From: Candidatus Kuenenia stuttgartensis
GTDB taxonomy: Bacteria; Planctomycetota; Planctomycetia; Pirellulales; UBA1268
Assembly: GCA_945891385.1 (NCBI GenBank)
Contig: CAMDDJ010000001.1
Span: 154,921-218,920 of the forward strand
DNA: 64,000 nucleotides
Direction: 5' to 3'
In this document: in pieces, positions 1-64,000 of the stretch
Position numbering within the stretch: position 1 is the first letter of the stretch
Layout: each line of letters starts with the position of its first letter
Position numbers and translations under genes: made by a program
The notes under the pieces: generated by a model
The model's input: the letters and a program-made list of their open reading frames with translations, nothing else
The model's database searches: none
Told to the model about the DNA's origin: nothing

Positions 1-1914
1 TAAGGCCGTCCGCACGTCGTCGGGCAGGTCGAAGCCTTTGACGCCGAGCACCGACGGGTCGGCGGCTGTGATCGCCAGGCGGAATCGTCCGATCGAATGG
101 TGGTCGAGCGCCTCCTGGCGGATCCGCACGATGATCCGCGAGTTCTCCGAGACAACCGTGGCCGCGGCAGGAAACACCGCCAGCCTTCGCGGCTGCCGCT
201 TGGCCGGATCGTGACCGTCGATCGCCCAGCCCTTCCCGGCGCGGCCGGCGAGCACCGCTGCCGCCGGCCAGTTTCGCTGCTCGTAGTCGGCCTCCGCCCG
301 CGCGAGTTTCACCGGGATCGGGTCGCCGCCCTCGGCAGGTTCGATCTCCAGCTCGATCTTCGAGACCACGATGTTGCCGTTGCCCCGGCGGCCGAAGCCG
401 CCCTGCGCCAGGGCCGGGTCGGGCACCACTTCCAACTGCAGCCCGCCGAAGGATTGTCCCGGCAGCAGCGCCTCGAACTCGTAGGTGTCGCGGGGGGCTT
501 CCGTGCCCTCGACCTGCCACGAACCGTCTTCGAGTCGCTTGAAGCTCGCGCCGCTGGCGGATGCGAACTCGAGGGGCTCGAAGGCCGACCAGGCTGCGGC
601 GCCGGTGTCGATCACCGGGCCGAGCGACCGCTCCCAGCGGGCCACGAGCTGATCGATGTCTTTGAGCTCTGCCGCCACCGCGGCCTCCGCGTCGGAGACG
701 ACCTGGGCGAGCCGGGCCAGTTCCAACTCCTGCTCCGGGCCGGGCAGCTCGAGCAGCGGATCCGAATTGCCGCCGGCTCGGTTCTGCCCGCCCATGATCG
801 TGCCCGTCTCGGGCACGTTGTTGAAGATCGCGTAGAGCGCGTAGAACTCCCGCTGCGAGAGTGGATCGTATTTGTGGTCGTGGCAGCGGGCGCAGCCGGC
901 GGTGAGCCCGAGCCAGGTCTGGCAGGTGGTCTCGACCCGATCGATGACGGTCTCCACCCGCCATTCTTCGGCGATGATGCCCCCTTCGCCGTTGATGCGA
1001 TGGTTGCGATTGAAGCCCGTGGCCACGATCTGTTCGCGACTCGGATCGGGCCGCATGTCGCCGGCGATCTGGTCGACCGTGAACTCGTCGAAGGGAAGAT
1101 TGGCGTTGAAGGAGCGGATCAGCCAATCCCGCCACGGCCAGTTGGAGCGGCTGGAGTCGGTCTGATACCCGTGGCTGTCGGCGTAGCGGGCGGCATCGAG
1201 CCAGTCGATCGCCAGCCGCTCGCCGTAGTGTGGGCTGGCGAGCAGCGCATCGACGTAGCGCTCGTAGCCGGCTGCCGAGGGATCGGCCAGGAAGCGGTCG
1301 ACGGCGTCGGGCGTGGGGGGAAGGCCGGTGAGGTCGAGAGCCAGCCGCCGGGCGAGGGTGACGGGATCAGCTTCGGGATTCGGCCGCAGGCCCTCGGCCT
1401 CGAGCCGCGCCAGGATGAAGCGGTCGACCGGAGTCGTCGGCCAGGCCGCGTCATGAACCGCCGGCAGCTCCGGCTGCTCGATCCGCTGAAACGCCCAGTG
1501 GTCCTCGTATTCGGCGCCTTCCTCGATCCAGCGGCGGAGCACCGCTGCTTCCGCGGCGGTGAGCGGCTTGCCAACCTCGGGGGGCGGCATCACCGTGTCG
1601 GAATCGCTGCTCGCGATCCTTGCGACGAGTTCGCTCGAGCCGGCGTCGTGGGGCACGATCGCCGCCGCTCCGCTTTCGAGCGAAGCGATGGCGGTCGCGC
1701 GGGTGTCGAGCCGCAGGCCGGCCTGACGATCCTCCTCGTCGGGGCCGTGACAGGCGAAGCAGCGATCCGAAAGCAGCGGCCGCACGTCGCGATTGAAATT
1801 GAGCGGAGCATCCGCCGCCCTGAGGGATGGTGCCAGCAGGCAGGCACCGAGCACGAGGCCGCAGCGCACGGCAGACATGGCGACAGCGTGGCCCATGACC
1901 GTTGTGAGCATCAT
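1..1914 (-). CDS. PSD1 cytochrome c / DUF1549 protein, truncated by the left window edge
   Basis: Minus-strand frame open from the window edge to an ATG at 1914; about 638 residues are visible and the C-terminus, where a DUF1553 domain is expected, lies outside. It begins with a signal-peptide-like stretch. A planctomycete-type cytochrome c domain follows, with the heme motif CFACH near residue 55 and the phrase QAGLRLD. Then comes a DUF1549 domain with DRFILARLEAEGLRPNPEAD, LALDLTGLPPTPDAVDRFL and the second heme-like motif CARCHDHKYDPLS. These proteins are exported and thought to act in periplasmic oxidation; no substrate is established. GAGGAG sits 8 bases before the ATG at 1914 but only 2 bases before an ATG at 1920, so 1914 is preferred. 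The product is recognised confidently; its role is not. Confidence 0.9.
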   Translation of the reverse strand, partial: MMLTTVMGHAVAMSAVRCGLVLGACLLAPSLRAADAPLNFNRDVRPLLSDRCFACHGPDEEDRQAGLRLDTRATAIASLESGAAAIVPHDAGSSELVARIASSDSDTVMPPPEVGKPLTAAEAAVLRRWIEEGAEYEDHWAFQRIEQPELPAVHDAAWPTTPVDRFILARLEAEGLRPNPEADPVTLARRLALDLTGLPPTPDAVDRFLADPSAAGYERYVDALLASPHYGERLAIDWLDAARYADSHGYQTDSSRSNWPWRDWLIRSFNANLPFDEFTVDQIAGDMRPDPSREQIVATGFNRNHRINGEGGIIAEEWRVETVIDRVETTCQTWLGLTAGCARCHDHKYDPLSQREFYALYAIFNNVPETGTIMGGQNRAGGNSDPLLELPGPEQELELARLAQVVSDAEAAVAAELKDIDQLVARWERSLGPVIDTGAAAWSAFEPLEFASASGASFKRLEDGSWQVEGTEAPRDTYEFEALLPGQSFGGLQLEVVPDPALAQGGFGRRGNGNIVVSKIELEIEPAEGGDPIPVKLARAEADYEQRNWPAAAVLAGRAGKGWAIDGHDPAKRQPRRLAVFPAAATVVSENSRIIVRIRQEALDHHSIGRFRLAITAADPSVLGVKGFDLPDDVRTAL

Positions 1915-2108
1915 GCGCATCGCTCCTCGGAGACGCCCACGTCGCCGTCGCGAGCCAGGCTCTCGACGCGGCCCCGAGCGAAGATGACGGAGCGATCAGC
2001 GGGAATGGCACATCCGCGCCACACTCCATGTAGAGAAGCCCATAGCCACCAACGTGTCAAGCGCGCAGCGTGTCTGCGGAATCGTGGGCTGTCCATGTCG
2101 GCACCTTC

Positions 2109-4553
2109 TCATCGCAGCGAAAACCAGGCGGTGGCCCTGCAATTCCGGTCTGCTGTCAGCCGCACCCAGCGGGCCTGAATCTCCGGCGGCACCTCGAAGT
2201 GGAGGCCGGCATCTCCCGCGGGCACCGACAACCGCTCGAGCGGCACCCAGAGCCCGGTTCCGGTGAGGTCGATTTCCACGAGGACCGTCAGCGGCTCGGG
2301 CTGGTCGTGCCGCAGGTCGAGGCTGCGGTGATCGAAGCCCCAGATCAGAAAGGGGTCGCTCGGCTCGCCCGCCTTCACGGCTGCATCGATCCAGGGGCCG
2401 CCGTCGCCCCGCGGCTTTCCCAGCCGCCAGAGGTCGTCGACCGCACCGACCCAGACCGCTGCCTTTCCGTCATTGCTTGCGATCACATGCGGCCCCGGCG
2501 CTGCTGCGGCCGCGAGCCCGGTCAGCACGAGCAGTCCCTTGTAGGAGGCATAGTCGGTGATGGCGTAGCCATGCGCGGCGATCGGACGCATCACAGCGAA
2601 GCCCCCGGCGTTCTCGGCGGGCAGTTCATAGAGGATGCCGCAGGCCTGAAAGAGATCCCGTTCGGTGACCACCTCGCGGCAGAAGCGAAGCCGGCCAGCC
2701 CGGGAGTCGGCATCGAAGGACGAGCCATTCTTGGGCAGCCGCCACCGCCGCCCGCGGTCGTCGACGACGAGCACGCCCCCGGCATCGATCGTGACCGCGT
2801 CGCCAGGAATCGCGACCTTCGTGCGGACGAACTCGGCGACGGTCGCGTCGGCCTTGGGGACGAGCCGGAGCCGCGCGGCCTCCGGAGCCTCGGCGGGGGC
2901 CAGTTCCAAAACATACAGCCCCGCTTCCGTCAGGACCGACATCGTGTCGGCGCCGGCGCTGCCGCCGTGCAGCAGCCCGCCTCGTCGGTCAGCCTCGTCG
3001 ATCGCCGCCAGCCCTGTGAAGATCGGGTCGGCCTCCGCAGAGCGACCGTCGCCGGCGGCGAGCGTCACCACGACGCTCGCGTCGCGGCAGGGTGTGCGGG
3101 CCGTCACCCGCAGCCATTCGCAGTTCGGCGGAATCGGCTTCCGCACCGTCGCGTGCGCGGGGACGACGATGGTGTCGGTCTCCAGGTCAAAACCCGCCTC
3201 TTCGTCGCCACCATTGACGAACCAGATGCTGCCGGTCTCCCAGCCGGCCACGAGCAGCGGCTCGGCCTTCGCGCCCGCCGCCACGTCGTCGTGAAGCCAG
3301 ACGGCGCCGCACGCATGCGGCGGGCCGAGCTGGTCGGGCAGGGCGGGGTCGGTGAACCAGAGGTTTGAATTCGAGCGGGCGGGGCCAGCGATGGCTCCTT
3401 TGGCCTTGCGCGTGTTCTTGAAATCCTTGGCGGCCGCGTCGTCGCAGCCAAACACGAGCGAATCTCCCCAGCGGCAGAAGTCGCCGATGACTTTCAGGTA
3501 GGCCGACCGCGGGCGGATGCCGCCGGGATCGGTGGCGGAAACCGTGGCGGGAAACCGCCAGAAGCAGCCGTGCATGGTCATGAGCAGGTCGGTCTCGTCG
3601 ACGTCGCGAATCCGCGGCCATTCGGTGTTCCAGCCGTGGGCGCCGTCGTAGGAGTGACTCACCTTGGGCAGCCGGAAGGCATGCCATTGGCCTCGATCGA
3701 GCACCATCAGAATCAGCGAGCGGTGGTCCCAGCCGATGCTCCAGATCGGGTCGCGATCGGGCCCTGGGTTACCGCGGATGCCGCCGGGACCGGTCACTTC
3801 CGTGAACTGGTTCCGCCGCACGAGCTGCCAGTCTTCGCCCGGCCGCCGCCACTCGGCAAGCGCGCCGCTCGGCGTGGCCGGGTCACCGAGCACGGCCTGG
3901 GCGGCCGCGGCTCGGTCGCCGTTGTTGGCGTAGACCACGCGGCCCTGGCCCGAATAGCAGCCCTTGCCGTGGTAGCCCGGGAGCTTCGATGCGAGGGCGG
4001 TTGACACGGCCGTTCCAGTTGGCGGCGGATTGCCATCCCGGATCAGCGTGCGCACGGCGAGGCTCGTGACATCGAGTTCGTAAAGGCCTTCTTCCATCGT
4101 CGCGACATAGACCTTCTCCGTCGGGTTCGTGAGATGCCGGGCGAAGCCGGTATGCCGCCCCGGCATCCGGTCGTAAGGCACCGTGCGGACGTTGCCCTCA
4201 GCATCGATCAGGTGGGGGCCGAGCAGGAGTTGCTGCGACTCTTCGTGGATCATCCGGCTCGCAGGCGTGCCGCCGACGCTCTCCGGCCGGGTCGTGATGC
4301 GAAGGTCGGGCGTGATCTCCGAGAGCGTGTCGGACGATCCTCTGGGCAGATGGGGGCCGTACGTGATCACCCAGAGCCGACCGGCCCAGGGAACCACTCC
4401 GCCGATGCCGCATTCTCCTTCGGCGTTGCTGACCGCGAGCCAGGGATGGATGCCGGAGATGCCGCGGGTGTGGGCCGCCTGGGGAGTTGGCACTTCGCCG
4501 CGGGCGAGCAACCCACTGGTGAGCAGAAGCACGAGTGGGAGAAGGTCACGCAT
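2109..4553 (-). CDS. Secreted protein of unknown function, probable beta-propeller
   Basis: 814 residues. It starts with a clear signal peptide (MRDLLPLVLLLTSGLLARGE) after an AGGA about 9 bases upstream. The reading frame stays open further upstream, but that stretch lies antisense-shifted within the permease gene, so the ATG at 4553 is the start. The body contains repeated strand-like blocks such as GRLWVITYG, EKVYVATMEEGLYELD and GSIWFVNGG, which suggest a beta-propeller, and ends in beta-sandwich-like sequence (WVRLTADRNCRATAWFSL). I recognise no catalytic motif. It begins 5 bases after the stop of the GntP permease gene, so the two are probably co-transcribed; a role in handling or binding the permease substrate outside the membrane is only inference. 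Confidence 0.8.
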   Translation of the reverse strand: MRDLLPLVLLLTSGLLARGEVPTPQAAHTRGISGIHPWLAVSNAEGECGIGGVVPWAGRLWVITYGPHLPRGSSDTLSEITPDLRITTRPESVGGTPASRMIHEESQQLLLGPHLIDAEGNVRTVPYDRMPGRHTGFARHLTNPTEKVYVATMEEGLYELDVTSLAVRTLIRDGNPPPTGTAVSTALASKLPGYHGKGCYSGQGRVVYANNGDRAAAAQAVLGDPATPSGALAEWRRPGEDWQLVRRNQFTEVTGPGGIRGNPGPDRDPIWSIGWDHRSLILMVLDRGQWHAFRLPKVSHSYDGAHGWNTEWPRIRDVDETDLLMTMHGCFWRFPATVSATDPGGIRPRSAYLKVIGDFCRWGDSLVFGCDDAAAKDFKNTRKAKGAIAGPARSNSNLWFTDPALPDQLGPPHACGAVWLHDDVAAGAKAEPLLVAGWETGSIWFVNGGDEEAGFDLETDTIVVPAHATVRKPIPPNCEWLRVTARTPCRDASVVVTLAAGDGRSAEADPIFTGLAAIDEADRRGGLLHGGSAGADTMSVLTEAGLYVLELAPAEAPEAARLRLVPKADATVAEFVRTKVAIPGDAVTIDAGGVLVVDDRGRRWRLPKNGSSFDADSRAGRLRFCREVVTERDLFQACGILYELPAENAGGFAVMRPIAAHGYAITDYASYKGLLVLTGLAAAAAPGPHVIASNDGKAAVWVGAVDDLWRLGKPRGDGGPWIDAAVKAGEPSDPFLIWGFDHRSLDLRHDQPEPLTVLVEIDLTGTGLWVPLERLSVPAGDAGLHFEVPPEIQARWVRLTADRNCRATAWFSLR

Positions 4554-4558
4554 GAAGA

Positions 4559-5938
4559 CTATCCTGCGAGACTGATCGCCCACGTGGCGATCAGGATGAA
4601 GGCGAGGCCGGCCACGCCGATCACCGTTTCGAGCACGGTCCAGGTGCGGAGCGACTCGGCCGTCGAGAGGCCCAGGAAGCGGGTCACGATCCAGAAGCCG
4701 GAATCGTTGACGTGGGAAGCGATCGTCGCTCCGGCGGCGATCGCGAGGGTGACGAGCGCGGCAAACGGCTCGGGCTGGCCGGCCGACTCGACGAGCGGCG
4801 CCACGAGTCCGGCCGCCGTGATCATCGCCACCGTCGCCGAGCCTTGGAGCACGCGGATCACGGCCGCCACGAGCCAAGCGACCACGATCGTCGAGAACGG
4901 CAACTCCGCGAGTGAGGCGGCGACCACCTTGCCCACGCCCGAATCCACGAGCACCTGCTTGAAGACGCCGCCGGCGCCCGTGACGAGCAGGATCACACCC
5001 GCCGGCTCGAGGGCCCGCTCCGCGATCTGCTGGATGCGGCCGGCAGGCATGCCGAGGCGGAGGCCCAGGCAATAGAAGCTGGCGAGCGTGGCGATCAGAA
5101 GCGCCGTGAATGGATGGCCGACGAGCGGCAGCCAGCGGGCCAGGGGTGACTCGGCTCCCAGCGTCGCCCGGGCGACCGTGTCGCCCACGATCAGCAGAAT
5201 CGGTAGCACGAGGAGCCCAAGGACCAGGCCCACACCTGGCTCGCGGAGCCGCGGCTGGATCACCAGCGAATCAGGAGCATCTGCATGGCGGTCGTTCGGC
5301 CTGGCCAGCGGAGGGTTGCCCGCCGCGAGTGGCACGAGAAACCGCCGCGCGAACCAGGCGGCCACTCCCAGGGTCGGGAGGCCCGTGAGGATACCCAGGG
5401 CGATCACCTGGCCGAGGTCGGCCGAAAGCAGCTGCGCGACCGCCGTGGGGCCGGGCGTGGGCGGCACGAAGGCGTGGGTGACCGCCATCCCCGCGAGCAT
5501 CGGAAAGGCGTAGGCGGTGACGGGCTGGCCAGTTCGGCGGGCCGCAGCCACCGCTAGCGGCAGAAGCATCACGATGCCCACGTCGAGAAAGACGGGAATG
5601 CAGACGAGAAAGCCGACGATCCCGAGGGCCAGGCCGGTGCGGGCCTCGCCGCAGGCCTTCACCAATGCCGCGGCGAGTCGCTCCGCGCCCCCCGACTCTT
5701 CGAGCATCATCCCGAACATCGAGCCCAGGCCCACGACGACGGCGACGAAGCCGAGCGTGTTGCCCATGCCGCTGGTGATCGCGGCGATCACGTCGGCCGG
5801 CGCCATCCCGGCGGCGAGCCCCGTGCCGATGGCCGCAGTTAAGAGGGCCACGAACGGATGGATCCGCAGCCAGGTCACGGCCACGATCACGGCAGCCACG
5901 CCGCCCAGCGCCACCAGCGCGAGATACCCGTTGCCCAT
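4559..5938 (-). CDS. GntP-family sugar-acid:H+ symporter
   Basis: 459 residues, the usual length for the gluconate permease family, almost entirely hydrophobic with about 12 membrane spans. Family hallmarks are GLGSMFGMMLEESGGAERLA, the loop THAFVPPTPGPTAVA, and LQGSATVAMITAAGLVAP near the C-terminus. Members import gluconate, idonate, glycerate or similar hydroxy acids with protons. It is divergent from a zinc alcohol dehydrogenase whose start is only about 36 bases away, and an SDR follows that gene. The trio GntP, MDR dehydrogenase and SDR parallels IdnT, IdnD and IdnO of the E. coli L-idonate pathway, so a sugar acid is the likely substrate. Substrate identity is inferred from context. 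Confidence 0.92.
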   Translation of the reverse strand: MGNGYLALVALGGVAAVIVAVTWLRIHPFVALLTAAIGTGLAAGMAPADVIAAITSGMGNTLGFVAVVVGLGSMFGMMLEESGGAERLAAALVKACGEARTGLALGIVGFLVCIPVFLDVGIVMLLPLAVAAARRTGQPVTAYAFPMLAGMAVTHAFVPPTPGPTAVAQLLSADLGQVIALGILTGLPTLGVAAWFARRFLVPLAAGNPPLARPNDRHADAPDSLVIQPRLREPGVGLVLGLLVLPILLIVGDTVARATLGAESPLARWLPLVGHPFTALLIATLASFYCLGLRLGMPAGRIQQIAERALEPAGVILLVTGAGGVFKQVLVDSGVGKVVAASLAELPFSTIVVAWLVAAVIRVLQGSATVAMITAAGLVAPLVESAGQPEPFAALVTLAIAAGATIASHVNDSGFWIVTRFLGLSTAESLRTWTVLETVIGVAGLAFILIATWAISLAG

Positions 5939-5974
5939 CCTGTGTCCCTTGTTCCTTGGCGTATGCTACTCGGT

Positions 5975-7036
5975 ATGCAGGCATTGCTCCTTACGGCTCC
6001 GGGTGTGCTCGAATTGATGGACCTGCCACGGCCCGATCCCGGGCCAGGCGAGGTGCGGATCCGCGTGGCCGCCTGCGGCATCTGCGGCAGCGATGTCCAC
6101 GGTTACACCGGTGAGACCGGCCGCCGGATTCCGCCCTTGGTGATGGGACACGAGGCGGCCGGCACGGTCGAGGCCGTGGGGGCCGGCGTCACCGACCTCG
6201 GGCCCGGCGATCGGGTGGCTCTCGACTCGACCGTGTTCTGCGGCCACTGTGAGTTCTGCCGGACGGGTCGGGAGAACCTGTGTGGCAGCCGCGAGGTGCT
6301 CGGCGTCTCCTGCGGCACGTATCGGCGGCATGGCTGCTTTGCCGAGTCTGTCGTGCTGCCGCGGCGGGGCGTGTACCGACTGCCCGATCAACTCGACTTC
6401 GTGTCGGCGGCCCTGCTCGAGCCGCTCACGATCGCCCTGCACGCTGCGGGCCTGGGCGGGGCTGGTCCCGACACCCGGTCGGCGGTCGTCGTCGGCTGCG
6501 GCATGATCGGCCTGGCGTCGATCGCGGCCTTGCGGGCTCGGGGTGTGCCGCGGATTGCGGCGATCGACGTCGATCCGGCCCGTCTGGTGGCCGCCGCGCG
6601 GCAGGGGGCGACCGAGACGTTTGCTGCGCCGCCAGGAGGAGACGATCGGGGTGCGGGCCAGCGGGCCGCCGAGTGGGCGGCCGCGGCATCGGCCGACGCC
6701 GACGGCGCCGATCTCGTGATCGAGGCGGTGGGCACGACGGCGTCGGTGCAGACGGCGATCACGGCCGCCGCCCGCGGCGGCCGCGTCGTGCTCGTGGGCA
6801 ACGTCTCGCCTCGGATCGAGCTACCGCTCCAGCAGGTGGTGACGCGACAGATCTCGCTCCTGGGCTCGTGCGCCTCGGCCGGTTGCTATCCGGAGGCGAT
6901 TCGCTTGGCGGCGACCGGCGTGGTCAACCTCGCGGGCTTTGGCAGCCGCGTGGCGCCACTGACTGAGGGGCCCGAGTGGTTCGAGCGGCTGCGGCGCCGC
7001 GAGCCGGGGCTCGTCAAGGTCGTGCTCGAACCCTGA
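5975..7036 (+). CDS. Zinc-dependent medium-chain alcohol/polyol dehydrogenase
   Basis: 353 residues. The N-terminal GroES-like domain carries the catalytic-zinc segment ACGICGSDVHGY and GHEAAGTVEAVG, then the structural-zinc cysteines of CGHCEFCRTGRENLC. The Rossmann domain has a nucleotide loop VVVGCGMIGLASIAAL. This architecture is shared by sorbitol, threonine and L-idonate dehydrogenases. Two in-frame ATGs exist (5963 and 5975); neither has a good ribosome-binding site, and 5975 is chosen because MQALLLTAPG matches the usual family N-terminus. It oxidises or reduces a polyol or sugar acid with NAD(P). The adjacent SDR and divergent GntP transporter favour an idonate-like substrate, but substrate specificity cannot be read from the sequence. 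Confidence 0.92.
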   Translation: MQALLLTAPGVLELMDLPRPDPGPGEVRIRVAACGICGSDVHGYTGETGRRIPPLVMGHEAAGTVEAVGAGVTDLGPGDRVALDSTVFCGHCEFCRTGRENLCGSREVLGVSCGTYRRHGCFAESVVLPRRGVYRLPDQLDFVSAALLEPLTIALHAAGLGGAGPDTRSAVVVGCGMIGLASIAALRARGVPRIAAIDVDPARLVAAARQGATETFAAPPGGDDRGAGQRAAEWAAAASADADGADLVIEAVGTTASVQTAITAAARGGRVVLVGNVSPRIELPLQQVVTRQISLLGSCASAGCYPEAIRLAATGVVNLAGFGSRVAPLTEGPEWFERLRRREPGLVKVVLEP

Positions 7037-7076
7037 CGCCGGTGGCCCCGTTTCACTTCTGGATCTGAGGAACCCG

Positions 7077-7874
7077 ATGTCGCAGCCTGCTGATTCGCTC
7101 TTCGATCTCACCGGCCGTACCGCGCTGGTCACAGGCGCCAGCCGCGGACTCGGCCGGCAGATGGCTCTCGCCCTGGCCCGGGCGGGCGCCGATCTGGTGG
7201 TGACGGCCCGAGCCGTCGGGTCGCTGGCCGACACCGTCGCCGCACTGGAGGCCCTCGACCGGCGGGCCGTGGCCGTGCCGCTCGACCTGCGGGATGAGGC
7301 CAGCATCCGGGCCGCCGCAGAGGCCGCGATCGCCGCCAAGGGCCCCCCGGACATCCTCGTCAACAACGCCGGCTGCAACGTCCGTAAGCCCGCGCTCGAA
7401 GTCACCTGGGACGACTGGAACACCGTCCTCGACACGAACCTCCGCGGCACCTTCTTCATGACCCAGGCGATCGCCCGCGGCATGGTCGCCCGCGGCTCGG
7501 GCCGGATCATCAATATCGGCAGCGTGACGAGCGTGTTCGGCTACGCGGGCCTGGCTCCTTACTCTGCCAGCCGCGGCGGCGTGAAGCAGCTGACGATGAG
7601 CCTGGCCGATGAATTCGGTCCACACGGGATCACGGTCAATTGCCTCGCGCCCGGCTGGTTCCGCACGGCGCAGAACGACGTGCTCTATCGCGACGAGGAG
7701 TGGCTCGCGTATCTCGTCGATCGGATTCCGCTTCGGCGACCGGGCATCCCGGCCGATCTCGACGGCGCGGTCGTGTTCCTGGCCTCCGAGGCCAGCCGCT
7801 ACATCACCGGCCAGACCCTGCTCGTGGACGGCGGGATCACCACCGGCGCCACCCGCGCCCTGCCACGGGCGTGA
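7077..7874 (+). CDS. SDR oxidoreductase, gluconate 5-dehydrogenase-like, with Arg in place of the catalytic Lys
   Basis: 265 residues, a classical short-chain dehydrogenase. The nucleotide-binding motif TGASRGLG is near residue 20, NNAG near residue 97, the catalytic Ser lies in NIGSVTS, and the active-site segment reads YSASRGGVKQL. The canonical YxxxK motif is therefore YxxxR: the codon is CGC at the expected lysine. The rest of the fold (VNCLAPGWFRT, VFLASEASRYITGQTLLVDGG) is intact and looks under selection. It follows the zinc dehydrogenase by 40 bases, in the same order as idnD and idnO in E. coli, suggesting interconversion of a keto-gluconate and gluconate. The Lys-to-Arg change may alter activity; I cannot tell whether the enzyme is active. 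Confidence 0.9.
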   Translation: MSQPADSLFDLTGRTALVTGASRGLGRQMALALARAGADLVVTARAVGSLADTVAALEALDRRAVAVPLDLRDEASIRAAAEAAIAAKGPPDILVNNAGCNVRKPALEVTWDDWNTVLDTNLRGTFFMTQAIARGMVARGSGRIINIGSVTSVFGYAGLAPYSASRGGVKQLTMSLADEFGPHGITVNCLAPGWFRTAQNDVLYRDEEWLAYLVDRIPLRRPGIPADLDGAVVFLASEASRYITGQTLLVDGGITTGATRALPRA

Positions 7875-7931
7875 AGCGGCTCGAGGAAAGCTGGAATCGC
7901 GATCTCGGGGATTCTGCCCATGGTCGCCACG

Positions 7932-7953
7932 GTCGCGGGGTCTCCCTCGCGAC
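7932..7953. terminator. GC-rich hairpin between convergent genes
   Basis: GTCGCGGGG and CCC-T-CGCGAC form a nine-pair stem with one bulged base and a three-base loop. It sits between the stop of the SDR gene and the stop of the opposing small gene at 8007. There is no clear U tract on either strand, so this is a plausible but not classical bidirectional terminator. Confidence 0.4.
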
Positions 7954-8006
7954 GCCTGCCGCGGCGCAGAGCGGCAGCTGGCCTGATCGAGGCGCGATCG
8001 GGCGGC

Positions 8007-8228
8007 TCAAGGACGATCGACACCGCCGTCGAGCTCCGCTGGCCAGGTCGACAGGTCGTCCGGCGTGTCGAAGGCGCGGTGCAAGGCGGTCAACTCGGCC
8101 TCGCGACGGTCGCGAGGCAACCGGGCCCAGGCAGCTGCCTCTTCGCCCATCGTCCGTGCCAGCAGTTCGTAGTACCACTCGGGGTATTCGGCCGGAGGGA
8201 CCTCGTGGTGGCTGGGTGTATCGCTCAT
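8007..8228 (-). CDS. Small hypothetical protein coupled to a nucleotidyltransferase
   Basis: 73 residues, mostly acidic and helical, with no signal peptide or membrane segment. Its start codon overlaps the stop of the upstream gene by four bases (ATGA at 8225–8228), so the two are translationally coupled. I do not recognise a family. The central segment (EWYYELLARTMGEEAAAWARLP) looks like an amphipathic helix. Two-gene pairs of a nucleotidyltransferase and a small helical protein occur in toxin–antitoxin systems such as MNT/HEPN, but this protein lacks the RxxxxH motif of HEPN, so that reading is weak. Confidence 0.6.
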   Translation of the reverse strand: MSDTPSHHEVPPAEYPEWYYELLARTMGEEAAAWARLPRDRREAELTALHRAFDTPDDLSTWPAELDGGVDRP

Positions 8229-9169
8229 GGCAGCATCTCCTCGATGGGCGGCGCGAGGGTCGCGATCTCGTTCGGCCCCAGATTCGCAAGCACTGCGGCG
8301 CGGGCCAGGCCGGCTTCATACACGGCAACACGGGCGGCCGCTGTGAGCGGTGCTGGAGGAAGCTCATGCCTGCGGGCGGCTTCCACCACGAATGCGTGCT
8401 GGTCGGCAAATGGCATCGATCTCGGCCACGGGAAATCCTCGGCCTGCTGCCACCGGCGATAAAATGCCTTCCAGGCAGTCTGGTAGAGGCCGTAGCGGCC
8501 GCGGTTGACCGATTCCCAAACGATTCGTTCCGCCCGCACGAGAAACTCGAGGCGATCGTCATCGGCAGTCCGGTCGATGGCCGCAAGCAGCGGTCTAGCA
8601 GTGCACGCTGTTTCACGCGCGGCGAATGGTAGGGTGGCCCAAGCCCTCCGCAGCGGCTCAACGGCCTGGAGGTGGAGCACCGCCCGGGAGTCGTTGCGGG
8701 CAAAAGACTGCGATGCAAGGCCACCGACGATCGGCCAGTCTCTGTCCCGATCGGTTTTTTTCATTCGCGTCACGGTATCCCGATCGGCGAAGTCGGGATC
8801 AGCAGCGTCCGCGGTCCAGTGTTTCACGCGCGGCGGGCGACCGAAGAAATCGACGTGATGGTCAGGCCCGCCCCCCTCCGTACGCACCGATAGATGTGAT
8901 GTCCAGCCTCCCGCGATCCACTCGGCTTCGAGCGGGGCCCCGAAAATGGAGCGGTATCGGACCACCCACGGAGGCAGCGAGGCTTCATGGCGAATGAACA
9001 GGCTCCGGACTCTCTCCGCCTGATCCGGAGGCACAATCCAATCCGAGTCCTTGGTGGTTTGCTGCAGTCCGTAGTGAACGCACGCCATCCCGCTCGTGAT
9101 CGCGAAGCGAATGCCCGAAGCCCGCAGATCGATCCGCAAGGTGTTCAGGAAGTCGAGCGGTGTCTGCAT
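8225..9169 (-). CDS. Nucleotidyltransferase-fold protein of unknown role
   Basis: 314 residues. Near residues 25–45 it has the pattern of minimal nucleotidyltransferases: AITSGMACVHYG followed by TTKDSDWIV, where D-S-D would be the metal-binding aspartates. A basic, aromatic-rich helical region follows to the C-terminus. A GTG 33 bases further upstream could extend it, but the ATG at 9169 is preceded by GAGG at 6 bases and is preferred. It overlaps the small gene downstream by ATGA. The sequence is visibly less GC-rich than the metabolic genes around it, compatible with an acquired cargo gene. Antibiotic-modifying, AbiEii-like and housekeeping roles are all possible. Confidence 0.7.
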   Translation of the reverse strand: MQTPLDFLNTLRIDLRASGIRFAITSGMACVHYGLQQTTKDSDWIVPPDQAERVRSLFIRHEASLPPWVVRYRSIFGAPLEAEWIAGGWTSHLSVRTEGGGPDHHVDFFGRPPRVKHWTADAADPDFADRDTVTRMKKTDRDRDWPIVGGLASQSFARNDSRAVLHLQAVEPLRRAWATLPFAARETACTARPLLAAIDRTADDDRLEFLVRAERIVWESVNRGRYGLYQTAWKAFYRRWQQAEDFPWPRSMPFADQHAFVVEAARRHELPPAPLTAAARVAVYEAGLARAAVLANLGPNEIATLAPPIEEMLP

Positions 9170-9328
9170 GAAAACCTCGATCCCGGCGCTCTCGATCGGC
9201 ACGCCGTCGAGACTCCGCGCATCCTAATAGGATAGCCCGATCAACGGCACTTTCACCACGTACGGCACCCGAGCTCTGCCGCGGGTCGCAGGGTAGAATG
9301 CGGGGTCGTGAGAGGAGCCCGGATCGTG

Positions 9329-11272
9329 ATGCAGCGTGGACGAATCCTGGTCGGTGTCCTGCTCGTGGCCGCTGGGCCGATGGCCGCCGCGGCTGACGAG
9401 GATGCTGCCGAGATCGCCCGGTGGCAGGAGACCTTCGCTGCCAAGGTGCGGCCGCTGTTCGAGGCGAAGTGTCTGGCGTGTCATGCGGGCCCGGAGTCGG
9501 AGGGTGACTTCGACCTGGCGGCGGTGATGGCGGCCGAGCAGCCGGCCGAGCAGGGCATGGCCTGGGATCGGGTGGCGGCTCGGGTGCGGCTCAACGAGAT
9601 GCCGCCTCCGGGCAGCCCCGGCCTCTCCGATCCGGAGAAGGGCCTGCTCCACCGCTGGCTCGATGGCCGGCCGGGCCGCAATCTCTGCGAACAGCTCGCC
9701 AGCGACGAGACGAAGAGCTGGTATCGCGGCCAGGTGATGAGCCGGCGGCTGACCCACGCCGAATACGAGGGCATGATCGCGGCGATCGTCGGGGTCGATC
9801 TCGATCCTGCGAGGAATCTGCCGCCGGATGGCGCCGGCGGCGAGGGGTTCGACACGACCGGCGACACGCTGTTTCTCTCGCCGATCCACCTCGAGCGGTA
9901 TCTTGCCGCCGCCGACGAGGTCGTGGAGACGGTGCTGACCGACGAGATGCCACCGGCCGATGCACCCGAGCGGGCGGGTTGGGAGCGGTGGGTGGGGGTG
10001 GGCTTCGAACCGACGGCGGCGAACGTCCGCGACCGGCTCGCGAGCTTTGCCACCGCCGCCTGGCGACGGCGGGTGACCGACGAGGAACTCGACCGGCTCG
10101 CAGCCCTCGCCGAGGCGACGGCCGCACTCCCTGAGGCACGGCCGCTCGACGGCCTCCGGCAGGCCTGCAAGGCGGTGCTCGTGTCGCCGAACTTTCTCTA
10201 CCTCGTCGAGACCGTCCAGGCCGGGGGCGTCGAGCCGCTCGCGCCGCGGCAGCTCGCCACGCGACTGGCCGTGTTTCTCTGGGCATCACTGCCCGACGAC
10301 GAACTCCTGCGGCTGGCCGACGAGGGCCGGCTCACCGACGACGACGTGCTCAGGGAGCAGGTGCGGCGGATGCTCCGCGACCCGCGGAGTCGAAGCCTGG
10401 CCGAGGCGTTCGGCCTGCAATGGCTTGAGCTCGGCGGCTTCGCCCAGCGGGTGGCGGCCGACCGGAGCCTGTTTCCTGAAGTCGACGACCCGCTCGTTTC
10501 CGACTTTCGCGAGGAGACGATCCGCGTCGTGCACCGAGTGTTCGCCACCGATGCGAGCCTCCTCGAACTGATCGCGGCCGATGAGACCCCGCTCAACGCC
10601 CGGCTGGCCGTCCACTATGGCCTGTCTGAGCCGGAGCAGGTGGGAGCCGACGGCTGGGGCGTGGTCCCACTCGCCGACGGCCGCCGCGGCGGCGTGCTGA
10701 CGACGGCGGCGGTGCTTGCGACCACGTCGTATCCCCGCCGGACGAGTCCGGTGCTTCGTGGCCAATGGGTGCTCGGTCAGCTGCTCGGCGGGCGGGTGCC
10801 GCCGCCACCGCCGGGCGTGCCGCCGCTGCCGGAGCCCCACGAGGGCGAGGAAAGCCAAACGCTCCGGCAGCGGCTCGAGGCGCACCGCTCGAATCCGTCC
10901 TGCGCCACCTGCCATGATCGGATGGATCCGCTCGGCTTCGGCCTCGAAAATTACGACCCGCTCGGCCGCTGGCGGACCACCGACGCCGGCCAGCCGATCG
11001 ACGCCTCGGGCACGCTCCCCTCGGGCGCGAGCTTTGCCGGCCCGGAGGAGCTCAAGGCCCGGTTGCTGGATCGTCGCGACGAGTTCATCCGCCACGTGTC
11101 CCGCAAGCTGCTCGGCTTCGCGCTCGGCCGCCAGCTCGACGAATTCGACCAGTGCGTGGTGAAGCGGACGGCTGAACGACTGGCCGCCGCCGACTACCGG
11201 TCCGGCCTCCTCGTCGAGGAAATCGTGCTCAGCCACCCCTTCCGGCACCGATACCATAAAATGGAGGACTGA
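9329..11272 (+). CDS. DUF1592/DUF1588/DUF1585 cytochrome c-type protein
   Basis: 647 residues from the ATG at 9329, which is preceded by AGGAG; a GTG at 9308 is less likely. A signal peptide ([21 protein letters not shown]) leads into a planctomycete cytochrome c domain with the heme motif CLACH. DUF1587/DUF1595/DUF1592-type segments follow ([49 protein letters not shown]). The DUF1588 segment is [20 protein letters not shown] with [19 protein letters not shown], and a C-terminal DUF1585 segment ends in SHPFRHR. Such proteins nearly always stand next to a DUF1552 gene, as here, and are believed to form a periplasmic oxidative system. The substrate is unknown. Confidence 0.93.
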
Positions 11273-11309
11273 GCCGGGGCTGGCCGCCCCCTCGCGAAGG
11301 TTTTCAACC

Positions 11310-12668
11310 ATGCGATTCCGATCACCCGCCCCTGGCATCGAACTCTCCCGCCGCCGGTTTCTCCGGGGGACGGGCGTGGCGCTCGCGCTGCCGTTCATGG
11401 CCTCCTGGCCGGGCCGGGCGGCGGCGGCGATCGGCGGGGCCGCCCCGCGGCGGAGTGCCTTCCTCTACTTTCCCAACGGCGCTGCCATGAAGGACTGGGT
11501 GCCTGAGGCGACTGGTTCCGACTTCGCCTTGCCCTACTCGCTCGAACCGCTCGCAGCCGTCCGCGACCAGGTGCTCGTGATCTCCGGCCTCGACAAGCCG
11601 AACTCACGGCAGGGCGACGGCCACTATGCGAAGACGGCGAATTTCCTGACCGGGATGCCGGTGGCGAAGACGACCGGGGCCGAGCTCTCGAGCGGCGGGG
11701 TCTCGGTGGATCAGCTGATCGCCCGGTCGCTGGCGGGCCAGACCCCGCTGCCGTCGCTTGAACTGAGCACCGAGCCGATCGTGTCGGGGGTCGATAGCAA
11801 CGTCGGCTTCACGCGGATCTACGGTGGCCACATCTCCTGGGAGTCGGCCTCCCGGCCGCTCACCCGCGAACTCGATCCGCGGATGGTCTGGGAGCGGCTG
11901 TTCGGCGGCAGCGTCTCGCTCGATGCCCGCGGCCGCCAGTTGCGGGGCAACCTGCTCGATCACGTGCTCGCCGACGCCCGCGACGTTCGCCGAAAGCTCT
12001 CCCGCGACGACCGGCCGAAGTTCGATGAGTTTCTCGATTCGGTCCGGGCCGTGGAACAGCGGCTCGACCACGCCGCCCAGGAGGATCGTCCGCCGCCCGA
12101 TCCGGCGGCGCTGGGCGTGACGCCGCCGGCCGGCATTCCCCGCGAGCCCCGCGACCATGTCGCGCTGATGCTCGACATGCTCGTGCTCGCCTTCCGCACC
12201 GACTCGACGCGGGTGGCCTCGTTCATGTTTGCCAACGACGTGTCAGGACGAAACTTCTCATTCCTCGACGGCGTCAAGGGTGGCCATCACGAGATGTCGC
12301 ATCACGAGGGGAAGCCCGAGAAGCTCGAGCAATACCGGCGGATCACCCGCTGGCATGTTGAGCAGTTCGCAGGGTTGGTCGCCCGACTGGCCGCGATTCC
12401 CGAGGGGGATGGCACGCTGCTCGACTCGACGATGCTGCTCTGCGGATCGAGCATGTCCGACGGCAACTCCCACAGCCCCGACAACCTGCCGATCCTCGTG
12501 GCCGGCGGCGGTGGCGGCACGCTGATCGGCGGCCGGCATCTCGCGTTCGAGGGCGACCGGCCGCTCTGCGACCTCCACCTCGCGCTGGCCCGGCGGATGG
12601 GCCTGGCGATCGACTCCTTCGGCGACAGCACCGCTCCGCTGCCGGATCTCGGCCCCGACGAGGCCTGA
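11310..12668 (+). CDS. DUF1552 Tat-exported protein
   Basis: 452 residues. The N-terminus carries a twin-arginine signal (LSRRRFLRGTGVALALPFMA), so the folded protein is exported by the Tat system. The DUF1552 hallmarks are AFLYFPNGAAMKDWVPE, SGLDKPNS, SVDQLIA, SFMFANDVSGRNF and GHHEMSHHEG, followed by the metal-binding-like segment SSMSDGNSHSPDNLPIL. It starts 37 bases after the DUF1592 gene and is certainly its partner. The alkaline-phosphatase-like pattern near the C-terminus suggests a metal-dependent hydrolase fold, but the reaction is not established. Its stop is 5 bases from the stop of the convergent DUF255 gene. Confidence 0.93.
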   Translation: MRFRSPAPGIELSRRRFLRGTGVALALPFMASWPGRAAAAIGGAAPRRSAFLYFPNGAAMKDWVPEATGSDFALPYSLEPLAAVRDQVLVISGLDKPNSRQGDGHYAKTANFLTGMPVAKTTGAELSSGGVSVDQLIARSLAGQTPLPSLELSTEPIVSGVDSNVGFTRIYGGHISWESASRPLTRELDPRMVWERLFGGSVSLDARGRQLRGNLLDHVLADARDVRRKLSRDDRPKFDEFLDSVRAVEQRLDHAAQEDRPPPDPAALGVTPPAGIPREPRDHVALMLDMLVLAFRTDSTRVASFMFANDVSGRNFSFLDGVKGGHHEMSHHEGKPEKLEQYRRITRWHVEQFAGLVARLAAIPEGDGTLLDSTMLLCGSSMSDGNSHSPDNLPILVAGGGGGTLIGGRHLAFEGDRPLCDLHLALARRMGLAIDSFGDSTAPLPDLGPDEA

Positions 12669-12673
12669 CGGGC

Positions 12674-14902
12674 TCACTCAGGCAGTCGCGCGGCCTCCGG
12701 ATCGAGCAGCCGCCTGACCTCGGCCGGGTCGTTCGTGGGCGGATGGCAGGTCTCGCCGGTGCAGACGAAGGCCTGCGCGGGCTTCTCAGGGTCGGGCTTG
12801 CCGCCTGCGGCTCCCGCCTGGGGCACGAGCCGGGCGAGGGGTGAGAGTTGGGCGAGCCGTTCGTCGCCGTCGGCGAGGAGCAGGATCCAGTTCGTGGCTC
12901 GGCTCTTCCAGACCGCCTCCACGAGCGCCGCCGTGTCAGGGGCGGAGCGCCGGCCGGCGATCACGACGTGGGTCGCTGGGAGCGCGAGACGGTCGCGTTC
13001 CACGAGCAGGGCGAGGGCCGCGGTCGGGGTCTGGTCGATCCGGCCGCGAAGCGCGGCCACGAGCCGCTCGGCCCGCTCGAATCGGGCCGGCTCATCGAGG
13101 ATCACGGCCAGCCGGCGGAGGTTGGCCAGCGACACCGCGTTGGCCGAGGGCACGGCCTCGTCACGGTCGGGCTTGGGCCGCACGATCAGCAGGGAGTCGC
13201 CGGCCGGGGCGGCGAAGTAGCCGCCGGCCTCGTCGTCCCAGAGGAGCGCATCCTGCCGGTCTTGCAGGGCCACCGCCTGCGCGAGTCGATCGGGGTCGAA
13301 CGAGGCTTCGTAGAGGTCGAGCAGCCCGCGGATCAGAAACGCGTAGTCGTCGGCGAAGCCGCCGCGGAGCGGGCCATCGCCCTGACGGGCATGGCCGAGG
13401 CTGCCGTCGGGGCTGACGAGATCGCGGTGCATTCGATCGGCGGCCGCATCGGCAGCGTCGAGATAGGCCGGGTCGCCGAGCAGCTGGTAGCCGCGGGCGA
13501 GGGCCGAGATCATCAGCCCATTCGACGCGGTGATCAGCGTCGCGTCGACGGCGGGGCGGGGCCGATCGTCGCGGGCCGCCACGAGGAGCCGGCGGGAGTG
13601 TTCGAGTTCGGTGGCTGCTTCTGTCACCGAAAGGCCGAAGGCGGCAGCCGTCTCGGCGAGCGTGTGCCGCTCGAAGAGCACGCTGCCCCGAATCGCTTCA
13701 GTGGCCTCGGGGCCGTAGCGATCGCAGAAGCGGGCGGCCCGCTCGGCGTCCAGCACCTGCTCGATCTGGTCGCGGGTCCAGCGATAGAAGGCACCTTCCT
13801 CCGGCTCGGTCGCGGTCGAGTTCGGCAGGCTGTCGGCGTCGATTGCGGCGTGGAACCCGCCACCGGGCGCGGCGAGGTCCCGCAGGGCGGCGTCGAGCAG
13901 GCCGCGGGCTGTGGCCGCGAAGGCGGCGTCGTTCGTGGCCTGGAAGCCGCGCAGGTACGTCATCGCCAACTGGGCCTGATCGACCAGAAGCTGCTCAAAG
14001 TGCGGCTCCCGCCAGGCGGCGTCGGTCGCGTAGCGATGAAAGCCGCCACCAAGCTGATCGCGAATGCCCCCGGCCGCCATCGCCCGGAGCGTAGCCACGG
14101 CCATCGCCGCGGGTGCTCGGTCGCCGCCGTCGGCCGGCGGGGCGCCGGCGACATGAAAGAGAAACTCGACCGCGGCCGGGCGGGGAAACTTCGGCGGACC
14201 GCCGAAGCCCCCGTTCCGAGAATCGAATTCGGCCCGCAGGGTCTCGAGGGCGCGGGCATGCACCCCGGCCGAGTCGGACTCGTCTGTGCCCACGGGAGCC
14301 GCGAAGAGATTCGTGAGCGCCGCCCGCGTCTCCCGTCCGCTCGCCACGACTCCCGCGCGGTCCGTCGTCCAGGCCTCCACCACCTCCGCGAGCACCGTGC
14401 GGAACCCGGGCCGACCGGGCCGGTCGGCGGTGGCGAAGTAGGTGCCGCCCGCGAACGGTTCTCCGTCGGGCGTCAGCCAGACCGAAAGCGGCCAGCCTCC
14501 GCGGCCCGTCGTGGCCTGAACGAAGGTCATGTAGATCTGATCGACGTCGGGTCGCTCGTCGCGATCGACTTTGATGCAGACGAAATGCTCGTTGAGGTAG
14601 GCAGCCGTCTCAGGATCTCGGAACGATTCGCGAGCCATCACATGACACCAGTGGCAGCTCGAGAAGCCGATCGAGAGAAAGACCGGCTGGCCGCGGCGAC
14701 GTGCCGCGTCGAACGCCTCCGGTCCCCAGGGCTGCCAGTCCACCGGATCGTCGGCATGGTCGCGGAGGTAGGGCGATGGGGAGTCGGCGAGCCCGTTGCC
14801 GCCCCGCTCGGCGGCGACCGTCGGGGCCAGGCCTGCCAGGATCACCGCCGCGGCTACCAGCCAGGCGATCCCAATGCGAGGGCGAGACGACGAGGCAATC
14901 AT
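12674..14902 (-). CDS. DUF255 (YyaL/SSP411-like) thioredoxin-fold protein, exported
   Basis: 742 residues if it starts at the ATG at 14902, which gives a good signal peptide (PRIGIAWLVAAAVILAGLAP). The DUF255 domain follows at once: SPYLRDHADDPVDWQPWG, a thioredoxin-like CHWC in SSCHWCHVMARESF, VDRDERPDVDQIY and GGWPLSVWLTPDG. The rest is an alpha/alpha-barrel resembling N-acylglucosamine 2-epimerases (GGGFHRYATDA, DALLWDDEAGGYF). An in-frame ATG at 14950 would add 16 residues, but those codons fall in a repeat also found at 62466, and its GGAGGAG abuts the ATG with no spacing, so I reject it. YyaL relatives are usually cytosolic; an exported form is notable. Biochemical function is unclear. 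Confidence 0.9.
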   Translation of the reverse strand: MIASSSRPRIGIAWLVAAAVILAGLAPTVAAERGGNGLADSPSPYLRDHADDPVDWQPWGPEAFDAARRRGQPVFLSIGFSSCHWCHVMARESFRDPETAAYLNEHFVCIKVDRDERPDVDQIYMTFVQATTGRGGWPLSVWLTPDGEPFAGGTYFATADRPGRPGFRTVLAEVVEAWTTDRAGVVASGRETRAALTNLFAAPVGTDESDSAGVHARALETLRAEFDSRNGGFGGPPKFPRPAAVEFLFHVAGAPPADGGDRAPAAMAVATLRAMAAGGIRDQLGGGFHRYATDAAWREPHFEQLLVDQAQLAMTYLRGFQATNDAAFAATARGLLDAALRDLAAPGGGFHAAIDADSLPNSTATEPEEGAFYRWTRDQIEQVLDAERAARFCDRYGPEATEAIRGSVLFERHTLAETAAAFGLSVTEAATELEHSRRLLVAARDDRPRPAVDATLITASNGLMISALARGYQLLGDPAYLDAADAAADRMHRDLVSPDGSLGHARQGDGPLRGGFADDYAFLIRGLLDLYEASFDPDRLAQAVALQDRQDALLWDDEAGGYFAAPAGDSLLIVRPKPDRDEAVPSANAVSLANLRRLAVILDEPARFERAERLVAALRGRIDQTPTAALALLVERDRLALPATHVVIAGRRSAPDTAALVEAVWKSRATNWILLLADGDERLAQLSPLARLVPQAGAAGGKPDPEKPAQAFVCTGETCHPPTNDPAEVRRLLDPEAARLPE

Positions 14903-14917
14903 GAGCTGCAGGAGGCT

Positions 14918-14949
14918 CGGTTTCCTAGGCCGCTCGATTGGCACGGGCA
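14918..14949 (-). repeat. Dispersed 32-bp repeat, copy 1
   Basis: On the plus strand this reads CGGTTTCCTA, then G, then GCCGCTCGATTGGCACGGGC and A. It matches 62466–62497 at 31 of 32 positions. Weaker similarity continues outward past 14949. It lies 16 bases upstream of the preferred start of the minus-strand DUF255 gene; the other copy lies about 150 bases upstream of a minus-strand ALDH gene in the same relative orientation. Confidence 0.7.
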
Positions 14950-15053
14950 TCTCCTCCCACCATGGAAGTCCCGAACTTCCCCGAATGACCCGAGGGTGAA
15001 CGAGAGGTCCTCGGCGACGGGCCTTCCTGGTTGCTAAGATACCCGGCGGTTTC

Positions 15054-15077
15054 GAGAAACCCACGGCTGGGTTTTTC
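15054..15077 (+). promoter_or_regulatory. Terminator-like hairpin in the 5' leader of the CRTAC1-like gene
   Basis: GAGAAACCC pairs with GGGTTTTTC across a six-base loop (nine pairs, one G-U), and the 3' arm carries a run of five T. It ends 21 bases before the ATG at 15098, just ahead of the GGGGGAGG ribosome-binding site. An extended −10-like TGCTAAGAT at 15032–15040 lies just upstream, which would place the hairpin at the very 5' end of the transcript. It may be an attenuator, an mRNA-stabilising stem, or a terminator of transcription from the left. Confidence 0.4.
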
Positions 15078-15097
15078 GGGTGTCGGGGGAGGAAATC

Positions 15098-17434
15098 ATG
15101 CGAAGGTTGCTTGCCGGCGGCGGTGGCCGCGCGGTTGCGTGTGTGGCGTCGCTGTGGGTGGTTTCGCCTGCCGTTCGGGCGGGCGATCCCCCTCCACTCG
15201 TGCGGAATCTGTTGACCCGGATCGAGCAGCATGAGGCGGAGGCCTTTCCGCTCGAGCGGCAGGCTCGCACGCTCGAAAGCAAGGGACTCGTACCGTTCTG
15301 GGATCGGATGAACGCGGCGGATCCCGACAGTCGCTTCGACGTCTTGGCGAACGTAGGACTCGAGTCGCTCCGGTGGGGCCAAGCCGGCGAGGTGGTCAGC
15401 TACGACCTCGGCATCGAAGAGACCCGCTACCAGGCTGGCGGCCCGGTCGTCGATGCGGCCGGGTGGCGGGCCGCCCTGGAGGATCTCCGGACGGCGGGCT
15501 ACCGGATCACACACTCCGACTGGCATCAGGAGCGGTTTGAAATCGACGCCGACGGTCGGCGGATCTCCGATACGCGGTTCACCATCCAGGGCAGCCGGGC
15601 CGACGGGCGGGACCGGCTCGAGGTAAAGGCCACGGTGAGGGTGCGGTGGCGGGAGTCTGGAGACGGATTCGTGCCCGACGCAGTGGAGGTGCTCGAGGCC
15701 AAGGTGCGGCGGCGGTCGGCCCCGATGTCGTTCACCCAGTGGCTGCGGGTGCGGCTGGCGCCGTTGCTCCTCGAGCAGAACAAGCCGATCGAGATCGACT
15801 ACGGCGCGACCTACGCCCATGACCTCGACGGCGACCAATACCCTGACCTGCTCCAGGCCGGCAGCGACACGATCCTCTGGAACGAGGCCGGACGGTCCTT
15901 CAAGGCGGGGCCGTTTCTGCCGCGGGAGGCCGAGGCCCGGGTGAGTCGGGTCGGGCTCGTCGCCGACGTCGATGGTGACGGGATCGTCGACTGGATCTGC
16001 GACAACGCGGTGCGGAAGCGGCTGGAGTGGCATCGTGGCCGGTCGAACGTGGTGCCCGGGAAACCTCCCTTCGAGTCCGAGCCCCACGAGATCCCCATGA
16101 AGGGCCTGTTCAAGAATGTCTCGGCGATCACGGCGGGCGACATCGACCGCGACGGCGACCTCGACCTCTACGTGAGCCAATACCGCACGCCGCAAGACTC
16201 GATGCCCGAGCGGTATTGGGACGCCAACGACGGCTACGGCAACCTCCTCTTGGTCAACGACGGCAAGGGTGGCTTCCGCGACGACACCGAAGCGGCCGGG
16301 CTGGCCCCGAAGCAATATCGCCGCACCTATTCCGCCTCGTTCGTGGATCTCGACGGCGATGGCGATCAGGATCTGGTCGTCGTCTCCGACTTCTGCGGCA
16401 CCGATCTCTACCTCAATGACGGCCGCGGCCGCTTTCAGGACATCACCGAGACCGGGCTCGACTCGCCCCGCACCTTCGGGATGTCGCACACCTTCGCCGA
16501 CTACGATTACGACGGCCGACTCGACTTCTTCGTGACCGGGATGAGTTCGACCACGTCTCGAAGGCTCGAGCGGATGCAGGCCTTCCCCGCCGGCTACGAC
16601 GACGCCAACGAGATGCGGGCGGTCATGGGCTACGGCAACCGGATGTACCTCGGCCAGGCCGACGGTCGGTTCGCCGAGCCGGCCTACAAGGACGCCGTGG
16701 CCCGGACCGGCTGGTCGTGGGGGTCGGTCTCGTTTGACTTCGACAACGACGGCGATGACGACATCTATGTGGCCAACGGCCACGTCTCGGGCAAGAGCAC
16801 CGAGGATTACTGCAGCAACTTCTGGTGCCACGACATCTATCTCTTACCCGGTGTTCAGGGTGACGACATGAAGTCGTACCTCGATGCGATCCCGAACCGG
16901 GCCCAGATCTCCTGGGACGGCTTCCAGGTGAATTCGCTGCTCGTCAATCAGGCCGGCCGGGGTTTCCAGGACCTCGGCTCTATGCTCGACGTCGGCTTCG
17001 ACTACGACAGCCGCCAGGCGATCGCCACCGACCTCGACCTCGATGGCCGGGTCGATCTCGTGATCGCGAGGCAGCCGGAGGATCTGCTCGCGCCGGCGAG
17101 CGACGAAAAGGCCTGGACGTCGCTGATGCTCTACAAGAACAGCCTGCCCGAGGCGGCCGAACGGGGCTGGATCGGCGTCACGCTCTCCGGGGCGGCCGGG
17201 GTCTCACCGCTCGGGGCCACCGTGCTCCTCGAGACCGATCGGGGCGTCCGCCGGCAGGTCGTGGTGTCAGGGGATTCGTTCCTCTGCCAGCACCCGGCGC
17301 AGAAGCACTTCGGGATCGAGCCGGGCACGGCCGTGAAGTCGCTCACGGTCGTGTGGCCGAACGGCACCCAGACTGTGCTTTCAACGCCCGAGCCTGGCCG
17401 GTACCACGCCGTCGCACCGCCCCCGAGCCGGTGA
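15098..17434 (+). CDS. CRTAC1-like FG-GAP/VCBS repeat protein with ASPIC/UnbV domain
   Basis: 778 residues with an N-terminal signal peptide (MRRLLAGGGGRAVACVASLW) after an ideal GGAGG. About 250 residues of unassigned sequence precede a beta-propeller of calcium-binding FG-GAP/VCBS repeats: DLDGDQYPDLL, DVDGDGIVDWI, DIDRDGDLDLYV, DLDGDGDQDLVVV, DYDYDGRLDFFV, DFDNDGDDDIYV and DLDLDGRVDLVI. The C-terminus is an ASPIC/UnbV domain (GAAGVSPLGATVLLETDRGV … VVWPNGTQ). These are secreted proteins thought to mediate adhesion or surface binding; planctomycetes have many. It is divergent from the DUF255 gene and convergent, by 13 bases, with the haloperoxidase gene. Confidence 0.92.
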   Translation: MRRLLAGGGGRAVACVASLWVVSPAVRAGDPPPLVRNLLTRIEQHEAEAFPLERQARTLESKGLVPFWDRMNAADPDSRFDVLANVGLESLRWGQAGEVVSYDLGIEETRYQAGGPVVDAAGWRAALEDLRTAGYRITHSDWHQERFEIDADGRRISDTRFTIQGSRADGRDRLEVKATVRVRWRESGDGFVPDAVEVLEAKVRRRSAPMSFTQWLRVRLAPLLLEQNKPIEIDYGATYAHDLDGDQYPDLLQAGSDTILWNEAGRSFKAGPFLPREAEARVSRVGLVADVDGDGIVDWICDNAVRKRLEWHRGRSNVVPGKPPFESEPHEIPMKGLFKNVSAITAGDIDRDGDLDLYVSQYRTPQDSMPERYWDANDGYGNLLLVNDGKGGFRDDTEAAGLAPKQYRRTYSASFVDLDGDGDQDLVVVSDFCGTDLYLNDGRGRFQDITETGLDSPRTFGMSHTFADYDYDGRLDFFVTGMSSTTSRRLERMQAFPAGYDDANEMRAVMGYGNRMYLGQADGRFAEPAYKDAVARTGWSWGSVSFDFDNDGDDDIYVANGHVSGKSTEDYCSNFWCHDIYLLPGVQGDDMKSYLDAIPNRAQISWDGFQVNSLLVNQAGRGFQDLGSMLDVGFDYDSRQAIATDLDLDGRVDLVIARQPEDLLAPASDEKAWTSLMLYKNSLPEAAERGWIGVTLSGAAGVSPLGATVLLETDRGVRRQVVVSGDSFLCQHPAQKHFGIEPGTAVKSLTVVWPNGTQTVLSTPEPGRYHAVAPPPSR

Positions 17435-17447
17435 GGTGACCGTCGGG

Positions 17448-19070
17448 CTACGGCTCGATAGGCGACGTGGAGGCTCGCGTGCTGAGCCAGCGGGCCCGAT
17501 GGGGCAGCGGTGATGTGCCGTCGAAGTAGGCCTGGAGTTTGGGCCAGAGGTGGTCGGCTACCGTCCGGCCGAGTTCGAGACCCGCGACGTTGTCAGCCTG
17601 GATGTGGTAGCCCCCCATCACCCGGGAGATGCCGGCCATCTCCGCGGCGGCCGTGAACGTTGGGAGCGGCAGGAGCACGTCGCAGGTGGTGTGCGGGTCG
17701 CCCAGCATCTCGGCGAGCGGCCGGCCGTCGAGCTGTTGCATTTCCTGGCAGGTGAATCCCTGCTCGGTGAGTTCGCCCGCCTGCCGCGGCTCGACGAAGC
17801 CGCAGCGGTCGCTGCCGGTGAACAGGGCGAGGATCCGGCTGCAGCCGCCGCTGACGCAGCTGTGGCCCGAGACGTAGCCGGGGAAGGGGGGCGTGATGAA
17901 GCTGCTGGGCGAATAGGGGATCCAGTCCTCGCCCTGGATCGTGGCGACGCCCTGGCCGGGGCCGGTCCAACCCCGAATCGGCTTGCCCCGGTAGAGATGG
18001 TGGATGAGCGTCCAGGGACGCGAACTGTCGTAGAACCGCTTGGAGTCCCAGGCGGCGATGAAGGTGTCGAAGGCGCAGGTGCCGACCGCGAAGAACAGCT
18101 TGACGTCGCGGTCGAGGTCGTTGCGGTCTCGCCGGGAGACAACGAGCGCGAATTTGAGCCAGTGCCCCGACTGGCCGGTCGATCGAGGGCCGTCCCGCAT
18201 GAACTCCACGATCGCCTTCTGCTCGGGGGTCAGACTGCCGTTGAAGGCGATACATTCCGCCACCTCCCGCTCAAGCTGCGGCGACCCGACCAGGGGCGGT
18301 GGGCCGGGCCGGAACTGGTCCGACCGCTCGAGCCCGAACGGCCAGACGCGATACCAATGGGGCGTGAGGAAGTCGGGCACGATCGTGCCCCCCTGACCAT
18401 CGTCGAACGGGATCAGCTGCCAGCGGTCGGGATCGTGGATCGTCTCGGGCGGATTGACCACGCGATACATGGTGTAATCGGCATATGGTTTCCCACTCCC
18501 GCCGACTTCGTCGCCGAGCTGGTTGGCACCGTCGCGATGCCGATAGGTGACGAGCAGCCGTGCGACGTGATTGCCGATGCCGACCGGTGTGGCGAGGTCT
18601 TCGGAGTCGTCGGCCGGGTCGTAGCCCAGGTTCCGCATCTCGGTCGTGAGATCGGCGGCGAAGTGCGGGTATTGATCGAGGCAGGCCCGGTACATCGCAT
18701 GGGCGATCGCCGCCTCTTTGTTCTGCCGGGTCCGCTCCGCGGCCGGCCGCCGGAGCGTGTCGCCCGTGAGGGTGCCGACCGCCCGGTCGTCGTAGGCCGC
18801 CCAGGCATCGAACATCGCCGTGACCGGGATCACCATCTGCCGCGACAGGATCGTGGGCCTGGCCCCCACCCGCTCGACGTCGCGGGCCGCCGTCTCAAGC
18901 ATGATCTCCAGCCAGCGGGAAGCGGCCGAAGGCTCGTGGCCGCCGCTGGCCGGGTGGTCTGCCTCCGGAATCCGCTGGGCCCAGACCGTGACTCCGGTTC
19001 CGGCTGCTATCAGGGCCACCATGCTCAGAATGATCCCGCGGACGATGCGAACAACGGTCATGTGACTCAT
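17448..19070 (-). CDS. Vanadium-dependent haloperoxidase (PAP2 superfamily), exported
   Basis: 540 residues with an N-terminal hydrophobic signal (IVRGIILSMVALIAAGTGVTV). The vanadate-binding set is intact in the C-terminal half: Lys and Arg seven residues apart in KRFYDSSRPW, the glycine and histidine of FPGYVSGHSCVSGG, and Arg with His six residues later in RVMGGYHIQADN. These enzymes oxidise halides with hydrogen peroxide; members of the same fold can also be acid phosphatases. Start choice: the ATG at 19070 has GGGAG only 1 base away, while the in-frame ATG at 19061 has it at 10 bases, so either may be used. The family call is secure, the halide preference is not visible. Confidence 0.9.
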   Translation of the reverse strand: MSHMTVVRIVRGIILSMVALIAAGTGVTVWAQRIPEADHPASGGHEPSAASRWLEIMLETAARDVERVGARPTILSRQMVIPVTAMFDAWAAYDDRAVGTLTGDTLRRPAAERTRQNKEAAIAHAMYRACLDQYPHFAADLTTEMRNLGYDPADDSEDLATPVGIGNHVARLLVTYRHRDGANQLGDEVGGSGKPYADYTMYRVVNPPETIHDPDRWQLIPFDDGQGGTIVPDFLTPHWYRVWPFGLERSDQFRPGPPPLVGSPQLEREVAECIAFNGSLTPEQKAIVEFMRDGPRSTGQSGHWLKFALVVSRRDRNDLDRDVKLFFAVGTCAFDTFIAAWDSKRFYDSSRPWTLIHHLYRGKPIRGWTGPGQGVATIQGEDWIPYSPSSFITPPFPGYVSGHSCVSGGCSRILALFTGSDRCGFVEPRQAGELTEQGFTCQEMQQLDGRPLAEMLGDPHTTCDVLLPLPTFTAAAEMAGISRVMGGYHIQADNVAGLELGRTVADHLWPKLQAYFDGTSPLPHRARWLSTRASTSPIEP

Positions 19071-19297
19071 GCTCCCGACCAGAATCCAACCCCACCGCCG
19101 CCTCCAGTATTCCTGACCGGCACGGATTCGCAACTCGGGATGCGCCGCATGGGCCGCTCCCGCGACGCGACCGGGAGACCCCACGAAAGGGAGGCGAGGG
19201 GGTCGGCAAACGCTCCCGAAGCAGGGAAGCGTATCCTCGCCCGCGACGCGAATTGTGCCGTCCCCGAGCCCGTGGAACGTTGGAGCCGAATAACGCT

Positions 19298-19726
19298 CTA
19301 GTGGTGGTTCCAGACGAGTCTGGCTGGTTCGCCCAGGCTTCCGACGAGAATGGCGTGCTGGTCGAACTCGGCCGCGAGTTGGATGGCGTCTGCCTCGGCA
19401 ATGCCGAGCACGAGCAGGCTCGGTTCGGCGGGCCACTGGCCGCCGGGGTCCTCGCCCGAGCCGGGTAGGCAGGGGTGACCACGGTGGGTGATGGCGGCAC
19501 GGAGTCGATCCATCCGGCCGGCGTTCTCTGTCGCCGGCAGCCTCTGCGATCGCGGGTTGCAGGCTGTGACGAAGGCCCAATCGCGGAGGCCGTGCCACTC
19601 GAGGAGCCGATCGACCGTGGCCGACCGTTCCTCGCAGCGGATCACGAACGCCTGCCAGCCCTCACTCGCTGCGACGAAGTAGGCAGCGGTTCGATACGCC
19701 ACCTTCAACTGCTCGTCGATCGCCAT
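19298..19726 (-). CDS. DUF3293 protein
   Basis: 142 residues, cytoplasmic, no signal peptide. The family pattern is clear: AFVTACNPRSQRL followed by TEN, then a PGSGEDPGGQWP segment, PSLLVLGI and FDQHAILVG. DUF3293 proteins are small, widespread and of unknown function. It lies between the LEPR-XLL/Ig-like gene (19 bases upstream on the same strand) and the haloperoxidase gene, from which it is separated by about 227 bases where I see no further gene. Confidence 0.88.
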   Translation of the reverse strand: MAIDEQLKVAYRTAAYFVAASEGWQAFVIRCEERSATVDRLLEWHGLRDWAFVTACNPRSQRLPATENAGRMDRLRAAITHRGHPCLPGSGEDPGGQWPAEPSLLVLGIAEADAIQLAAEFDQHAILVGSLGEPARLVWNHH

Positions 19727-19745
19727 CGCAGCGGCCAGACCTGAC

Positions 19746-21119
19746 TCAGCGGCGGCTCCACGACGGCAGACTCGGCAACCGCATGGCCCGGACGGTGGTC
19801 GTGCCTGAACCGCTCACATCCGAATCCGCGTTCCCAACGGAGAGCGTCTGCTCGCCGGCCGTTTCAAACGTCACGCGGAGCAGAGCGATGCCGTTGACGA
19901 AATCGACAGTACTCGGGAGCGTTGCCTCGGCGTCGCTGCTCGACACGGCGAGGCTGCCCGTGAAGCCTCGGACCATGCGGCCATCGGCGTCCACGGCCAC
20001 GAGTTGCGCGAGCATCGGCAGGCCGGCAATCACCTGCCGGGGCAGCCAGACATCGATGGCGGCGGCAGTCGGAGCCGCCTTCACGGAGGTCGTCGTGGTC
20101 GCCTCGATGTCGCCGGTCGTCACGGTCAGTTGCTGCTCGCCAAGCGTGGCGAATGCCACTTCGAAGTAGGCTCGACCGCGGCGGAATTGGACCGTCTCGG
20201 GCAGCCTGGCTTCCGGATCGCTCGAGGCGACCGTGGCGGATCCGCTGAACTCTCGGATCGCCTCCCCGTCGGCGTCAACGGCGACGGCCGCGACTCGCGT
20301 GATTTGACCGGCCACCACTTCGGGCCGCAGTTCGATCCGGACGTCGGCGACGGCCGGTTGGGCGACGACGGTTGTCGCCGCTACGGCCGTAAGTTCACCA
20401 GCCGTGGCCGTCAGCGTCTGTTCGCCGGCGGTACCGAAGGTGACCATGGCCACGGCTCGGCCGCGTTCGAAGGTGACGGTCTCGGGGAGCGTCGCGGCCT
20501 CATCGCTGCTGGTGAAAGACACATCGCCGCTGAAATTCGGCACACTGCGACCGTTGGCATCAAGGGCCATCAGCGTCACCTTGACCGGTGCATCGACTCG
20601 GGTCGATTCGGGCATGCGGATCACAAGTTGTGTCGCCACGATCGGCTCACCGACCCGGGTCGTGTCGGAGCCGGTGATCGGCGTCTCACCACCGCTGCTC
20701 ACGCTGAGGGTCTGCTCGCCGGCGGTCTTGAAGGTGACGCTGACGAAGGCCCGCCCCCGCGCGAACGTGACCGATTCGGGCAGCACCGCAGCCTCGTCGG
20801 AACTCGACAGCGACACCTCTCCGCTGAACGACGCGGGACGATTGTCGGCCCCGACCGCCATGATCAACGCCCGTACCGGCAGCCCGTTTGGCACAGCCGA
20901 CGGGAGCACGACCGAGAATCCGGTCGCTTCGACCTCGGTCGCCACGTCGCCGGCATCGAACCCCGGCAGGCGACCACCGGTCAGGCGGCTGAGGCCGTCA
21001 TTGACCAGGCCGACGAGGTCGATCGGCATACCGCTGAGCACCGTCCGAGTCTCGAGGCCCTCGATACCGAGCCGATGGGATGGGGAATTCCTGCGAGCCG
21101 AGCGTCGATTGGATGCCAT
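19746..21119 (-). CDS. LEPR-XLL-type surface protein with four Ig-like repeats
   Basis: 457 residues. The N-terminus is basic and serine-rich and contains LGIEGLETRTVLSG, a variant of the LEPR-XLL motif typical of large exported planctomycete proteins. After a spacer there are four tandem repeats of roughly 90–100 residues. Each has the scheme A-V-D-A-D-G-R, then FSG or FTG, SSSDxEATLPxxVxFxxG, and VTFxTAGEQTLxV, consistent with bacterial Ig-like or cadherin-like beta-sandwiches. The ATG at 21119 has GAGG 9 bases upstream. It follows the large surface gene at 21226–25620 by about 106 bases. Likely an adhesin or cell-surface spacer protein; no enzyme motif is visible. Confidence 0.85.
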   Translation of the reverse strand: MASNRRSARRNSPSHRLGIEGLETRTVLSGMPIDLVGLVNDGLSRLTGGRLPGFDAGDVATEVEATGFSVVLPSAVPNGLPVRALIMAVGADNRPASFSGEVSLSSSDEAAVLPESVTFARGRAFVSVTFKTAGEQTLSVSSGGETPITGSDTTRVGEPIVATQLVIRMPESTRVDAPVKVTLMALDANGRSVPNFSGDVSFTSSDEAATLPETVTFERGRAVAMVTFGTAGEQTLTATAGELTAVAATTVVAQPAVADVRIELRPEVVAGQITRVAAVAVDADGEAIREFSGSATVASSDPEARLPETVQFRRGRAYFEVAFATLGEQQLTVTTGDIEATTTTSVKAAPTAAAIDVWLPRQVIAGLPMLAQLVAVDADGRMVRGFTGSLAVSSSDAEATLPSTVDFVNGIALLRVTFETAGEQTLSVGNADSDVSGSGTTTVRAMRLPSLPSWSRR

Positions 21120-21225
21120 GAGTTTGTTCCTCGTGAGAGCCGCTCCGGGGGGGGCTGCCCCCAACCCCTTTGGCCAAATGGTACCAGATGAAACGAATCG
21201 GGCCAGGAAAGGTTGCGTGAGGCTT

Positions 21226-24200
21226 TCATTCGGCTGGGATTTGGGCCCGCCAGGGGCTCTCCTCGAGCCCGATCCGCTCCAGCGGAATCCGCCGGAAGCC
21301 GATCTCCCAGGCCGGGGAGTCGTCAGCCAGCCGGTAGTCCCCGGCGGCGGCGTCGACGAACCGGGGGTCGGCATCGACCAGGTTGTGCTCGAAGGTGACG
21401 CTCGCCCCGGCCGCCGGCTCGATGGTCGCCCAGGTGCCACCTACGCTCACGTTGCGGCGGACGACGATGTTGTGGGGCATCTCCGGAGTCTCCTTCAGCA
21501 GCCGGGCGATCTCCGGGTAGCGATTGGTCCATGTGGGGCTCTGCCAGGGCATCTCGTCGAGCTTCTGACGCATGTATCCGCCGGGAGCCACCGTAGGCGC
21601 GAACCAGCCGATTCCGCGGGCGTCCACCTCGACGGCCGGCTCACCGTTGATGAACAGGTTGTTCTCGACGAGGTTGTCCCGGCCGCCACCGATGAAGGCC
21701 GACCGGCCGGCGTTGCGGAAGAAGTTGCCGACGATCGTGATGCCGCTGGCGCAATCGTCGAGGTAGACCCCCATCGCCCCGAGCCGACCAGGGGCCACGA
21801 TGTCCTCGAACCGGTTGTGGCGGATCACCGTGCCCCGCATCGACCAGTCGCGGCCCATGTAGAAGGCTCCCACGTCACCCGTCTCCTGGCAGACGTCGCG
21901 GATGTGGTTGAATTCGATCTCGTGGTCGTTGCCCCCGAGCAGGATGCCGTTGTGCGGCGCGTCGTGGATCAGGTTGTGGGCGACCCGGTTGCCGACGCCC
22001 TGGATCTCGACGGCCGGCCGGTAGGTCCGCTGGAGCCGCGCGTAATGATGGATGTGGTTGTTCTCGGCCCGGTGGCCGGCGGGCACGAGCCGCGGACGGT
22101 CGCCACCGACCAGCCGCACGCCGCCGGCCCCGAGATCGTGCAGGTCGCTGCCGAGCACGGCATGCCCGCTGCCTCCCTGCACGTCCACGCCCCAGCCGCC
22201 GGCGTTCCGCAGCCGGCAGCCGCCGATCGTCACCCCCGCGCCGCCGGTGATCGTCACGAGCGTGCCCCGGCTGCCTTCGAGCACGAAGCCGCGGAAGGTC
22301 ACCTGCGAGACACCGTCGCAGACCAGGACATGGTCGAGAAGCGTCACGGTCGCCTCGCCGGTGAACCCTTCCGGCGGCCAGAGATAGAGGATGCCTTGTT
22401 CCCGATCGACGCACCATTCGCCGGGGCGGTCGAGTTCGCAGAGCATGTTGAAGCCGTAGAACCGCTGGCCGCTCCGGTAGGTCGTGTGCGGCTCCTCGAG
22501 TTCGATCGAGCGCGCGGCCGGATCGACCGCCTTGATCCGCTGCCGGGAATCGGACCAGTCCCAGAAGAAGTAGCCGAACAGCCAGCCGTCGGGCTCATGC
22601 TGCCAGGCCGGCAGCCGGTCGATGTCGGCGGTGAACTTCCCGACGGAGTTGCCCGGCAGTCCGCCGTCGGTCATCGGCCGGTCGCCGAGCAGGTCGCCGA
22701 TTGTGGCAAAGCCGTCGTTCGGCCAGCGGGCGATCGGCAGGCAGGCGGCGTTGACGAACATCTCGAGACGCTGGTCGCTGCCGGCGAAGGTGCCCGCGTC
22801 GGCGACACCGGCTGCCTTGAGGTCGGCCGCGAGGACGTGGGGCCGGGCCGCTTCGGGAATCCGGGCGACGACCGCAGCTTCGCGGACGGGCTTGAAGCCC
22901 GCGAGCGTGCGACCGCCCGAGAGCACCACTCGTTCGCCCGGCGCGGCCTCCCAGATGACGCGGGTGCGGCTCGTGCCGCTGTCGGCGGCGGCCAGCGCGA
23001 GCGACTCCGTGAGTTGATGCGTGCCCCCGTGGATTACGACCCGAATGTCGGTGGGCGGCGACTCGGAGGCGAGCATCGTCCTCACGCGATCACGGGCGGC
23101 GGCGAGCGTGGCGAGCGGGCCGCGGGCGGTGCCGGCTTCGCGGGAGGCCGCGGTGCCGGTCCAGTCATCGTTTCCTTCGAGGGCGACGTGGACCGCGACC
23201 GATTCCGCCGCGGCCGCGGTCATGGTCATCGTCGAGAGGCTCGCGATCACGAGCAGGCGAAAAGCACATGCCTGACGCTGTCGCCACCACCAGACCAGGG
23301 CGAGGGCCGCCGCCGCTGGCCAGCCATGCGTGGGTTCGGGCACCGCCGCTGCGACGGCCGCGCTGGTCGGAAGGTAGGGGCCGGTGCCATACGTGCCCGC
23401 TGATTGCACGGATATCAGGTCGAGCACGTTGCACACGCCGTCGTAGTTGAAATCGCCCTCGCTCCAGAAGGCGGCCTGCGGTGTGCCGTATCGACCGCCG
23501 GAGACGATGCCCACCAGGTCGAAGGCATCGACCTGGCCGCTGAGGTTGGTGTCGCCGGCGGAGGCGAAGGCGACGGTCAGCGACCCATCGGACGGGGTGA
23601 GATAGCCGAGGGTGCGGGTGCCCGCCGAAGCCGCCGCCACCGAGGACGTGATGCCGGAGGTGCCGAGCCACGAGCCGTCGGCCCGGCCCGCGACCAGGGC
23701 CTGGACCATCGCGGCCGGTGACATCCCTCCGGCAGCCACGGCCATCCGGCCACTGCCCAGATCGACGAGGCCGCCGCCGGCGCCGAGGGCGATCGAGAGC
23801 GACGCGGCGTCGACGGTGACCGAGCGTTCCACGGGGAGGAGCAACCGGCCGTCGGCCGCTACCTCGATCCCGCCCCCGAGTTCTCCGCCGGGGGCGATCG
23901 CGAGCGTGCCTGCGGTGACCCGCGTGCCGCCGGTATGGCGGGCCCGGCCCGCGAGCACCGTCCGGCTCGAGCCGATGCCCGTCACCGTCAGCTCGCCGGG
24001 GCCGATCAGGTCGCCGGCGAGCGTGGCCGTGACGGAAAACAGTCCACCGGCCCGAATCGTTGCATCGTCGGCGATCGCGAGCGTGCCGCCCAGTGTGCCG
24101 GTGTTCGAAAACCGAATCGCCCCGCCGAGTCCGGAGCTGCCCGAGCCCGCGATGGCGAGATCGTTGGCAAACACCCCTTGGTCGGCCTTCAGGTCGAGCC

Positions 24201-25620
24201 CGCTGCCCGGAGCCACTTCCACCGCAGCCGTGCCCAGCGCCGCGGTGCTTCCGAATTCGACCGTGAGATTGCCGGCGAGGCGGGCGGTGCCTGTGAGCGT
24301 CGAGTCACCGCCAATCGGTCGCAGCACGATCAGGGAGGCGGCCGAGCCTCCACCGCCGACGAGTTCCGGCGCGTTGCCGGCCAGCCGGGCGGTGACCAGC
24401 AGCGTCGCCCCGTCGGCGACGGTGAGCGACGGCGCGCCGACGAGGCTGAGATCGGATGCGGTCGCGGTCGCTCCCAGTCGGTACCCGGTCGTGCGGACGT
24501 CGATCGATTCCACGGTGACCCCATCGGCCGGCACCACCGTGCCCGCGGGGCCGGCGAAGATCGCCGTCGTGCCGAGGGCAGGTTCCGAGTTCCAGGCCAC
24601 GTCGGCTCCGTAGATCGCTCCGTCCCGCCAGGTAACGGCGGTGGGGGTCCAGGTGCCGGAGCCTCCGCGGACGCCATCGCCCGCCCACCAGAGCTCGCCC
24701 GGCGTGTCGATCGGAGTCTGATAGAAGACGCCCAGATTGTTTCCCACCGCCCGCGGGCTGCCGTCGGAGGGCGTGTTGAGCACCTGGGTCTTGTTCACCC
24801 CGGATGCCGCAGAATTCCACCAGGCCATCGTCGTGGAGCCGCCCCCGTCCATATAGATGCCATCCCAGGCCCCGAAGGAGGCGAGCCATACGCCCACCTC
24901 GCGGTTCGTCGCGCCGACCGACGCGGCCGAGCGGCCGTCGATCGTCATCAGGTAGACGTAGCGGGTGTCCTGCGAGACACCGATCCCCGTGCGGGGCTGC
25001 CGATCGGTGCCGGAGAGCCGAGGGCTGCCATCGGCCAGGCACTGATAGATGCCGGAGACGGCGGTTCGGGAGTCACCCGGCGTCGTGACGTCGATCGTGT
25101 CGAGGATCGACGGCACGCCAGCGGACGTGACCGAGAACGACGCCCGGCCGACTCCATCGGCGACTCCCGGCGAGACGAGCACGCCATCCGACACGGCGAA
25201 GCCCGTGAGGTCGGCAGCGGAGCCGTTGGCCACGTAGAGGTTGGCGTTCACGGCTGCGACCAGCGGATGCGACGAGTTTCGTGAGTTCGTGATGAAGTTC
25301 GGCGTCGTCTCGAGAAGCGTCTCCCGAACGCCCGACTGCCAGGCCGATGCCCGCGGTGTGGCGTAGAAGGAGAGCCCGGGGGCAAGCGTGTCGATCCGCA
25401 GGCAGTTCACCTGGAGCGGGTCGGGGGCAGTACGCGTGAGGTCGGCGTGGAGAATGCCGGGGGAGAGCACCGCGGCCGCAGTCCAGTCGAACGGGGACTG
25501 GCCCCGGGCGGCGGGGCACGTGGGGCCGGCGATGGAACCGGCGAGCAGGCCACAGAGCAGACCGGTGACAAGCCAGGCGGATCCATGGCCAAACGGCAAG
25601 GCGACGGTGGAGAGACTCAT
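21226..25620 (-). CDS. Fusion: phosphodiester glycosidase–PATR–dockerin–PEP-CTERM followed in frame by a second exported beta-helix protein
   Basis: 1464 residues without a stop. Residues 1–42 are a signal peptide. Residues 45–320 are a phosphodiester glycosidase (NAGPA-type) domain with MDGGGSTTM near 257. Residues 330–680 hold glycine-rich autotransporter-like repeats, and 688–745 hold two dockerin-like repeats (GDTNLSGQVDAFDLVGI, GDFNYDGVCNVLDLI). At 760 comes a PEP-CTERM signal: VPEP, a hydrophobic run to WWW779, then RQRQ. Instead of stopping, the frame continues into FRLLVIASLSTMTMTAAAA (787–805), a signal-peptide-like segment. From 806 it runs into a complete right-handed parallel beta-helix domain (VHVALEGNDDWTG, ENNHIHHY, EFNHIRDV, ENNLFINGEP). 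The second half alone resembles an ordinary secreted polysaccharide-active protein. The only in-frame starts at the junction are a GTG inside the hydrophobic core and ATGs at 798 and 800, none with a ribosome-binding site. Confidence 0.85.
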   Translation of the reverse strand: MSLSTVALPFGHGSAWLVTGLLCGLLAGSIAGPTCPAARGQSPFDWTAAAVLSPGILHADLTRTAPDPLQVNCLRIDTLAPGLSFYATPRASAWQSGVRETLLETTPNFITNSRNSSHPLVAAVNANLYVANGSAADLTGFAVSDGVLVSPGVADGVGRASFSVTSAGVPSILDTIDVTTPGDSRTAVSGIYQCLADGSPRLSGTDRQPRTGIGVSQDTRYVYLMTIDGRSAASVGATNREVGVWLASFGAWDGIYMDGGGSTTMAWWNSAASGVNKTQVLNTPSDGSPRAVGNNLGVFYQTPIDTPGELWWAGDGVRGGSGTWTPTAVTWRDGAIYGADVAWNSEPALGTTAIFAGPAGTVVPADGVTVESIDVRTTGYRLGATATASDLSLVGAPSLTVADGATLLVTARLAGNAPELVGGGGSAASLIVLRPIGGDSTLTGTARLAGNLTVEFGSTAALGTAAVEVAPGSGLDLKADQGVFANDLAIAGSGSSGLGGAIRFSNTGTLGGTLAIADDATIRAGGLFSVTATLAGDLIGPGELTVTGIGSSRTVLAGRARHTGGTRVTAGTLAIAPGGELGGGIEVAADGRLLLPVERSVTVDAASLSIALGAGGGLVDLGSGRMAVAAGGMSPAAMVQALVAGRADGSWLGTSGITSSVAAASAGTRTLGYLTPSDGSLTVAFASAGDTNLSGQVDAFDLVGIVSGGRYGTPQAAFWSEGDFNYDGVCNVLDLISVQSAGTYGTGPYLPTSAAVAAAVPEPTHGWPAAAALALVWWWRQRQACAFRLLVIASLSTMTMTAAAAESVAVHVALEGNDDWTGTAASREAGTARGPLATLAAARDRVRTMLASESPPTDIRVVIHGGTHQLTESLALAAADSGTSRTRVIWEAAPGERVVLSGGRTLAGFKPVREAAVVARIPEAARPHVLAADLKAAGVADAGTFAGSDQRLEMFVNAACLPIARWPNDGFATIGDLLGDRPMTDGGLPGNSVGKFTADIDRLPAWQHEPDGWLFGYFFWDWSDSRQRIKAVDPAARSIELEEPHTTYRSGQRFYGFNMLCELDRPGEWCVDREQGILYLWPPEGFTGEATVTLLDHVLVCDGVSQVTFRGFVLEGSRGTLVTITGGAGVTIGGCRLRNAGGWGVDVQGGSGHAVLGSDLHDLGAGGVRLVGGDRPRLVPAGHRAENNHIHHYARLQRTYRPAVEIQGVGNRVAHNLIHDAPHNGILLGGNDHEIEFNHIRDVCQETGDVGAFYMGRDWSMRGTVIRHNRFEDIVAPGRLGAMGVYLDDCASGITIVGNFFRNAGRSAFIGGGRDNLVENNLFINGEPAVEVDARGIGWFAPTVAPGGYMRQKLDEMPWQSPTWTNRYPEIARLLKETPEMPHNIVVRRNVSVGGTWATIEPAAGASVTFEHNLVDADPRFVDAAAGDYRLADDSPAWEIGFRRIPLERIGLEESPWRAQIPAE

Positions 25621-25673
25621 GCTGCTCGATCACTCGAGTGATGGCGGTCGTCGCGCGGCTACGGTCAGGCCGC

Positions 25674-28139
25674 TCACTCCGCGGTCCGCCTGCGGCGAAT
25701 CAGGGTTCGGGCTCCCAGGCCGGCGAGGGCCAAGCCCAGGAGGGCCGTCGGCTCCGGCACGGCCGCGAGGCTCCCGGTGGTGGTGGTGGGAGCTGCCGGG
25801 AAATAATTTCCTTGATTGTACGCACCGCCACCGTTGATCGCGACGAGGTCGAACACGTTGGTGACCCCGTCGTAGTTCATGTCGCCGTCGTTCCAATCGG
25901 CAGCCACTCCGCTGCCATACGTGCCCGAGGAGTTGATCCCCACCAGGTCGAAGACGTTGACCGTCCCGCTCAGATCGATGTCGCCGGGCGCCGCGAACGA
26001 CACGCGTGCCGAGCCATCGCCCGCCACCACGTAGCCCACGGCTCGTCCCCCGCCTGCCGCGGCGGCCGTGCTCGACATGATGCCGGTGCTGCCGTTCCAG
26101 CCGCCGTTGTTGCGGCCGGCGATGATGTCGGCCCGGAGGTCGGCCGCCGAAATCCCGCCGGCGGCGATGGACACTTGGCCGGCTCCGAGATCGAGCCGGC
26201 CACCGCCGGCGGTGTGTGCCACCGTCAGGCTGCCGATCGCCACCGCCACGCGGGCATCGTCGGCCAGGGCGAACTGGCCTCCGCCATCGACCGTGATGGC
26301 CGGCGCTCCCGAGACCGTGCCGGCGTTGATCGCCAGCGCTGCGACCCCGCTCGTCGCGTTGACGGCGAGCGACGTCGCGGAGAGCGTGCCGCCATCGACG
26401 ATCACCGAGGGGGATCGCAGGGAGATGCCCGAGCCAACCGCCAGCGTGCCGCTGGAGTCGACGGTGACGGCGGTCGCAGCCACCGCCTCGGCATTCGTCA
26501 CCTCCAGCGTGCCGGCCGAGATCGTGGTCGGCCCGGCATACGCATTCGCCGCGTCGAACACGACCGTGCCCGCGCCGGTTTTGGTGACCGATGTGGCCGA
26601 GGAAATCGTGGGATAGCCCGCCTGGGCCTGGGTGACCGATCCGCTTGCCACGTTGATCACGATGTCGGTGGGGACGCCACCGGCCGGCGTGAACACGAGA
26701 TTCAGGCTGGTGCCTGTCTGGGTGACCGAGAAGCTGCCGCCTTGGATGTCATTGGAGAAGCCGGCCGACGCGACCGAGGGGAAGGTGCTGATCTGAAAGG
26801 CATCGGCCGAGAAGCCAGTGATTCCGCCGGCGGCCCGGGCGAATTCCCAGGTGTAGGCCTCAGCGGGATTGAAGCCGGTCGCCAGCCCGGGCGTGTCGGG
26901 CGAAGTTGCGGACAGCGTTTCGAGGTCGAGCAGCACGGGCGCGAATTGGTCGGCCGAGATGCTCAGGCTGCCGCCGATGTCGAGCACGCCCCAGCCACCG
27001 GCTGCCGACGCGTCGGCGAGCTTGAAGACCTGGCCGGAGTAGGGCCCCCAGGCGACGTCACCCGTGACGGTGAACTCGCCAGGGCTCGGTGCGAGCACAC
27101 CCGACGGCCCCACGGTCAGCGATCCCGCAATTGTGCCCAGGCCGCCGATCGTCTGGCTCGGCGCGACCGTGAGCCCGCCCGTCACGCCCGTCACGTCGAG
27201 CGTGCCGGCCGGATTCACCGTCACCCTAGTCGAGGTGTCGATCGAGCCGAACACCATCTCGCCCTGGCGATCGACGGTGCGAATAGCGAGCGTGCCGGCG
27301 TCGATCACCGTCGGGCCGGTGTATTCATTGGGCACGTTGAAGGTGACCGTCGCATTGGGCACGTTCACCTGCACACCCAGCGGCCGAGAGCCGGTGTTGT
27401 TGGTGCTGCCATCCTGGATGTTGACGTTGAAGACCATCCCGCCGGTGCCGCTGCCCTCGAGCGGGATCAGCTTGATCGTGGCCCCGGGCTGGTCGGCGTA
27501 GCCGGCGGTCAGACCCTGGCCGTAGATGCTCGCCTGGCTGCCGATGTTGGCAAGCGAGCCGAAGGTCAAGGGCAGCGGCGAGTCGTTGCGGATGAAGGTG
27601 TCGGGCCGAACGCCTATCCGGAGGATGCCGGTCGAGGCGTTGATCGCGTCGCCCATCTGGACCGGACCCGAGTCGGCCTCCACGATCAGGCCATTGACGA
27701 TGTCGAGCCGGCGGGAACTCGTGAGCGTCGATTCGGCTGACCAGCCGAGGAGCCGCTTGACGTTCGATTCCCGGAAGCTCAGCGAATTGACGATTCGGTA
27801 GCCGAGGTCGCCGTACCCGGGTCCTCCGATCCAGACGCCGTCGCCGTTGGCCCGGTTGTCGAAGATCACGTCGTCGAACTCGCCGGGGAAGTCGGGGGTG
27901 CTCGTCCAGTTGTTGGGCGCGCCGGGCGTGCCGTCGCCCGGGCCGACCGTCTGGCCCCAGCCCAATTTTTGAACAACGCTGTTATCCCAGTAGATCGCGA
28001 CGGCCTGTGCCGGCGATCCCACCGCCATCGCCAGCCAGGTCCCGCTCGCCACGACAAGCATCCCGCGAACTCGCAGGCGTTGCTGCGAAGCGGGCGCGAC
28101 GGACGAGCGAGGAAAGGCGTGGCTGAGGCAAGATTTCAT
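25674..28139 (-). CDS. PEP-CTERM surface protein with autotransporter-like and dockerin-like repeats
   Basis: 821 residues from the ATG at 28139, which has GGAG at 8 bases; an upstream in-frame ATG at 28226 is less likely. After a long basic n-region comes a signal-peptide core (GMLVVASGTWLAMAVGSPAQA). The body is glycine-, threonine- and valine-rich beta-helix sequence with PATR-like motifs (YTGPTVIDAGTLAI, YAGPTTISAGTLEV). Two dockerin-like calcium loops follow ([38 protein letters not shown]). It ends correctly with a PEP-CTERM signal: VPEPTALLGLALAGLGA plus RRRR and stop. Exosortase would cleave and anchor it. Its last 260 residues before the sorting signal are closely similar to part of the protein at 48047–51418. 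The next gene on the strand starts 53 bases downstream. Confidence 0.9.
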   Translation of the reverse strand: MKSCLSHAFPRSSVAPASQQRLRVRGMLVVASGTWLAMAVGSPAQAVAIYWDNSVVQKLGWGQTVGPGDGTPGAPNNWTSTPDFPGEFDDVIFDNRANGDGVWIGGPGYGDLGYRIVNSLSFRESNVKRLLGWSAESTLTSSRRLDIVNGLIVEADSGPVQMGDAINASTGILRIGVRPDTFIRNDSPLPLTFGSLANIGSQASIYGQGLTAGYADQPGATIKLIPLEGSGTGGMVFNVNIQDGSTNNTGSRPLGVQVNVPNATVTFNVPNEYTGPTVIDAGTLAIRTVDRQGEMVFGSIDTSTRVTVNPAGTLDVTGVTGGLTVAPSQTIGGLGTIAGSLTVGPSGVLAPSPGEFTVTGDVAWGPYSGQVFKLADASAAGGWGVLDIGGSLSISADQFAPVLLDLETLSATSPDTPGLATGFNPAEAYTWEFARAAGGITGFSADAFQISTFPSVASAGFSNDIQGGSFSVTQTGTSLNLVFTPAGGVPTDIVINVASGSVTQAQAGYPTISSATSVTKTGAGTVVFDAANAYAGPTTISAGTLEVTNAEAVAATAVTVDSSGTLAVGSGISLRSPSVIVDGGTLSATSLAVNATSGVAALAINAGTVSGAPAITVDGGGQFALADDARVAVAIGSLTVAHTAGGGRLDLGAGQVSIAAGGISAADLRADIIAGRNNGGWNGSTGIMSSTAAAAGGGRAVGYVVAGDGSARVSFAAPGDIDLSGTVNVFDLVGINSSGTYGSGVAADWNDGDMNYDGVTNVFDLVAINGGGAYNQGNYFPAAPTTTTGSLAAVPEPTALLGLALAGLGARTLIRRRRTAE

Positions 28140-28560
28140 CGGCGCGACTCCATGCAGGACCAGAAACTGCGGAACCAGACAGCGAAGTGGTTGGGGGCGG
28201 GCGGCGATTCCGAAACGACGGAACATCTCGTGGTGTCCTCGCCGCCGAGTTTACCCGTGATCCTGGCCACGTTACCGTTCAGTGCGTCCGGCTAGCGATC
28301 CCTGCTCCGCGTGAGATTCTCGCAAGCGCGCATGCTGACGCTGGTTTTTGTTCACCATGTCGCATCGCCGGCGTAAAGGAATTGTCCTGAGTCATAAAGA
28401 TTTGCCGGTTCGAAAAGGAACCGTGCGACCGGAACGTTGACCAACTCGGTCGGTGGGGACGATCCTACTCCCAGCGATCGAGCCCCATCGCCGCCAGGCC
28501 ACCCCCGCGTGGTCTGGTCCCGCCTGCCCGAGTCCCACCGACCCTCCTGCGAGCCCCCCG
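28140..28560. other. Divergent intergenic region, about 420 bp
   Basis: Lies between the start of the minus-strand PEP-CTERM gene and the start of the plus-strand DUF1559 gene, so it must hold both promoters. It is less GC-rich around 28330–28420 (stretches such as GGTTTTTGTTCACC and GTCATAAAGATTTG). I see no convincing gene, RNA structure or repeat in it. Confidence 0.6.
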
Positions 28561-29628
28561 ATGAGCAGCCTGCTTCCCGCCACCCTCAGGCGACACCGCT
28601 TCCGACGCGGCTTTACCCTCGTCGAACTCCTGGTCGTGATCGCGATCATCGCCACGCTCATCGGTCTGCTTTTGCCCGCCGTCCAGAGTGCCCGTGAGTC
28701 CGCTCGCCGCGTGCAGTGCCAAAACCATCTCCGCCAGGCCGGCACCGGCTGGCTGTTGCACGAGAGCGTGAAAAAGACGCTGCCCAGCGGCGGCTGGGGC
28801 CTCGCCTGGACGGGCGATCCCGATCTCGGCTTCGGCTCGCGGCAGCCGGGTGGATGGGTCTATTCGATTCTTCCGTTCCTCGAGGAGACCGCGCTGCACA
28901 ATCTCGGCGCCGGCCAGCCCGAGGCTGCCAAGAAGCAGTTTGCCCGCGACCGGCTCGCGGCCGCGTCGGCGACCTTCTACTGCCCCTCGCGACGGTCGGC
29001 TTCGCCCTATCCCTGGACGCAGTCGTGGAGCATGGCCAATGCCGTGATGCCGACTTCGGTGGGCCGCTGCGACTACGCCGCCAATGGCGGCAGCGTCTAC
29101 AACCAGGTGGGCGAGCCGATCGCTCCTCCCTGGTCGGGCCATGCCGCCGGCGACGTCAACGGCGGCCCTGTCTCGGTGGCTGTCGGCACCTCGACCACGG
29201 CCCGCAGCCATTTCTCCCGCCTGGCCGGTATGACCGACGGCGTCGTCCATGCGGGCAGCGCCGTCAAGATCGCCCAGCTCGCCGACGGCACGAGCAAGAC
29301 GATCCTCGTGGCCGAGAAGCACATGGATCCCGACAACTACGCCACGGGCACCGACGGCGGCGACAACGAAGCGGCGCTAATGGGCATGGGCCGCGACATC
29401 GTCCGTTGGGGGAACCATGCGGACGGCAGTCCGCTGCCGCCGCAGAGGGATGCCCGCGGCCTGGGGCAGAAGGGCTCCAACTCCTTCGGGTCGGTCCACG
29501 CGGCCACCTTCGGCGCCGCCTTGTGCGACGGATCGGTCCGCGGGCTCGCCTTCGACATCGACCCGGCCGTCTTCCAGAGCCTCGTCGATCGCAACGACGG
29601 CCAGCCGATCCCCGGCGGGAGCTACTGA
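28561..29628 (+). CDS. DUF1559 pseudopilin (type IV pilin-like leader)
   Basis: 355 residues. A short basic leader (RRHRFRR) is followed by the prepilin peptidase site [17 protein letters not shown] and a hydrophobic helix through [18 protein letters not shown]. The body has DUF1559 features: paired cysteines ([17 protein letters not shown]), [13 protein letters not shown] and a C-terminal H-x-G-type box ([22 protein letters not shown]). Planctomycetes encode many such proteins; they are probably surface pseudopilins, but their cargo is unknown. No lipoprotein gene follows, unlike the other DUF1559 genes here. Its stop overlaps the stop of the convergent PVC-heme gene by 7 bases. The ribosome-binding site is weak. 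Confidence 0.93.
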
Positions 29629-32591
29629 GGCAGCGGCACCTGCTGGGGTTGTCGGAGGTACGCGATCAGGTCGCGGGCCTCGACTTCGGAGAGGGTGTCG
29701 AGTTGGTTCTCCGGCATCAGCGAGAGGGGCGAGAGCACCCGTTCCTCGATCTCAGCGACGGGGATCGTGATCCGCTCGGTCGGCGTCTGGAGCGTGAGGC
29801 TGGCCGGCGTTTCCTCGGCCACGATGCCGGTCACCGACCGGCCGTCAGTCGTCACGACGAGCGTGGCCTGGTAGTCGCGGCCCACGATGCCGCTTGGATC
29901 GAGCAGGTTGGCGAGAAGATACTCGAGGTCGCCGCGGTTGCTTCCCGTGAGCCCAGGGCCGATCCGGCCGCCTTCGCCGTGCAGTTCATGGCAGGAACCG
30001 CAGGTCTTTGTGTACACGATTCGGCCCTGCGACAGGTCAGCGGCCGCGAGGTGCTCGGCCGACAGGCTGCCCCGCCACCGGTCGAAGGCGGCCTGCTTCT
30101 CGGCCGGGGTGGGCCGCACGCTGCCCCAGATTTCGGCGAGCCGCCCGAGCAGCTGCTCATCACCCGATGCGGCCAGCCGCTGCAGCGTGAAGGCGGAGAT
30201 GTCGCTGCGGGGGACGGTGCCGGCGGCGACCGCCTCCACGAGCGCAACCGCCCAGGCGGGCCGCGAGGCGAGCGTGGCCACCGCGGCCGGGCGAGCTGCA
30301 GGAGTCAGCTGGGCGTAGGCCGCGAGAATCGCCTCCGGAGTGGCGTCGTCGGCGAAGGCCGCGAGCGACTCGACCGCCGCGGTCTGCAGGGCGGTGTCGG
30401 CCAGGAGGTGCCGGAGCACGGTGGGTGTCTGTGAATCCTTGATCGCCACGAGGGCGTCGCGGGCTTCGATCCGCTCGGCCACCGGAGCCGTCGGGTCGGC
30501 CAGTACCTCGCGAAGCGCCGGGAGCACACGGGTGTCACCGAACCGCACGCCGGCCAGCCGAATGAGCCGTTGGTTGGCCGGATCCGCGTCGGCTGCCAGC
30601 GCGGCGTAGCCGGCCTGCCAGGCCGCCGGCATCGCCGTCGGACCGCGGGCCGAAACCGCGACCAGCAACTCCGCCAGCAGCTGATGCCGCGTGGAAGGAT
30701 CGGCCTTGACCATGTGGGCGACGAGGGCCTCCAGGCCCCGGTCATCGAAGGCCGCGCGGCGGGCGATGAACCCCGCCACCAACTTGATTCGAGCGCCGGC
30801 CGCCAACTCGATCGCCCGGGCTGGATCGAGCGACACGAGTGGCTCGGCCGCATACCAGATCATCAGCGGCAGGTTGTGATCGGCGGCATCCTCGACATGG
30901 CTCGCCAGGCCGGCGACGATCTCCCAGCGATCGGCCGGCGGAAGCCGTTGGGCCGCCGAAGCCACGGCCAGGCGGACCACCGGCGACACATCTTCCCGGG
31001 CCAGGCGGGCGAGCGTCTGCGGCCAGGCGGACGGGGACGGAGCCATGTCGGCCCCCAGCCGCACGGCCCACTTCCGAATCTGCGGATCGGCGTCGTGGCA
31101 GAACCGCTCAAGCCGGTTGGCAGCGAGGCCGCCGACGGCATGCAAGGCCCAGAGGTGTCGCAGCCGGCTGGGTGTGGTCGAGGCGGCGTCGAGCCGGGCG
31201 GCGAGGGTCTCGGGGACGTCGGCCGCAAGCCGCCCCGCGGCGGCACGTTCCTGCAGGAGGCGACGGGCGTGGCGGGCCTGCCACTCGTTGGGGCAGGCGA
31301 GCAGGTCGATGAGGGCCGCATCGGTGAGCGTTGCCAGATCGATCGGGGCCGCGGGATCGGTCCGGGCGGCGGCCGCATACCGAATCTTGAAGATCCGGCC
31401 GTTGCCTCGGTCGTGACCAGCCACGTCGCCATGGTGGCACTGGTTGCGGTCGTACCAGTCGATCACGACCACCTGACCGTCGGGGCCTGAGGCCAGGGCG
31501 ATGAACTGCGACCAGGCGTCGTTGGCGAACAGGAAGTCGGGCGCGAAGTCGCCGACGTAGCCCGAGCCGGCGGCGGTCAGCCGATCCTGGTTGATCCGGG
31601 CGCCGTGGATGTTGTTCATGAACAGACGGCCGCGATACTCCTCCGGCCAGGCGTCGCCGAGGTAGACGAGCGCGCCGGCGTGGGCATGGCCTCCCCCCGC
31701 GGCGTCGGAGGCATCGCGGTCGGGTTGATGCCACTGATTGCCCACCCAATGCCGGTGGCGAGCGATCGTCTTGATGTCGTCGAAGGTCCAGGGGTTGAAG
31801 TGCTGGCCTGCCTGCCGCTGGTAGCGGCCGCCTGCGAATACGTGATAAAGGTGGGGGATCACGCAGGCGGTGGCGAAGGCATCGCCGAGATCGTTGAAGT
31901 CCACGCCCCAGGGATTGCTCGTGCCCTCGGCGAACAGCTCGAATCGACGATCCACCGGGTGAAACCGCCAGACGCCGGCGTTGAGTTTCACCCTTTGGTC
32001 GTCGGGCGTGCCCGGCGGTCCGACGGCCGAGTGTGTGAATACGCCGTGGCAGCCGTAGAGCCAGCCGTCGGGCCCCCAGAGAAAGGAGTTGAGGGTTTCG
32101 TGCGTGTCGTGATGGCCCCAGCCGTCGAGCAGAATCTCCGGCTCCCCGTCGGGCACATCGTCGCCGTCGCGGTCGGGGATGAACATCAAATACGGCGCCG
32201 CCCCGACCCATACTCCGCCGAAGCCGACGGCCAGGCCGCTGACGAGATTGAGCCGGTCGTGAAACACCGTCCGTGTGTCGAGCGTGTCGTCGCCGTCGGT
32301 GTCTTCGAAGATCAGGATCCGATCACGGGCTTCGGCATCGGGCAGACGGGCCGGATAGGAATAGGCCTCAGCCACCCAGAGCCGGCCGCGGTCATCGAAG
32401 GCCATGGCGATCGGCTGCCGCACCTCGGGCTCGGCCGCCAGCAGCGTTGCCTCGAAGCCGGGGGGCATGGTCATGGCTGCTGCGGCGGCCTCGGGGGTGA
32501 GGCCCTCGGCGAGCGGGGGCCGGTCGGCCGCGGTGGAAGGGCAGGCCGCGAGCACGAGCCAGAGCGATGCCAGGCGAAGGACAGAAGGCAT
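29622..32591 (-). CDS. PVC-type heme-binding CxxCH protein with glucose/sorbosone dehydrogenase-like propeller and HEAT region
   Basis: 989 residues from the ATG at 32591, which begins a clear signal peptide ([19 protein letters not shown]). Residues 30–430 form a membrane-bound-dehydrogenase-like beta-propeller ([57 protein letters not shown]). Residues 430–840 are helical HEAT-like repeats. The C-terminal 130 residues are a cytochrome c domain with CGSCHELHG and the Met region [13 protein letters not shown]. Such proteins are typical of Planctomycetes and Verrucomicrobia and are presumed periplasmic sugar oxidases; the substrate is unknown. Possible upstream starts at 32624 and 32654 would place extra residues before the signal peptide and are disfavoured. 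Confidence 0.93.
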
Positions 32592-32796
32592 ACCGGCAGA
32601 TTTCCCTGGATACCAGCGCGACATCCACCACGAGTCGAGTGGCGTGAACGCCATGATATCGTTCGAGCCTCCAGATCAAGGTGAGGGAAGGATCACGACG
32701 AGCTGATCTGAAGCGTTCATCGCAGGGGCCGGCGGCCCCGGGAGCGGCGGCGATTCGAACTCGAGGCCGCCCATGGGAATGGCACATCGAACGCCG

Positions 32797-33237
32797 TCAG
32801 CCGCCGCAATCGCGGTGGAGGTCGAAGTCGGTGGTCGTGGAATTGCCTGTCACTTCGACTGTGAGCGTGCTCTTGGCGTTGTAGCAGGAAGGAATGATCT
32901 CGCTGCCGCCGCGCTTGGCATCGGGGTCGTCTTCGCCGAGCGAGCCGAGCGTGCGGATTCGCACGGTCTTCGGTCCCTTCGTCACGCCCGGCATGACGGA
33001 GTCGAACAAGAGCCGGTAGCGGCCGGTGGCATCCGTCCGAGCAAAGGAATAGGTTTCGTCTGGGGCCTCGAAAACCACGATCGCCGCCGCCAGTGGCTCG
33101 CCGTCGAATCGCACGGTGCCCGAAACGTCCACCAGTCCGGCCTTGGAATAGTCCATCCGCGGCGTGCCCGAGCCGCAGCCAACGGCAGCAATGCAGACCG
33201 CGACCGCCAGGCTGAATCCAGAGAGCACCCGAAGCAT
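32797..33237 (-). CDS. Small lipoprotein with carboxypeptidase-regulatory-like fold, partner of a DUF1559 gene
   Basis: 146 residues. A lipoprotein signal peptide ends in the lipobox AAVGC. The mature part has VDVSGTVRFDGEPLAAAIVVF and a later ATGRYRL segment, the pattern of a transthyretin-like or carboxypeptidase-regulatory domain common in planctomycete lipoproteins. It starts 21 bases after the DUF1559 gene at 33259–34284, the usual DUF1559–lipoprotein arrangement, which suggests a shared surface assembly. The partner role is inferred from repeated adjacency: the same order occurs at 48047–51929. Confidence 0.88.
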   Translation of the reverse strand: MLRVLSGFSLAVAVCIAAVGCGSGTPRMDYSKAGLVDVSGTVRFDGEPLAAAIVVFEAPDETYSFARTDATGRYRLLFDSVMPGVTKGPKTVRIRTLGSLGEDDPDAKRGGSEIIPSCYNAKSTLTVEVTGNSTTTDFDLHRDCGG

Positions 33238-33258
33238 GCACAGCCCCTTCGTGACGGC

Positions 33259-34284
33259 TCAGTAGTCGACGACCTCGCCCTTGGCCCTGGTCGCCAGGCC
33301 GCGGTAGGTCGCCAGGTCGATCGATTCGGCGATCCAGCCGACCGAGCCATCGGCCCGGGCGAAGTGGGCTCCGCCGGGATGATAGCTGCCGAAACTCATC
33401 TCCATCAGCGTGCCGTGCATCAGGGGATTGAGGCGGCTGTTGATCGGGGCGGCGGCCGAGCCGACGCCTTCGGAGTGCTCCGTGCCGCGCACGTAGCCGG
33501 GCTCCCAATTCTTCGCTGCCCCCATCTGGGGACCGAAGATCGCCCAGTAATCCATCCCCTGGCCATCCTTGCTGTAATCGGTGTCGTTGTACGACTCGCC
33601 GACGATCAGGGTCTTCGAGGTGCCGTCGGTGATCTGCCGGAGCTTGGTCCGGCTGCCACCGAACAGGATGCCGTCGGACGACTGCACCCACCGCTTGGAA
33701 GCGTCGGAGTCGCTCGTGCGGTCGTCGTCGGTGCCCTCCAGCGGCCAGAAGGTCGGCATCTTGTAGCCAGCGATCATCGTGCTGCCGTCGTCCGACGAGA
33801 TCATCGCCCCGGCCACACCGCGATAGCAGGCAGGCACTCGAGCGGGAATGCCCTGACTTGTCTTCGTCAATGGAATGTCGGCGCTCGGGCAGCGGAACGC
33901 CGGGACCACCGCCTCGCAGGCACGGCGGTTGGGATGATTGAAGCTGCTCCAATCATTGGTGCCAGGATCAATCCACTCGAGCGTGTCATAGAGGCCTTGC
34001 TCCTCGAGGCCGGGCAGGATGTGGGCCGTCCAGAAGTCTCGGTAGACGCCGAAGCCCGGTGGGAACCGCCCCTTGCCCGACTCGAAACTGAGGAGGGCCA
34101 AGCTCTGCTGACGGAGATTGTTTTGGCACTGCACCCGGCGGGCGGTTTCGCGGGCGCTCTGCACGGCCGGAAGCAGCAGGCCGATCAGCGTCGCGATGAT
34201 CGCGATCACGACGAGGAGTTCGACGAGGGTGAAGCCGCGCCCCTCGTGCACCCGGCCAGGAGAATGGTTCTCGCTACGTGCCAT
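33259..34284 (-). CDS. DUF1559 pseudopilin
   Basis: 341 residues. The ATG at 34284 has AAGG 5 bases upstream and gives a 16-residue leader ending in [16 protein letters not shown], a standard prepilin peptidase site. The conserved helix, [38 protein letters not shown] and a terminal FGSYHPGGAHFARADGSVGW box define DUF1559. It is the first gene of a two-gene unit with the lipoprotein at 32797–33237. Function is presumed surface or pseudopilus assembly. The leader and cleavage site make it a useful comparison for the fused pilin domain at 50447–51418. Confidence 0.94.
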   Translation of the reverse strand: MARSENHSPGRVHEGRGFTLVELLVVIAIIATLIGLLLPAVQSARETARRVQCQNNLRQQSLALLSFESGKGRFPPGFGVYRDFWTAHILPGLEEQGLYDTLEWIDPGTNDWSSFNHPNRRACEAVVPAFRCPSADIPLTKTSQGIPARVPACYRGVAGAMISSDDGSTMIAGYKMPTFWPLEGTDDDRTSDSDASKRWVQSSDGILFGGSRTKLRQITDGTSKTLIVGESYNDTDYSKDGQGMDYWAIFGPQMGAAKNWEPGYVRGTEHSEGVGSAAAPINSRLNPLMHGTLMEMSFGSYHPGGAHFARADGSVGWIAESIDLATYRGLATRAKGEVVDY

Positions 34285-34631
34285 GATCGCCTTCTGCTGG
34301 TCTGCCAGCCCTCCTCCGCGACGTCGCCAGGCTGGAACGGCTTCCCGACCACCGGTTTCCGATAGTACTGCCTCAAGCCGACGCGGGGGATCAGTCGATG
34401 GGGGTAGGCGGTTTCTGAAAAGGCGTAAAAATCTTTCGTGGAAGCGGCTCTGTGAATCGGGTTGGCGGCTGCGATCTGGCGGCTCAAGTCGCTGGGAGTC
34501 CGGTGGCCATGGAGCGTGATTTTCGGTCAAGATACGTTGGCAAGCCCCGGGAGACTGCACCAGAGTGCCCCGGGTACTCGTGCCGGGCCGCCGCTGCCGA
34601 GGCCGCAATGGCCATCATGGAGGAAGGAGTG
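34285..34631. other. Divergent intergenic region, about 347 bp
   Basis: Between the minus-strand DUF1559 gene and the plus-strand galactokinase-like gene. The reading frame of the latter stays open leftwards to about 34452, but that part has no resemblance to galactokinase and is treated as non-coding. A short A/T-rich patch lies near 34425–34440. I see no structured element. Confidence 0.5.
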
Positions 34632-35435
34632 ATGTCGATGTCTCGATCGCGTTCCGCCGCCCAGCAGCGATCCAGTCCGAATGTCCCGTCAGTGCCGGTT
34701 CCGGGCTGGATCGACCTGATCGGTGACCCTGACGGATCCAGCGACGGCTTGGTGGTGACGCTGGCGTTTGAACCGCGGGAGCGGGGAGGGCAGGGGGAGG
34801 CCGGGCTTCCGCCCTCGATGGCTGCCACGGCCGTGCAGGTCGCCCTTGTGGACGGTCGGGGCGAGACCATCCGACGTTTGTCCACCGCGGTCCATGCCGT
34901 GGCGGCGGTGGTGATCGACAGTGGGATCCGTCCGCCACATGCCGATCACGATCGCGAGACACGGCGAGCCGAATGCCTCGACGCGGCCCGCACGCTCGGG
35001 AAACAATCGCTTCGCGACGTTGACGCGACGCTCTGGCGGCGGTGGCATGACGAACTGCCGACGGTGCTGTTCAGGCGGGCGACGCATGTCCGCGGGGAGA
35101 ATGACCGAGCACTCGCCATGGCGGCAGCAATCGAGCGCGAGGATTGGCCCTCCGTCGGGCACCTGATGATGGAGAGCCAGCGATCCCTCCTGTGCAACTT
35201 CGAGGTCTGCTGTCCCGAGGTCGACGCCCTGATTGCGTCTGCGGCCGGTGTCGACGGTGTGTATGGCTGTCGGCGGGCGGGCGGCGGCTTTTCCGGCCAG
35301 GTGGTTGCGGTCGTCGAGGCTTGCCGAGCCCATGCGATCGTGACGGAGATCATCGCCGCCTACCGATCCGCCACGGGCCGGCTGCCCAACTGGTGCGTGG
35401 CGGCGGTGGCCTCCGATCACACCGTTCAGGCGTGA
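34632..35435 (+). CDS. Galactokinase-like GHMP pseudoenzyme with internal deletion
   Basis: 267 residues; AAGGAG precedes ATGs at 34632 (2 bases) and 34638 (8 bases), so 34638 may be the true start. Near the N-terminus VPGWIDLIGDPDGSSDG aligns with the galactokinase signature PGRVNLIGEHTDYNDG, with Arg, Glu, His and Asp of that motif all changed. Roughly 130 residues are then missing, including the glycine/serine ATP loop and the catalytic Asp region. The rest matches the galactokinase C-terminal half: AAVVIDSGIRPP, RRAECLDAARTLG, SLRDV, FRRATHVRGENDRAL, VGHLMMESQRSLL, FEVCCPEVDALI and GCRRAGGGFSG. It cannot phosphorylate sugar by the known mechanism. A regulatory pseudoenzyme or a decaying gene are both possible; the preserved frame and C-terminus favour the former slightly. 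Confidence 0.75.
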   Translation: MSMSRSRSAAQQRSSPNVPSVPVPGWIDLIGDPDGSSDGLVVTLAFEPRERGGQGEAGLPPSMAATAVQVALVDGRGETIRRLSTAVHAVAAVVIDSGIRPPHADHDRETRRAECLDAARTLGKQSLRDVDATLWRRWHDELPTVLFRRATHVRGENDRALAMAAAIEREDWPSVGHLMMESQRSLLCNFEVCCPEVDALIASAAGVDGVYGCRRAGGGFSGQVVAVVEACRAHAIVTEIIAAYRSATGRLPNWCVAAVASDHTVQA

Positions 35436-35520
35436 CGAACGTCTGGAATTCTTCCACGCAGGCTATGCTGCGGTTTCTGGCCGGCGTTCGCCAGGCAGGT
35501 GGCAGCAGGCGGGAGGACCG

Positions 35521-38121
35521 ATGGCGAATCTGTGTTTCCGGGGCGTGATGCTGGTTGGGCTTGCCTGGGCCGCCGGGTTCTCGCCAGCGAGCGAGGGCGA
35601 CACGGCCTGGCCACCCATCACCCGCGAGGCAAGGCCGTGGACCCGGTGGTGGTGGCTCGGCAGCGCGGTCGATGAGGCAAACCTCAGGCGGGAACTCGAG
35701 GCGATCGCCGCGGCCGGCTTCGGCGGCGTGGAGATCACGCCGATCTATGGGGCCAAGGGCGCCGAGGCCCGGTTTCTCGAATTCCTGTCGCCCGAGTACA
35801 TGGCAGCGGTCGCGTTCACCTGCGCCGAGGCCGACCGCCTCGGGCTGGGCGTCGACATGGCGACTGGCACGGGCTGGCCCTTTGGCGGGCCGCAGGTCGG
35901 GCCTGATGACGTGGAGCTCAAGATTGCAGGCAAGGAAGGCGGCTTCGACCCGCAGCCGACCCGGTTCAAGGTGAAGCGGGCGGCGCCCGGCGGCGCGGGC
36001 CCCGTGGTCAACCCGTTTTCGCCGGCGGCCGCGAGCCGCTACCTCGAACCCTTCACGCAGGCCCTGGCCGAGCTGCCCCGCGGCGCGATCCACGGGCAGT
36101 TTCACGACTCGTTCGAGTATCAGGCCAACTGGTCGGCGGAGGTGCCCGAGCGGTTTCGGGCGCTGCACGGCTACGACCTCGCCACGCAGCGGGAGGCGCT
36201 TGAGGGGCAGGGCGATCCCGACACGGTCGCGCGGGTCAAGGCCGACTATCGAGCGACGCTGGCCGCGCTCCACCTCGACTATCTCAAGGTCTGGATCGAC
36301 TGGTGCCACGAGCAGGGCAGCGAAGCCCGCGAGCAGGCCCACGGGGCACCTGCCAACCTGATCGATCTCTACGCGGCGGCCGACGTGCCCGAGACGGAGG
36401 TCTTCGGCGCGAGCCAGTTTGCCATTCCCGGCTTCCGCCGCGACGAGGGCAGCGTGAGCAAGAACCTGCCGCAGCCCTTGGTCACACGGCTGGCCTCGTC
36501 GGCCGCCCACCTGGCCCGCCGGCCGCGGGCCTCGTCGGAGACCTTCACCTGGCTGAGGGAGCATTTCTGCGAGTCGCCCGCCCAGATGAAGCCGGAGATC
36601 GACCAGCTCTTCCTGGCCGGCATCAACCAGATCTTCTATCACGGCACGGCCTACTCACCGGACGACGCTCCCTGGCCCGGCTGGCTCTTCTATGCGTCGA
36701 CCCAGGCCAACCCGCGGAATCCGCTCTGGCAGGATCTCGCCGCGGTCAACGCCTCCATCGCCCGCTGCCAGTCGCTTCTGCAGTCGGGCGAGCCCGACAA
36801 CGACCTTCTTCTCTACTGGCCGATCCACGATCTCTACCACACGCCAAACGGTTGGCAGCGAGCCTTCTCGATGCACGGCCAGGATTGGCTCACCAAGGCA
36901 GCTACCGGGAAACTCGCCCAGGACCTGCTCGAACGTGGGCTCTCCTTTGATTTCTGTTCTGATGCGCTGCTCACGGAGGCGGCCCGGTATCGGGCGGTCG
37001 TCATCCCGCCCTGCCGCCTGATGCCGCCCGACACGCTCGAGCGGCTGCTCGACCACGCCGCCGCCGGCGGCCGGGTGATCTTCGTCGGCGGCCTTCCCGA
37101 GGATGTGCCGGGGCTGGGGCGGCTCGCGGATCGGCGGGCGGCCTTGTCCCGGCAACTTGCCAGGCTTGCCTGGGCGGAGCCCGACGGCACAACGCGGACG
37201 GCCACGATCGGCACCGGTCGCGTGTGTCTTGTGCCCGATGCCGACGGCGTCGTCCAGCAGGCCGGCTGTTCGCCCGAGCCGCTCGCCGCAGTCGGCATCG
37301 GCTTGCTCCGCCGCAAGACGGCCGAGGGCCATCTCTACTTCCTGGCCAATCTCGGTGAGCGAGCCTGGTCGGGCTGGTCGAGCCTGGCCACGCCGCTGGA
37401 GTCAGCTGTGATCCTCGATCCGCTGACGGGCAGGACGGGCGTGGCGGCCACGCGGGCGGCGGCGGCCGGTCGGCAGATCTGGGTCGAACTCGAGCCGGGT
37501 GAGTCGCTGTTTGTGCGGACGTTTGCCGACCGCCAGGCCGAGGGCGAGCCCTGGCCTTGGCTGAAGCCGGCTGGTGAGCCGCTGCCGATCCGAGGCCAGT
37601 GGAGCGTCACGGCGATTGCAGGTGGGCCGGAACTGCCGCCGCCCTTCATCACCGATACGCTCGGTTCCTGGACCGACGAGGCGGGCGAGTGGGAGCGGTT
37701 CGCTGGGACGGCCCGCTATGAGATCGAGTTTGACCTGCCGGCTGACCTGCCGGCCGACGATTGGCTGCTCGACCTCGGGGACGTCCGTGAGGTGGCCCGG
37801 GTTGCCGTCAATGGTGAGCCGGTGCAGATCGTCTGGAGCCTGCCCCTGCGGACGCGACTCCACGGGGCGGCCCGGCCCGGCCGCAATCGGCTCACGATCG
37901 ACGTCACGAACCTGGCGGCCAACCGGATTCGCGATCTCGACGCCCGGGGCGTTGCCTGGAAGAACTTCCACGAGATCAACTTCGTGAACGTGCACTATAA
38001 GCCGTTCGTGGCCACCGACTGGCCGCTCGCGGCCTCTGGGCTGCTCGGGCCGGTGCGGCTGGTGCCGCTGACAGAGCAAGGATCGTCGTCGGAGCTGAAT
38101 TCAGAGTCGTTTGGAAAGTGA
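35521..38121 (+). CDS. GH106 alpha-L-rhamnosidase, secreted
   Basis: 866 residues, with GGAGG 4 bases before the ATG and a short signal peptide (GVMLVGLAWAAGFSPAS). GH106 features include WTRWWWLGSAVDEANLRREL, IAAAGFGGVEITPIYG, MATGTGWPFGGPQVG, IHGQFHDSFEYQANW, and the late INQIFYHGTAYSPDDAPWPG. The C-terminus has a galactose-binding-like beta-sandwich (YEIEFDLPADL … VNGEPVQIVW). GH106 enzymes remove terminal alpha-L-rhamnose, classically from rhamnogalacturonan. The next gene, a CE12 esterase, begins 8 bases after this stop, and rhaA lies about 5 kb away, so pectin side-chain and backbone degradation is the likely job. It is in the usual family length range. Confidence 0.92.
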   Translation: MANLCFRGVMLVGLAWAAGFSPASEGDTAWPPITREARPWTRWWWLGSAVDEANLRRELEAIAAAGFGGVEITPIYGAKGAEARFLEFLSPEYMAAVAFTCAEADRLGLGVDMATGTGWPFGGPQVGPDDVELKIAGKEGGFDPQPTRFKVKRAAPGGAGPVVNPFSPAAASRYLEPFTQALAELPRGAIHGQFHDSFEYQANWSAEVPERFRALHGYDLATQREALEGQGDPDTVARVKADYRATLAALHLDYLKVWIDWCHEQGSEAREQAHGAPANLIDLYAAADVPETEVFGASQFAIPGFRRDEGSVSKNLPQPLVTRLASSAAHLARRPRASSETFTWLREHFCESPAQMKPEIDQLFLAGINQIFYHGTAYSPDDAPWPGWLFYASTQANPRNPLWQDLAAVNASIARCQSLLQSGEPDNDLLLYWPIHDLYHTPNGWQRAFSMHGQDWLTKAATGKLAQDLLERGLSFDFCSDALLTEAARYRAVVIPPCRLMPPDTLERLLDHAAAGGRVIFVGGLPEDVPGLGRLADRRAALSRQLARLAWAEPDGTTRTATIGTGRVCLVPDADGVVQQAGCSPEPLAAVGIGLLRRKTAEGHLYFLANLGERAWSGWSSLATPLESAVILDPLTGRTGVAATRAAAAGRQIWVELEPGESLFVRTFADRQAEGEPWPWLKPAGEPLPIRGQWSVTAIAGGPELPPPFITDTLGSWTDEAGEWERFAGTARYEIEFDLPADLPADDWLLDLGDVREVARVAVNGEPVQIVWSLPLRTRLHGAARPGRNRLTIDVTNLAANRIRDLDARGVAWKNFHEINFVNVHYKPFVATDWPLAASGLLGPVRLVPLTEQGSSSELNSESFGK

Positions 38122-38129
38122 GGGTAGGC

Positions 38130-38990
38130 ATGGTGCGTCGTCTCGCGGCCTGTGTCCTGGCGATCGCCGGGAGCGCGGCGGTGGCGGTCGAGGATGATCG
38201 GCCGGTCGAGGATGCGAATCGGTTTCGGATGGCCGTCCCGGCCGACCCCGATCTCCCCACGCTGTTTCTCGTCGGCGATTCGACGGTCAAGTGCGGCACG
38301 AAGGGGCAGCGGGGCTGGGGCGAAGAGATCGGGAAGTATTTCGACCCTGCCAAGGTCAACCTCGTCAACCATGCGATCGGCGGCCGCAGCAGCCGCACCT
38401 TCATCACCGAGGGCCGCTGGGAGACGACGCTCTCGATGATCGAGCCGGGCGATTTCGTGATCATCCAGTTTGGCCACAACGACGGCGGCCCGCTCAACGA
38501 CGACTCCCGGGCCCGGGGCTCGATTCGCGGCACCGGCGACGAGGTGGAGGAGATCGACAACCTGCTGACCAAGAAGCGGGAGATCGTGCGATCCTACGGC
38601 GCCTACCTGCGGCAGTACGTCAACGACACCCGGGCCAAGGGAGCCACGCCCTATCTCTGCACGCAGGTGCCCCGGAAGATGTGGGACGGCGAGGGTCGGC
38701 TGATCATTCGCCCCGATGACGGCCACCCCGTCTGGGCCCGCACCGTCGCCGCCGCGGAAGACGCGACCCTGCTCGATCTCTACGAGGCGGTCGCGACGGC
38801 TTACGACCAGCTCGGCCCCGACGGGGTGGAGCCCTTCTTCGCCGACGCCCGCACCCACACCACGACCGAGGGCGCCGACTTCACCGCCCGGATCGTGGTG
38901 GGCCTGCTCGAGGGCCTGCCCGCTTCTCCCTGGCCCGACCTGATCAGCGAGGCCGCCGAGGAGATCTCCGCGATCCCGCCGGGTCGATGA
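38130..38990 (+). CDS. CE12-type rhamnogalacturonan acetylesterase (SGNH hydrolase), secreted
   Basis: 286 residues from the ATG at 38130; an overlapping GTG at 38118 is possible but less natural. Signal peptide MVRRLAACVLAIAGSAAVAV. SGNH blocks: block I FLVGDSTVKCG (catalytic Ser), block II NHAIGGRSSRTF (Gly), block III IIQFGHNDGGP (Asn), and a C-terminal catalytic pair in DARTHTTTEGAD, where a D-x-x-H arrangement is expected. It removes acetyl groups from pectic polysaccharide so that the rhamnosidase upstream can work. The gene is coupled to GH106 by an 8-base gap. Confidence 0.92.
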   Translation: MVRRLAACVLAIAGSAAVAVEDDRPVEDANRFRMAVPADPDLPTLFLVGDSTVKCGTKGQRGWGEEIGKYFDPAKVNLVNHAIGGRSSRTFITEGRWETTLSMIEPGDFVIIQFGHNDGGPLNDDSRARGSIRGTGDEVEEIDNLLTKKREIVRSYGAYLRQYVNDTRAKGATPYLCTQVPRKMWDGEGRLIIRPDDGHPVWARTVAAAEDATLLDLYEAVATAYDQLGPDGVEPFFADARTHTTTEGADFTARIVVGLLEGLPASPWPDLISEAAEEISAIPPGR

Positions 38991-38992
38991 AG

Positions 38993-39010
38993 CCCGCCAC
39001 GCACGGCGGG
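38993..39010. terminator. Hairpin between convergent genes
   Basis: CCCGCC and GGCGGG pair around the loop ACGCAC exactly between the CE12 stop (38990) and the stop of the opposing amidohydrolase gene (39012). There is only a short T run (GTT) on the plus strand, so termination may be partly factor-dependent. Confidence 0.45.
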
Positions 39011-39011
39011 G

Positions 39012-40730
39012 TTACCGGTCGATCGGGGCCGGGAGCGTGCTGCCTTCCTTGCGGTAGACGACGTGCCCGCCCACGACGGTGAGTTCCACGCCGATCGTGC
39101 GGAGCGAGTCGGCCGGCGTCGTTCGCGGGTCGTGCGCGAGCACCACGAAGTCGGCGAGCTTGCCGGGCGTGAGCGTGCCCTTGCGGTGGTCTTGGTGCGA
39201 TGCGTAGGCGCTGCCGATCGTCCAGGCCCGCAGGGCGTCGAGCACGCCGATTCGCTGCGCGGCTCCGTAGACCTTCCCCTCGGCGCTCCTGCGGGTCACC
39301 ATGCTCTGAATCCGCAGGAGCGGCACCGCGGCGCTGACGGGAGAGTCGCTGTTGCCGGCAATCACGATGCCCGCCGCCAGGGCCGAGCCGTTGGGGTGCA
39401 TGAAATCCCACCGCCACGCCCCGTAGGCCTCCATCTTGTCGCCGTGTTCCCAGACGTACGAGTGGGGGGCGAGCACGACGCCGAGCTCTTTGATGCGGGC
39501 CACGAGCTCGTCCGGACAGACACTGGCATGCTCGATCCGATGGCGATGGTCGGGCCGCGGCGAACGGGCCAGCACCTCGCCGTAGGCATCGAGCACCATC
39601 GCGATCTCACGGTCGCCATTGGCGTGGATGCAGGCCTGTAGCCCTGCGTCGTGGATGCGGCCCACCAGCCGCACGAGGCTTTCCCGCGAGCGGCTCGGGG
39701 GAATCCCGAAGTAGTCGGGCCGGTCGGCGTAGGGCTGGGAGAGCCAGCAGGTCTGGCCCGAGAGGGAATTGCCGTGGAAGGCCTTGATCCCGCCGAGTTG
39801 CAGCCAATCGTCGCCGCGGCCGTGGTCGGAAATGAGTCTCTCGAGCTCGTCGATCTCGCCCTCACGAAGCATGGCGGAGATGCGCACCTGCCGGCGGGCA
39901 GCGAGGGCCCGGCGGTATCTTGCCACCGTCCGGAGGCTCGTGCCTGCATGCTGGATGCTCGTGATGCCGGCGGCGAGATACTCGTCGAACCGTTTGTGGA
40001 TCGCCTCGATCCAGGTGGCGGTCTCGGGCGCCGGCCGCTCCGGGCCGGCCGAGGTGACGATGCCTACCGCCGATTCCCGCAGCACGCCGGTGGGCACGCC
40101 GGCGGCGTCGCGGTCAAAACGGCCTCCCTTGGGATCGTCCGAGTCGGCGTCGATCCGGGCCAGAGCGAGCGCCAGCGAGTTGCAGGCGGCGACATGGCCG
40201 CTGGAGTGGCCGATCAGGACCGGGTGCTCGGTAGAGACGCGGTCGAGGTCGGCCCGGGTGGGATGTCGGCCGAGCTTTGTGTCTTGGTAGCCGCTCCCTC
40301 GGACCCACTGCCCGGCCGGGGTGATCGCCGCCTTCTGCCGGAGCCGCTCGACCACTCGGTCGATGGTGGCGGCCGCCGCGGGGCTGCAGTCGATCGTGCC
40401 CCAAGGCGACATCTCATCGTAGAGCGGCGTGGGGTGGAGGTGGGCATCGTTGAAGCCAGGCACGACCACCCGTCCCGGCGCCTCGATCACGAGCGTGTCG
40501 GGCCCGATCAGCCGCCGCATGGCGTCAGCCGTGCCGACGGCGATGATCTCTTCGCCGCAGGCGACGAGCGCTTCGGCCGACGGCAGAGCGGGATCCAGCG
40601 TGATCAGGTCGTCGGCGATGACGAGGAGCGTTACCGGTTGTTCGTTCGTATTGCCGGCATGGGCTGGGACCACGGCGACGACGGCCGCAGCGATCAGGCT
40701 GCTCAGCACCGGCCGGTACCAACCACGCAT
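39012..40730 (-). CDS. Exported YtcJ-like amidohydrolase
   Basis: 572 residues. The ATG at 40730 has AGGA at 7 bases and begins a signal peptide (LSSLIAAAVVAVVPAHAG). It belongs to the amidohydrolase superfamily, YtcJ branch: first metal-binding histidines in VVPGFNDAHLHPTPL, a lysine region in LQLGGIKAFHGNS, HANGDREI, HRIEHASV, and the terminal Asp in IVIAGNSDSPVSA. The exit motif KLADFVVLAHDP is also typical. Members hydrolyse amide or related bonds of small molecules, usually with unknown substrate. It lies inside the rhamnose block but is transcribed toward the CE12 gene, and a 190-base gap separates it from the small membrane protein gene upstream. Confidence 0.9.
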   Translation of the reverse strand: MRGWYRPVLSSLIAAAVVAVVPAHAGNTNEQPVTLLVIADDLITLDPALPSAEALVACGEEIIAVGTADAMRRLIGPDTLVIEAPGRVVVPGFNDAHLHPTPLYDEMSPWGTIDCSPAAAATIDRVVERLRQKAAITPAGQWVRGSGYQDTKLGRHPTRADLDRVSTEHPVLIGHSSGHVAACNSLALALARIDADSDDPKGGRFDRDAAGVPTGVLRESAVGIVTSAGPERPAPETATWIEAIHKRFDEYLAAGITSIQHAGTSLRTVARYRRALAARRQVRISAMLREGEIDELERLISDHGRGDDWLQLGGIKAFHGNSLSGQTCWLSQPYADRPDYFGIPPSRSRESLVRLVGRIHDAGLQACIHANGDREIAMVLDAYGEVLARSPRPDHRHRIEHASVCPDELVARIKELGVVLAPHSYVWEHGDKMEAYGAWRWDFMHPNGSALAAGIVIAGNSDSPVSAAVPLLRIQSMVTRRSAEGKVYGAAQRIGVLDALRAWTIGSAYASHQDHRKGTLTPGKLADFVVLAHDPRTTPADSLRTIGVELTVVGGHVVYRKEGSTLPAPIDR

Positions 40731-40920
40731 AGCAATGTCCTGACGAAGGAGACCCCGGGCCATCGCAGAGCCCGGACCGCCATCGTGCCGTGCGGCATGC
40801 CGTCGGTACGGATGCGACGAACGTTCATCCCCGGCGTTCATCGATCATATGGCGACCTGACCGTGACCGGAACACGCGGCACGGTCAGATTTCGATGAGG
40901 CTCTCGCTGCTCACCGCGGG

Positions 40921-41124
40921 TCAGTCGACGTCCATCCAGAAGGGGGCCGCGACGAACCAGGCGACGGCCGAGGCCAGCATGATCTTCTGCATCGGCCCGT
41001 CGGCCAGCAGGCCGGTCATGGTGAGCGCCGGAGGCACGATCGTGCCCGCCAGGGCCGCCAGGCCAAGAAATCTGGCGACGGCTTTCCGGCCGCTCGTTTC
41101 CGGGGAGGCGTGGTCGTGGTTCAT
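40921..41124 (-). CDS. Two-helix small membrane protein coupled to the NCS1-type transporter
   Basis: 67 residues: a polar N-terminus ([14 protein letters not shown]), then two hydrophobic helices (FLGLAALAGTIVPPALTMTG and MLASAVAWFVAAPFWMDV). Its ATG overlaps the transporter stop as ATGA, so it is translated with it. I know of no named family for it. Small coupled two-helix proteins accompany some sodium symporters as accessory subunits, so a subunit of the upstream transporter is a reasonable inference. Too small to carry an enzyme. Confidence 0.75.
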   Translation of the reverse strand: MNHDHASPETSGRKAVARFLGLAALAGTIVPPALTMTGLLADGPMQKIMLASAVAWFVAAPFWMDVD

Positions 41125-42530
41125 GGCGCACCGGCCGGCTGCGGTTTCCCGCCGGCCACCTTGGAGAGGACGATGTAGAGGAGGCCGCAGGCGACCGCGG
41201 CCGGCAGCGGGAGGTAGGAGGCGAACACGCCCCGCTCCTGGTAGAGCCAGAGGGCGACGGCCACCGGCACGAGCCAGGAAACAAGCACGATCCAATTGAA
41301 GCCGCCCCCGGTCTGGGCGGCCGGATCGCGGAGGATGCCGACGGTATCGGCCAGGAAGTGATCGACGATGATGATCGCTCCAACGGGGGCGAGCACGGTG
41401 CCGTAGAGGCCCACGAACGAGAGCAGGTTCATCGCGAAGGCGGGGAAGATGCCGGCGGCAATGCAGACCGCCCCGGCCAGGAGCGTGGCCGCCTTGCGGG
41501 GCATCGCCGGGATCATGCCCTGGAAGGCGAGGCCCGCCCGATACATCGTGGGGTTGGCCGTGGTCCAGCCGGCGATCACCACGCAGAGCAGTCCCGCCCA
41601 GCCGACGGCGTCGTTGACCATCGTGCCAGGGTCCTTGCCCTGGGCTGGATCGACGCCGTGCACCCGCACCCAGTAGATCAAGAGCAGCGCCGCGCAGATC
41701 CAGGCGACGTAATGGCCGAGGAACATCCCTGCGGCCGGGGCCCAGCCCGCCGCGGGCTTGCGGGCGAAGCGGAGCACGGAGAGGTCGCTCATCCCCAGGT
41801 GCATCGCGGCGTTACAGAACCAGGAGAAGCAGACCACGCCGAGGAAGCTGATCTTCTTGCCGTCGGCCGGCTCGGCGGCGGGCGTGAGGAGTTCCCAGAG
41901 GTCGTAGCTTCCCAGTCGGCCGAGCGTGACCAGACCGCAGGCCACGAAGACGAGAAACATCCAGGGGGCGGCGTAGTGCCCCACCTTGGCAACGACCCCA
42001 TAGCCGAGCATCGCCACCAGCGTCATCACCGCCCCGATGGCCACGCAGGAGATGATCCAGGCAGGGCCGGTCGGCATCGTGTCGGCGAAGGTGGGCATCG
42101 TGACCGTGCCGGGTGGGAAGAACTGCCCAACCGCCGTGGCGGAGACGGTGATCATCGCCCCGGCCAGGAAGCAGAAGAGCAGGCCGTTGGCCAGGTTGTA
42201 GAGCTTGACGAGCCAGGGGCCGGCGATCCGCTCGAGCTTGTAGTAGAGCGTCAGCCGCTCGCTGCAGGCGATCACGGTCGTGAGATACCGCCAGGTGAGC
42301 ACGGCCAGCAGGTTGCCGATCAGGAGGCCGAAGATCAGGCTGGCTGCGTCGGCACCCCAGGCCACGAACAACGGGCCGATCATGAACTCGGTGCCGGCCG
42401 TGTGCTCACCCGCGTACATGCCCCAGAAGGCGGCCGGACCTCGAAGGGCCTTCTCCGGCACCCGCCGCCGCTCGTACTCCGAGCCGGCCGACTCTTCGAG
42501 ATCCTCGATCTCGTGGACGAGATCCGTCAT
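41121..42530 (-). CDS. NCS1-type (cytosine/purine permease-like) transporter, probable L-rhamnose uptake
   Basis: 469 residues with about 12 membrane helices. Features of the NCS1/codB group include [20 protein letters not shown] near the first helix, [29 protein letters not shown] and [20 protein letters not shown]. Its ATG overlaps the rhaA stop (ATGA at 42527–42530) and its own stop overlaps the small membrane gene. Known NCS1 members carry nucleobases or hydantoins, but tight coupling to rhaA argues for rhamnose or a rhamnose-containing product here. That substrate is inferred from context only. Confidence 0.85.
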
Positions 42531-43792
42531 GTCCGCTTCCCCGTGACGTCGTGTTCGTAGGCTCGCACCGCGTCGAGCCAGCCCTGGCCCACGGGCACGC
42601 CGTGGGTCTCGCAGAATCGATCCCAGACCGCGCCCACCGGAAGCAGCTTGGCCTCCTCCTGGAGTGCCAGCCGGGCCGTGAGGTCGCCGGCCGCCTCGGC
42701 CGCCCGGATCGCCGGGGGCTCGAGCAGACCGGCGAGGAGTGCCTTCTGCATGTTGCGGACGCCGATCACCCAGGCGGCCACCCGGTTGATGCTGGCGTCG
42801 AAGTAGTCGAGCCCGACATGGATCCGTTCGGGCGCGCCGGTGGCGATGATCTCGCGGGCGATTGCCAGCAGGTCGTCGCCAAGCGTGACCACATGGTCGC
42901 TGTCCCAGCGAACGCCCCGGCTCACATGGAGCAGGATCTCGGGCAGATAGAGGAGCACGCTCGAGATCTTGTCGGCGATCGACTCGGTGGGGTGGTAGTG
43001 GCCGGCGTCGAGGCAGAGCAGCGTGCCGCGGGAGATCGCGTAGCCGAGATAGAACTCGTGGGAGCCGACGGTGCAGCTCTCGGCGCCGATTCCGAAGAGC
43101 TTCGGCTCGACGGCGTCGAGCAGGTGCTCCTTGGCGAAGGGCTTTTCGAACACGGCGTCGAGGGCGGCGGCCAGCCGCTGCCTCGGGGCCATCCGATCGG
43201 CGGGCGTGTCCTTGAAGCCGTCCGGGATCCAGACGTTCGTCACGCAGGGTGTGCCGAGGGCGGCGCCCATCGCGGCCCCGATCTCCCGGCAGCGGCGGCA
43301 GTGCTCGATCCAAAAGCTGCGGATGCCGTCGTTGGGGTTCGAGAGCGTGAGGCCGTCGGCAGCCTTGGGATGGGAGAAGCAGGTGGGGTTGAAGTCGAGG
43401 CCCACGCCCCGCTGCTTGGCCCAGCCGATCCAGCCGGCGAAATGTTCCGGCTCGATCGCATCGCGGTCGACCCGCTTCCCGCCGAACTCGCCGTAGAAGG
43501 CGTGGAGGTTGAGTCGGTGGCGGCCCGGGATCAGGGCGAGCGCCTGGTCGAGATCCGAGCGGAGTTCGTCGGGCGTGCGGGCTCGGCCCGGGTAGTTGCC
43601 CGTGACGGCCAGGCCGCCGCCGAGGGCGTCGCCCGCCGACTCAAAGCCCTGCACGTCGTCGCCCTGCCAACAATGCAGCGAGATCGGGATCGCGGCGAGC
43701 GCTGTCTGGGCGTGTTCCGTGTCGACGCCGAGGGCGGCGTAGCGGTCGCGGGCGAGCGAATAGGCGGCGTCGGTGGCGGCCGAAGCGGGCAT
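42527..43792 (-). CDS. rhaA: L-rhamnose isomerase
   Basis: 421 residues, matching the family length of about 420. The start at 43792 has a perfect GGAGGG 6 bases upstream. Diagnostic segments are [96 protein letters not shown] and RWDSDHVV; the His, Glu and Asp metal ligands lie in these blocks. The enzyme converts L-rhamnose to L-rhamnulose in the cytoplasm. It heads a three-gene unit with the NCS1-type transporter and a small membrane protein, all coupled by ATGA overlaps. No rhamnulokinase or aldolase gene is in the window. Confidence 0.96.
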
Positions 43793-43949
43793 GAAGTTCC
43801 CTCCAAAGACGGCGATTGTCGCCAGGCTGAGCGGAATTACCAGCCCGCTCGGCCGTCCGTCCTGGGAGATTCCCGGCATCAGATGGCTCTTGTCGGGGCG
43901 TGAAGCCACCTCGCTCGTACAGTCTGGCGGTGGTGGGCATAATCCGGGG

Positions 43950-44831
43950 ATGACCGAGCCGACCGCCGCCCCATCCTCGTCAACCGCTGCGGCCCAGCCC
44001 CAGGTCGTCGATCCTGCCGCCAGGGGGCGGCGGCTGCCGTGGCACACGGGCCGAGACGTCACCGGACGTCTCTTGTTTCTCGGCACCGGCACGAGCGTGG
44101 GCGTGCCGATGGTGGGCTGCGGCTGCGACACGTGCCGCGACGGCGGCCCGAAGGACGTGCGGACCCGGACGAGCGCCTTGGTGGGGCTGCCCGAGGGGCA
44201 CCTCCTGATCGACACCACGCCCGACCTGCGGGCGCAGCTGCTGCGGGAGAACATCGGCCGGGTCGATGCCGTCGTCTACACCCACGACCACGTCGATCAC
44301 GTCTACGGCCTCGACGACGTGCGGCCGCTCTGCTTCCACTCCGGCCGGCCGATGCAGGTGCTCTGCGAGGAGGCCGTCGAGCGGCGGATTCGCCTGGCCT
44401 TCGACTACGCTTTCTCCGACAAGCCGCCAGCCGGCGGCGGTGTGCCCAAGCTCGGCTTCGCCCGGATCGGCACCGAGCCCTTCGACCTGCTCGGGGCTCG
44501 GGTCGTGCCGCTGCGGCTCGAGCACGGTCCCTTCAAGGTGCTCGGGTTCCGGTTCGGCAACGTGGCCTACTGCACCGACACCAGCGGCATTCCGGATGCC
44601 ACCTGGCCCTTGCTCGAGGGCCTCGACGTGCTCGTGCTCGACTGCCTCCGGCACACGACCCACCCCACCCACTTCTCGCTCGCCGAGGCGTTGGCGGTGG
44701 TCGACAGGGTACGGCCCAAGCGCACGCTACTCGTGCACCTCTCCCACGAGCTGCCCCACGAGGCGACGAGCCGGATGCTGCCGACCGGCGTGGAACTCGC
44801 CTACGACGGCCTCGAAGTGCCGCTCACCTGA
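43950..44831 (+). CDS. PhnP-like metallo-beta-lactamase-fold phosphodiesterase/hydrolase
   Basis: 293 residues. The MBL core has [17 protein letters not shown] with a cysteine-rich CDTCRDG as in PhnP, the metal motif [27 protein letters not shown] and VLDCLRH. The C-terminal LVHLSHEL completes the metal site. PhnP-type enzymes cleave cyclic phosphodiesters; several family members are of unknown substrate. About 34 residues at the N-terminus are low-complexity Ala/Pro/Ser. It is divergent from rhaA with 157 bases between them, and stands alone. Confidence 0.9.
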
Positions 44832-44936
44832 CGGCTCGGCAACGTTGGTCCCCAAAGCCGCTGGTCAGGTGCCGGCTGGGGTTGCCGAAACAGTTTCGTC
44901 GTTTGGCGACGCACGCTGAACCCCCGAACGCAAGCC

Positions 44937-44965
44937 TTGACCAGCGAAAATACTTTAGTCATATT
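44937..44965 (+). promoter_or_regulatory. Probable sigma-70-type promoter for the surface-protein operon
   Basis: TTGACC at 44937–44942 and CATATT at 44960–44965 are separated by exactly 17 bases, in an unusually A/T-rich patch (GCGAAAATACTTTAGT) for this genome. It lies about 125 bases before the ATG at 45091 and nothing else on the plus strand could use it. Matches are 5 of 6 and 4 of 6 to the consensus. Confidence 0.45.
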
Positions 44966-45090
44966 TCGCTACGGTGATCCGGCCAGTTCAATCGAGGGGG
45001 GGGCGGTGTCCTGTTCTCATCTACGGTCGTGAGTCTCGGGCAGCGCGGCGATGGGGTTTTCCCTGGGGCGGTCGGTTGGGGGTGTGAGCT

Positions 45091-47970
45091 ATGGTCATTC
45101 GAGCGATGCTGCCGGTCGCGCCGACCCACCGGTCCCTGCGTGCATGGGCCGCGGCGTCGCTGTGGGCTGTGCTGCTCGGCTGGCTGACGTGTGAGCGGGC
45201 TATCGGGCAGCGAGTTGATCGCTTTGACGCCGCCGAAACCTTTCAGACGATTGACCATTTTGCCGCCCACGACTCATGGACCGGGCAGGCTTATGGCGCA
45301 TGGGCGCCAGCGAGACGGGAGTTGATGGCCGATGCTCTGTTCGATCGCGAGGCGGGGATCGGTCTGAGTGGCTGGTATTTCCACCTCGCGGCGGGGACCG
45401 ACGCAGCGATCGCTTCGCAGAGTTATCCCTGGCGGCTGCGGACGCAGGAGAGTTTCCTGGTCTCACCCGGCGTGTATGACTGGGACCGAAATGTCGCGAC
45501 TCGGAACCTCCTGGCCGACGCCCTGGCTCGCGGCGTCGAACGGACGATGATGGTCGTCTATTCGCCGCCGGTCAGCATGACGACCAACGGCAGGCCCTAC
45601 CCGACCAGTAGCGGAAACAATCTGCCGGTCGGGTCCGAACAGGTCTTTGCCGACTACGTCGCCGACGTGCTCGAGCACTTCAGCGAGCACCCCGATCCCT
45701 CGCAGCGGATCGACTTCGACTATGTCAGCCCGGTCAACGAGCCGGAGTATGACTGGAGTGGCGGGGGGCAGGAGGGAAATGGTCGGCTGTCACCGGCAAC
45801 GATTCGCGGCAGGTACATACTCCCGTTGGCACGCGAGCTGGCATCCCGGGAAATCCCGACTGGCATCCGCGGGCCGGAGTCAGCCAAGATTCAGTCGCTC
45901 TCCAGCGGGGAAAATTACCTGGCAACCCTGGCCAGCAATTCCAGCGTCGGTGGCTTGCTCGGCAACGTGCTCAGCTACCACAGCTATTTCTCGGACAACG
46001 ATGCCAACATGTTGCCCCGCCGCCAGGAGGCTGCGTCGGCGATGGCGGCCTATCCGGGATGGGACCTGTGGCAGACGGAATATTGCATTCTGTTCGACGA
46101 TGCTTCGGCCGGGCTGTCGGGCTCCGGCAACGATACGAGCATGACGACGGCGCTCGCCGTCGCCCGCACCATGCATTTCGACCTGACAGTGGCCAATGCC
46201 GCGGCCTGGAGTTACTGGCTCGCCGCCACGCCGTGGGAACATAACTACAAGGACGGCCTGATCTACTTCGACAATGCGAGGCAGACTTTTCAGGTCGCCA
46301 AGGTGGGCTGGGCCATGGCTCACTATTCCCGATTCATCAGGCCGGGTGCCCAGCGGATCGAATTCACCGGCGGGAACGATGACATCGGCGGCCTTCTCAC
46401 CAGCGGCTGGCGGCATGATGAAACGGGAGACCTCACGCTCGTCTACACCAACCAGCTCACGACGTCTCAGGTCGTCACCCCGCTCGTGACCGGGGCCGAA
46501 GGGCTCGATTCGGACTACTTCACCCCTTACCGTACGACGGATGCCGCCGCCGACAACGTCCGGCCGTTGCCCGCTTTCCTCGCCGGAGAGTCGACCATCC
46601 TGCCGGCCCGGTCGCTGACCACGCTCGTGGGCGGCACATTCGCCGAAGACAACACTGGCAAGCAGATTGCGACCCTGTCCGGTGCGCGGGATTACACGCT
46701 CGGCGGCGGGATGCTTGAATTGACGAACGGCGGGGGAACCTACTCGGGCCGCCTCGATGGCCCCGGGGGGTTCATCAAGCGGGGCGCGAGTCCGCTCACA
46801 CTCACGGCCCGGAGTCGCCATACAGGCGGGACGACGATCGCCGCCGGCAGCCTCGTGATCGCCGCTGGTGAGGGGACCGACTCGGCCGTCGGCACAGGCC
46901 TGCTGCGCATCGACGCCGGAGCAACTGTCTCGGCCGGGCACGCCGCCTTCGGGGTGCCACCCTCGACTCCGGTCCTCATCAACGGCGGGGTGCTGCATCA
47001 GCGGGAGTCGGTCAGTCGCATGGCGGAGGTGACCTTCAGGGGGGGGACGTTTTCGGGGAGCCCCGGCAGCGGTGTCGGTCTGCGACGCCGCGTCACCACC
47101 CAGGCGGCGACGACCACCGCGGTGATGTCGGTGCCATCGGTCGAACTCGAGGCCGACATTGTCTTTGACGTCGAAGATGGGCCGGCGGCCGTCGATCTCC
47201 AGATTCGATCGGTTCTGGCAGGGGAGTTCGGACTCTCCAAGGTGGGCGGAGGTGTGCTCGATCTCCGCGGGGCGGGGTCCCAGCGGGGCGACACCGTCGT
47301 GAATGGTGGAACGCTTCGGCTCGGGCATGCCCAGAGCCTCGGGACAAGTCGGCTTTTCATCAATGCGGGCTCCCGGGTCGAAATCGCCGACGGGGTGAGC
47401 CTGGAGGTTCGGCAACTGGGCATGAGCGGGGGTGGCCTGGACGTCGGCCGCGGGAGCCTGCGAATCATGGAGGACGCCCGCGAGGAGGTCATCCGCACCC
47501 TGATCATGGTCGGCCGAAGCCCACAGGGTGGGGCCGACATCGGAATCGTTTCATCCTCGGCACGGCTCGATCCCGTTCGGCTCACGGTCGGGTATCGGGC
47601 GAGTGGTGGCGTGATGGTGGTCGGGCTCGCGCCGGTCGGCGACTCCACGCTTGACGGTCAGGTCGACGCGTTCGATCTCATCGCCATGGCGGCGGCCAAT
47701 CGCTACCAGACCGGGCTCACAGCCGGCTGGGAGGCAGGCGACGTGAATTACAGCGGCCGATTCGACGTCTTCGATTTGCTCGACGTGTCGGCGAGCGGGA
47801 ATTACGCCGCCGGGCGAATCACCGCCCGTGCCGTGCCGGGGCCCGGCACCGGCGGACTGGTGGTGGCGGGCGGCACCGCGCTCGTCGCGTGGGCCCGACT
47901 TCGGCGCCAAGCCGGCGGTGTGATGGCCGGCTGGCGGGGCGGCGGCTCGCGGGCCGTCGGTGCGGGGTGA
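45091..47970 (+). CDS. GH30-like surface glycosidase with PATR, dockerin-like and degenerate PEP-CTERM regions
   Basis: 959 residues. Signal peptide near 17–40 (LRAWAAASLWAVLLGWLTC). Residues 45–510 form a clan-A glycosidase of GH30 type: FDAAETFQTIDHFAAHDSW, acid/base in DYVSPVNEPEYDW, nucleophile in LWQTEYCILF, and a beta-sandwich that ends near PARSLTTLVGG. Residues 520–830 hold PATR-like repeats (GPGGFIKRGASPLTLTARS). Two dockerin-like repeats follow (GDSTLDGQVDAFDLIAM, GDVNYSGRFDVFDLLDV). The C-terminus has VPGPGTGG in place of VPEP, a hydrophobic stretch, RLRRQ, and then about 17 extra residues before the stop, so the sorting signal is degenerate. GH30 members with this layout cut beta-1,6-galactan or related chains; specificity is inferred. 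It precedes the fusion gene by 76 bases. Confidence 0.88.
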   Translation: MVIRAMLPVAPTHRSLRAWAAASLWAVLLGWLTCERAIGQRVDRFDAAETFQTIDHFAAHDSWTGQAYGAWAPARRELMADALFDREAGIGLSGWYFHLAAGTDAAIASQSYPWRLRTQESFLVSPGVYDWDRNVATRNLLADALARGVERTMMVVYSPPVSMTTNGRPYPTSSGNNLPVGSEQVFADYVADVLEHFSEHPDPSQRIDFDYVSPVNEPEYDWSGGGQEGNGRLSPATIRGRYILPLARELASREIPTGIRGPESAKIQSLSSGENYLATLASNSSVGGLLGNVLSYHSYFSDNDANMLPRRQEAASAMAAYPGWDLWQTEYCILFDDASAGLSGSGNDTSMTTALAVARTMHFDLTVANAAAWSYWLAATPWEHNYKDGLIYFDNARQTFQVAKVGWAMAHYSRFIRPGAQRIEFTGGNDDIGGLLTSGWRHDETGDLTLVYTNQLTTSQVVTPLVTGAEGLDSDYFTPYRTTDAAADNVRPLPAFLAGESTILPARSLTTLVGGTFAEDNTGKQIATLSGARDYTLGGGMLELTNGGGTYSGRLDGPGGFIKRGASPLTLTARSRHTGGTTIAAGSLVIAAGEGTDSAVGTGLLRIDAGATVSAGHAAFGVPPSTPVLINGGVLHQRESVSRMAEVTFRGGTFSGSPGSGVGLRRRVTTQAATTTAVMSVPSVELEADIVFDVEDGPAAVDLQIRSVLAGEFGLSKVGGGVLDLRGAGSQRGDTVVNGGTLRLGHAQSLGTSRLFINAGSRVEIADGVSLEVRQLGMSGGGLDVGRGSLRIMEDAREEVIRTLIMVGRSPQGGADIGIVSSSARLDPVRLTVGYRASGGVMVVGLAPVGDSTLDGQVDAFDLIAMAAANRYQTGLTAGWEAGDVNYSGRFDVFDLLDVSASGNYAAGRITARAVPGPGTGGLVVAGGTALVAWARLRRQAGGVMAGWRGGGSRAVGAG

Positions 47971-48046
47971 ACTTCAGTAACGGGGCGGTTCTGGGGATCG
48001 TGTTTCATTACTCGGGGAGAAGAAGATGTACTTGGGGGAGAAAAAA

Positions 48047-51000
48047 ATGCGACGTGCCTTGTGCTCCTTGGTGACGTCTCTTGGCGTCGCTATCGGTGGC
48101 TGGTGCTCTGGCGGCGGGAGTGCCTTCGCCGTGGACCAGCTGCTCTACACGCTTGACGTCGATCCGGATGCCGGCAGCCAGAACTTTTGGGTCGGCACCG
48201 TCGGCATGGCGTTTGCCACGTGGCAGCCGGGGGCCACCGTCAGCCACCTCGGATTCTACGACAGTTTCGGCGACGGCCTCGTCAACAACCATACGGTGAA
48301 TCTCTTCCTCAGCACATCGAGCGGCGGCACCGGCGGCCCCGATTCGATCCTCGCCTCCGTGGTCGTTCCGGCGGGCACGACCGCCGAACTTCGCAATGGC
48401 TATCGGTGGGTGCCGCTCGAAACACCGTTGGCTCTCGCCGACAACACCTGGCATACCGTCTCGACCGATGTCGACGGCGTCGACCTCTGGGGCGAACTGA
48501 CCTACGCCGGAAGCGGCGTCACGCTGAACGAACCCTACTACAGTTTCAGCGGCTGGGGATCGACCTACGCACGGTACGGCAACCCGCCGGTCGGTGATGA
48601 ACCGCCATATGGCAGTTTCGGCGGAGCGGTCTACCCTGCGGTCAATCTCGGCTACTTCGTCTCGAGTCCCCCCTCCGATATCGTCATCGATGTTCCCGGC
48701 GGGGCTCAAACCCAGGCGGAAGCAGGGTATGCTGTCATCGAGTCTGCCACCTCGGTCACCAAGACCGGGGCCGGTGCACTGGTGATGGATGCCGCCAACG
48801 GCTACGCCGGGCCGACGACCGTGGCTGCGGGCACCCTTGAGGTTGCGAATCCGAATGCCTTGGCTGCCACGGCCGTGACGGTCGACACCGGGGCGACTCT
48901 TGCCATCGCTTCCGGTGTGACGATGAGGTCGCCGTCGGTGATTGTCGATGGAGGAACCATCTCGGCCGCAGCGCTCACGGTCGATGCGGCGACTGGCATC
49001 GGGTCGGTGGCCATCAATGCCGGCACCATCGCCGGATCCCCGGTACTCTCAATCGATGCCGGAGGGAGCGTGGCTCTGGCCAAAGACGCCCGTGTGACTG
49101 TGGCGGTGGGCAGTCTGACGGTCGCCGAGGGAAGCGGCGGCGGGCGGCTCGATGTGGGGGCGGGACAAATAACGGTCGCCGCCGGCGGTGTCGGTGCCGC
49201 CGATCTGCGTGCCGACATCATCGCCGGCCGAAATGGCGGCGCGTGGAACGGCGCGACGGGCATCACGTCGAGCACGGCGGCCAGCGCCACGGCCAGTTCA
49301 AGGGCGGTGGGCTACGTCGTGAATCCGGCTGGCGCCGCGACTGTCTCTTTCGCGGCGCCGGGGGATACGGACCTCAGCGGGGCTGTGAATGTCTTCGATC
49401 TCGTGTCGATCAACTCCTCGGGCAGGTACGGCACCGGCAGGGCAGCCGTCTGGAGCGATGGCGACGTCAACTACGACAACGTGACGAACGTGTTCGACCT
49501 GGTCGGAATCAACTCCGCCGGTGCGTACGGCCAGGGCAACTACTTCGCCGCCGCGCCGACGAGCCTCGGCTCGCCCACTGCTGTCCCGGAACCCGCCGTC
49601 GCTGTGCCACTCATCCTGGGCCTGGCCTCAGTCGGCCGGCGTGTCTGGAGGCAGACGTGGCCTCGCCGACGGGGGGCCGGGGGCTGGTCGCCAGCCCGGC
49701 CTCCAATTCTGAGCGGTGCACTGCTCATGGCCCTGACGATCGGCGGATCGGCCACGCGGCCTGCCGCGGCCCTGACCTTCGAGGAGATGCTTTACACACT
49801 TAATTACGATCCGAGCGCGGGCCCTCAGAACACCTGGACCGGCACCGTCGGCATGGCCTTCGCGACGTGGCAATCTGGCGCTACGGTCAGTCATGTCGGG
49901 TATTACGACCGCGACGGTGACGGACTCGCCAACAGCCACATCATCAATTTGTTTCGGAGCACGTCCAGCGGAGGGAGCGGCGGTCCGGATTCGATCCTCG
50001 CCTCCGCCACGGTGCCGGCGGGAACGACCGCCGAACTGGTAGATGGTTTTCGCTGGGTGGCGTTGAGTTCCCCGCTGAGTCTCCCAGCAAATACCTGGTA
50101 TACGCTGGCCGTCGATGTGGATGGAGTCGATCTCTTCGGTGATCTGATGAGTGTCGGGCCCAACGTGACCATGGCCGAGCCGTATTACAGCAACGGCGGC
50201 TGGGGCTCGCCGTATGCCCGCTATGGCAGCGATCCTGTTTCCAACGAGCCCCCTTCGGGCAGCTTCGCCACCTCGATCTATCCGGTCGTGAACCTGGCCT
50301 ACGTGCCCGAGCCGGCGACCCTGGTCCTGACCGCGTGCGGGCTGGTCGGCACGATTGGATTGGGCTGGCACCGGAAGCGGCGGAGGTCGTCGGCGGGTTA
50401 TCCGGGCGGTCGACATCGGTCAGCGACGGGGGCAGATGGTCGACGCGGCTTTACCTTGGTGGAACTCCTGGTGGTGATCGCGATCATCGCCACGCTGATC
50501 GGACTCCTCCTGCCGGCCGTGCAGTCAGCCCGGGAGTCGGCCCGACGGACCGGCTGCTCCAACAATCTGCGGCAGTTGGGGCTGGCGATGCATGGTTATC
50601 ACAGCCAACGCAACCGCTTTCCGGCCGGAGATTTCTGGATGCCATTGCGAACGGCCACCGGGGGATGGATTCACTGGAGTCACTGGAACTGGACCATCAA
50701 ACTGCTGCCGACGCTCGAGGATCAGGCCCTGTTTGCCGCGGCCGACCTGACGCAGCCGGCCATGCGAGGCAGTGTTTTTCAGGATGTGTTGTTCCGCACC
50801 CCGGCGGTCTTCTTGTGCCCGTCGAATCCCTACAACTCGACGGCGTCGCAGTATTTCAACGAGAGCACGGGGACCCGCCGGATCGGTGAGTGCGATTATG
50901 CCTCCAACGCCGGCGACCATGCCTGCGGAGGGGATTTTGGGGAAGGGGCCGACCCTGCGCTCGGCGACCCCCCCACGTATCCCGCGTGTGCAAACACGTT

Positions 51001-51418
51001 TCCACAGAACAAGTACCCCGAGGGCAAAGCGGCGATTCGCGGTGTCATCGGCCGTTTTGGCTGGGCAGCCTCGTTTCGGCAGATTACCGATGGCACATCG
51101 AAGACCTTCGCGCTCGGCGAGTGCATCGGGCAGTTCAGCATCAATCAGAATTTTGGAACTCAGAGTTGGGCTCTCACGTCGCATCCGATGAACTGGCAGA
51201 ACGATCAGTTCGTCGGCAAGGAGAACAATTGGCCTTCCGAATCGAACCCCCAATGGTCGCTTGGCCTCGTGTTTCGCAGCTTGCATGCCGGAGGCGGCGC
51301 GCAATTCGCCCTCTGCGACGCGTCCGTGCGATTTCTGAGCGAGAACATCAATCACGCCGTGTATATGGCTCTTTCTTCCCGTGCAGCCGGAGAGGCAGCA
51401 AGTGTTTCGCTCGAGTGA
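48047..51418 (+). CDS. Triple fusion: PEP-CTERM protein, paralogous PEP-CTERM protein, DUF1559 pseudopilin
   Basis: 1123 residues, one open frame. Unit A: signal peptide 1–28; a DUF4082-like sandwich 29–205 ([20 protein letters not shown]); PATR repeats to 430; two dockerin-like repeats ([38 protein letters not shown]); VPEP at 512, hydrophobic segment, then [12 protein letters not shown]. Unit B: a second signal-peptide core [16 protein letters not shown] (about 555–575); a paralogous sandwich 576–745 ([20 protein letters not shown]); VPEPATLVL at 753, hydrophobic segment, RKRRR. Unit C: a prepilin site G801|[16 protein letters not shown] and a whole DUF1559 domain ([49 protein letters not shown]). 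In-frame ATGs at 48026 and 48047 both have GGGAG six bases upstream. Between B and C there is no in-frame ATG or GTG after the sorting signal. Likely processed by exosortase, signal peptidase and prepilin peptidase. Confidence 0.88.
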
Positions 51419-51425
51419 ATTCCTG

Positions 51426-51929
51426 ATGCAGGACGAGCCCGATCTGCACTGGGCGTTGAGTCGCCGGCAGTCAAAGCCGCGGTGCCCGGGCGGACTCGTG
51501 CGCAGCGGCCAGTGGTGCTGGCTCGGCATGATGGCCGGCGCTGTGTTGCTGACGGGATGCTCCGATGGTCGGCTGCCTCTGGCGGCGGTGACGGGGGAGG
51601 TGACCGTGGGCGGTGATCCGCTGGCTGCCGGTCGGATCGTGTTCCAGCCTGAGTCGGGCCGAGGAGCATTCGGACGCGTTACCAACGGGCAGATCGTGGA
51701 CGTGACGACCTACATTTCAGGGGACGGTGTGCCGGTTGGGCGGCAGCGAATCGCCGTGCAGCCAGAGATCGACGAAGGCCTGATGATGAAGGACCCCGCT
51801 GCCTATGCCGCCATGACGAGGCAGAGCGATATCCCGGCCAGGTATCGCCAGGCCTCTACGTCTGACCTCACTGCCGAGATTCTGCCGGGAAAGGAAAATG
51901 TGATCGAGATTGCGATCCCGCGGCAATGA
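51426..51929 (+). CDS. DUF1559-associated small lipoprotein
   Basis: 167 residues from the ATG at 51426, 8 bases after the stop of the fusion gene; a GTG at 51381 overlapping that gene is also in frame. After a basic stretch comes the lipoprotein signal WLGMMAGAVLLTGC with a clear lipobox. The mature part starts with AAVTGEVTVGGDPLAAGRIVFQPE, the same carboxypeptidase-regulatory-like pattern as the lipoprotein at 32797–33237. A DUF1559 gene followed by such a lipoprotein is therefore repeated twice in the window, supporting a functional pair; here it also ties the pilin portion of the fusion to its usual partner. Confidence 0.88.
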   Translation: MQDEPDLHWALSRRQSKPRCPGGLVRSGQWCWLGMMAGAVLLTGCSDGRLPLAAVTGEVTVGGDPLAAGRIVFQPESGRGAFGRVTNGQIVDVTTYISGDGVPVGRQRIAVQPEIDEGLMMKDPAAYAAMTRQSDIPARYRQASTSDLTAEILPGKENVIEIAIPRQ

Positions 51930-51969
51930 TGGCAGAGGCCTTTCCCCTGAGGGTGGGCGACTCTGGTGT

Positions 51970-54324
51970 TCAGCCCCGCCGCAGGCGGAGGCTGTTGGCG
52001 ATCACGGAGAGCGAACTGACGGTCATGGCTGCCGCGGCCAGCATCGGGCTCGTGACGTGGCCGATCAACGGATAGAAGAGACCGGCAGCGACGGGAATCG
52101 CGAGCAAGTTGTAGAGGAATGCGAGCGCCAGATTCTGCCGCACCACCCGCATCGTCGCCGCCGCGAGATCGAGGGTTCGGGGCAGGGCAGTCAGTCCGCC
52201 GGAGAGGAGCGTGACGTCGGCTGTCTCCAGGGCCACGTCGGCTCCCGAGCCCATCGCGACGCCGACGTCGGCCGCGGCGAGGGCCGGGGCGTCGTTGATG
52301 CCGTCGCCGACGAACACGACGCTCTTCCGCGGCTGCCTGGCGGCGTCGGCGGTGGCGACGAGCGAGCGGACGACGGCTTCCTTGTCGGCGGGAGACAATC
52401 CGCCCCGAGCCGTGGAAATCCCGATGGCCTCGGCCACCGCCTGGGCTGTTGCCGGCGTGTCGCCCGAGAGCATGTCTAGGGCGAGTCCGCGGCGGCTCAG
52501 GTCGGCGACGATCTCCCGTGCCTCGGGCCGCGGCTCGTCGGCGATCGCCAGCCAGCCGATGCGGCGTTGATCGACGGCCACGTGCACGAGCGTGGTGCCC
52601 GAAATTCCTGGGGGTGCTGCTCGGACCGGGATGCCCGCGTCCTCCAGAAACCGTTCGCTGCCCACGAGCACGGTCTGGCCCGCCACGGTGCCCTGCACGC
52701 CTCGGCCGATTGCCTCCACGACGTCGGTCGCAGGCGGTGCGTCAATCGCCGCGTCGTGGGCCGCTGCGAGAAACGCCTTCGCCAGGCCGTGGCCGCTGGC
52801 AGCCTCGACGGCCGCTGCGATGCCGAGCAGATCCCTGAGGGGGCCGGTCGTAAAGTCGGGAGGTGGAGGCTGCGGGGCCCGCGTCGCGTCGGCATCGGGA
52901 GCAACGCCGCTCGCGAGCCCGGCGGCCACGATCCGCGGGCGGCCAGCGGTCAGCGTGCCCGTCTTGTCGAAGATGATCGTGCCCGGCGCGGCGAGCCGTT
53001 CCACCGCGGCGGCCGACCGCAGCAGAATTCCCTCCCGGGCCGCCCGGCCGATCGCCACAGTCATCGCCAGTGGCGTCGCGAGGCCGAGGGCGCAGGGGCA
53101 GGCGATCACGAGCACGCTCACCGCCGAGACGAGGCCCAGGGCCATCCGCGGCTGCGGGCCGACGAGCGACCAGCCGAGAAACGTCAGCACGGCCACGGCC
53201 AGCACGGCCGGCACGAACACCGCCGCGATCCGATCGGCGAGGCTTTCGATCGGCGCGCGGCGGCCGTGGGCCTCGCGGACGAGCCGCGTGATTCGCGCCA
53301 CGAGCGAGTCGTTGGCGGCGGCGATGGCTTCCAGCACGATCGCCCCCGTGCCGTTGATCGCCCCGCCGAGCACGCGGTCGCCCGCGTGCTTCGCCACTGG
53401 CAGCGACTCGCCGGTCAGCAGCGATTCGTCACAGTTCGTCTGGCCCTCGCGGAGGATCCCATCGACCGGGATTCGCCCCCCGGGCTTCACGCGAAGCAGG
53501 TCGCCAACCTCGACCATCGCCAGCGGGATGATCTCAGCTGCCGATCCCGTCGTCGGTGTGGCCTGTTCCTGACAGCAGGGGGCGATCGGCAACGCCGCCG
53601 GCATCGCCCTGCCTACCCGCTCCGCGGTCGGCGGCGTGAGATCCATGAGCGCCCGGATGGCCGCGGTCGTGCCCCGCCTGGCCCGGGTCTCCAGCACCTG
53701 GCCGAGGAGCACGAGCACCACGATCATCCCGGCTGATTCGAACGCGACCGGCACCGCGCCGTCGGCCCCGCGGAAGGCTGCGGGAAAGATCGCCGGGGCG
53801 ATCGTCGCGAGCAGGCTCGAGCCCCAGGCCGCGAGCACGCCGAGCGTGATCAGCGAAAACATCCCCGGCCGCCCGGAGCGGAAGCCGGAGATGCCGCCGA
53901 TGAGGATCGGCCATCCACCCCAGAACACGATCGGGGTGGCGAGGAGCAGCTGGAGCCATTGGCCTCGACGACCGCCCAGCCCGACCCGCTCAAACCATGC
54001 GGCGATCGCATGGCCGCCGAGCCGGTCGGGCAGCAGGTGGCCGAGCATCGGCCCCATCGCGATCACCACCAGCACGAGTCCGAGCACTGCGCAGACTGCC
54101 AGGCGAGAGTGTTGGCGGGCCTGGTCCGCCGCGGCTCCCGCCTGCTGGCCTACCGGCTCGAGCGGCATGCCGCAGAGGTCACATACGCCCGGCCGCGATC
54201 GCACCACCTGCGGGTGCATCGGACAGGTCCAGCCGAGTTCGCCCACGCCCGCCTGGGCGCAGCAGGGCTTCGGGGCTGCCGCGGCCGAGGGTGTTTCGGC
54301 CTGGATCACCTGAAGCGGAATCAC
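51970..54324 (-). CDS. copA: Copper-translocating P1B-type ATPase with N-terminal heavy-metal-binding domain
   Basis: 784 residues. The N-terminus has CC in PKPCCAQAG and a heavy-metal-binding domain (TCPMHPQVVRSRPGVCDLCG). Core motifs: TGESLPV (actuator), CPC in IACPCALGLATP, DKTGTLT (phosphorylation), VGDGINDAPALAAADVGVAM, and C-terminal FLYNLLAIPVAAG and MTVSSLSVIANSLRLR, which are typical of Cu(I) pumps. An unusual cysteine-containing insert (IAPCCQEQATPTTGS) sits in the actuator domain. The N-domain HP motif reads SGHGLAKA, with Gly in place of Pro. The start overlaps the trpD stop by four bases. Cu(I) export is the expected function; specificity is inferred from motifs. Confidence 0.93.
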   Translation of the reverse strand: MIPLQVIQAETPSAAAAPKPCCAQAGVGELGWTCPMHPQVVRSRPGVCDLCGMPLEPVGQQAGAAADQARQHSRLAVCAVLGLVLVVIAMGPMLGHLLPDRLGGHAIAAWFERVGLGGRRGQWLQLLLATPIVFWGGWPILIGGISGFRSGRPGMFSLITLGVLAAWGSSLLATIAPAIFPAAFRGADGAVPVAFESAGMIVVLVLLGQVLETRARRGTTAAIRALMDLTPPTAERVGRAMPAALPIAPCCQEQATPTTGSAAEIIPLAMVEVGDLLRVKPGGRIPVDGILREGQTNCDESLLTGESLPVAKHAGDRVLGGAINGTGAIVLEAIAAANDSLVARITRLVREAHGRRAPIESLADRIAAVFVPAVLAVAVLTFLGWSLVGPQPRMALGLVSAVSVLVIACPCALGLATPLAMTVAIGRAAREGILLRSAAAVERLAAPGTIIFDKTGTLTAGRPRIVAAGLASGVAPDADATRAPQPPPPDFTTGPLRDLLGIAAAVEAASGHGLAKAFLAAAHDAAIDAPPATDVVEAIGRGVQGTVAGQTVLVGSERFLEDAGIPVRAAPPGISGTTLVHVAVDQRRIGWLAIADEPRPEAREIVADLSRRGLALDMLSGDTPATAQAVAEAIGISTARGGLSPADKEAVVRSLVATADAARQPRKSVVFVGDGINDAPALAAADVGVAMGSGADVALETADVTLLSGGLTALPRTLDLAAATMRVVRQNLALAFLYNLLAIPVAAGLFYPLIGHVTSPMLAAAAMTVSSLSVIANSLRLRRG

Positions 54325-55406
54325 GCTCGAGGCTCCCGCGAAGCCGCAGCAAAGCGGCCGAGCAGGGCGGCTGCCGCGCCGCTGTCGATCGCCTGTTCGG
54401 CCCGCGAGCGGGCAGCCGAAAGCGAGGCGGCCTTCCCTGCCGCGTGAAGCACGGCAGCGGCGTTGAGCACAACGACATCCCGCCTCGGCCCGTCTTCGCC
54501 TGCAAGCACTCCGCGGATCGCCGCCGCGCTCGCCTCCGGGCCGTCCACGACGAGTTCGGCCAGCCGTTCGGAAGGCTGCATCGCGAGGCCGAAGTCTTCG
54601 GGCGTCCAGCGATACCGGCGTGCGCCGGCCGGCGTGACGTCGATCACTTCGGTCGGGCCGAACAGACTTACCTCGTCGAAGGGTTTGGGATCGAGCGTGC
54701 CATCGGAGCGCGCAAAGAAGCCGGAGACGACGAGCGTGCGCCGGGCGCCCAACAGCCGGGCGGCCTCGGCCAGCGGTTCCCGGGCAGCCGCACGCCCCAC
54801 GCCGATTACCTGAACGTCGGCGCGGGCCGGATTGCAGAGCGGTCCCACCAGATTGAAGACCGTGGGCCGGCCAAGCGACTTCCGCAGCGGACCCACCCGA
54901 GCCATCGCGGGATGGTGGGCCGGTGCCAAGCAGAAGCAGATTCCGAGGTCGGCGAGGCAGTCGGCGGCCACCTCCGGCGGGGCGTCGATTCTCACGCCGA
55001 GGGCGGCGAGCACGTCGGCCGAGCCGGTTCGGCTCGAGACCGCCCGGTTGCCATGCTTGGCCACCAGTTGGCCGGCGGCCGCCACGACGAGCGCCGCTGC
55101 CGTCGAGATGTTGAACGACCCTGATGCATCGCCTCCCGTGCCGCAGGTATCGGCGACGATCGCTTCGGCGGGCAGTCTGGTTCGGTCGATCGGCAGCATC
55201 CGGCCCCGCAGGCCTGCGGCGACGCCTGCGATTTCACCGGCCGTTTCCCCGGCGTCGGCCAGGGCCACGAGCCAACGACCGAAGGCGTCGAGTTCGACCG
55301 ATCCGGCCAGCACTCCTTCCACGAGCCCGCGGACCTCGGCGGCCGGAAGCCGCTCGTCGCGGGCGAGGCCGGCCGCCCACCTGTCGAGATCGGCCGGGGA
55401 GAGCAT
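54321..55406 (-). CDS. trpD: Anthranilate phosphoribosyltransferase
   Basis: 361 residues, slightly longer than the usual 330–345. Signature regions are DTCGTGGDASGSFNIST, AKHGNRAVSSRTGSADVLAALG, APAHHPAMARVGPLRKSLG, TVFNLVGPLCNPARA, and the Asp-Glu metal pair in KPFDEVSLFGPT. It transfers phosphoribose from PRPP to anthranilate in tryptophan synthesis. No other trp gene is nearby; instead it is coupled (ATGA overlap) to the copper ATPase, an unusual pairing. The related thymidine phosphorylase family lacks the pattern of the CGTGGD and KHGN blocks seen here, so TrpD is preferred. Confidence 0.93.
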   Translation of the reverse strand: MLSPADLDRWAAGLARDERLPAAEVRGLVEGVLAGSVELDAFGRWLVALADAGETAGEIAGVAAGLRGRMLPIDRTRLPAEAIVADTCGTGGDASGSFNISTAAALVVAAAGQLVAKHGNRAVSSRTGSADVLAALGVRIDAPPEVAADCLADLGICFCLAPAHHPAMARVGPLRKSLGRPTVFNLVGPLCNPARADVQVIGVGRAAAREPLAEAARLLGARRTLVVSGFFARSDGTLDPKPFDEVSLFGPTEVIDVTPAGARRYRWTPEDFGLAMQPSERLAELVVDGPEASAAAIRGVLAGEDGPRRDVVVLNAAAVLHAAGKAASLSAARSRAEQAIDSGAAAALLGRFAAASREPRA

Positions 55407-55603
55407 GAGCAGGACCGCGAGGAGTGGACTGTGACCCTCCGATTGTAGCGCCGGCTGTGCCGCGCACCAAAGTGACGGCCGCGAGGCCGGGAATGCGGGC
55501 GTCCGTCCGATACTCGGCCTGACGGTCAGGCTGACGGGCCGCCGCGGCCCGGCCTACAATCGGGAGGTCGCCTCGAAGGTCCTTTTGCCGAAAGCCAGCC
55601 GCC

Positions 55604-56557
55604 GTGTCGCTCCCGACCGAGCCCCGTAAGTTGATCATCGACTGTGATCCAGGCATCGACGATGCCGTGGCGGTCACAATGGCGCTGTTCGATCCTCGCC
55701 TGGAAGTCGTGGCGGTGACGGCGGCCGCCGGCAACGTCGGGGCCGAGCAGGCCACGGCCAACCTGCAGGCATTGGTGGCCTGCCTCGATCCTCCGCGGCT
55801 CCCGCGGATCGGCGTTGCTGCCACCGATGCGGCCCTTCCGGCCCGACCCTACTCGATGCACGGGGCCGACGGCCTGGGCGGGATCGATCTGCCTCGGGTT
55901 CCGCTCCACGGCGGCCATGCGTCGGAGAAGGTGATCTGGGAAGCGATCAAGGCGCACCCGCGGCAGCTCACGATCCTGGCCCTGGGGCCGCTCACCAACG
56001 TCTCGCGGGTGCTCAAGCGGGATCCGGGTATCGCCGAACTGATCGGCGCGGTCGTGATCTGCGGCGGAACGGCCCAGGGACTCGGCAACGCCACTCCTGT
56101 GGCCGACTTCAACTTCTTCAGCGATCCCGCCGCGGCCCGGCATGTGCTGGCCGAGCCGATCACCAAGACACTCGTGCCGCTCGAGACCACGGGCCAGGTG
56201 GTCTACGACCTCGATTTTCTCGAGCGGCTGCCGCGGGAGTTCACCCGGGCCGGCAGGCTCCTGCGGCCGATGCTCGCCCATGCCTTCCGCGCCCATCGGC
56301 AACTACTCGGCTGCGAGGGCATCCGGCTGCACGACGTGGCCGCGCTCGTGGCGGCGACCGATCCCGACCTGTTCGAGCGGGAGACGGTTGCGGCCGACGT
56401 GGAAACGACCGGTGACCTGACCGCCGGCATGCTCGTGATCGACCGCCGCCGAAATCGTGTCTGGCGACCCAATGCCGATCTCCTTGTGGCCTGTGATGCA
56501 GTCGGGGTACGCGACCGCGTGCTCAAGGGGCTCACGGCCGCGGGCGAGGCCACATGA
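55604..56557 (+). CDS. Inosine/uridine-preferring nucleoside hydrolase family protein
   Basis: 317 residues, standard family length, starting at a GTG. The calcium-binding motif DCDPGIDDAVAV is at residues 13–24. ALGPLTNVSRVL, ICGGTAQGLGNATPVADFNFFSDPAAA and the C-terminal EGIRLHDVAALVAATDP give the remaining active-site residues (Asn, Glu/Asp, His-Asp). It hydrolyses ribonucleosides to base and ribose in salvage. No signal peptide is visible, so it is cytoplasmic. It stands alone, convergent with the protease gene by 6 bases. Confidence 0.93.
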   Translation: MSLPTEPRKLIIDCDPGIDDAVAVTMALFDPRLEVVAVTAAAGNVGAEQATANLQALVACLDPPRLPRIGVAATDAALPARPYSMHGADGLGGIDLPRVPLHGGHASEKVIWEAIKAHPRQLTILALGPLTNVSRVLKRDPGIAELIGAVVICGGTAQGLGNATPVADFNFFSDPAAARHVLAEPITKTLVPLETTGQVVYDLDFLERLPREFTRAGRLLRPMLAHAFRAHRQLLGCEGIRLHDVAALVAATDPDLFERETVAADVETTGDLTAGMLVIDRRRNRVWRPNADLLVACDAVGVRDRVLKGLTAAGEAT

Positions 56558-56563
56558 TCGGCT

Positions 56564-57751
56564 TCACTCGAAGTCGGTCCGCCTCGCCACGGGAATCTGC
56601 AGTTCCACCTGGTCCCGGTCTCGGAAGATGACCACCGTGACGGTGCGATCCACCGCGGTCATCCCCACCACGTTCATCAGGTGGTCGTCATCCTCGATCG
56701 GTCGGCCATCAAACTCCAGGATCACGTCGTTGGGGCGAATTCCGGCGGCAGCTGCCGGTGCTCCGCCCGTGACCGCCTCCACCCTCGCGCCCACCGGCCG
56801 TACCAATCCCAGTCGATGGGCCTCGGGCTGGGTGAATTCCTTGTCGAGCGCCACTCCCAGATAGGCCCGATCGACCGAGCCGTTCTCCACGAGCTGCCGG
56901 GTGACGAACATCACCATCGAGGCCGGGATCGCGAATCCAATCCCCTCGCTGCCGCCCGAGTTGCTGGCGATGGCGGTATTGAGCCCGACCACCTCGCCGC
57001 GGAGGTTCACGAGCGGGCCGCCGCTATTGCCCGGGTTGATCGCGGCGTCGGTCTGGATGAAATCCTGGAATCGCACCGCACCCTCGCCGATCTCGAGATC
57101 GCGACGGCCTTTCGCCGAGACGATGCCGAGCGTGACGGAGTGGGCGAGGCCGAACGGGCTGCCGATGGCGAGTACCATGTCACCGATCCGTACGTCCTCG
57201 TCATCGGCGGCGATCCGGGCCGTCTGAAGGTCGTCCGCCACGAGTTCGAGCACCGCGATGTCGGTGCCGGCGTCGGACCACGAGCGGCGGGGCACGAGTT
57301 CCCGGCCATCGTCGAGCCGAATGACGATGTCGTCGAGTTCGGCCCCCTCGACCACGTGGCGGTTGGTGATCACGACGGTGCGGCCGGCCACCTCGGTGAT
57401 CACGCCCGAGCCGGCCTCGTCCTCGGTCGTTCGGGCTCCGCGGGGCCTGGTCAGTCGTTTGGTGGCGTCGATGTGCACCACGGTCGGCCGCAACAGATCC
57501 GACAACCGCCGGAGTTGGCGGGCCTGCCGCTCGAGCGGCTCTGCATCCCGTGCCGCCTGCTCATAGAGCCGATCCCGTTCCTCGGCCGTGAGTCGAACCG
57601 GCCGCATCGGATCGACGCGACCTTCATCTCGCTGGGTGGCTTCGATCGGCGTGAGCCGGCCACGGTTTGCGTCGTCGGCATGCGCCACAACGACCATCGA
57701 AGCGATGGCGCCGACGGCCCAGCAGAGACGGAGATCATACCGAGGCATCAT
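56564..57751 (-). CDS. HtrA/DegP-like trypsin-fold serine protease with one PDZ domain, exported
   Basis: 395 residues from adjacent ATGs at 57751/57748; a longer frame to 57793 is less likely. An N-terminal hydrophobic segment (LCWAVGAIASMVVVAHA) acts as signal or anchor, followed by about 70 residues of charged linker. The catalytic triad is His in VITNRHVVEGA, Asp in GTDIAVLEL and Ser in INPGNSGGPLV. A single PDZ domain follows (GVALDKEFTQ … AAAAGIRPNDVILEFDGRP). Periplasmic quality-control protease or chaperone by family. It follows the DksA/TraR-type gene by 56 bases and may be co-transcribed with it. Confidence 0.93.
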   Translation of the reverse strand: MMPRYDLRLCWAVGAIASMVVVAHADDANRGRLTPIEATQRDEGRVDPMRPVRLTAEERDRLYEQAARDAEPLERQARQLRRLSDLLRPTVVHIDATKRLTRPRGARTTEDEAGSGVITEVAGRTVVITNRHVVEGAELDDIVIRLDDGRELVPRRSWSDAGTDIAVLELVADDLQTARIAADDEDVRIGDMVLAIGSPFGLAHSVTLGIVSAKGRRDLEIGEGAVRFQDFIQTDAAINPGNSGGPLVNLRGEVVGLNTAIASNSGGSEGIGFAIPASMVMFVTRQLVENGSVDRAYLGVALDKEFTQPEAHRLGLVRPVGARVEAVTGGAPAAAAGIRPNDVILEFDGRPIEDDDHLMNVVGMTAVDRTVTVVIFRDRDQVELQIPVARRTDFE

Positions 57752-57807
57752 GCCGCGCGACTCAGGAGGCACTGGTTTCGGGTGCGGGAGCATACCTGCC
57801 CGGAACG

Positions 57808-58221
57808 TCAGAACTCCAGGTCGCCGCCCACCGCCTCCTCACTCGTCTGCCGCCAGTTGCTCGTTTCTCCAGACCGTTCCAGATCCCGCTGGCAGCCAAT
57901 GCACATCGTGGCATAGGGCAGCGCTTCAAGCCGTGCCAGCGGAATCCGCCCGCCGCAGACTTCGCACTGTCCGTAACTGCCTTCCTTCATCCGCTCGAGG
58001 GCGTTCTCGATGTGGGCGAGTTCGCGGCTCTCCACCTCGGCCAGTTGCGAGTTGATCTCGTCCTGGGCGGAATCGTAGGCCGCGTCGATGAGATCGCCGA
58101 CCGACTCGCTCCGAAGTTCCTTCAAGAGCGTGAGATCTCCGGCCAGGGCGCTTCGCAGCGCGTCCCGTCGTTTGACCAGGATCGCCCGCATGTTCGTCAG
58201 TGCGTCTTTTCGTGCCATCAT
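57808..58221 (-). CDS. DksA/TraR-family zinc-finger protein
   Basis: 137 residues. The paired ATGs at 58221/58218 follow GGAGGAGG. A coiled-coil N-terminal part (MRAILVKRRDALRSALAGD … LAEVESRELAHIENALERMK) is followed by GSYGQCEVCGGRIPLARLEA and CIGCQ, a C4 zinc finger as in DksA/TraR proteins. Such proteins bind RNA polymerase and modulate transcription in stress. The coiled-coil tip (around DAAYDSAQDE) keeps acidic residues like DksA. It lies upstream of the HtrA-like gene, compatible with a stress-response unit. Exact promoter targets cannot be inferred. Confidence 0.9.
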   Translation of the reverse strand: MMARKDALTNMRAILVKRRDALRSALAGDLTLLKELRSESVGDLIDAAYDSAQDEINSQLAEVESRELAHIENALERMKEGSYGQCEVCGGRIPLARLEALPYATMCIGCQRDLERSGETSNWRQTSEEAVGGDLEF

Positions 58222-58453
58222 GCCGCCTCCTCCGCGAACCCTCCGGCGCCGCCCCTGCAATTCACAGCCGCCCGGGGTCGCAGCGAATACTACGGGGCTC
58301 CAGGCAGGATGGTTCGCGCAGGGAAAATCGGCAGGCAATTCCCCTGAAATCCAGCGAATTGCGATTTCGACAGTTGGCGGGAGCCGGGCCGACTTTGCCG
58401 CCGGCAGGGGGGGCGGCCGCAGCATCCTCTGGCCAGGCCCATCTGGCGGGTGG

Positions 58454-59671
58454 TCAGTCGTGGCCGCGGCCGTCAAAGCACCAGATCGTGCCGTCGTCAG
58501 ACGCGATTACCACCCGGCCGCTTGCCACGGCGGCGCCGCCACTGAACCCACCGCCCGCGTCGAATTCCCAGACCGGGTCCCCCGTGCTGCCGTCGAGCAG
58601 GGCGATCGTGCCTCGGGCGTCGGCGATCACGGCCGCCTCCCGCGGTACGTCGCCTGGGTCGGGAGCGAGGCCCACGATCACCGGCGAGGCATCGACCCGC
58701 CCGCCGCGCGGCTGTCGCCAGGCGCGGGTGCCGGTGGCGATCTCGAAGGCTTCGACGGCGCGTCCACGGGAGCCGACAATGGCCAATCCATCGGCCAGGG
58801 CCGCGCTCGAGCGGTAGGCCTGGGCCGAGGTGCCGGGCCGCTTCTGCCAGGCGATCTCGGCCTTGACGAAGTCGATCGCGAAGAACTCTCCGCCCTCGGT
58901 GCCAAACAGCACGATATCGCCGCTGACCGCGGGCGTCGTGCCCGTCGGACCGCCGATCTCGATCGCGGCCCGCTCCTCGCCGTTCGCCGCATCGATCACG
59001 TGGAGGCGGCCGTCACAGCCGGCGAGGAAGATCCGGTCGCCCGCCGCCGTGCGGGCCACCGTCGGTCCGCATCGAATCTGGTCGGCGATCGAGTGGGTCC
59101 AGAGCCGCTTGCCCGTCTCGAGATCCAGGCATGAGAGCGAGGCGTCCTGCGAGCCGACGAGTACCCGCGGGCCGTCCGCCGCAGGGAGGATCGTCGGGCC
59201 GCCGGAGATCTCGCCTTCGGTCGCATACTCCCAGCGGGTCTCCCCCGTCGCCCGGTCCAAGCCCCGGACGATGCCGAGATCGTCGCCCACGACGAGCGGG
59301 AGCCGGGAATCGTCGGCCAGGGCCGCGGCCGAGGGAAATCCCGCCTGCTCGATCGTGCGGGTCCAGCGGGTCTCGCCCGTGTTCAAATCAAGCGCATGGA
59401 AGTGACCGTCGAGATCGCCGAGGTAGACGACCCCGTCCGCGATCACCGGCACGGCAGCGAAGGCGGCCTCGGGAAAGTCCCGCCTCCAGGCCTCTGCGAG
59501 CGGCACCGTCAGCACGGCTGCCGATCGGCCCGTGCCGGCGAGCGAGCCCCGGGCCATTGGCCAGGCGTCGGCCGGCGCGGCGTCTTGTCCGGCTGCCTGA
59601 TCGGTGCCGGCCGCGACGGCCAGGACGCATGCCAGGCCGATGGCCTGACGGACCCATGCCCAGTGGCTCAT
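58454..59671 (-). CDS. Exported PQQ-like beta-propeller protein
   Basis: 405 residues. Signal peptide MSHWAWVRQAIGLACVLAVA. The body is an eight-bladed-type PQQ-like propeller with repeated blades, e.g. GVVYLGDLDGHFHALDLNTG, ETRWTRTIEQ, LVGSQDASLSCLDLETGKRL and ATGTRAWRQPRGGRVDASPV. It resembles BamB and secreted PQQ-repeat proteins; the catalytic residues of quinoprotein dehydrogenases are not evident. Its ATG overlaps the stop of the Fe-dependent alcohol dehydrogenase gene (ATGA), so it belongs to the ALDH/ADH operon, but its role there is unknown. Confidence 0.88.
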   Translation of the reverse strand: MSHWAWVRQAIGLACVLAVAAGTDQAAGQDAAPADAWPMARGSLAGTGRSAAVLTVPLAEAWRRDFPEAAFAAVPVIADGVVYLGDLDGHFHALDLNTGETRWTRTIEQAGFPSAAALADDSRLPLVVGDDLGIVRGLDRATGETRWEYATEGEISGGPTILPAADGPRVLVGSQDASLSCLDLETGKRLWTHSIADQIRCGPTVARTAAGDRIFLAGCDGRLHVIDAANGEERAAIEIGGPTGTTPAVSGDIVLFGTEGGEFFAIDFVKAEIAWQKRPGTSAQAYRSSAALADGLAIVGSRGRAVEAFEIATGTRAWRQPRGGRVDASPVIVGLAPDPGDVPREAAVIADARGTIALLDGSTGDPVWEFDAGGGFSGGAAVASGRVVIASDDGTIWCFDGRGHD

Positions 59672-60837
59672 GAAGCCGCCTCGTAGAGCCGAGCCAGATC
59701 CGTCGCCGCGACCGCCCGCGGATTGAACCGGGCCGTCCACTGCTCCGCCGCGGCGGCCGCGAGCGTTTCGACGTCGGCCGCGGGGATGCCGGCGGCAGCG
59801 AGGTCCACCGGCAGATCACCGACGACGAGCAGGGAGGTGAGTCGCACGGCGAGCGACTCGCCTGCGGCCGACGGGTCCGTGCCGCCTTCGCCCGCCGCAG
59901 CGAGCAGGTCGGCGTAGAGGCTGCCGACGACCGGGGCGTTGAACCGCACGACATGCGGCAAGAGCAGGCCGACGGCCCTGCCATGCGTGAGCCCGTATGT
60001 GGCCGTCAGCGGGTTGGCCAGCGCGTGGGCCGCGCCCAGCATGGAGTTTTCGATCGCCAACCCGGCCAGTGCGGCGGCCCACTGCACGGCGGCCCGGGCC
60101 TCGATGCTCGTGTCGGGCCCCAACACGGTCGGCAGGTGGGTGGCCAACAGCCGCCAGGCCTCGCGTGAGTAGACCCGGGAGGCCGGTGTGGCCGCGAGGC
60201 AGACGTGGCTCTCGACGGCGTGGGACACCGCGTCAATTCCGCCGATTGCTACCAGCGACCGGGGCTGCGTGAGCGTGAGATTGACGTCAAGGATCGCCAC
60301 GCGGAAGGCGGCTCGCGGATCGCCACAGGCCATTTTGAGGCCCGTGTCGGAGTCGGTGATCAGCGCGAAGGATTGCGTCTCGCTGCCGGTGCCGGCGGTG
60401 GTGGGCACGCCGATCGAGGGTAGAAGCGGGCCGGTGGCCGTGCCGCGGCCTTTGTACACCTGCATCCTCCCGCCACACGACAGGAGGAAGTTGATGCCCT
60501 TGGCCATGTCCATCGAACTGCCGCCCCCGAGGCCCACGAGCAGATCGGGCGCGAAGTCGCGGGCGAACGCCGTGCCCTCTTCCACTTCGGCGGAGGTGGG
60601 ATTCTCGCCGAACGCCGAGAAGACCAGCTGTTCGACGCCAGCATCGGCGAGCGATTCGGCCGCGGCGGCCACATGACCGGCCTCGATGACGCCGCGGTCG
60701 CTCGTCAGGAGCACTCGGCTGCCGCCGAGTTCACGCACGAGTCGCCCCAGTTCGCTCAGCCGGCCGGGGCCGATTACGAGCCGGGGCCCGGGGCGATACT
60801 CAAAGTCTGCCAGCATGGTTCCGCCGAGACAAGCCAT
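59668..60837 (-). CDS. Iron-containing alcohol dehydrogenase
   Basis: 389 residues; GAGG is 6 bases before the ATG at 60837, which favours it over the in-frame ATG at 60816. The NAD-binding segment is LVGLGGGSSMDMAKGINF, then GVPTTAGTGSETQSFA. The metal ligands are Asp and His in GGIDAVSHAVES, and His in GAAHALANPL and LTHGRAVGLLLPHVV. Family III dehydrogenases interconvert alcohols and aldehydes. It starts 12 bases after the ALDH stop and overlaps the propeller gene, so aldehyde is probably the shared intermediate of the operon. Confidence 0.94.
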   Translation of the reverse strand: MACLGGTMLADFEYRPGPRLVIGPGRLSELGRLVRELGGSRVLLTSDRGVIEAGHVAAAAESLADAGVEQLVFSAFGENPTSAEVEEGTAFARDFAPDLLVGLGGGSSMDMAKGINFLLSCGGRMQVYKGRGTATGPLLPSIGVPTTAGTGSETQSFALITDSDTGLKMACGDPRAAFRVAILDVNLTLTQPRSLVAIGGIDAVSHAVESHVCLAATPASRVYSREAWRLLATHLPTVLGPDTSIEARAAVQWAAALAGLAIENSMLGAAHALANPLTATYGLTHGRAVGLLLPHVVRFNAPVVGSLYADLLAAAGEGGTDPSAAGESLAVRLTSLLVVGDLPVDLAAAGIPAADVETLAAAAAEQWTARFNPRAVAATDLARLYEAAS

Positions 60838-60849
60838 CGCGAGCCTCGC

Positions 60850-62313
60850 CTAGGACCGTGCCGCGAGGGCTTCCTGCCTGCCTGGCTCGCCTTTGCCGCG
60901 CGCCATCTGCAGCGCCCGGGAGCGGTACAGAAACTCGATGATGTTGCCCTCGTGCGGTTGGAGCCAGTCGAGCTTCGTGGTGGGCAGCGGCCCGAAGTTG
61001 AGCCGGTCGATCTGCGTGCAATCGATCAACTGCCGTTGGAAATCTTCGTCGTTCGTGATCGCCGTGCCGACGAGCGTGGGGCCGATGGCCTCGAGCATCT
61101 TCGCCTGGGAACATTCGACCACGCTCACGAACGGAAACATGTACTCTGCGCGGGCGATCTCGGGCTCTGGGCTCAAGCAGTGCGCGACGACGGGCCGCAG
61201 CCAGCCGCACCGCTCACCCTCCACGAACCGGTCGCCGTAATCGGCCGTGGCATGGCTCACGCCTGGGGCCGACAGGAGTCCATCGATCTGGCCCCAGATC
61301 GCCTTGGCCGCGCCAGGGATGGTGAACGCGGCGAGTTTGGCCTCGGGATCGTCGGGCGGTTTGACCTCGATCGGGCCGAGTCGCTCCGCCAACGCCGCGG
61401 CGATCTCGCGGGTGTGGCGGCTGGCGTAGATGGCGGAGGTGTTGATGCAGCCGCGGCCGCTGTTGATCGCCACGCTCTCCGCCATGATGTCGAGGTATTC
61501 CCGCCAGTCGTCCACGCAGTCGTCGCCGAGGATGATCTTGGAGAAGCCGGGGCCGTGGACCTGCACCTTCGGATTGCCCCGATACTGCTCGACGGTTTTG
61601 GCACTTCCGAAGATCATGCTTCGGCCGCAGCCGGTGAGCACGGCGGCGCCGACGTCGGTCGCTCCCGGGTAGAGGCCGATCGCTTCCGCGGGAATGCCCG
61701 CCTCGACCATGGCGGCCGCCATGCGGTAGGGCGTCCAGGGTTCCTGACTGCCCGGCTTCATCACGAGGCCCACGCCCAGGGCGACCACCGGCAGCCAGAG
61801 CGTGTGAACCCCGGGTGAGTTGGACGGGAGCACGAGCCCGAGCACGGGGGAGGCGGCCTGGTAACTGACCGTGACGCCGCGGTGTTCCACGCCGTAGCCC
61901 TGCCAGAGGATCTTCGGGTCGAGTCCTCGGGACAGGGCGTCGAGGATCCGATCCATGTTCGAGAGCACGAACATGTTCTTCTGCATGTTGGCCCGGCAGA
62001 GGCTTTCGGGCAGGCCGGTCGTGGCCGACTGCTGCTTGACGAAATCCTCGGGCGTTTGCCGCGAGTCGCCCACCGTGAGCGTGCCGTGGGCGTAGAGGTT
62101 CCCCGCCGTTTGCAGCCGCTCGACGATCTCCTCCGGGTCGATCGCGAGCAGCGCCCGGCGGGCCGCCGCGGCCGACTTCGCCAGATCGCGGCCGAGCATG
62201 GCCCCGCCCACCTGGCTCACCTCGGCGACGGGCTCGCCGGTCAGGAAATGCACGAGCGTATCCCGCTCGAGCGACTCATACGACTTGCCGAACCGCCAGG
62301 CTGGAAGATGCAT
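60850..62313 (-). CDS. Aldehyde dehydrogenase-family protein (possibly acyl-CoA or carboxylate reductase type)
   Basis: 487 residues from the ATG at 62313, which has GAGG at 8 bases. ALDH-fold features: LGLVLPSNSPGVHTLWLPVV, LVMKPGSQEPWTPYRMA, IFGSAKTVEQYRGNPKVQ, and the catalytic Cys in INSGRGCINTSAIYASRH. The usual general-base Glu region is not obvious (VHGPGFSKIILGDDC), and in this respect it resembles CoA-acylating aldehyde dehydrogenases and LuxC-like acyl reductases. With the Fe-ADH downstream and an acyl-activating ligase upstream, a carboxylate-to-aldehyde-to-alcohol route is a reasonable but unproven inference. Confidence 0.88.
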   Translation of the reverse strand: MHLPAWRFGKSYESLERDTLVHFLTGEPVAEVSQVGGAMLGRDLAKSAAAARRALLAIDPEEIVERLQTAGNLYAHGTLTVGDSRQTPEDFVKQQSATTGLPESLCRANMQKNMFVLSNMDRILDALSRGLDPKILWQGYGVEHRGVTVSYQAASPVLGLVLPSNSPGVHTLWLPVVALGVGLVMKPGSQEPWTPYRMAAAMVEAGIPAEAIGLYPGATDVGAAVLTGCGRSMIFGSAKTVEQYRGNPKVQVHGPGFSKIILGDDCVDDWREYLDIMAESVAINSGRGCINTSAIYASRHTREIAAALAERLGPIEVKPPDDPEAKLAAFTIPGAAKAIWGQIDGLLSAPGVSHATADYGDRFVEGERCGWLRPVVAHCLSPEPEIARAEYMFPFVSVVECSQAKMLEAIGPTLVGTAITNDEDFQRQLIDCTQIDRLNFGPLPTTKLDWLQPHEGNIIEFLYRSRALQMARGKGEPGRQEALAARS

Positions 62314-62465
62314 CGGTGTTCCCTCGCGTGTGGATAAATGCAGATTGTGTGGCAGGCCCGCAGAGAAGGCCGGGGATGCCCGTGCCATCTCGTCGGACGT
62401 TCGTTGCGGGCATCCTGCCCTTTACTCACTCGGAGGAAACCTCACTTCGCAATCCTTGCTGCGTT

Positions 62466-62497
62466 CGGTTTCCTACGCCGCTCGATTGGCACGGGCA
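62466..62497 (-). repeat. Dispersed 32-bp repeat, copy 2
   Basis: Matches 14918–14949 at 31 of 32 positions in the same orientation. Here the repeat also forms part of a potential stem: AGGAAACC at 62435–62442 and GGTTTCCT at 62467–62474 are perfect complements, enclosing an inner GCAA/TTGC pair. It sits about 150 bases upstream of the minus-strand ALDH start. Confidence 0.7.
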
Positions 62498-62606
62498 ACC
62501 CCTCCATACCTTGAAATCAGGGCAACGAATCATGATCGATGACAGCCGGGCAGGAAGCCCGGCGAGGCGAACGAAGGCGACCGTGGCTCGCCCTCCGTTC
62601 GCCCAA

Positions 62607-62637
62607 GGCTGCAGGGGCCATGGATGGCCCTGCAGCC
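62607..62637 (-). terminator. Strong hairpin after the ligase stop codon
   Basis: GGCTGCAGGG(G)CCAT pairs with ATGGCCCTGCAGCC with one bulged G and a very small loop. On the minus strand it begins 6 bases after the TAG of the ligase gene. There is no U tract, so it may serve as a 3'-end stabiliser or a factor-assisted terminator. Confidence 0.45.
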
Positions 62638-62643
62638 CTAGAG

Positions 62644-63774
62644 CTAGTAGACCCCAACGGTCGTGGTTGCGGCGAGCTGGCGGAAGGGGCGAACGCCGCT
62701 GATCCCGTCCCAGGGATACGCGACGTAGGGCCGTTCCCGTTCGCCCTCGTCTCGCTCGAGGAATCCCGGAATGAAGGTCTCCTTGGTGAGCGTGGTCAGC
62801 CGGACGCGGCCGGTGCCGCCGTAGGGCACCACGGCGTCACGGTCGTCGAAGTCCACGACCTCGATCACGGCTCGTGGCTGCGGAGCATAGTAGGCGATTG
62901 TGTATCCGTCGGCGGGCACGACTGGCCGGGAGGCGGCCAGTCCCATCAGGGTGTTGCCGTAGGTCGGGGTCATGTAGGCGCCGTCGAGCAGTTCTTCCAC
63001 GGCGAACCGGGTCCACTGTGGCGTGAACTCGGTGCCGCCGGAGAAGATCCCTGTGATCCCCGCCTGGCGGAGCGTCGTGCCCTTCTTTTCCAGAGCGAGA
63101 GCCAGGGCTTCGAGCAGCTTCGGCGTCGTAAACATGCAGCGGATGTCGTGGCCCGCCTCCAGGATCGTGATCGCCTGGTCGATGCAGTGCTGCTTGTAGG
63201 CCTCCAGGTGCTCCATCCAGCCCTTCTGGATCAGCTTGATCACCCAGCGGGGGTCGAGGTCGACGCAGAAGCAGATGCCGCCCCGATACTGGGCGAGGTG
63301 TTCGATCGAGAGCCGCAGCCGGCGGGGGCCGGAGGGACCGAGCATCAGCCAGTTGGCCCCCCGCGGAAAAAACTCCTCGGGGAGCGTGTCGCTGAACATC
63401 TCGTAGTCGGTGCGGAAGTCGCGGGAGTTGTAACGCGACTTTGGCGTACCCGTCGTGCCGCCAGTCTCGAACACGTAGGCCGGCTGGTCGGCCAGACCTT
63501 TCGGCACCCAGCGGCGGACCGGCCCGCCCCGGAGCCACTCGTCCTCAAACGGCGGAAACTTCTTGAGGTCGTCGAAGCCCTTCACCTCCTTCAGGGGATC
63601 GAAGGAGAGTGATTTCGCGTAGTCGAGCCAGAAGGGGCAGCCGGTGGACTCGTGGAAGTGCCAGGCGACCATCTCGACGGTGTGGGCATCGAGGATGCCG
63701 CGGGCATGAGCGATCTGATCCGGACTCGCGAGTTCGAAGACCGGGGGCGTGGCGGCGGTCGTTTGGATGGTCAT
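62644..63774 (-). CDS. AMP-forming acyl-activating protein (PaaK/LuxE-like)
   Basis: 376 residues, shorter than full acyl-CoA ligases (over 500) and close to LuxE-type acyl-protein synthetases. The nucleotide loop is VFETGGTTGTPKSRYNSRDF. GIFSGGTEFTPQWTRFAVEE and PTYGNTLMGLAAS follow, and near the C-terminus VPYGGTGRVRLTTLTKETFIPGF corresponds to the adenylate-binding GxGRxxL region. The usual C-terminal lid domain is small or missing. It probably activates a carboxylate as an acyl-adenylate and passes it to a thiol. The ALDH gene lies 330 bases downstream on the same strand; a LuxE-LuxC-like partnership is inferred. The substrate is not evident. Confidence 0.82.
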   Translation of the reverse strand: MTIQTTAATPPVFELASPDQIAHARGILDAHTVEMVAWHFHESTGCPFWLDYAKSLSFDPLKEVKGFDDLKKFPPFEDEWLRGGPVRRWVPKGLADQPAYVFETGGTTGTPKSRYNSRDFRTDYEMFSDTLPEEFFPRGANWLMLGPSGPRRLRLSIEHLAQYRGGICFCVDLDPRWVIKLIQKGWMEHLEAYKQHCIDQAITILEAGHDIRCMFTTPKLLEALALALEKKGTTLRQAGITGIFSGGTEFTPQWTRFAVEELLDGAYMTPTYGNTLMGLAASRPVVPADGYTIAYYAPQPRAVIEVVDFDDRDAVVPYGGTGRVRLTTLTKETFIPGFLERDEGERERPYVAYPWDGISGVRPFRQLAATTTVGVY

Positions 63775-63803
63775 GGCAGCGTGCAGGGAGGGGGATGGAT
63801 GGA

Positions 63804-64000
63804 TCAGCCTTCGGACGACTGTCCGGGAGGTTGGGGGAGCGGGGCACCGAGTTGGGCGAGCAGTTGGAGCACGCCGTTGAAGTGGGCGAGTCGGGGGCCG
63901 TAGCGGTCGATAAATTCACCCAAGGCATAGTCGCTGTCGGAGAAGTCTTCAGCGTTCTCCGCGGCCTCTTCGGCGATGCCCGAGAGGAACTCCGTGTGCA
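63804..64000 (-). CDS. C-terminal end of a hypothetical gene, truncated by the right window edge
   Basis: About 65 residues are visible, ending at a TGA at 63804–63806. The tail is acidic and helical (AEEAAENAEDFSDSDYALGE), then FIDRYGPRLAHFNGVLQLLA and a Pro-rich end. The frame is the only one on this strand with sensible composition. It ends 29 bases before the ligase start, so the two are probably co-transcribed. I do not recognise the family from this fragment. Confidence 0.6.
   Translation of the reverse strand, partial: HTEFLSGIAEEAAENAEDFSDSDYALGEFIDRYGPRLAHFNGVLQLLAQLGAPLPQPPGQSSEG

Follow-up and report, generated by a model that had tools for sequence, protein, structure and literature searches.

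The window analyzed here, a stretch of 64,000 nucleotides, corresponds to C1:154921-218920 of a 3.77-Mb draft genome in 150 contigs (the own genome, G000). It carries two copies of a 32-bp repeat, at 14918-14949 and 62466-62497, both on the + strand and distinguished by a single mismatch (G/C at the 11th letter), exactly as the preliminary description had reported. The likeness between copy 1 and copy 2 reaches 54 nt at 83% (14917-14970 / 62465-62518; family D6). The 19-mer GCCGCTCGATTGGCACGGG was found at 2 sites of the window when up to 3 mismatches were allowed, for a shuffle mean of 0.12, and none of the 100 shuffles reached 2.

Pfam matches confirmed that the two copies lie upstream of minus-strand genes, encoding a DUF255 protein (PF03190) and an aldehyde dehydrogenase (ALDH, PF00171), respectively (Table 1). 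Copy 2 occupies the interval between the ALDH start, of which it is upstream, and the 3′ end of an AMP-binding-family gene, while copy 1 sits just upstream of the likely DUF255 start, which was placed by eye at ATG 14902 and by the codon model at 14845. An in-frame ATG upstream of 14902 falls within copy 1 (14918-14956), so that an automatic call of the DUF255 start could be too long. The repeat thus explains a misleading upstream start codon, as had been suggested.

The repeat at copy 2 had also been read as one arm of a stem enclosing an inner hairpin. Both stem and hairpin are real, but this reading was incomplete, as the whole is a three-armed fold whose left arm starts near 62370 and in which the 32-bp repeat represents the 3′ strand of inner hairpin 2 together with most of the right outer arm. 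Concerning copy 1, no left half was found upstream, and a search of the window with R1, a covariance model made from 19 own copies, returned copy 2 only. When the DUF255/FG-GAP region was searched in the genus, it matched a 252-nt stretch in a single genome (G013), besides the repeat and short fragments. Because so little of this region was matched, copy 1 was not comparable across the genus.

Table 1. Coordinates of the element copies, their parts and the neighbouring genes in the window.
Feature	Positions	Strand	Evidence
DUF255/thioredoxin-like gene	12674..14902	-	PF03190, E 3.4e-70; likely start ATG 14902, by eye
Right-half remnant, copy 1	14917..14970	+	83%/54 nt to copy 2; contains 14918-14949
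ALDH gene	60850..62313	-	PF00171, E 8.8e-19; start from codon model
Complete element, copy 2	62370..62504	+ (model orientation)	R1 match 159.8 bits, E 1.6e-31; alignments A1/A2
Left outer arm (terminal inverted repeat), copy 2	62372..62387	+	pairs with 62487-62502
Inner hairpin 1, copy 2 (GGGCATCCTGCCC)	62408..62420	+	A5 helix 4: two-sided changes in 3/4 pairs
Inner hairpin 2, copy 2 (AGGAAACC ... GGTTTCCT)	62434..62474	+	A5 helix 5: two-sided changes in 8/10 pairs
32-bp repeat, copy 2	62466..62497	+	sequence match to copy 1
Right outer arm (terminal inverted repeat), copy 2	62487..62502	+	structure counts
Separate hairpin beside stop of AMP-binding gene	62607..62637	.	by eye
AMP-binding-family gene	62644..63774	-	PF00501, E 1.9e-7, 30.6 bits vs cut-off 29.9

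By eye, a hairpin centred on a GGCCATGGATGGCC-like sequence appeared to lie directly after the stop of the element-facing gene in the window and at L087, L121, L123, L131, L134 and L149. Similar stop-side hairpins were present in the right flanks of other copies and, in some other genomes, at the orthologous ALDH/AMP-binding site. Within the window, this motif was no commoner than in shuffles.

Anatomy and compensated fold of the element

The core of the element spans about 135 nt and consists of 16-nt inverted-repeat ends placed around two inner hairpins, which together form the three-armed fold. In subfamily 1, the 16-nt outer arms are GGAGTTGCCCGTGCCA and TGGCACGGGCAACTCC. The fold was taken from an RNAalifold structure, to which two outer-stem pairs were added by hand before modelling. 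Folded as RNA with short flanks, copy 2 gave z scores of -5.6 and -5.5 on the two strands; alone and folded as DNA, it gave -6.6 on either strand.

The covariance analysis of the stem, which the preliminary description had put forward as a check, was performed on several alignments. In A2 (19 own copies), 95.7% of the pair cells were standard and 12 of the 43 pairs showed a two-sided change; four of the five measures, including the covariation score, exceeded all 500 shuffles, and the number of pair types was reached by 12 of them. In A5 (78 copies, of which 20 are own, 5 come from other genera and the remainder from the genus), 97.3% of the cells were paired, two-sided changes affected 25 of the 43 pairs, and no shuffle out of 500 matched the alignment on any of the five measures. 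The A5 covariation score was 0.225, against 0.074 in shuffles and 0.029-0.043 with the partner slid. Fitting to the model makes the counts of A5 and A6 lean towards the structure; A1 and A2 were made without such fitting.

Own subfamily 2 has different arms and other sequences over the entire inner stem 2 (by eye, e.g., GAGGAAACC/GGTTTCCTA, GATGCAGAC/GTCTGCATA and GAGAGAACT/GGTTCTCTA). The three-armed fold is thus kept through compensatory changes while the letters differ. Subfamily 2 also sits inside longer repeats, with conserved flanks and more hairpins to the right, and at some sites the left half of the element occurs in tandem at 73-78 bp spacing (L371 on C13, L372 on C25). With such shared flanks and longer repeats, the 135 nt may be just part of the unit in this subfamily.

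DNA replication can correct quasi-palindromes through template switching, and the complementarity of the arms could come solely from such correction, the fold then having no function. Two-sided changes present in the outer stem and in both inner hairpins of A5, as well as the replacement of whole inner stems, are compatible with this process. By itself, it leaves the dispersal of the element, the empty sites and the strand asymmetry of the outer stem (see below) unexplained, and we regard it as an unlikely account of the family.

Copy number, spread and siting

A search of the own genome and of its relatives, also proposed at the outset, found more than the two window copies in the former and further copies in the latter. 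Over the whole own genome, the 19-mer gave 37 matches with no more than 3 mismatches: 8 were exact, and 13, 2 and 14 had one, two and three mismatches, respectively. The reversed pattern gave 2, and many of the three-mismatch matches look like background. Among the 23 matches at up to 2 mismatches, 19 were the right end of an element of about 135 nt and provided the copies for R1, and the other 4, including copy 1, had no left half. The other right-only copies are L014, L016 and L023, and left-only copies were found on C10 and C21. With R1, the own genome yielded at least 93 matches at E<1e-6 and 105 at E≤0.1 (150 candidates scored), some of them partial at contig ends. A number of matches in this genome fall no more than a few hundred bases from a contig end, as expected if repeats break assemblies, and the repeat may account for some of the assembly breaks.

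All 22 genomes of the genus contained R1 matches (4-143 per genome), as did 63 of the 72 genomes of the family, in 11 of 12 genera. In an order-wide sample, 32 of 196 genomes had matches and all 32 belonged to the family of the window; the 160 genomes sampled from the order's other families were without the element (16 among those listed, the others by subtraction). Within the genomes sampled, the element is therefore restricted to one family. Also, a 31-letter pattern was found in at least 116 stretches of named genomes; the 80 matches listed were all, by title, from planctomycete MAGs, some of them labelled "Kuenenia" or "Planctomicrobium".

These counts bear on the simplest reading of the two window copies, namely a chance repeat or the binding site of one regulator upstream of two genes. 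Although both copies do lie upstream of minus-strand genes, the 37 genomic matches against 2 for the reversed pattern, together with full elements of about 135 nt in intergenic contexts of every kind, refute this reading as a full explanation, and we consider it extremely improbable. A plain regulator-binding site, one of three options initially offered for the repeat, does not agree either with a unit of about 135 nt in which pairing is kept while letters change.

The copies are intergenic. Overlap with a predicted gene never exceeded 30 nt in 71 own rows, 60 relative rows and 66 rows of a second set, and predicted intergenic DNA makes up 7.6% of the window; the genes were called with a simple codon model rather than a standard gene finder. 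The 71 own rows came from 70 sources among the 93 own matches at E<1e-6 (one row is weak), and some of the rows are second matches within a locus. The second set comprised nine genomes, six of them from other genera and three (G008, G009 and G012) from the window's genus; its rows were picked from the listed matches of lower score, and 63 of the 66 were used for stem counts.

Orthologous sites

The site between the ALDH and AMP-binding genes could be read across in 14 of the 22 genomes of the genus and was not readable in 8. Elements were present in 5 of these 14: one in G000, one in G010, unlike that of G000 in sequence, and two in each of G008, G011 and G016, in opposite orientation. The two genes overlap by one base in G006 and G020 and are separated by 2 bp in G003; six more genomes have a gap of 25-857 bp filled with other sequence, without any R1 match. 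The 857-bp gap (G002, L331) appears to contain a whole small gene in place of the element.

Empty sites were sought in four genomes; the queries were the two flanks, joined, of each of 11 copies taken from two relatives. Alignments were made for five comparisons at four sites, of which three were interpretable, L452/L467 giving no clear alignment. G014 carries an element at the L193 site, which stands empty in G016. The two differ by about 190 nt, more than the core of 135 nt, and the real unit may therefore be longer. At another site, G014 has a full element, G012 a left-half remnant and G011 none. A further site is occupied in G008 by the element and in G011 by another hairpin repeat. Orthologous sites are thus variously filled, empty, half-filled or occupied by another subfamily, and on these sequence comparisons the element family is probably mobile. 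Absence at a given site could result from deletion, and the assemblies are draft genomes.

The half copy in G012 supports the reading of window copy 1 as a decayed element. The earlier suggestion that the repeat might be the remains of a structured RNA stands in part: copy 1 is the remnant of a structured element, which may act as RNA or as single-stranded DNA.

The flanks of near-identical copies, whose alignment had been recommended, were compared as well. In G006, the 60-nt flanks of copy pairs that are 95.6-96.3% identical were 0.46-0.57 alike, for 0.48 in random 60-mers, with the exception of one 97.0% pair (flanks 0.79 and 0.60). The most similar pairs of the own genome (95.7-97.8%) belong to subfamily 2 and had flanks 0.49-0.77 alike, above random, as expected from the shared flanks of this subfamily. 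Among the three options, a mobile hairpin element is therefore the best supported, by the dispersed copies, the filled and empty sites and the unlike flanks in G006.

Folding strand, candidate movers and known systems

The outer stem is asymmetric between strands. In 47 own subfamily-2 copies, it contained 61 A.C cells for 7 G.U cells, two stem positions accounting for 42 of these A.C cells. The counts for 63 copies in nine other family genomes were 37 and 5, A.C being in excess in all 8 of the nine genomes that had any such cell; as copies are related, stem cells are not independent. An A.C on the model strand is a G.U on the other, so that the R1-minus strand may be the folding strand. The asymmetry is weaker over the whole structure, where A.C and G.U numbered 17/8 in own subfamily 1, 67/34 in own subfamily 2, 32/24 in relatives, and 53 and 33 in the 78-copy set (antisense matches and a few named rows are omitted from the whole-structure counts of the own subfamilies and relatives and from the outer-stem count of the 47 copies). 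Among paired columns, the rates of G>A and C>T were similar in three sets (p 0.37, 0.30 and 0.58). In unpaired columns, G>A exceeded C>T, with 24/156 vs 38/1475 (p 2.6e-10) in one set, 11/330 vs 16/759 (p 0.29) and 8/169 vs 24/1116 (p 0.059) in the other two, and a mutation bias between strands is thus a possible source of the asymmetry. The asymmetry hints at one folding strand, as RNA or single-stranded DNA, and serves as a lead.

A structured RNA kept for its function, with spread being secondary, is a possible but doubtful alternative. The R1-minus strand would then act in the mRNA as a 3′-UTR or intercistronic stabiliser or end-former. In own subfamily 2, 40 of 46 right-hand genes have their 3′ end towards the element (p 3e-7), as do 26 of 49 left-hand genes, and such right-hand 3′ positions are shared with structured cis-RNAs of Rfam, as are the compensatory base changes, found here throughout the structure; the A.C excess of the outer stem, read as G.U on the minus strand, goes the same way. 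However, neither orientation is preferred in own subfamily 1 (right-hand gene 10/19, left-hand gene 8/20), and in the nine-genome set it is the left-hand gene that faces in (43/63; right-hand gene 35/62), so that the plus strand would be transcribed. Gene and strand context thus varies across subfamilies, as it does not in the cis-RNAs, and the limits of the asymmetry given above (weaker over the whole structure, concentrated in two positions, and open to mutation bias) also weigh against this alternative. No Rfam family matched the window at gathering score. At relaxed thresholds, nothing was found over the element in the six loci scanned, and the three sub-threshold matches in the copy-2 region were all beside it. 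An unrelated cobalamin riboswitch (RF00174, 69.2 bits, L130:49-306) was detected in the flank of an element copy, in this locus only. PMC2864571 names a Rhodopirellula-1 RNA motif, without an Rfam number.

In integron attC sites, it is one DNA strand that folds, and its shape is conserved rather than its letters. The element shares this conservation of shape over letters, but its copies stand single or paired between unrelated genes and not in cassette arrays. The R1-minus strand might be the working form as self-folding single-stranded DNA, copied or inserted by an enzyme other than Y1/RAYT, with selection on the fold, rather than on duplex repeats, maintaining the arms; we put this forward as a rather speculative proposal. 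If it were true, one bacterial family would have retained, while its genera diverged, a mobile element that is recognised by shape and exists in many sequence subfamilies at once.

Movement of REP/REPIN elements by RAYT, a Y1 tyrosine transposase, was considered as well. REPs are known in Planctomycetes, with intergenic, downstream placement (PMC3733652), and accounts of REPs and REPINs (PMC3733652, PMC3116915) describe extragenic palindromes, inverted pairs of units and variant groups, REP singlets being regarded as defunct remnants. All these features are shared by the element, the singlets resembling the half copies found here, and its intergenic palindromes often stand in co-directional or convergent contexts as reported for REPs (PMC3733652). 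In some copies, the foot of hairpin 2 also reads GTAG on the minus strand, and PF01797 (Y1/RAYT) occurs in 26 of the 72 family genomes, including the high-copy relatives G016 (143 matches) and G008 (122). However, other own copies have GTAT, GTTG or CTAG at this foot (by eye), so that the GTAG/CGTC tag is not conserved, and the unit is about 135 nt long and not a palindrome of 20-40 bp. PF01797 was found neither in the own genome nor in G006, G009, G012, G014 and G020, five relatives with 89-138 element matches each (assemblies 75-97% complete), and the 20 Y1 loci searched (about 3 kb each, out of 36 Y1 matches) contained no element, the sole match there having E 0.84. RAYT-driven movement is therefore not supported, and we hold it to be improbable.

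According to PMC2229807, the bacterial MITEs ERIC, RUP, Correia/NEMIS and YPAL are about 100-200 bp long, bear terminal inverted repeats and are mostly intergenic; MITE transcripts are predicted to fold strongly, YPAL sites are found both filled and empty, and most of the MITEs tabulated have TA termini and target duplications. The element resembles them in size, in its mostly intergenic siting and strong fold, in its terminal inverted repeats (16-nt arms for a core of about 135 nt), and in its presence or absence at orthologous sites (ALDH 5/14; L193, G014 vs G016), as for YPAL. It differs in having no TA termini at the ends that were read, in being G+C-rich where MITEs are A+T-rich, and in its three arms with compensatory replacement of whole stems. 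Target-site duplication, searched in 65 copies with 30 permutations, gave no convincing case; the top signals (a shared 4-mer in 22 copies for 11.5 expected, a 2-mer in 26 for 13) look like subfamily-linked ends, and the insertion boundary in the G014/G016 pair is ambiguous.

No donor IS was found. In the own genome, the left-end pattern gave 155 matches, and those listed included no autonomous relative with the same ends. A scan for end pairs in 401 fetched loci gave nine candidates, of which six, read by eye, looked like ordinary genes, copies lying next to each other or an inverted pair, with no transposase recognised among them; the other three candidates were L369, a half copy, L344 and L302. 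Within the literature searched, no description of this repeat family was found; in its passages on intergenic DNA, repeats and transposases, an account of freshwater planctomycete genomes mentions no such elements (PMC6461901).

Taken together, the copies constitute a real and abundant family of three-armed palindromic elements, restricted to one lineage and most likely mobile and non-autonomous. In our favoured reading, which we consider likely, they are mobile DNA elements of a MITE-like or REPIN-like kind that depend on functions encoded elsewhere, with a core of about 135 nt that folds into three arms as a single strand. Movement itself is what we infer from the distribution of the copies. 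An enzyme encoded elsewhere would recognise the folded strand and copy the element into intergenic DNA, active master copies would spread new variants, and old copies would decay to halves, window copy 1 being an example. Where transcription runs through an element, a stable RNA structure would form between genes and may protect or separate transcripts. Bacteria commonly carry short palindromic repeats, and the movers of many are unsettled. With its many copies, several subfamilies, strong covariation, varied sites and several high-copy genomes devoid of Y1, this family constitutes a rich natural experiment, and it could tell whether such elements persist as DNA shapes or as RNA shapes.

Other repeats were observed beside the element. 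A second dispersed palindromic repeat (GCGAGCGTTCGCCGACCCCCGAGCC ... GGCTCGGGGGCGGCAAAAGTCGCGTCGCGGGCG) lies, whole or partial, next to L001, L005, L009, L010, L013, L018 and L021 (by eye), and also in the right flank of L154. The slot in G011 opposite the G008 element is occupied by the hairpin repeat GGCCCGTTGCTCCGCAAC... (L470; L453 flank). Pieces of the flanks of L453, L456 and L193 match many places in G011, G016 or G005 and, with the G011 hairpin repeat, indicate that further dispersed repeats exist.

Follow-up and report, generated by a model that had tools for sequence, protein, structure and literature searches.

The gene running from 25620 to 21226 on the minus strand of the window (the whole stretch of 64,000 nucleotides that was analysed) probably encodes a secretory polyprotein, in which an internal PEP-CTERM signal would act as a stop-transfer segment, the signal peptide that follows it would restart export, and the parts would then be cut apart. 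The frame is read without a stop over 1464 aa and contains two complete secreted modules, the second of which begins with a signal-peptide-like segment and has no usable standard start codon. The features are listed below; signal peptides and helices were called from hydropathy and motif.

21226..25620, minus strand: whole fusion gene, 1464 aa; ATG at 25620, TGA at 21228-21226; a single gene by codon-based gene calling
25494..25620, minus strand: module 1 signal peptide, approximately residues 1-42, with a hydrophobic core at 13-31 by hydropathy
24724..25263, minus strand: phosphodiester glycosidase (NAGPA) domain, residues 120-299 (PF09992, E 2.4e-25)
23407..23559, minus strand: dockerin-like stretch, residues 688-738 (PF00404, E 0.059, below the Pfam cut-off)
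23272..23343, minus strand: internal PEP-CTERM-like signal VPEP...WWWRQRQ, residues 760-783 (sequence reading and genus-motif matrix)
23206..23271, minus strand: internal signal-peptide-like segment ACAFRLLVIASLSTMTMTAAAA, residues 784-805, with the cut predicted at A805|E806
21229..23205, minus strand: module 2, a beta-helix protein, residues 806-1464 (PF13229)
25674..28226, minus strand: upstream neighbour, an ordinary PEP-CTERM gene that stops 5 aa past its motif, 53 bases ahead of the fusion gene
48026..51418, plus strand: second gene of the same design, a single 1130-aa frame in which two DUF4082-type PEP-CTERM modules (VPEP at 49583 and 50303) precede a DUF1559 pseudopilin

The halves of the protein are unrelated, as the earlier note had proposed: Pfam places NAGPA in module 1 (PF09992, 90.1 bits against a cut-off of 25) and Beta_helix in module 2 (residues 1185-1323, E 4e-14), which rules out a tandem duplication as the origin of the gene. 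Repeats lie between the glycosidase domain and the dockerin-like stretch, and a pattern similar to the latter precedes many PEP-CTERM motifs of the genus. The solved chain nearest to module 2 by sequence is the parallel beta-helix repeat protein 9rx2_A (phmmer against PDB, E 4e-26). Module 2 scores below the GH141 threshold (PF21231, 12.4 bits against a cut-off of 27), and BT_1002 (5mqp) aligns only to its residues 23-109 (E 2.8e-4). NAGPA proteins (PF09992) and GH141-like parallel beta-helix enzymes, which have the domain content of the two modules, are known as separate proteins; here they are joined. The next gene after the fusion gene (19749-21041, minus strand) starts with GLETRTVLSG, which we take to resemble planctomycete-specific N-terminal motifs.

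The read-through at the junction was likewise borne out: V760-PEP is followed by a hydrophobic run, by WWW (777-779) and by RQRQ (780-783), and the frame then passes, with no stop, into the signal-peptide-like segment and the beta-helix protein. From the PEP-CTERM helix to the core of the second hydrophobic segment there is no ATG, GTG or TTG, the first in-frame codon of this kind being a GTG at residue 791, within the second core; therefore, barring a rare start codon, module 2 would be made only as part of the fusion. The Pfam PEP-CTERM model (PF07589) reports no motif at residues 760-783, which counts against the polyprotein reading; the motif fits by eye and reaches 36.2 bits, the 42nd percentile, in a matrix built from the genus' own terminal motifs. 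The protein has the N-terminal signal peptide of a PF07589 protein and its genome has an exosortase (PF09721 at G000:C4:90389-91135, E 1e-48), while the motif is followed by 681 residues instead of standing at the extreme C-terminus. Single-sequence structure prediction of residues 686-829 gave a pLDDT of 35, too low for use.

By established rules of membrane topology, a PEP-CTERM segment is a stop-transfer helix whose basic tail stays inside, and the inner flank of a signal peptide has to be basic. Placed back to back, the two could share one loop, and the hairpin so formed would send the chain back to export. Accordingly to this scheme, the Sec pathway would export module 1, the PEP-CTERM helix would halt transfer (out to in), a short basic loop would remain cytoplasmic, and the second hydrophobic segment would restart export (in to out). 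Exosortase would cut at PEP and signal peptidase I after A-X-A, both sites facing outward, so that two mature extracytoplasmic enzymes would be freed in a 1:1 ratio from one translation product. In the DUF1559 cases, prepilin peptidase would instead cut the cytoplasmic loop, at a site facing inward, where that enzyme works. We infer the topology and all physical events that would follow translation. Module 2 lacks an anchor, which we count against the scheme; exosortase and prepilin peptidase are both encoded in the genome, by neighbouring genes, which we count in its favour. Prepilin peptidase is encoded immediately upstream of exosortase (L190/L211, C4:90209-92662), an adjacency observed at this and 15 further loci (16 in all) of family f1 and at none in the families searched outside f1.

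In the 3.77-Mb assembly of the same genome, the PEP-CTERM model gave 76 matches, and four internal junctions were found among about 75 PEP-CTERM ends. The pattern goes beyond chance: of about 72 hits, nearly all of those read reach a stop 0-31 residues past the motif, except in three genes, namely the 48026 gene (two junctions), a sulfatase gene of contig C65 and the gene under study. Internal motifs nearly always continue in frame into a signal peptide or a prepilin site. The earlier note had seen the same junction in the 48026 gene; the in-frame fusion is indeed there, in a gene of three modules and not a simple pair. Its two DUF4082-type modules are paralogous, and its DUF1559 pseudopilin retains an intact GFTLVE site. 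The C65 gene (L212:3227-6280, minus strand) leads from a PEP-CTERM protein through a signal peptide into a sulfatase, with no start codon in between.

The exact glycosidase/beta-helix fusion was found in no relative among the genus genomes compared, which counts against the polyprotein reading. Of the 22 genomes available for the genus, three others (G002, G004 and G009) have relatives of module 2, all unfused, and the idea that this fusion is shared genus-wide was rejected; the copies in G004 and G002 are 65-67% identical. One unfused beta-helix gene (L002) comes with a start and a signal peptide of its own, and L003 is also unfused; a match of L003 reaching into the PEP-CTERM proved an alignment artefact, the upstream frame there being out-of-frame coding of another gene. 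The closest glycosidase gene (L091, 59% over that domain) stops soon after its PEP-CTERM. Since relatives carry the two genes apart, this fusion is young and lineage-specific. The earlier note had held chance loss of one stop codon to be a poor explanation; given the recurrence, this stands for the class as a whole, and it is not supported for this gene pair, for which relatives have both the stop after the motif (L091) and a separate start for the beta-helix gene (L002). Module 2 is about as far from the outgroup L004 (46% identity) as the unfused L002 and L003 are (47-49%), and thus it shows no sign of decay.

In the DNA read for the genus, which comes from draft assemblies, 208 distinct PEP-CTERM ends include 14 genuine internal junctions, a rough rate, as the loci were sampled non-randomly. 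A separate scan added a further DUF1559 fusion (L160), while the long tails of L182 and L318 (LPEPVSY) were rejected as junctions because the second hydrophobic segment is absent. Three species share a fusion of a pectate-lyase-type module and PEP-CTERM with a signal peptide and beta-helix module (L141, L178, L168); the close pair has dN/dS values of 0.007/0.041 and 0.019/0.110 for the two halves, which point to purifying selection on both, and the distant one is 65-76% identical. In family f7, the pectate-lyase and beta-helix domains are encoded by adjacent separate genes (L217, L218), and the fusion therefore most likely arose from an operon pair.

Moreover, the start of a DUF1559 pseudopilin gene often falls within the stop codon of a preceding PEP-CTERM gene, with a 4-base overlap (L099, L100, L108, L130, L151, L152, L159, L165, L176), and this arrangement is a likely forerunner of the fusions. 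Among the close same-strand downstream neighbours of PEP-CTERM genes, 44 out of 57 (77%) are secreted or prepilin-type anyway, so that a secreted partner, by itself, argues only weakly for selection. In a scan of DUF1559 and sulfatase starts for an excess of fusions at PEP-CTERM relative to other gene ends, every coding in-frame fusion had a PEP-CTERM upstream (three DUF1559 and one sulfatase), too few cases, from a PEP-CTERM-biased sample, to establish such an excess. A 1104-aa frame (L098; G013:C181, minus strand) contains three secreted modules, each with a PEP-CTERM at its end, the first and third of which look paralogous. Some records titled Candidatus Kuenenia stuttgartiensis (CAMBSN; L130, L132, L142, L145, L147, L151, L156, L158, L163, L180, L186) encode proteins that belong to this Pirellulales genus, so that their public name seems mistaken.

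In the sister family f7, the design is deeply conserved in the form of three-module chains. G042, a one-contig genome of the same order (57.5% GC), has 31 internal junctions among 166 PEP-CTERM ends, spread over 20 frames with one to three per frame, and other f7 genomes contribute 38 junctions. In one G042 chain (1383 aa), Pfam detects three PEP-CTERM motifs, and both internal junctions persist in relatives of this chain from 10 f7 genera, the one-contig genomes G059, G169 and G116 among them; the chain of G127 is 64% identical to it over the full length. Four of the genomes with such a three-module chain are one contig. A search of 294 genomes of the phylum yielded no other complete chain. 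An independent two-module PEP-CTERM/signal-peptide fusion (L370) occurs in a distant genome of the phylum, outside the order. The genome carrying the window gave no match to the f7 chain protein, whose modules are LamG-type and NDRxYxFGD-type. The f7 chains and the window gene have the design in common and not the ancestry; homology between junction families was not assumed.

The 14 junctions of the genus, the 31 of G042 and the 38 of other f7 genomes were then considered together. The loop between the hydrophobic segments has a net positive charge in 83/83 junctions, and A-X-A follows the second core in 80/83, against 63% of 247 control internal hydrophobic segments, 40% of which have a positive preceding stretch. 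Two of the 14 genus junctions are without A-X-A; two are prepilin sites by motif. No ATG, GTG or TTG lies between the segments in 33 of the 83. Internal and terminal PEP-CTERM motifs score alike, both in G042 (medians of 36.9 and 37.7 bits, p 0.69) and in the genus (p 0.38).

The polyprotein reading thus draws on the lack of an initiation codon between the segments, on a second module that is not decaying and on the recurrence of the design; on the chains with both junctions in 10 f7 genera and on internal motifs that score like terminal ones; and on the three-species pectate-lyase/beta-helix fusion, with its low dN/dS in both halves and its separate, adjacent counterparts in f7. It has to be weighed against neutral tolerance, which we consider unlikely while taking it seriously: a deletion or the loss of a stop would have joined two secreted genes, and a topologically harmless fusion would persist and be processed without any benefit. 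The lineage-specific glycosidase/beta-helix pair with its unfused relatives is consistent with such an origin, and so is the tight packing of PEP-CTERM genes with secreted genes, including the 4-base stop/start overlaps. On the other hand, chains kept in 10 genera, with a variable junction sequence yet constant charge and A-X-A, would need selection or a very strong bias, and the three-species fusion appears to be under purifying selection in both halves. Selection of the fusion, as against its mere tolerance, is more credible for the f7 chains than for the window gene. The recurrence, together with the three-protein chains, points to a genuine polyprotein strategy and not to the loss of a stop codon.

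It is improbable that the PEP-CTERM goes unused by exosortase and the product remains a single membrane-anchored two-domain enzyme, an uncleaved hairpin. That exosortase acts on internal sites is what we infer, and long-tail motifs have been proposed as possibly non-functional (Haft 2006, PMC1569441); against this, internal motifs are preserved as well as terminal ones and the signal peptidase motif is kept in 80/83 junctions. That the PEP-CTERM tail conceals a start from which module 2 is also translated is very improbable: an in-frame ATG does precede the second core in L141, L178, L168, L164 and several G042 junctions, while standard start codons are missing between the segments of the fusion gene and of the 33 junctions mentioned above, and recognisable Shine-Dalgarno motifs are rare. 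Hardly credible at all is an assembly or sequencing error in this metagenome-assembled genome; it is a 150-contig assembly, but the design recurs across several assemblies and 10 genera, one-contig genomes included, and a joining mistake would need to preserve the frame repeatedly.

If the polyprotein reading holds, the gene resembles the known PEP-CTERM/exosortase substrates (PF07589, TIGR02595) in having a signal peptide, a secreted module, a putative PEP signal with hydrophobic helix and basic cluster and, in its genome, an exosortase gene, and differs from them in that the motif is not C-terminal and precedes another signal peptide with a complete secreted module (in f7, a third module as well). 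The structural polyproteins of enveloped RNA viruses have a stop-transfer helix, a short cytoplasmic loop, an internal signal peptide and a signal peptidase cut. This is the same topological plan as the one that we propose, without homology; in the bacterial case it would serve surface enzymes and lectins, and an exosortase signal would play the part of the stop-transfer element. Among bacteria, the cytochrome b/c1 precursor encoded by Bradyrhizobium fbcH is a fusion protein that signal peptidase separates at an internal signal peptide; it concerns one respiratory subunit pair, has no C-terminal sorting signal and is not a recurrent class, and our literature search for this precedent retrieved nothing. 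The search likewise found no paper joining PEP-CTERM, exosortase and polyprotein. According to Haft 2006 (PMC1569441), the one paper retrieved that comments on long tails after PEP-CTERM, 87% of PEP-CTERM tails are shorter than 10 residues and the few long-tail cases are possibly non-functional; unlike that supposition, the long-tail motifs of the lineages studied here look intact, and each tail amounts to an entire secreted protein.

By definition, PEP-CTERM is a C-terminal signal, and annotation takes each frame to encode a single protein. With conserved internal copies, one can test whether exosortase depends on a free C-terminus, and also whether bacteria make surface proteins as polyproteins that their own sorting enzymes cut, in the manner otherwise known from enveloped viruses. 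Where sorting signals are topologically compatible, operon neighbours can fuse harmlessly. Furthermore, we see about an even chance that Planctomycetes use secretory polyproteins, that is, chains of two or three complete exosortase substrates in a single frame, in which each internal PEP-CTERM would serve as both stop-transfer and cleavage signal before an internal signal peptide or prepilin site, and from which surface proteins in a fixed ratio would be obtained from one mRNA and one export event.
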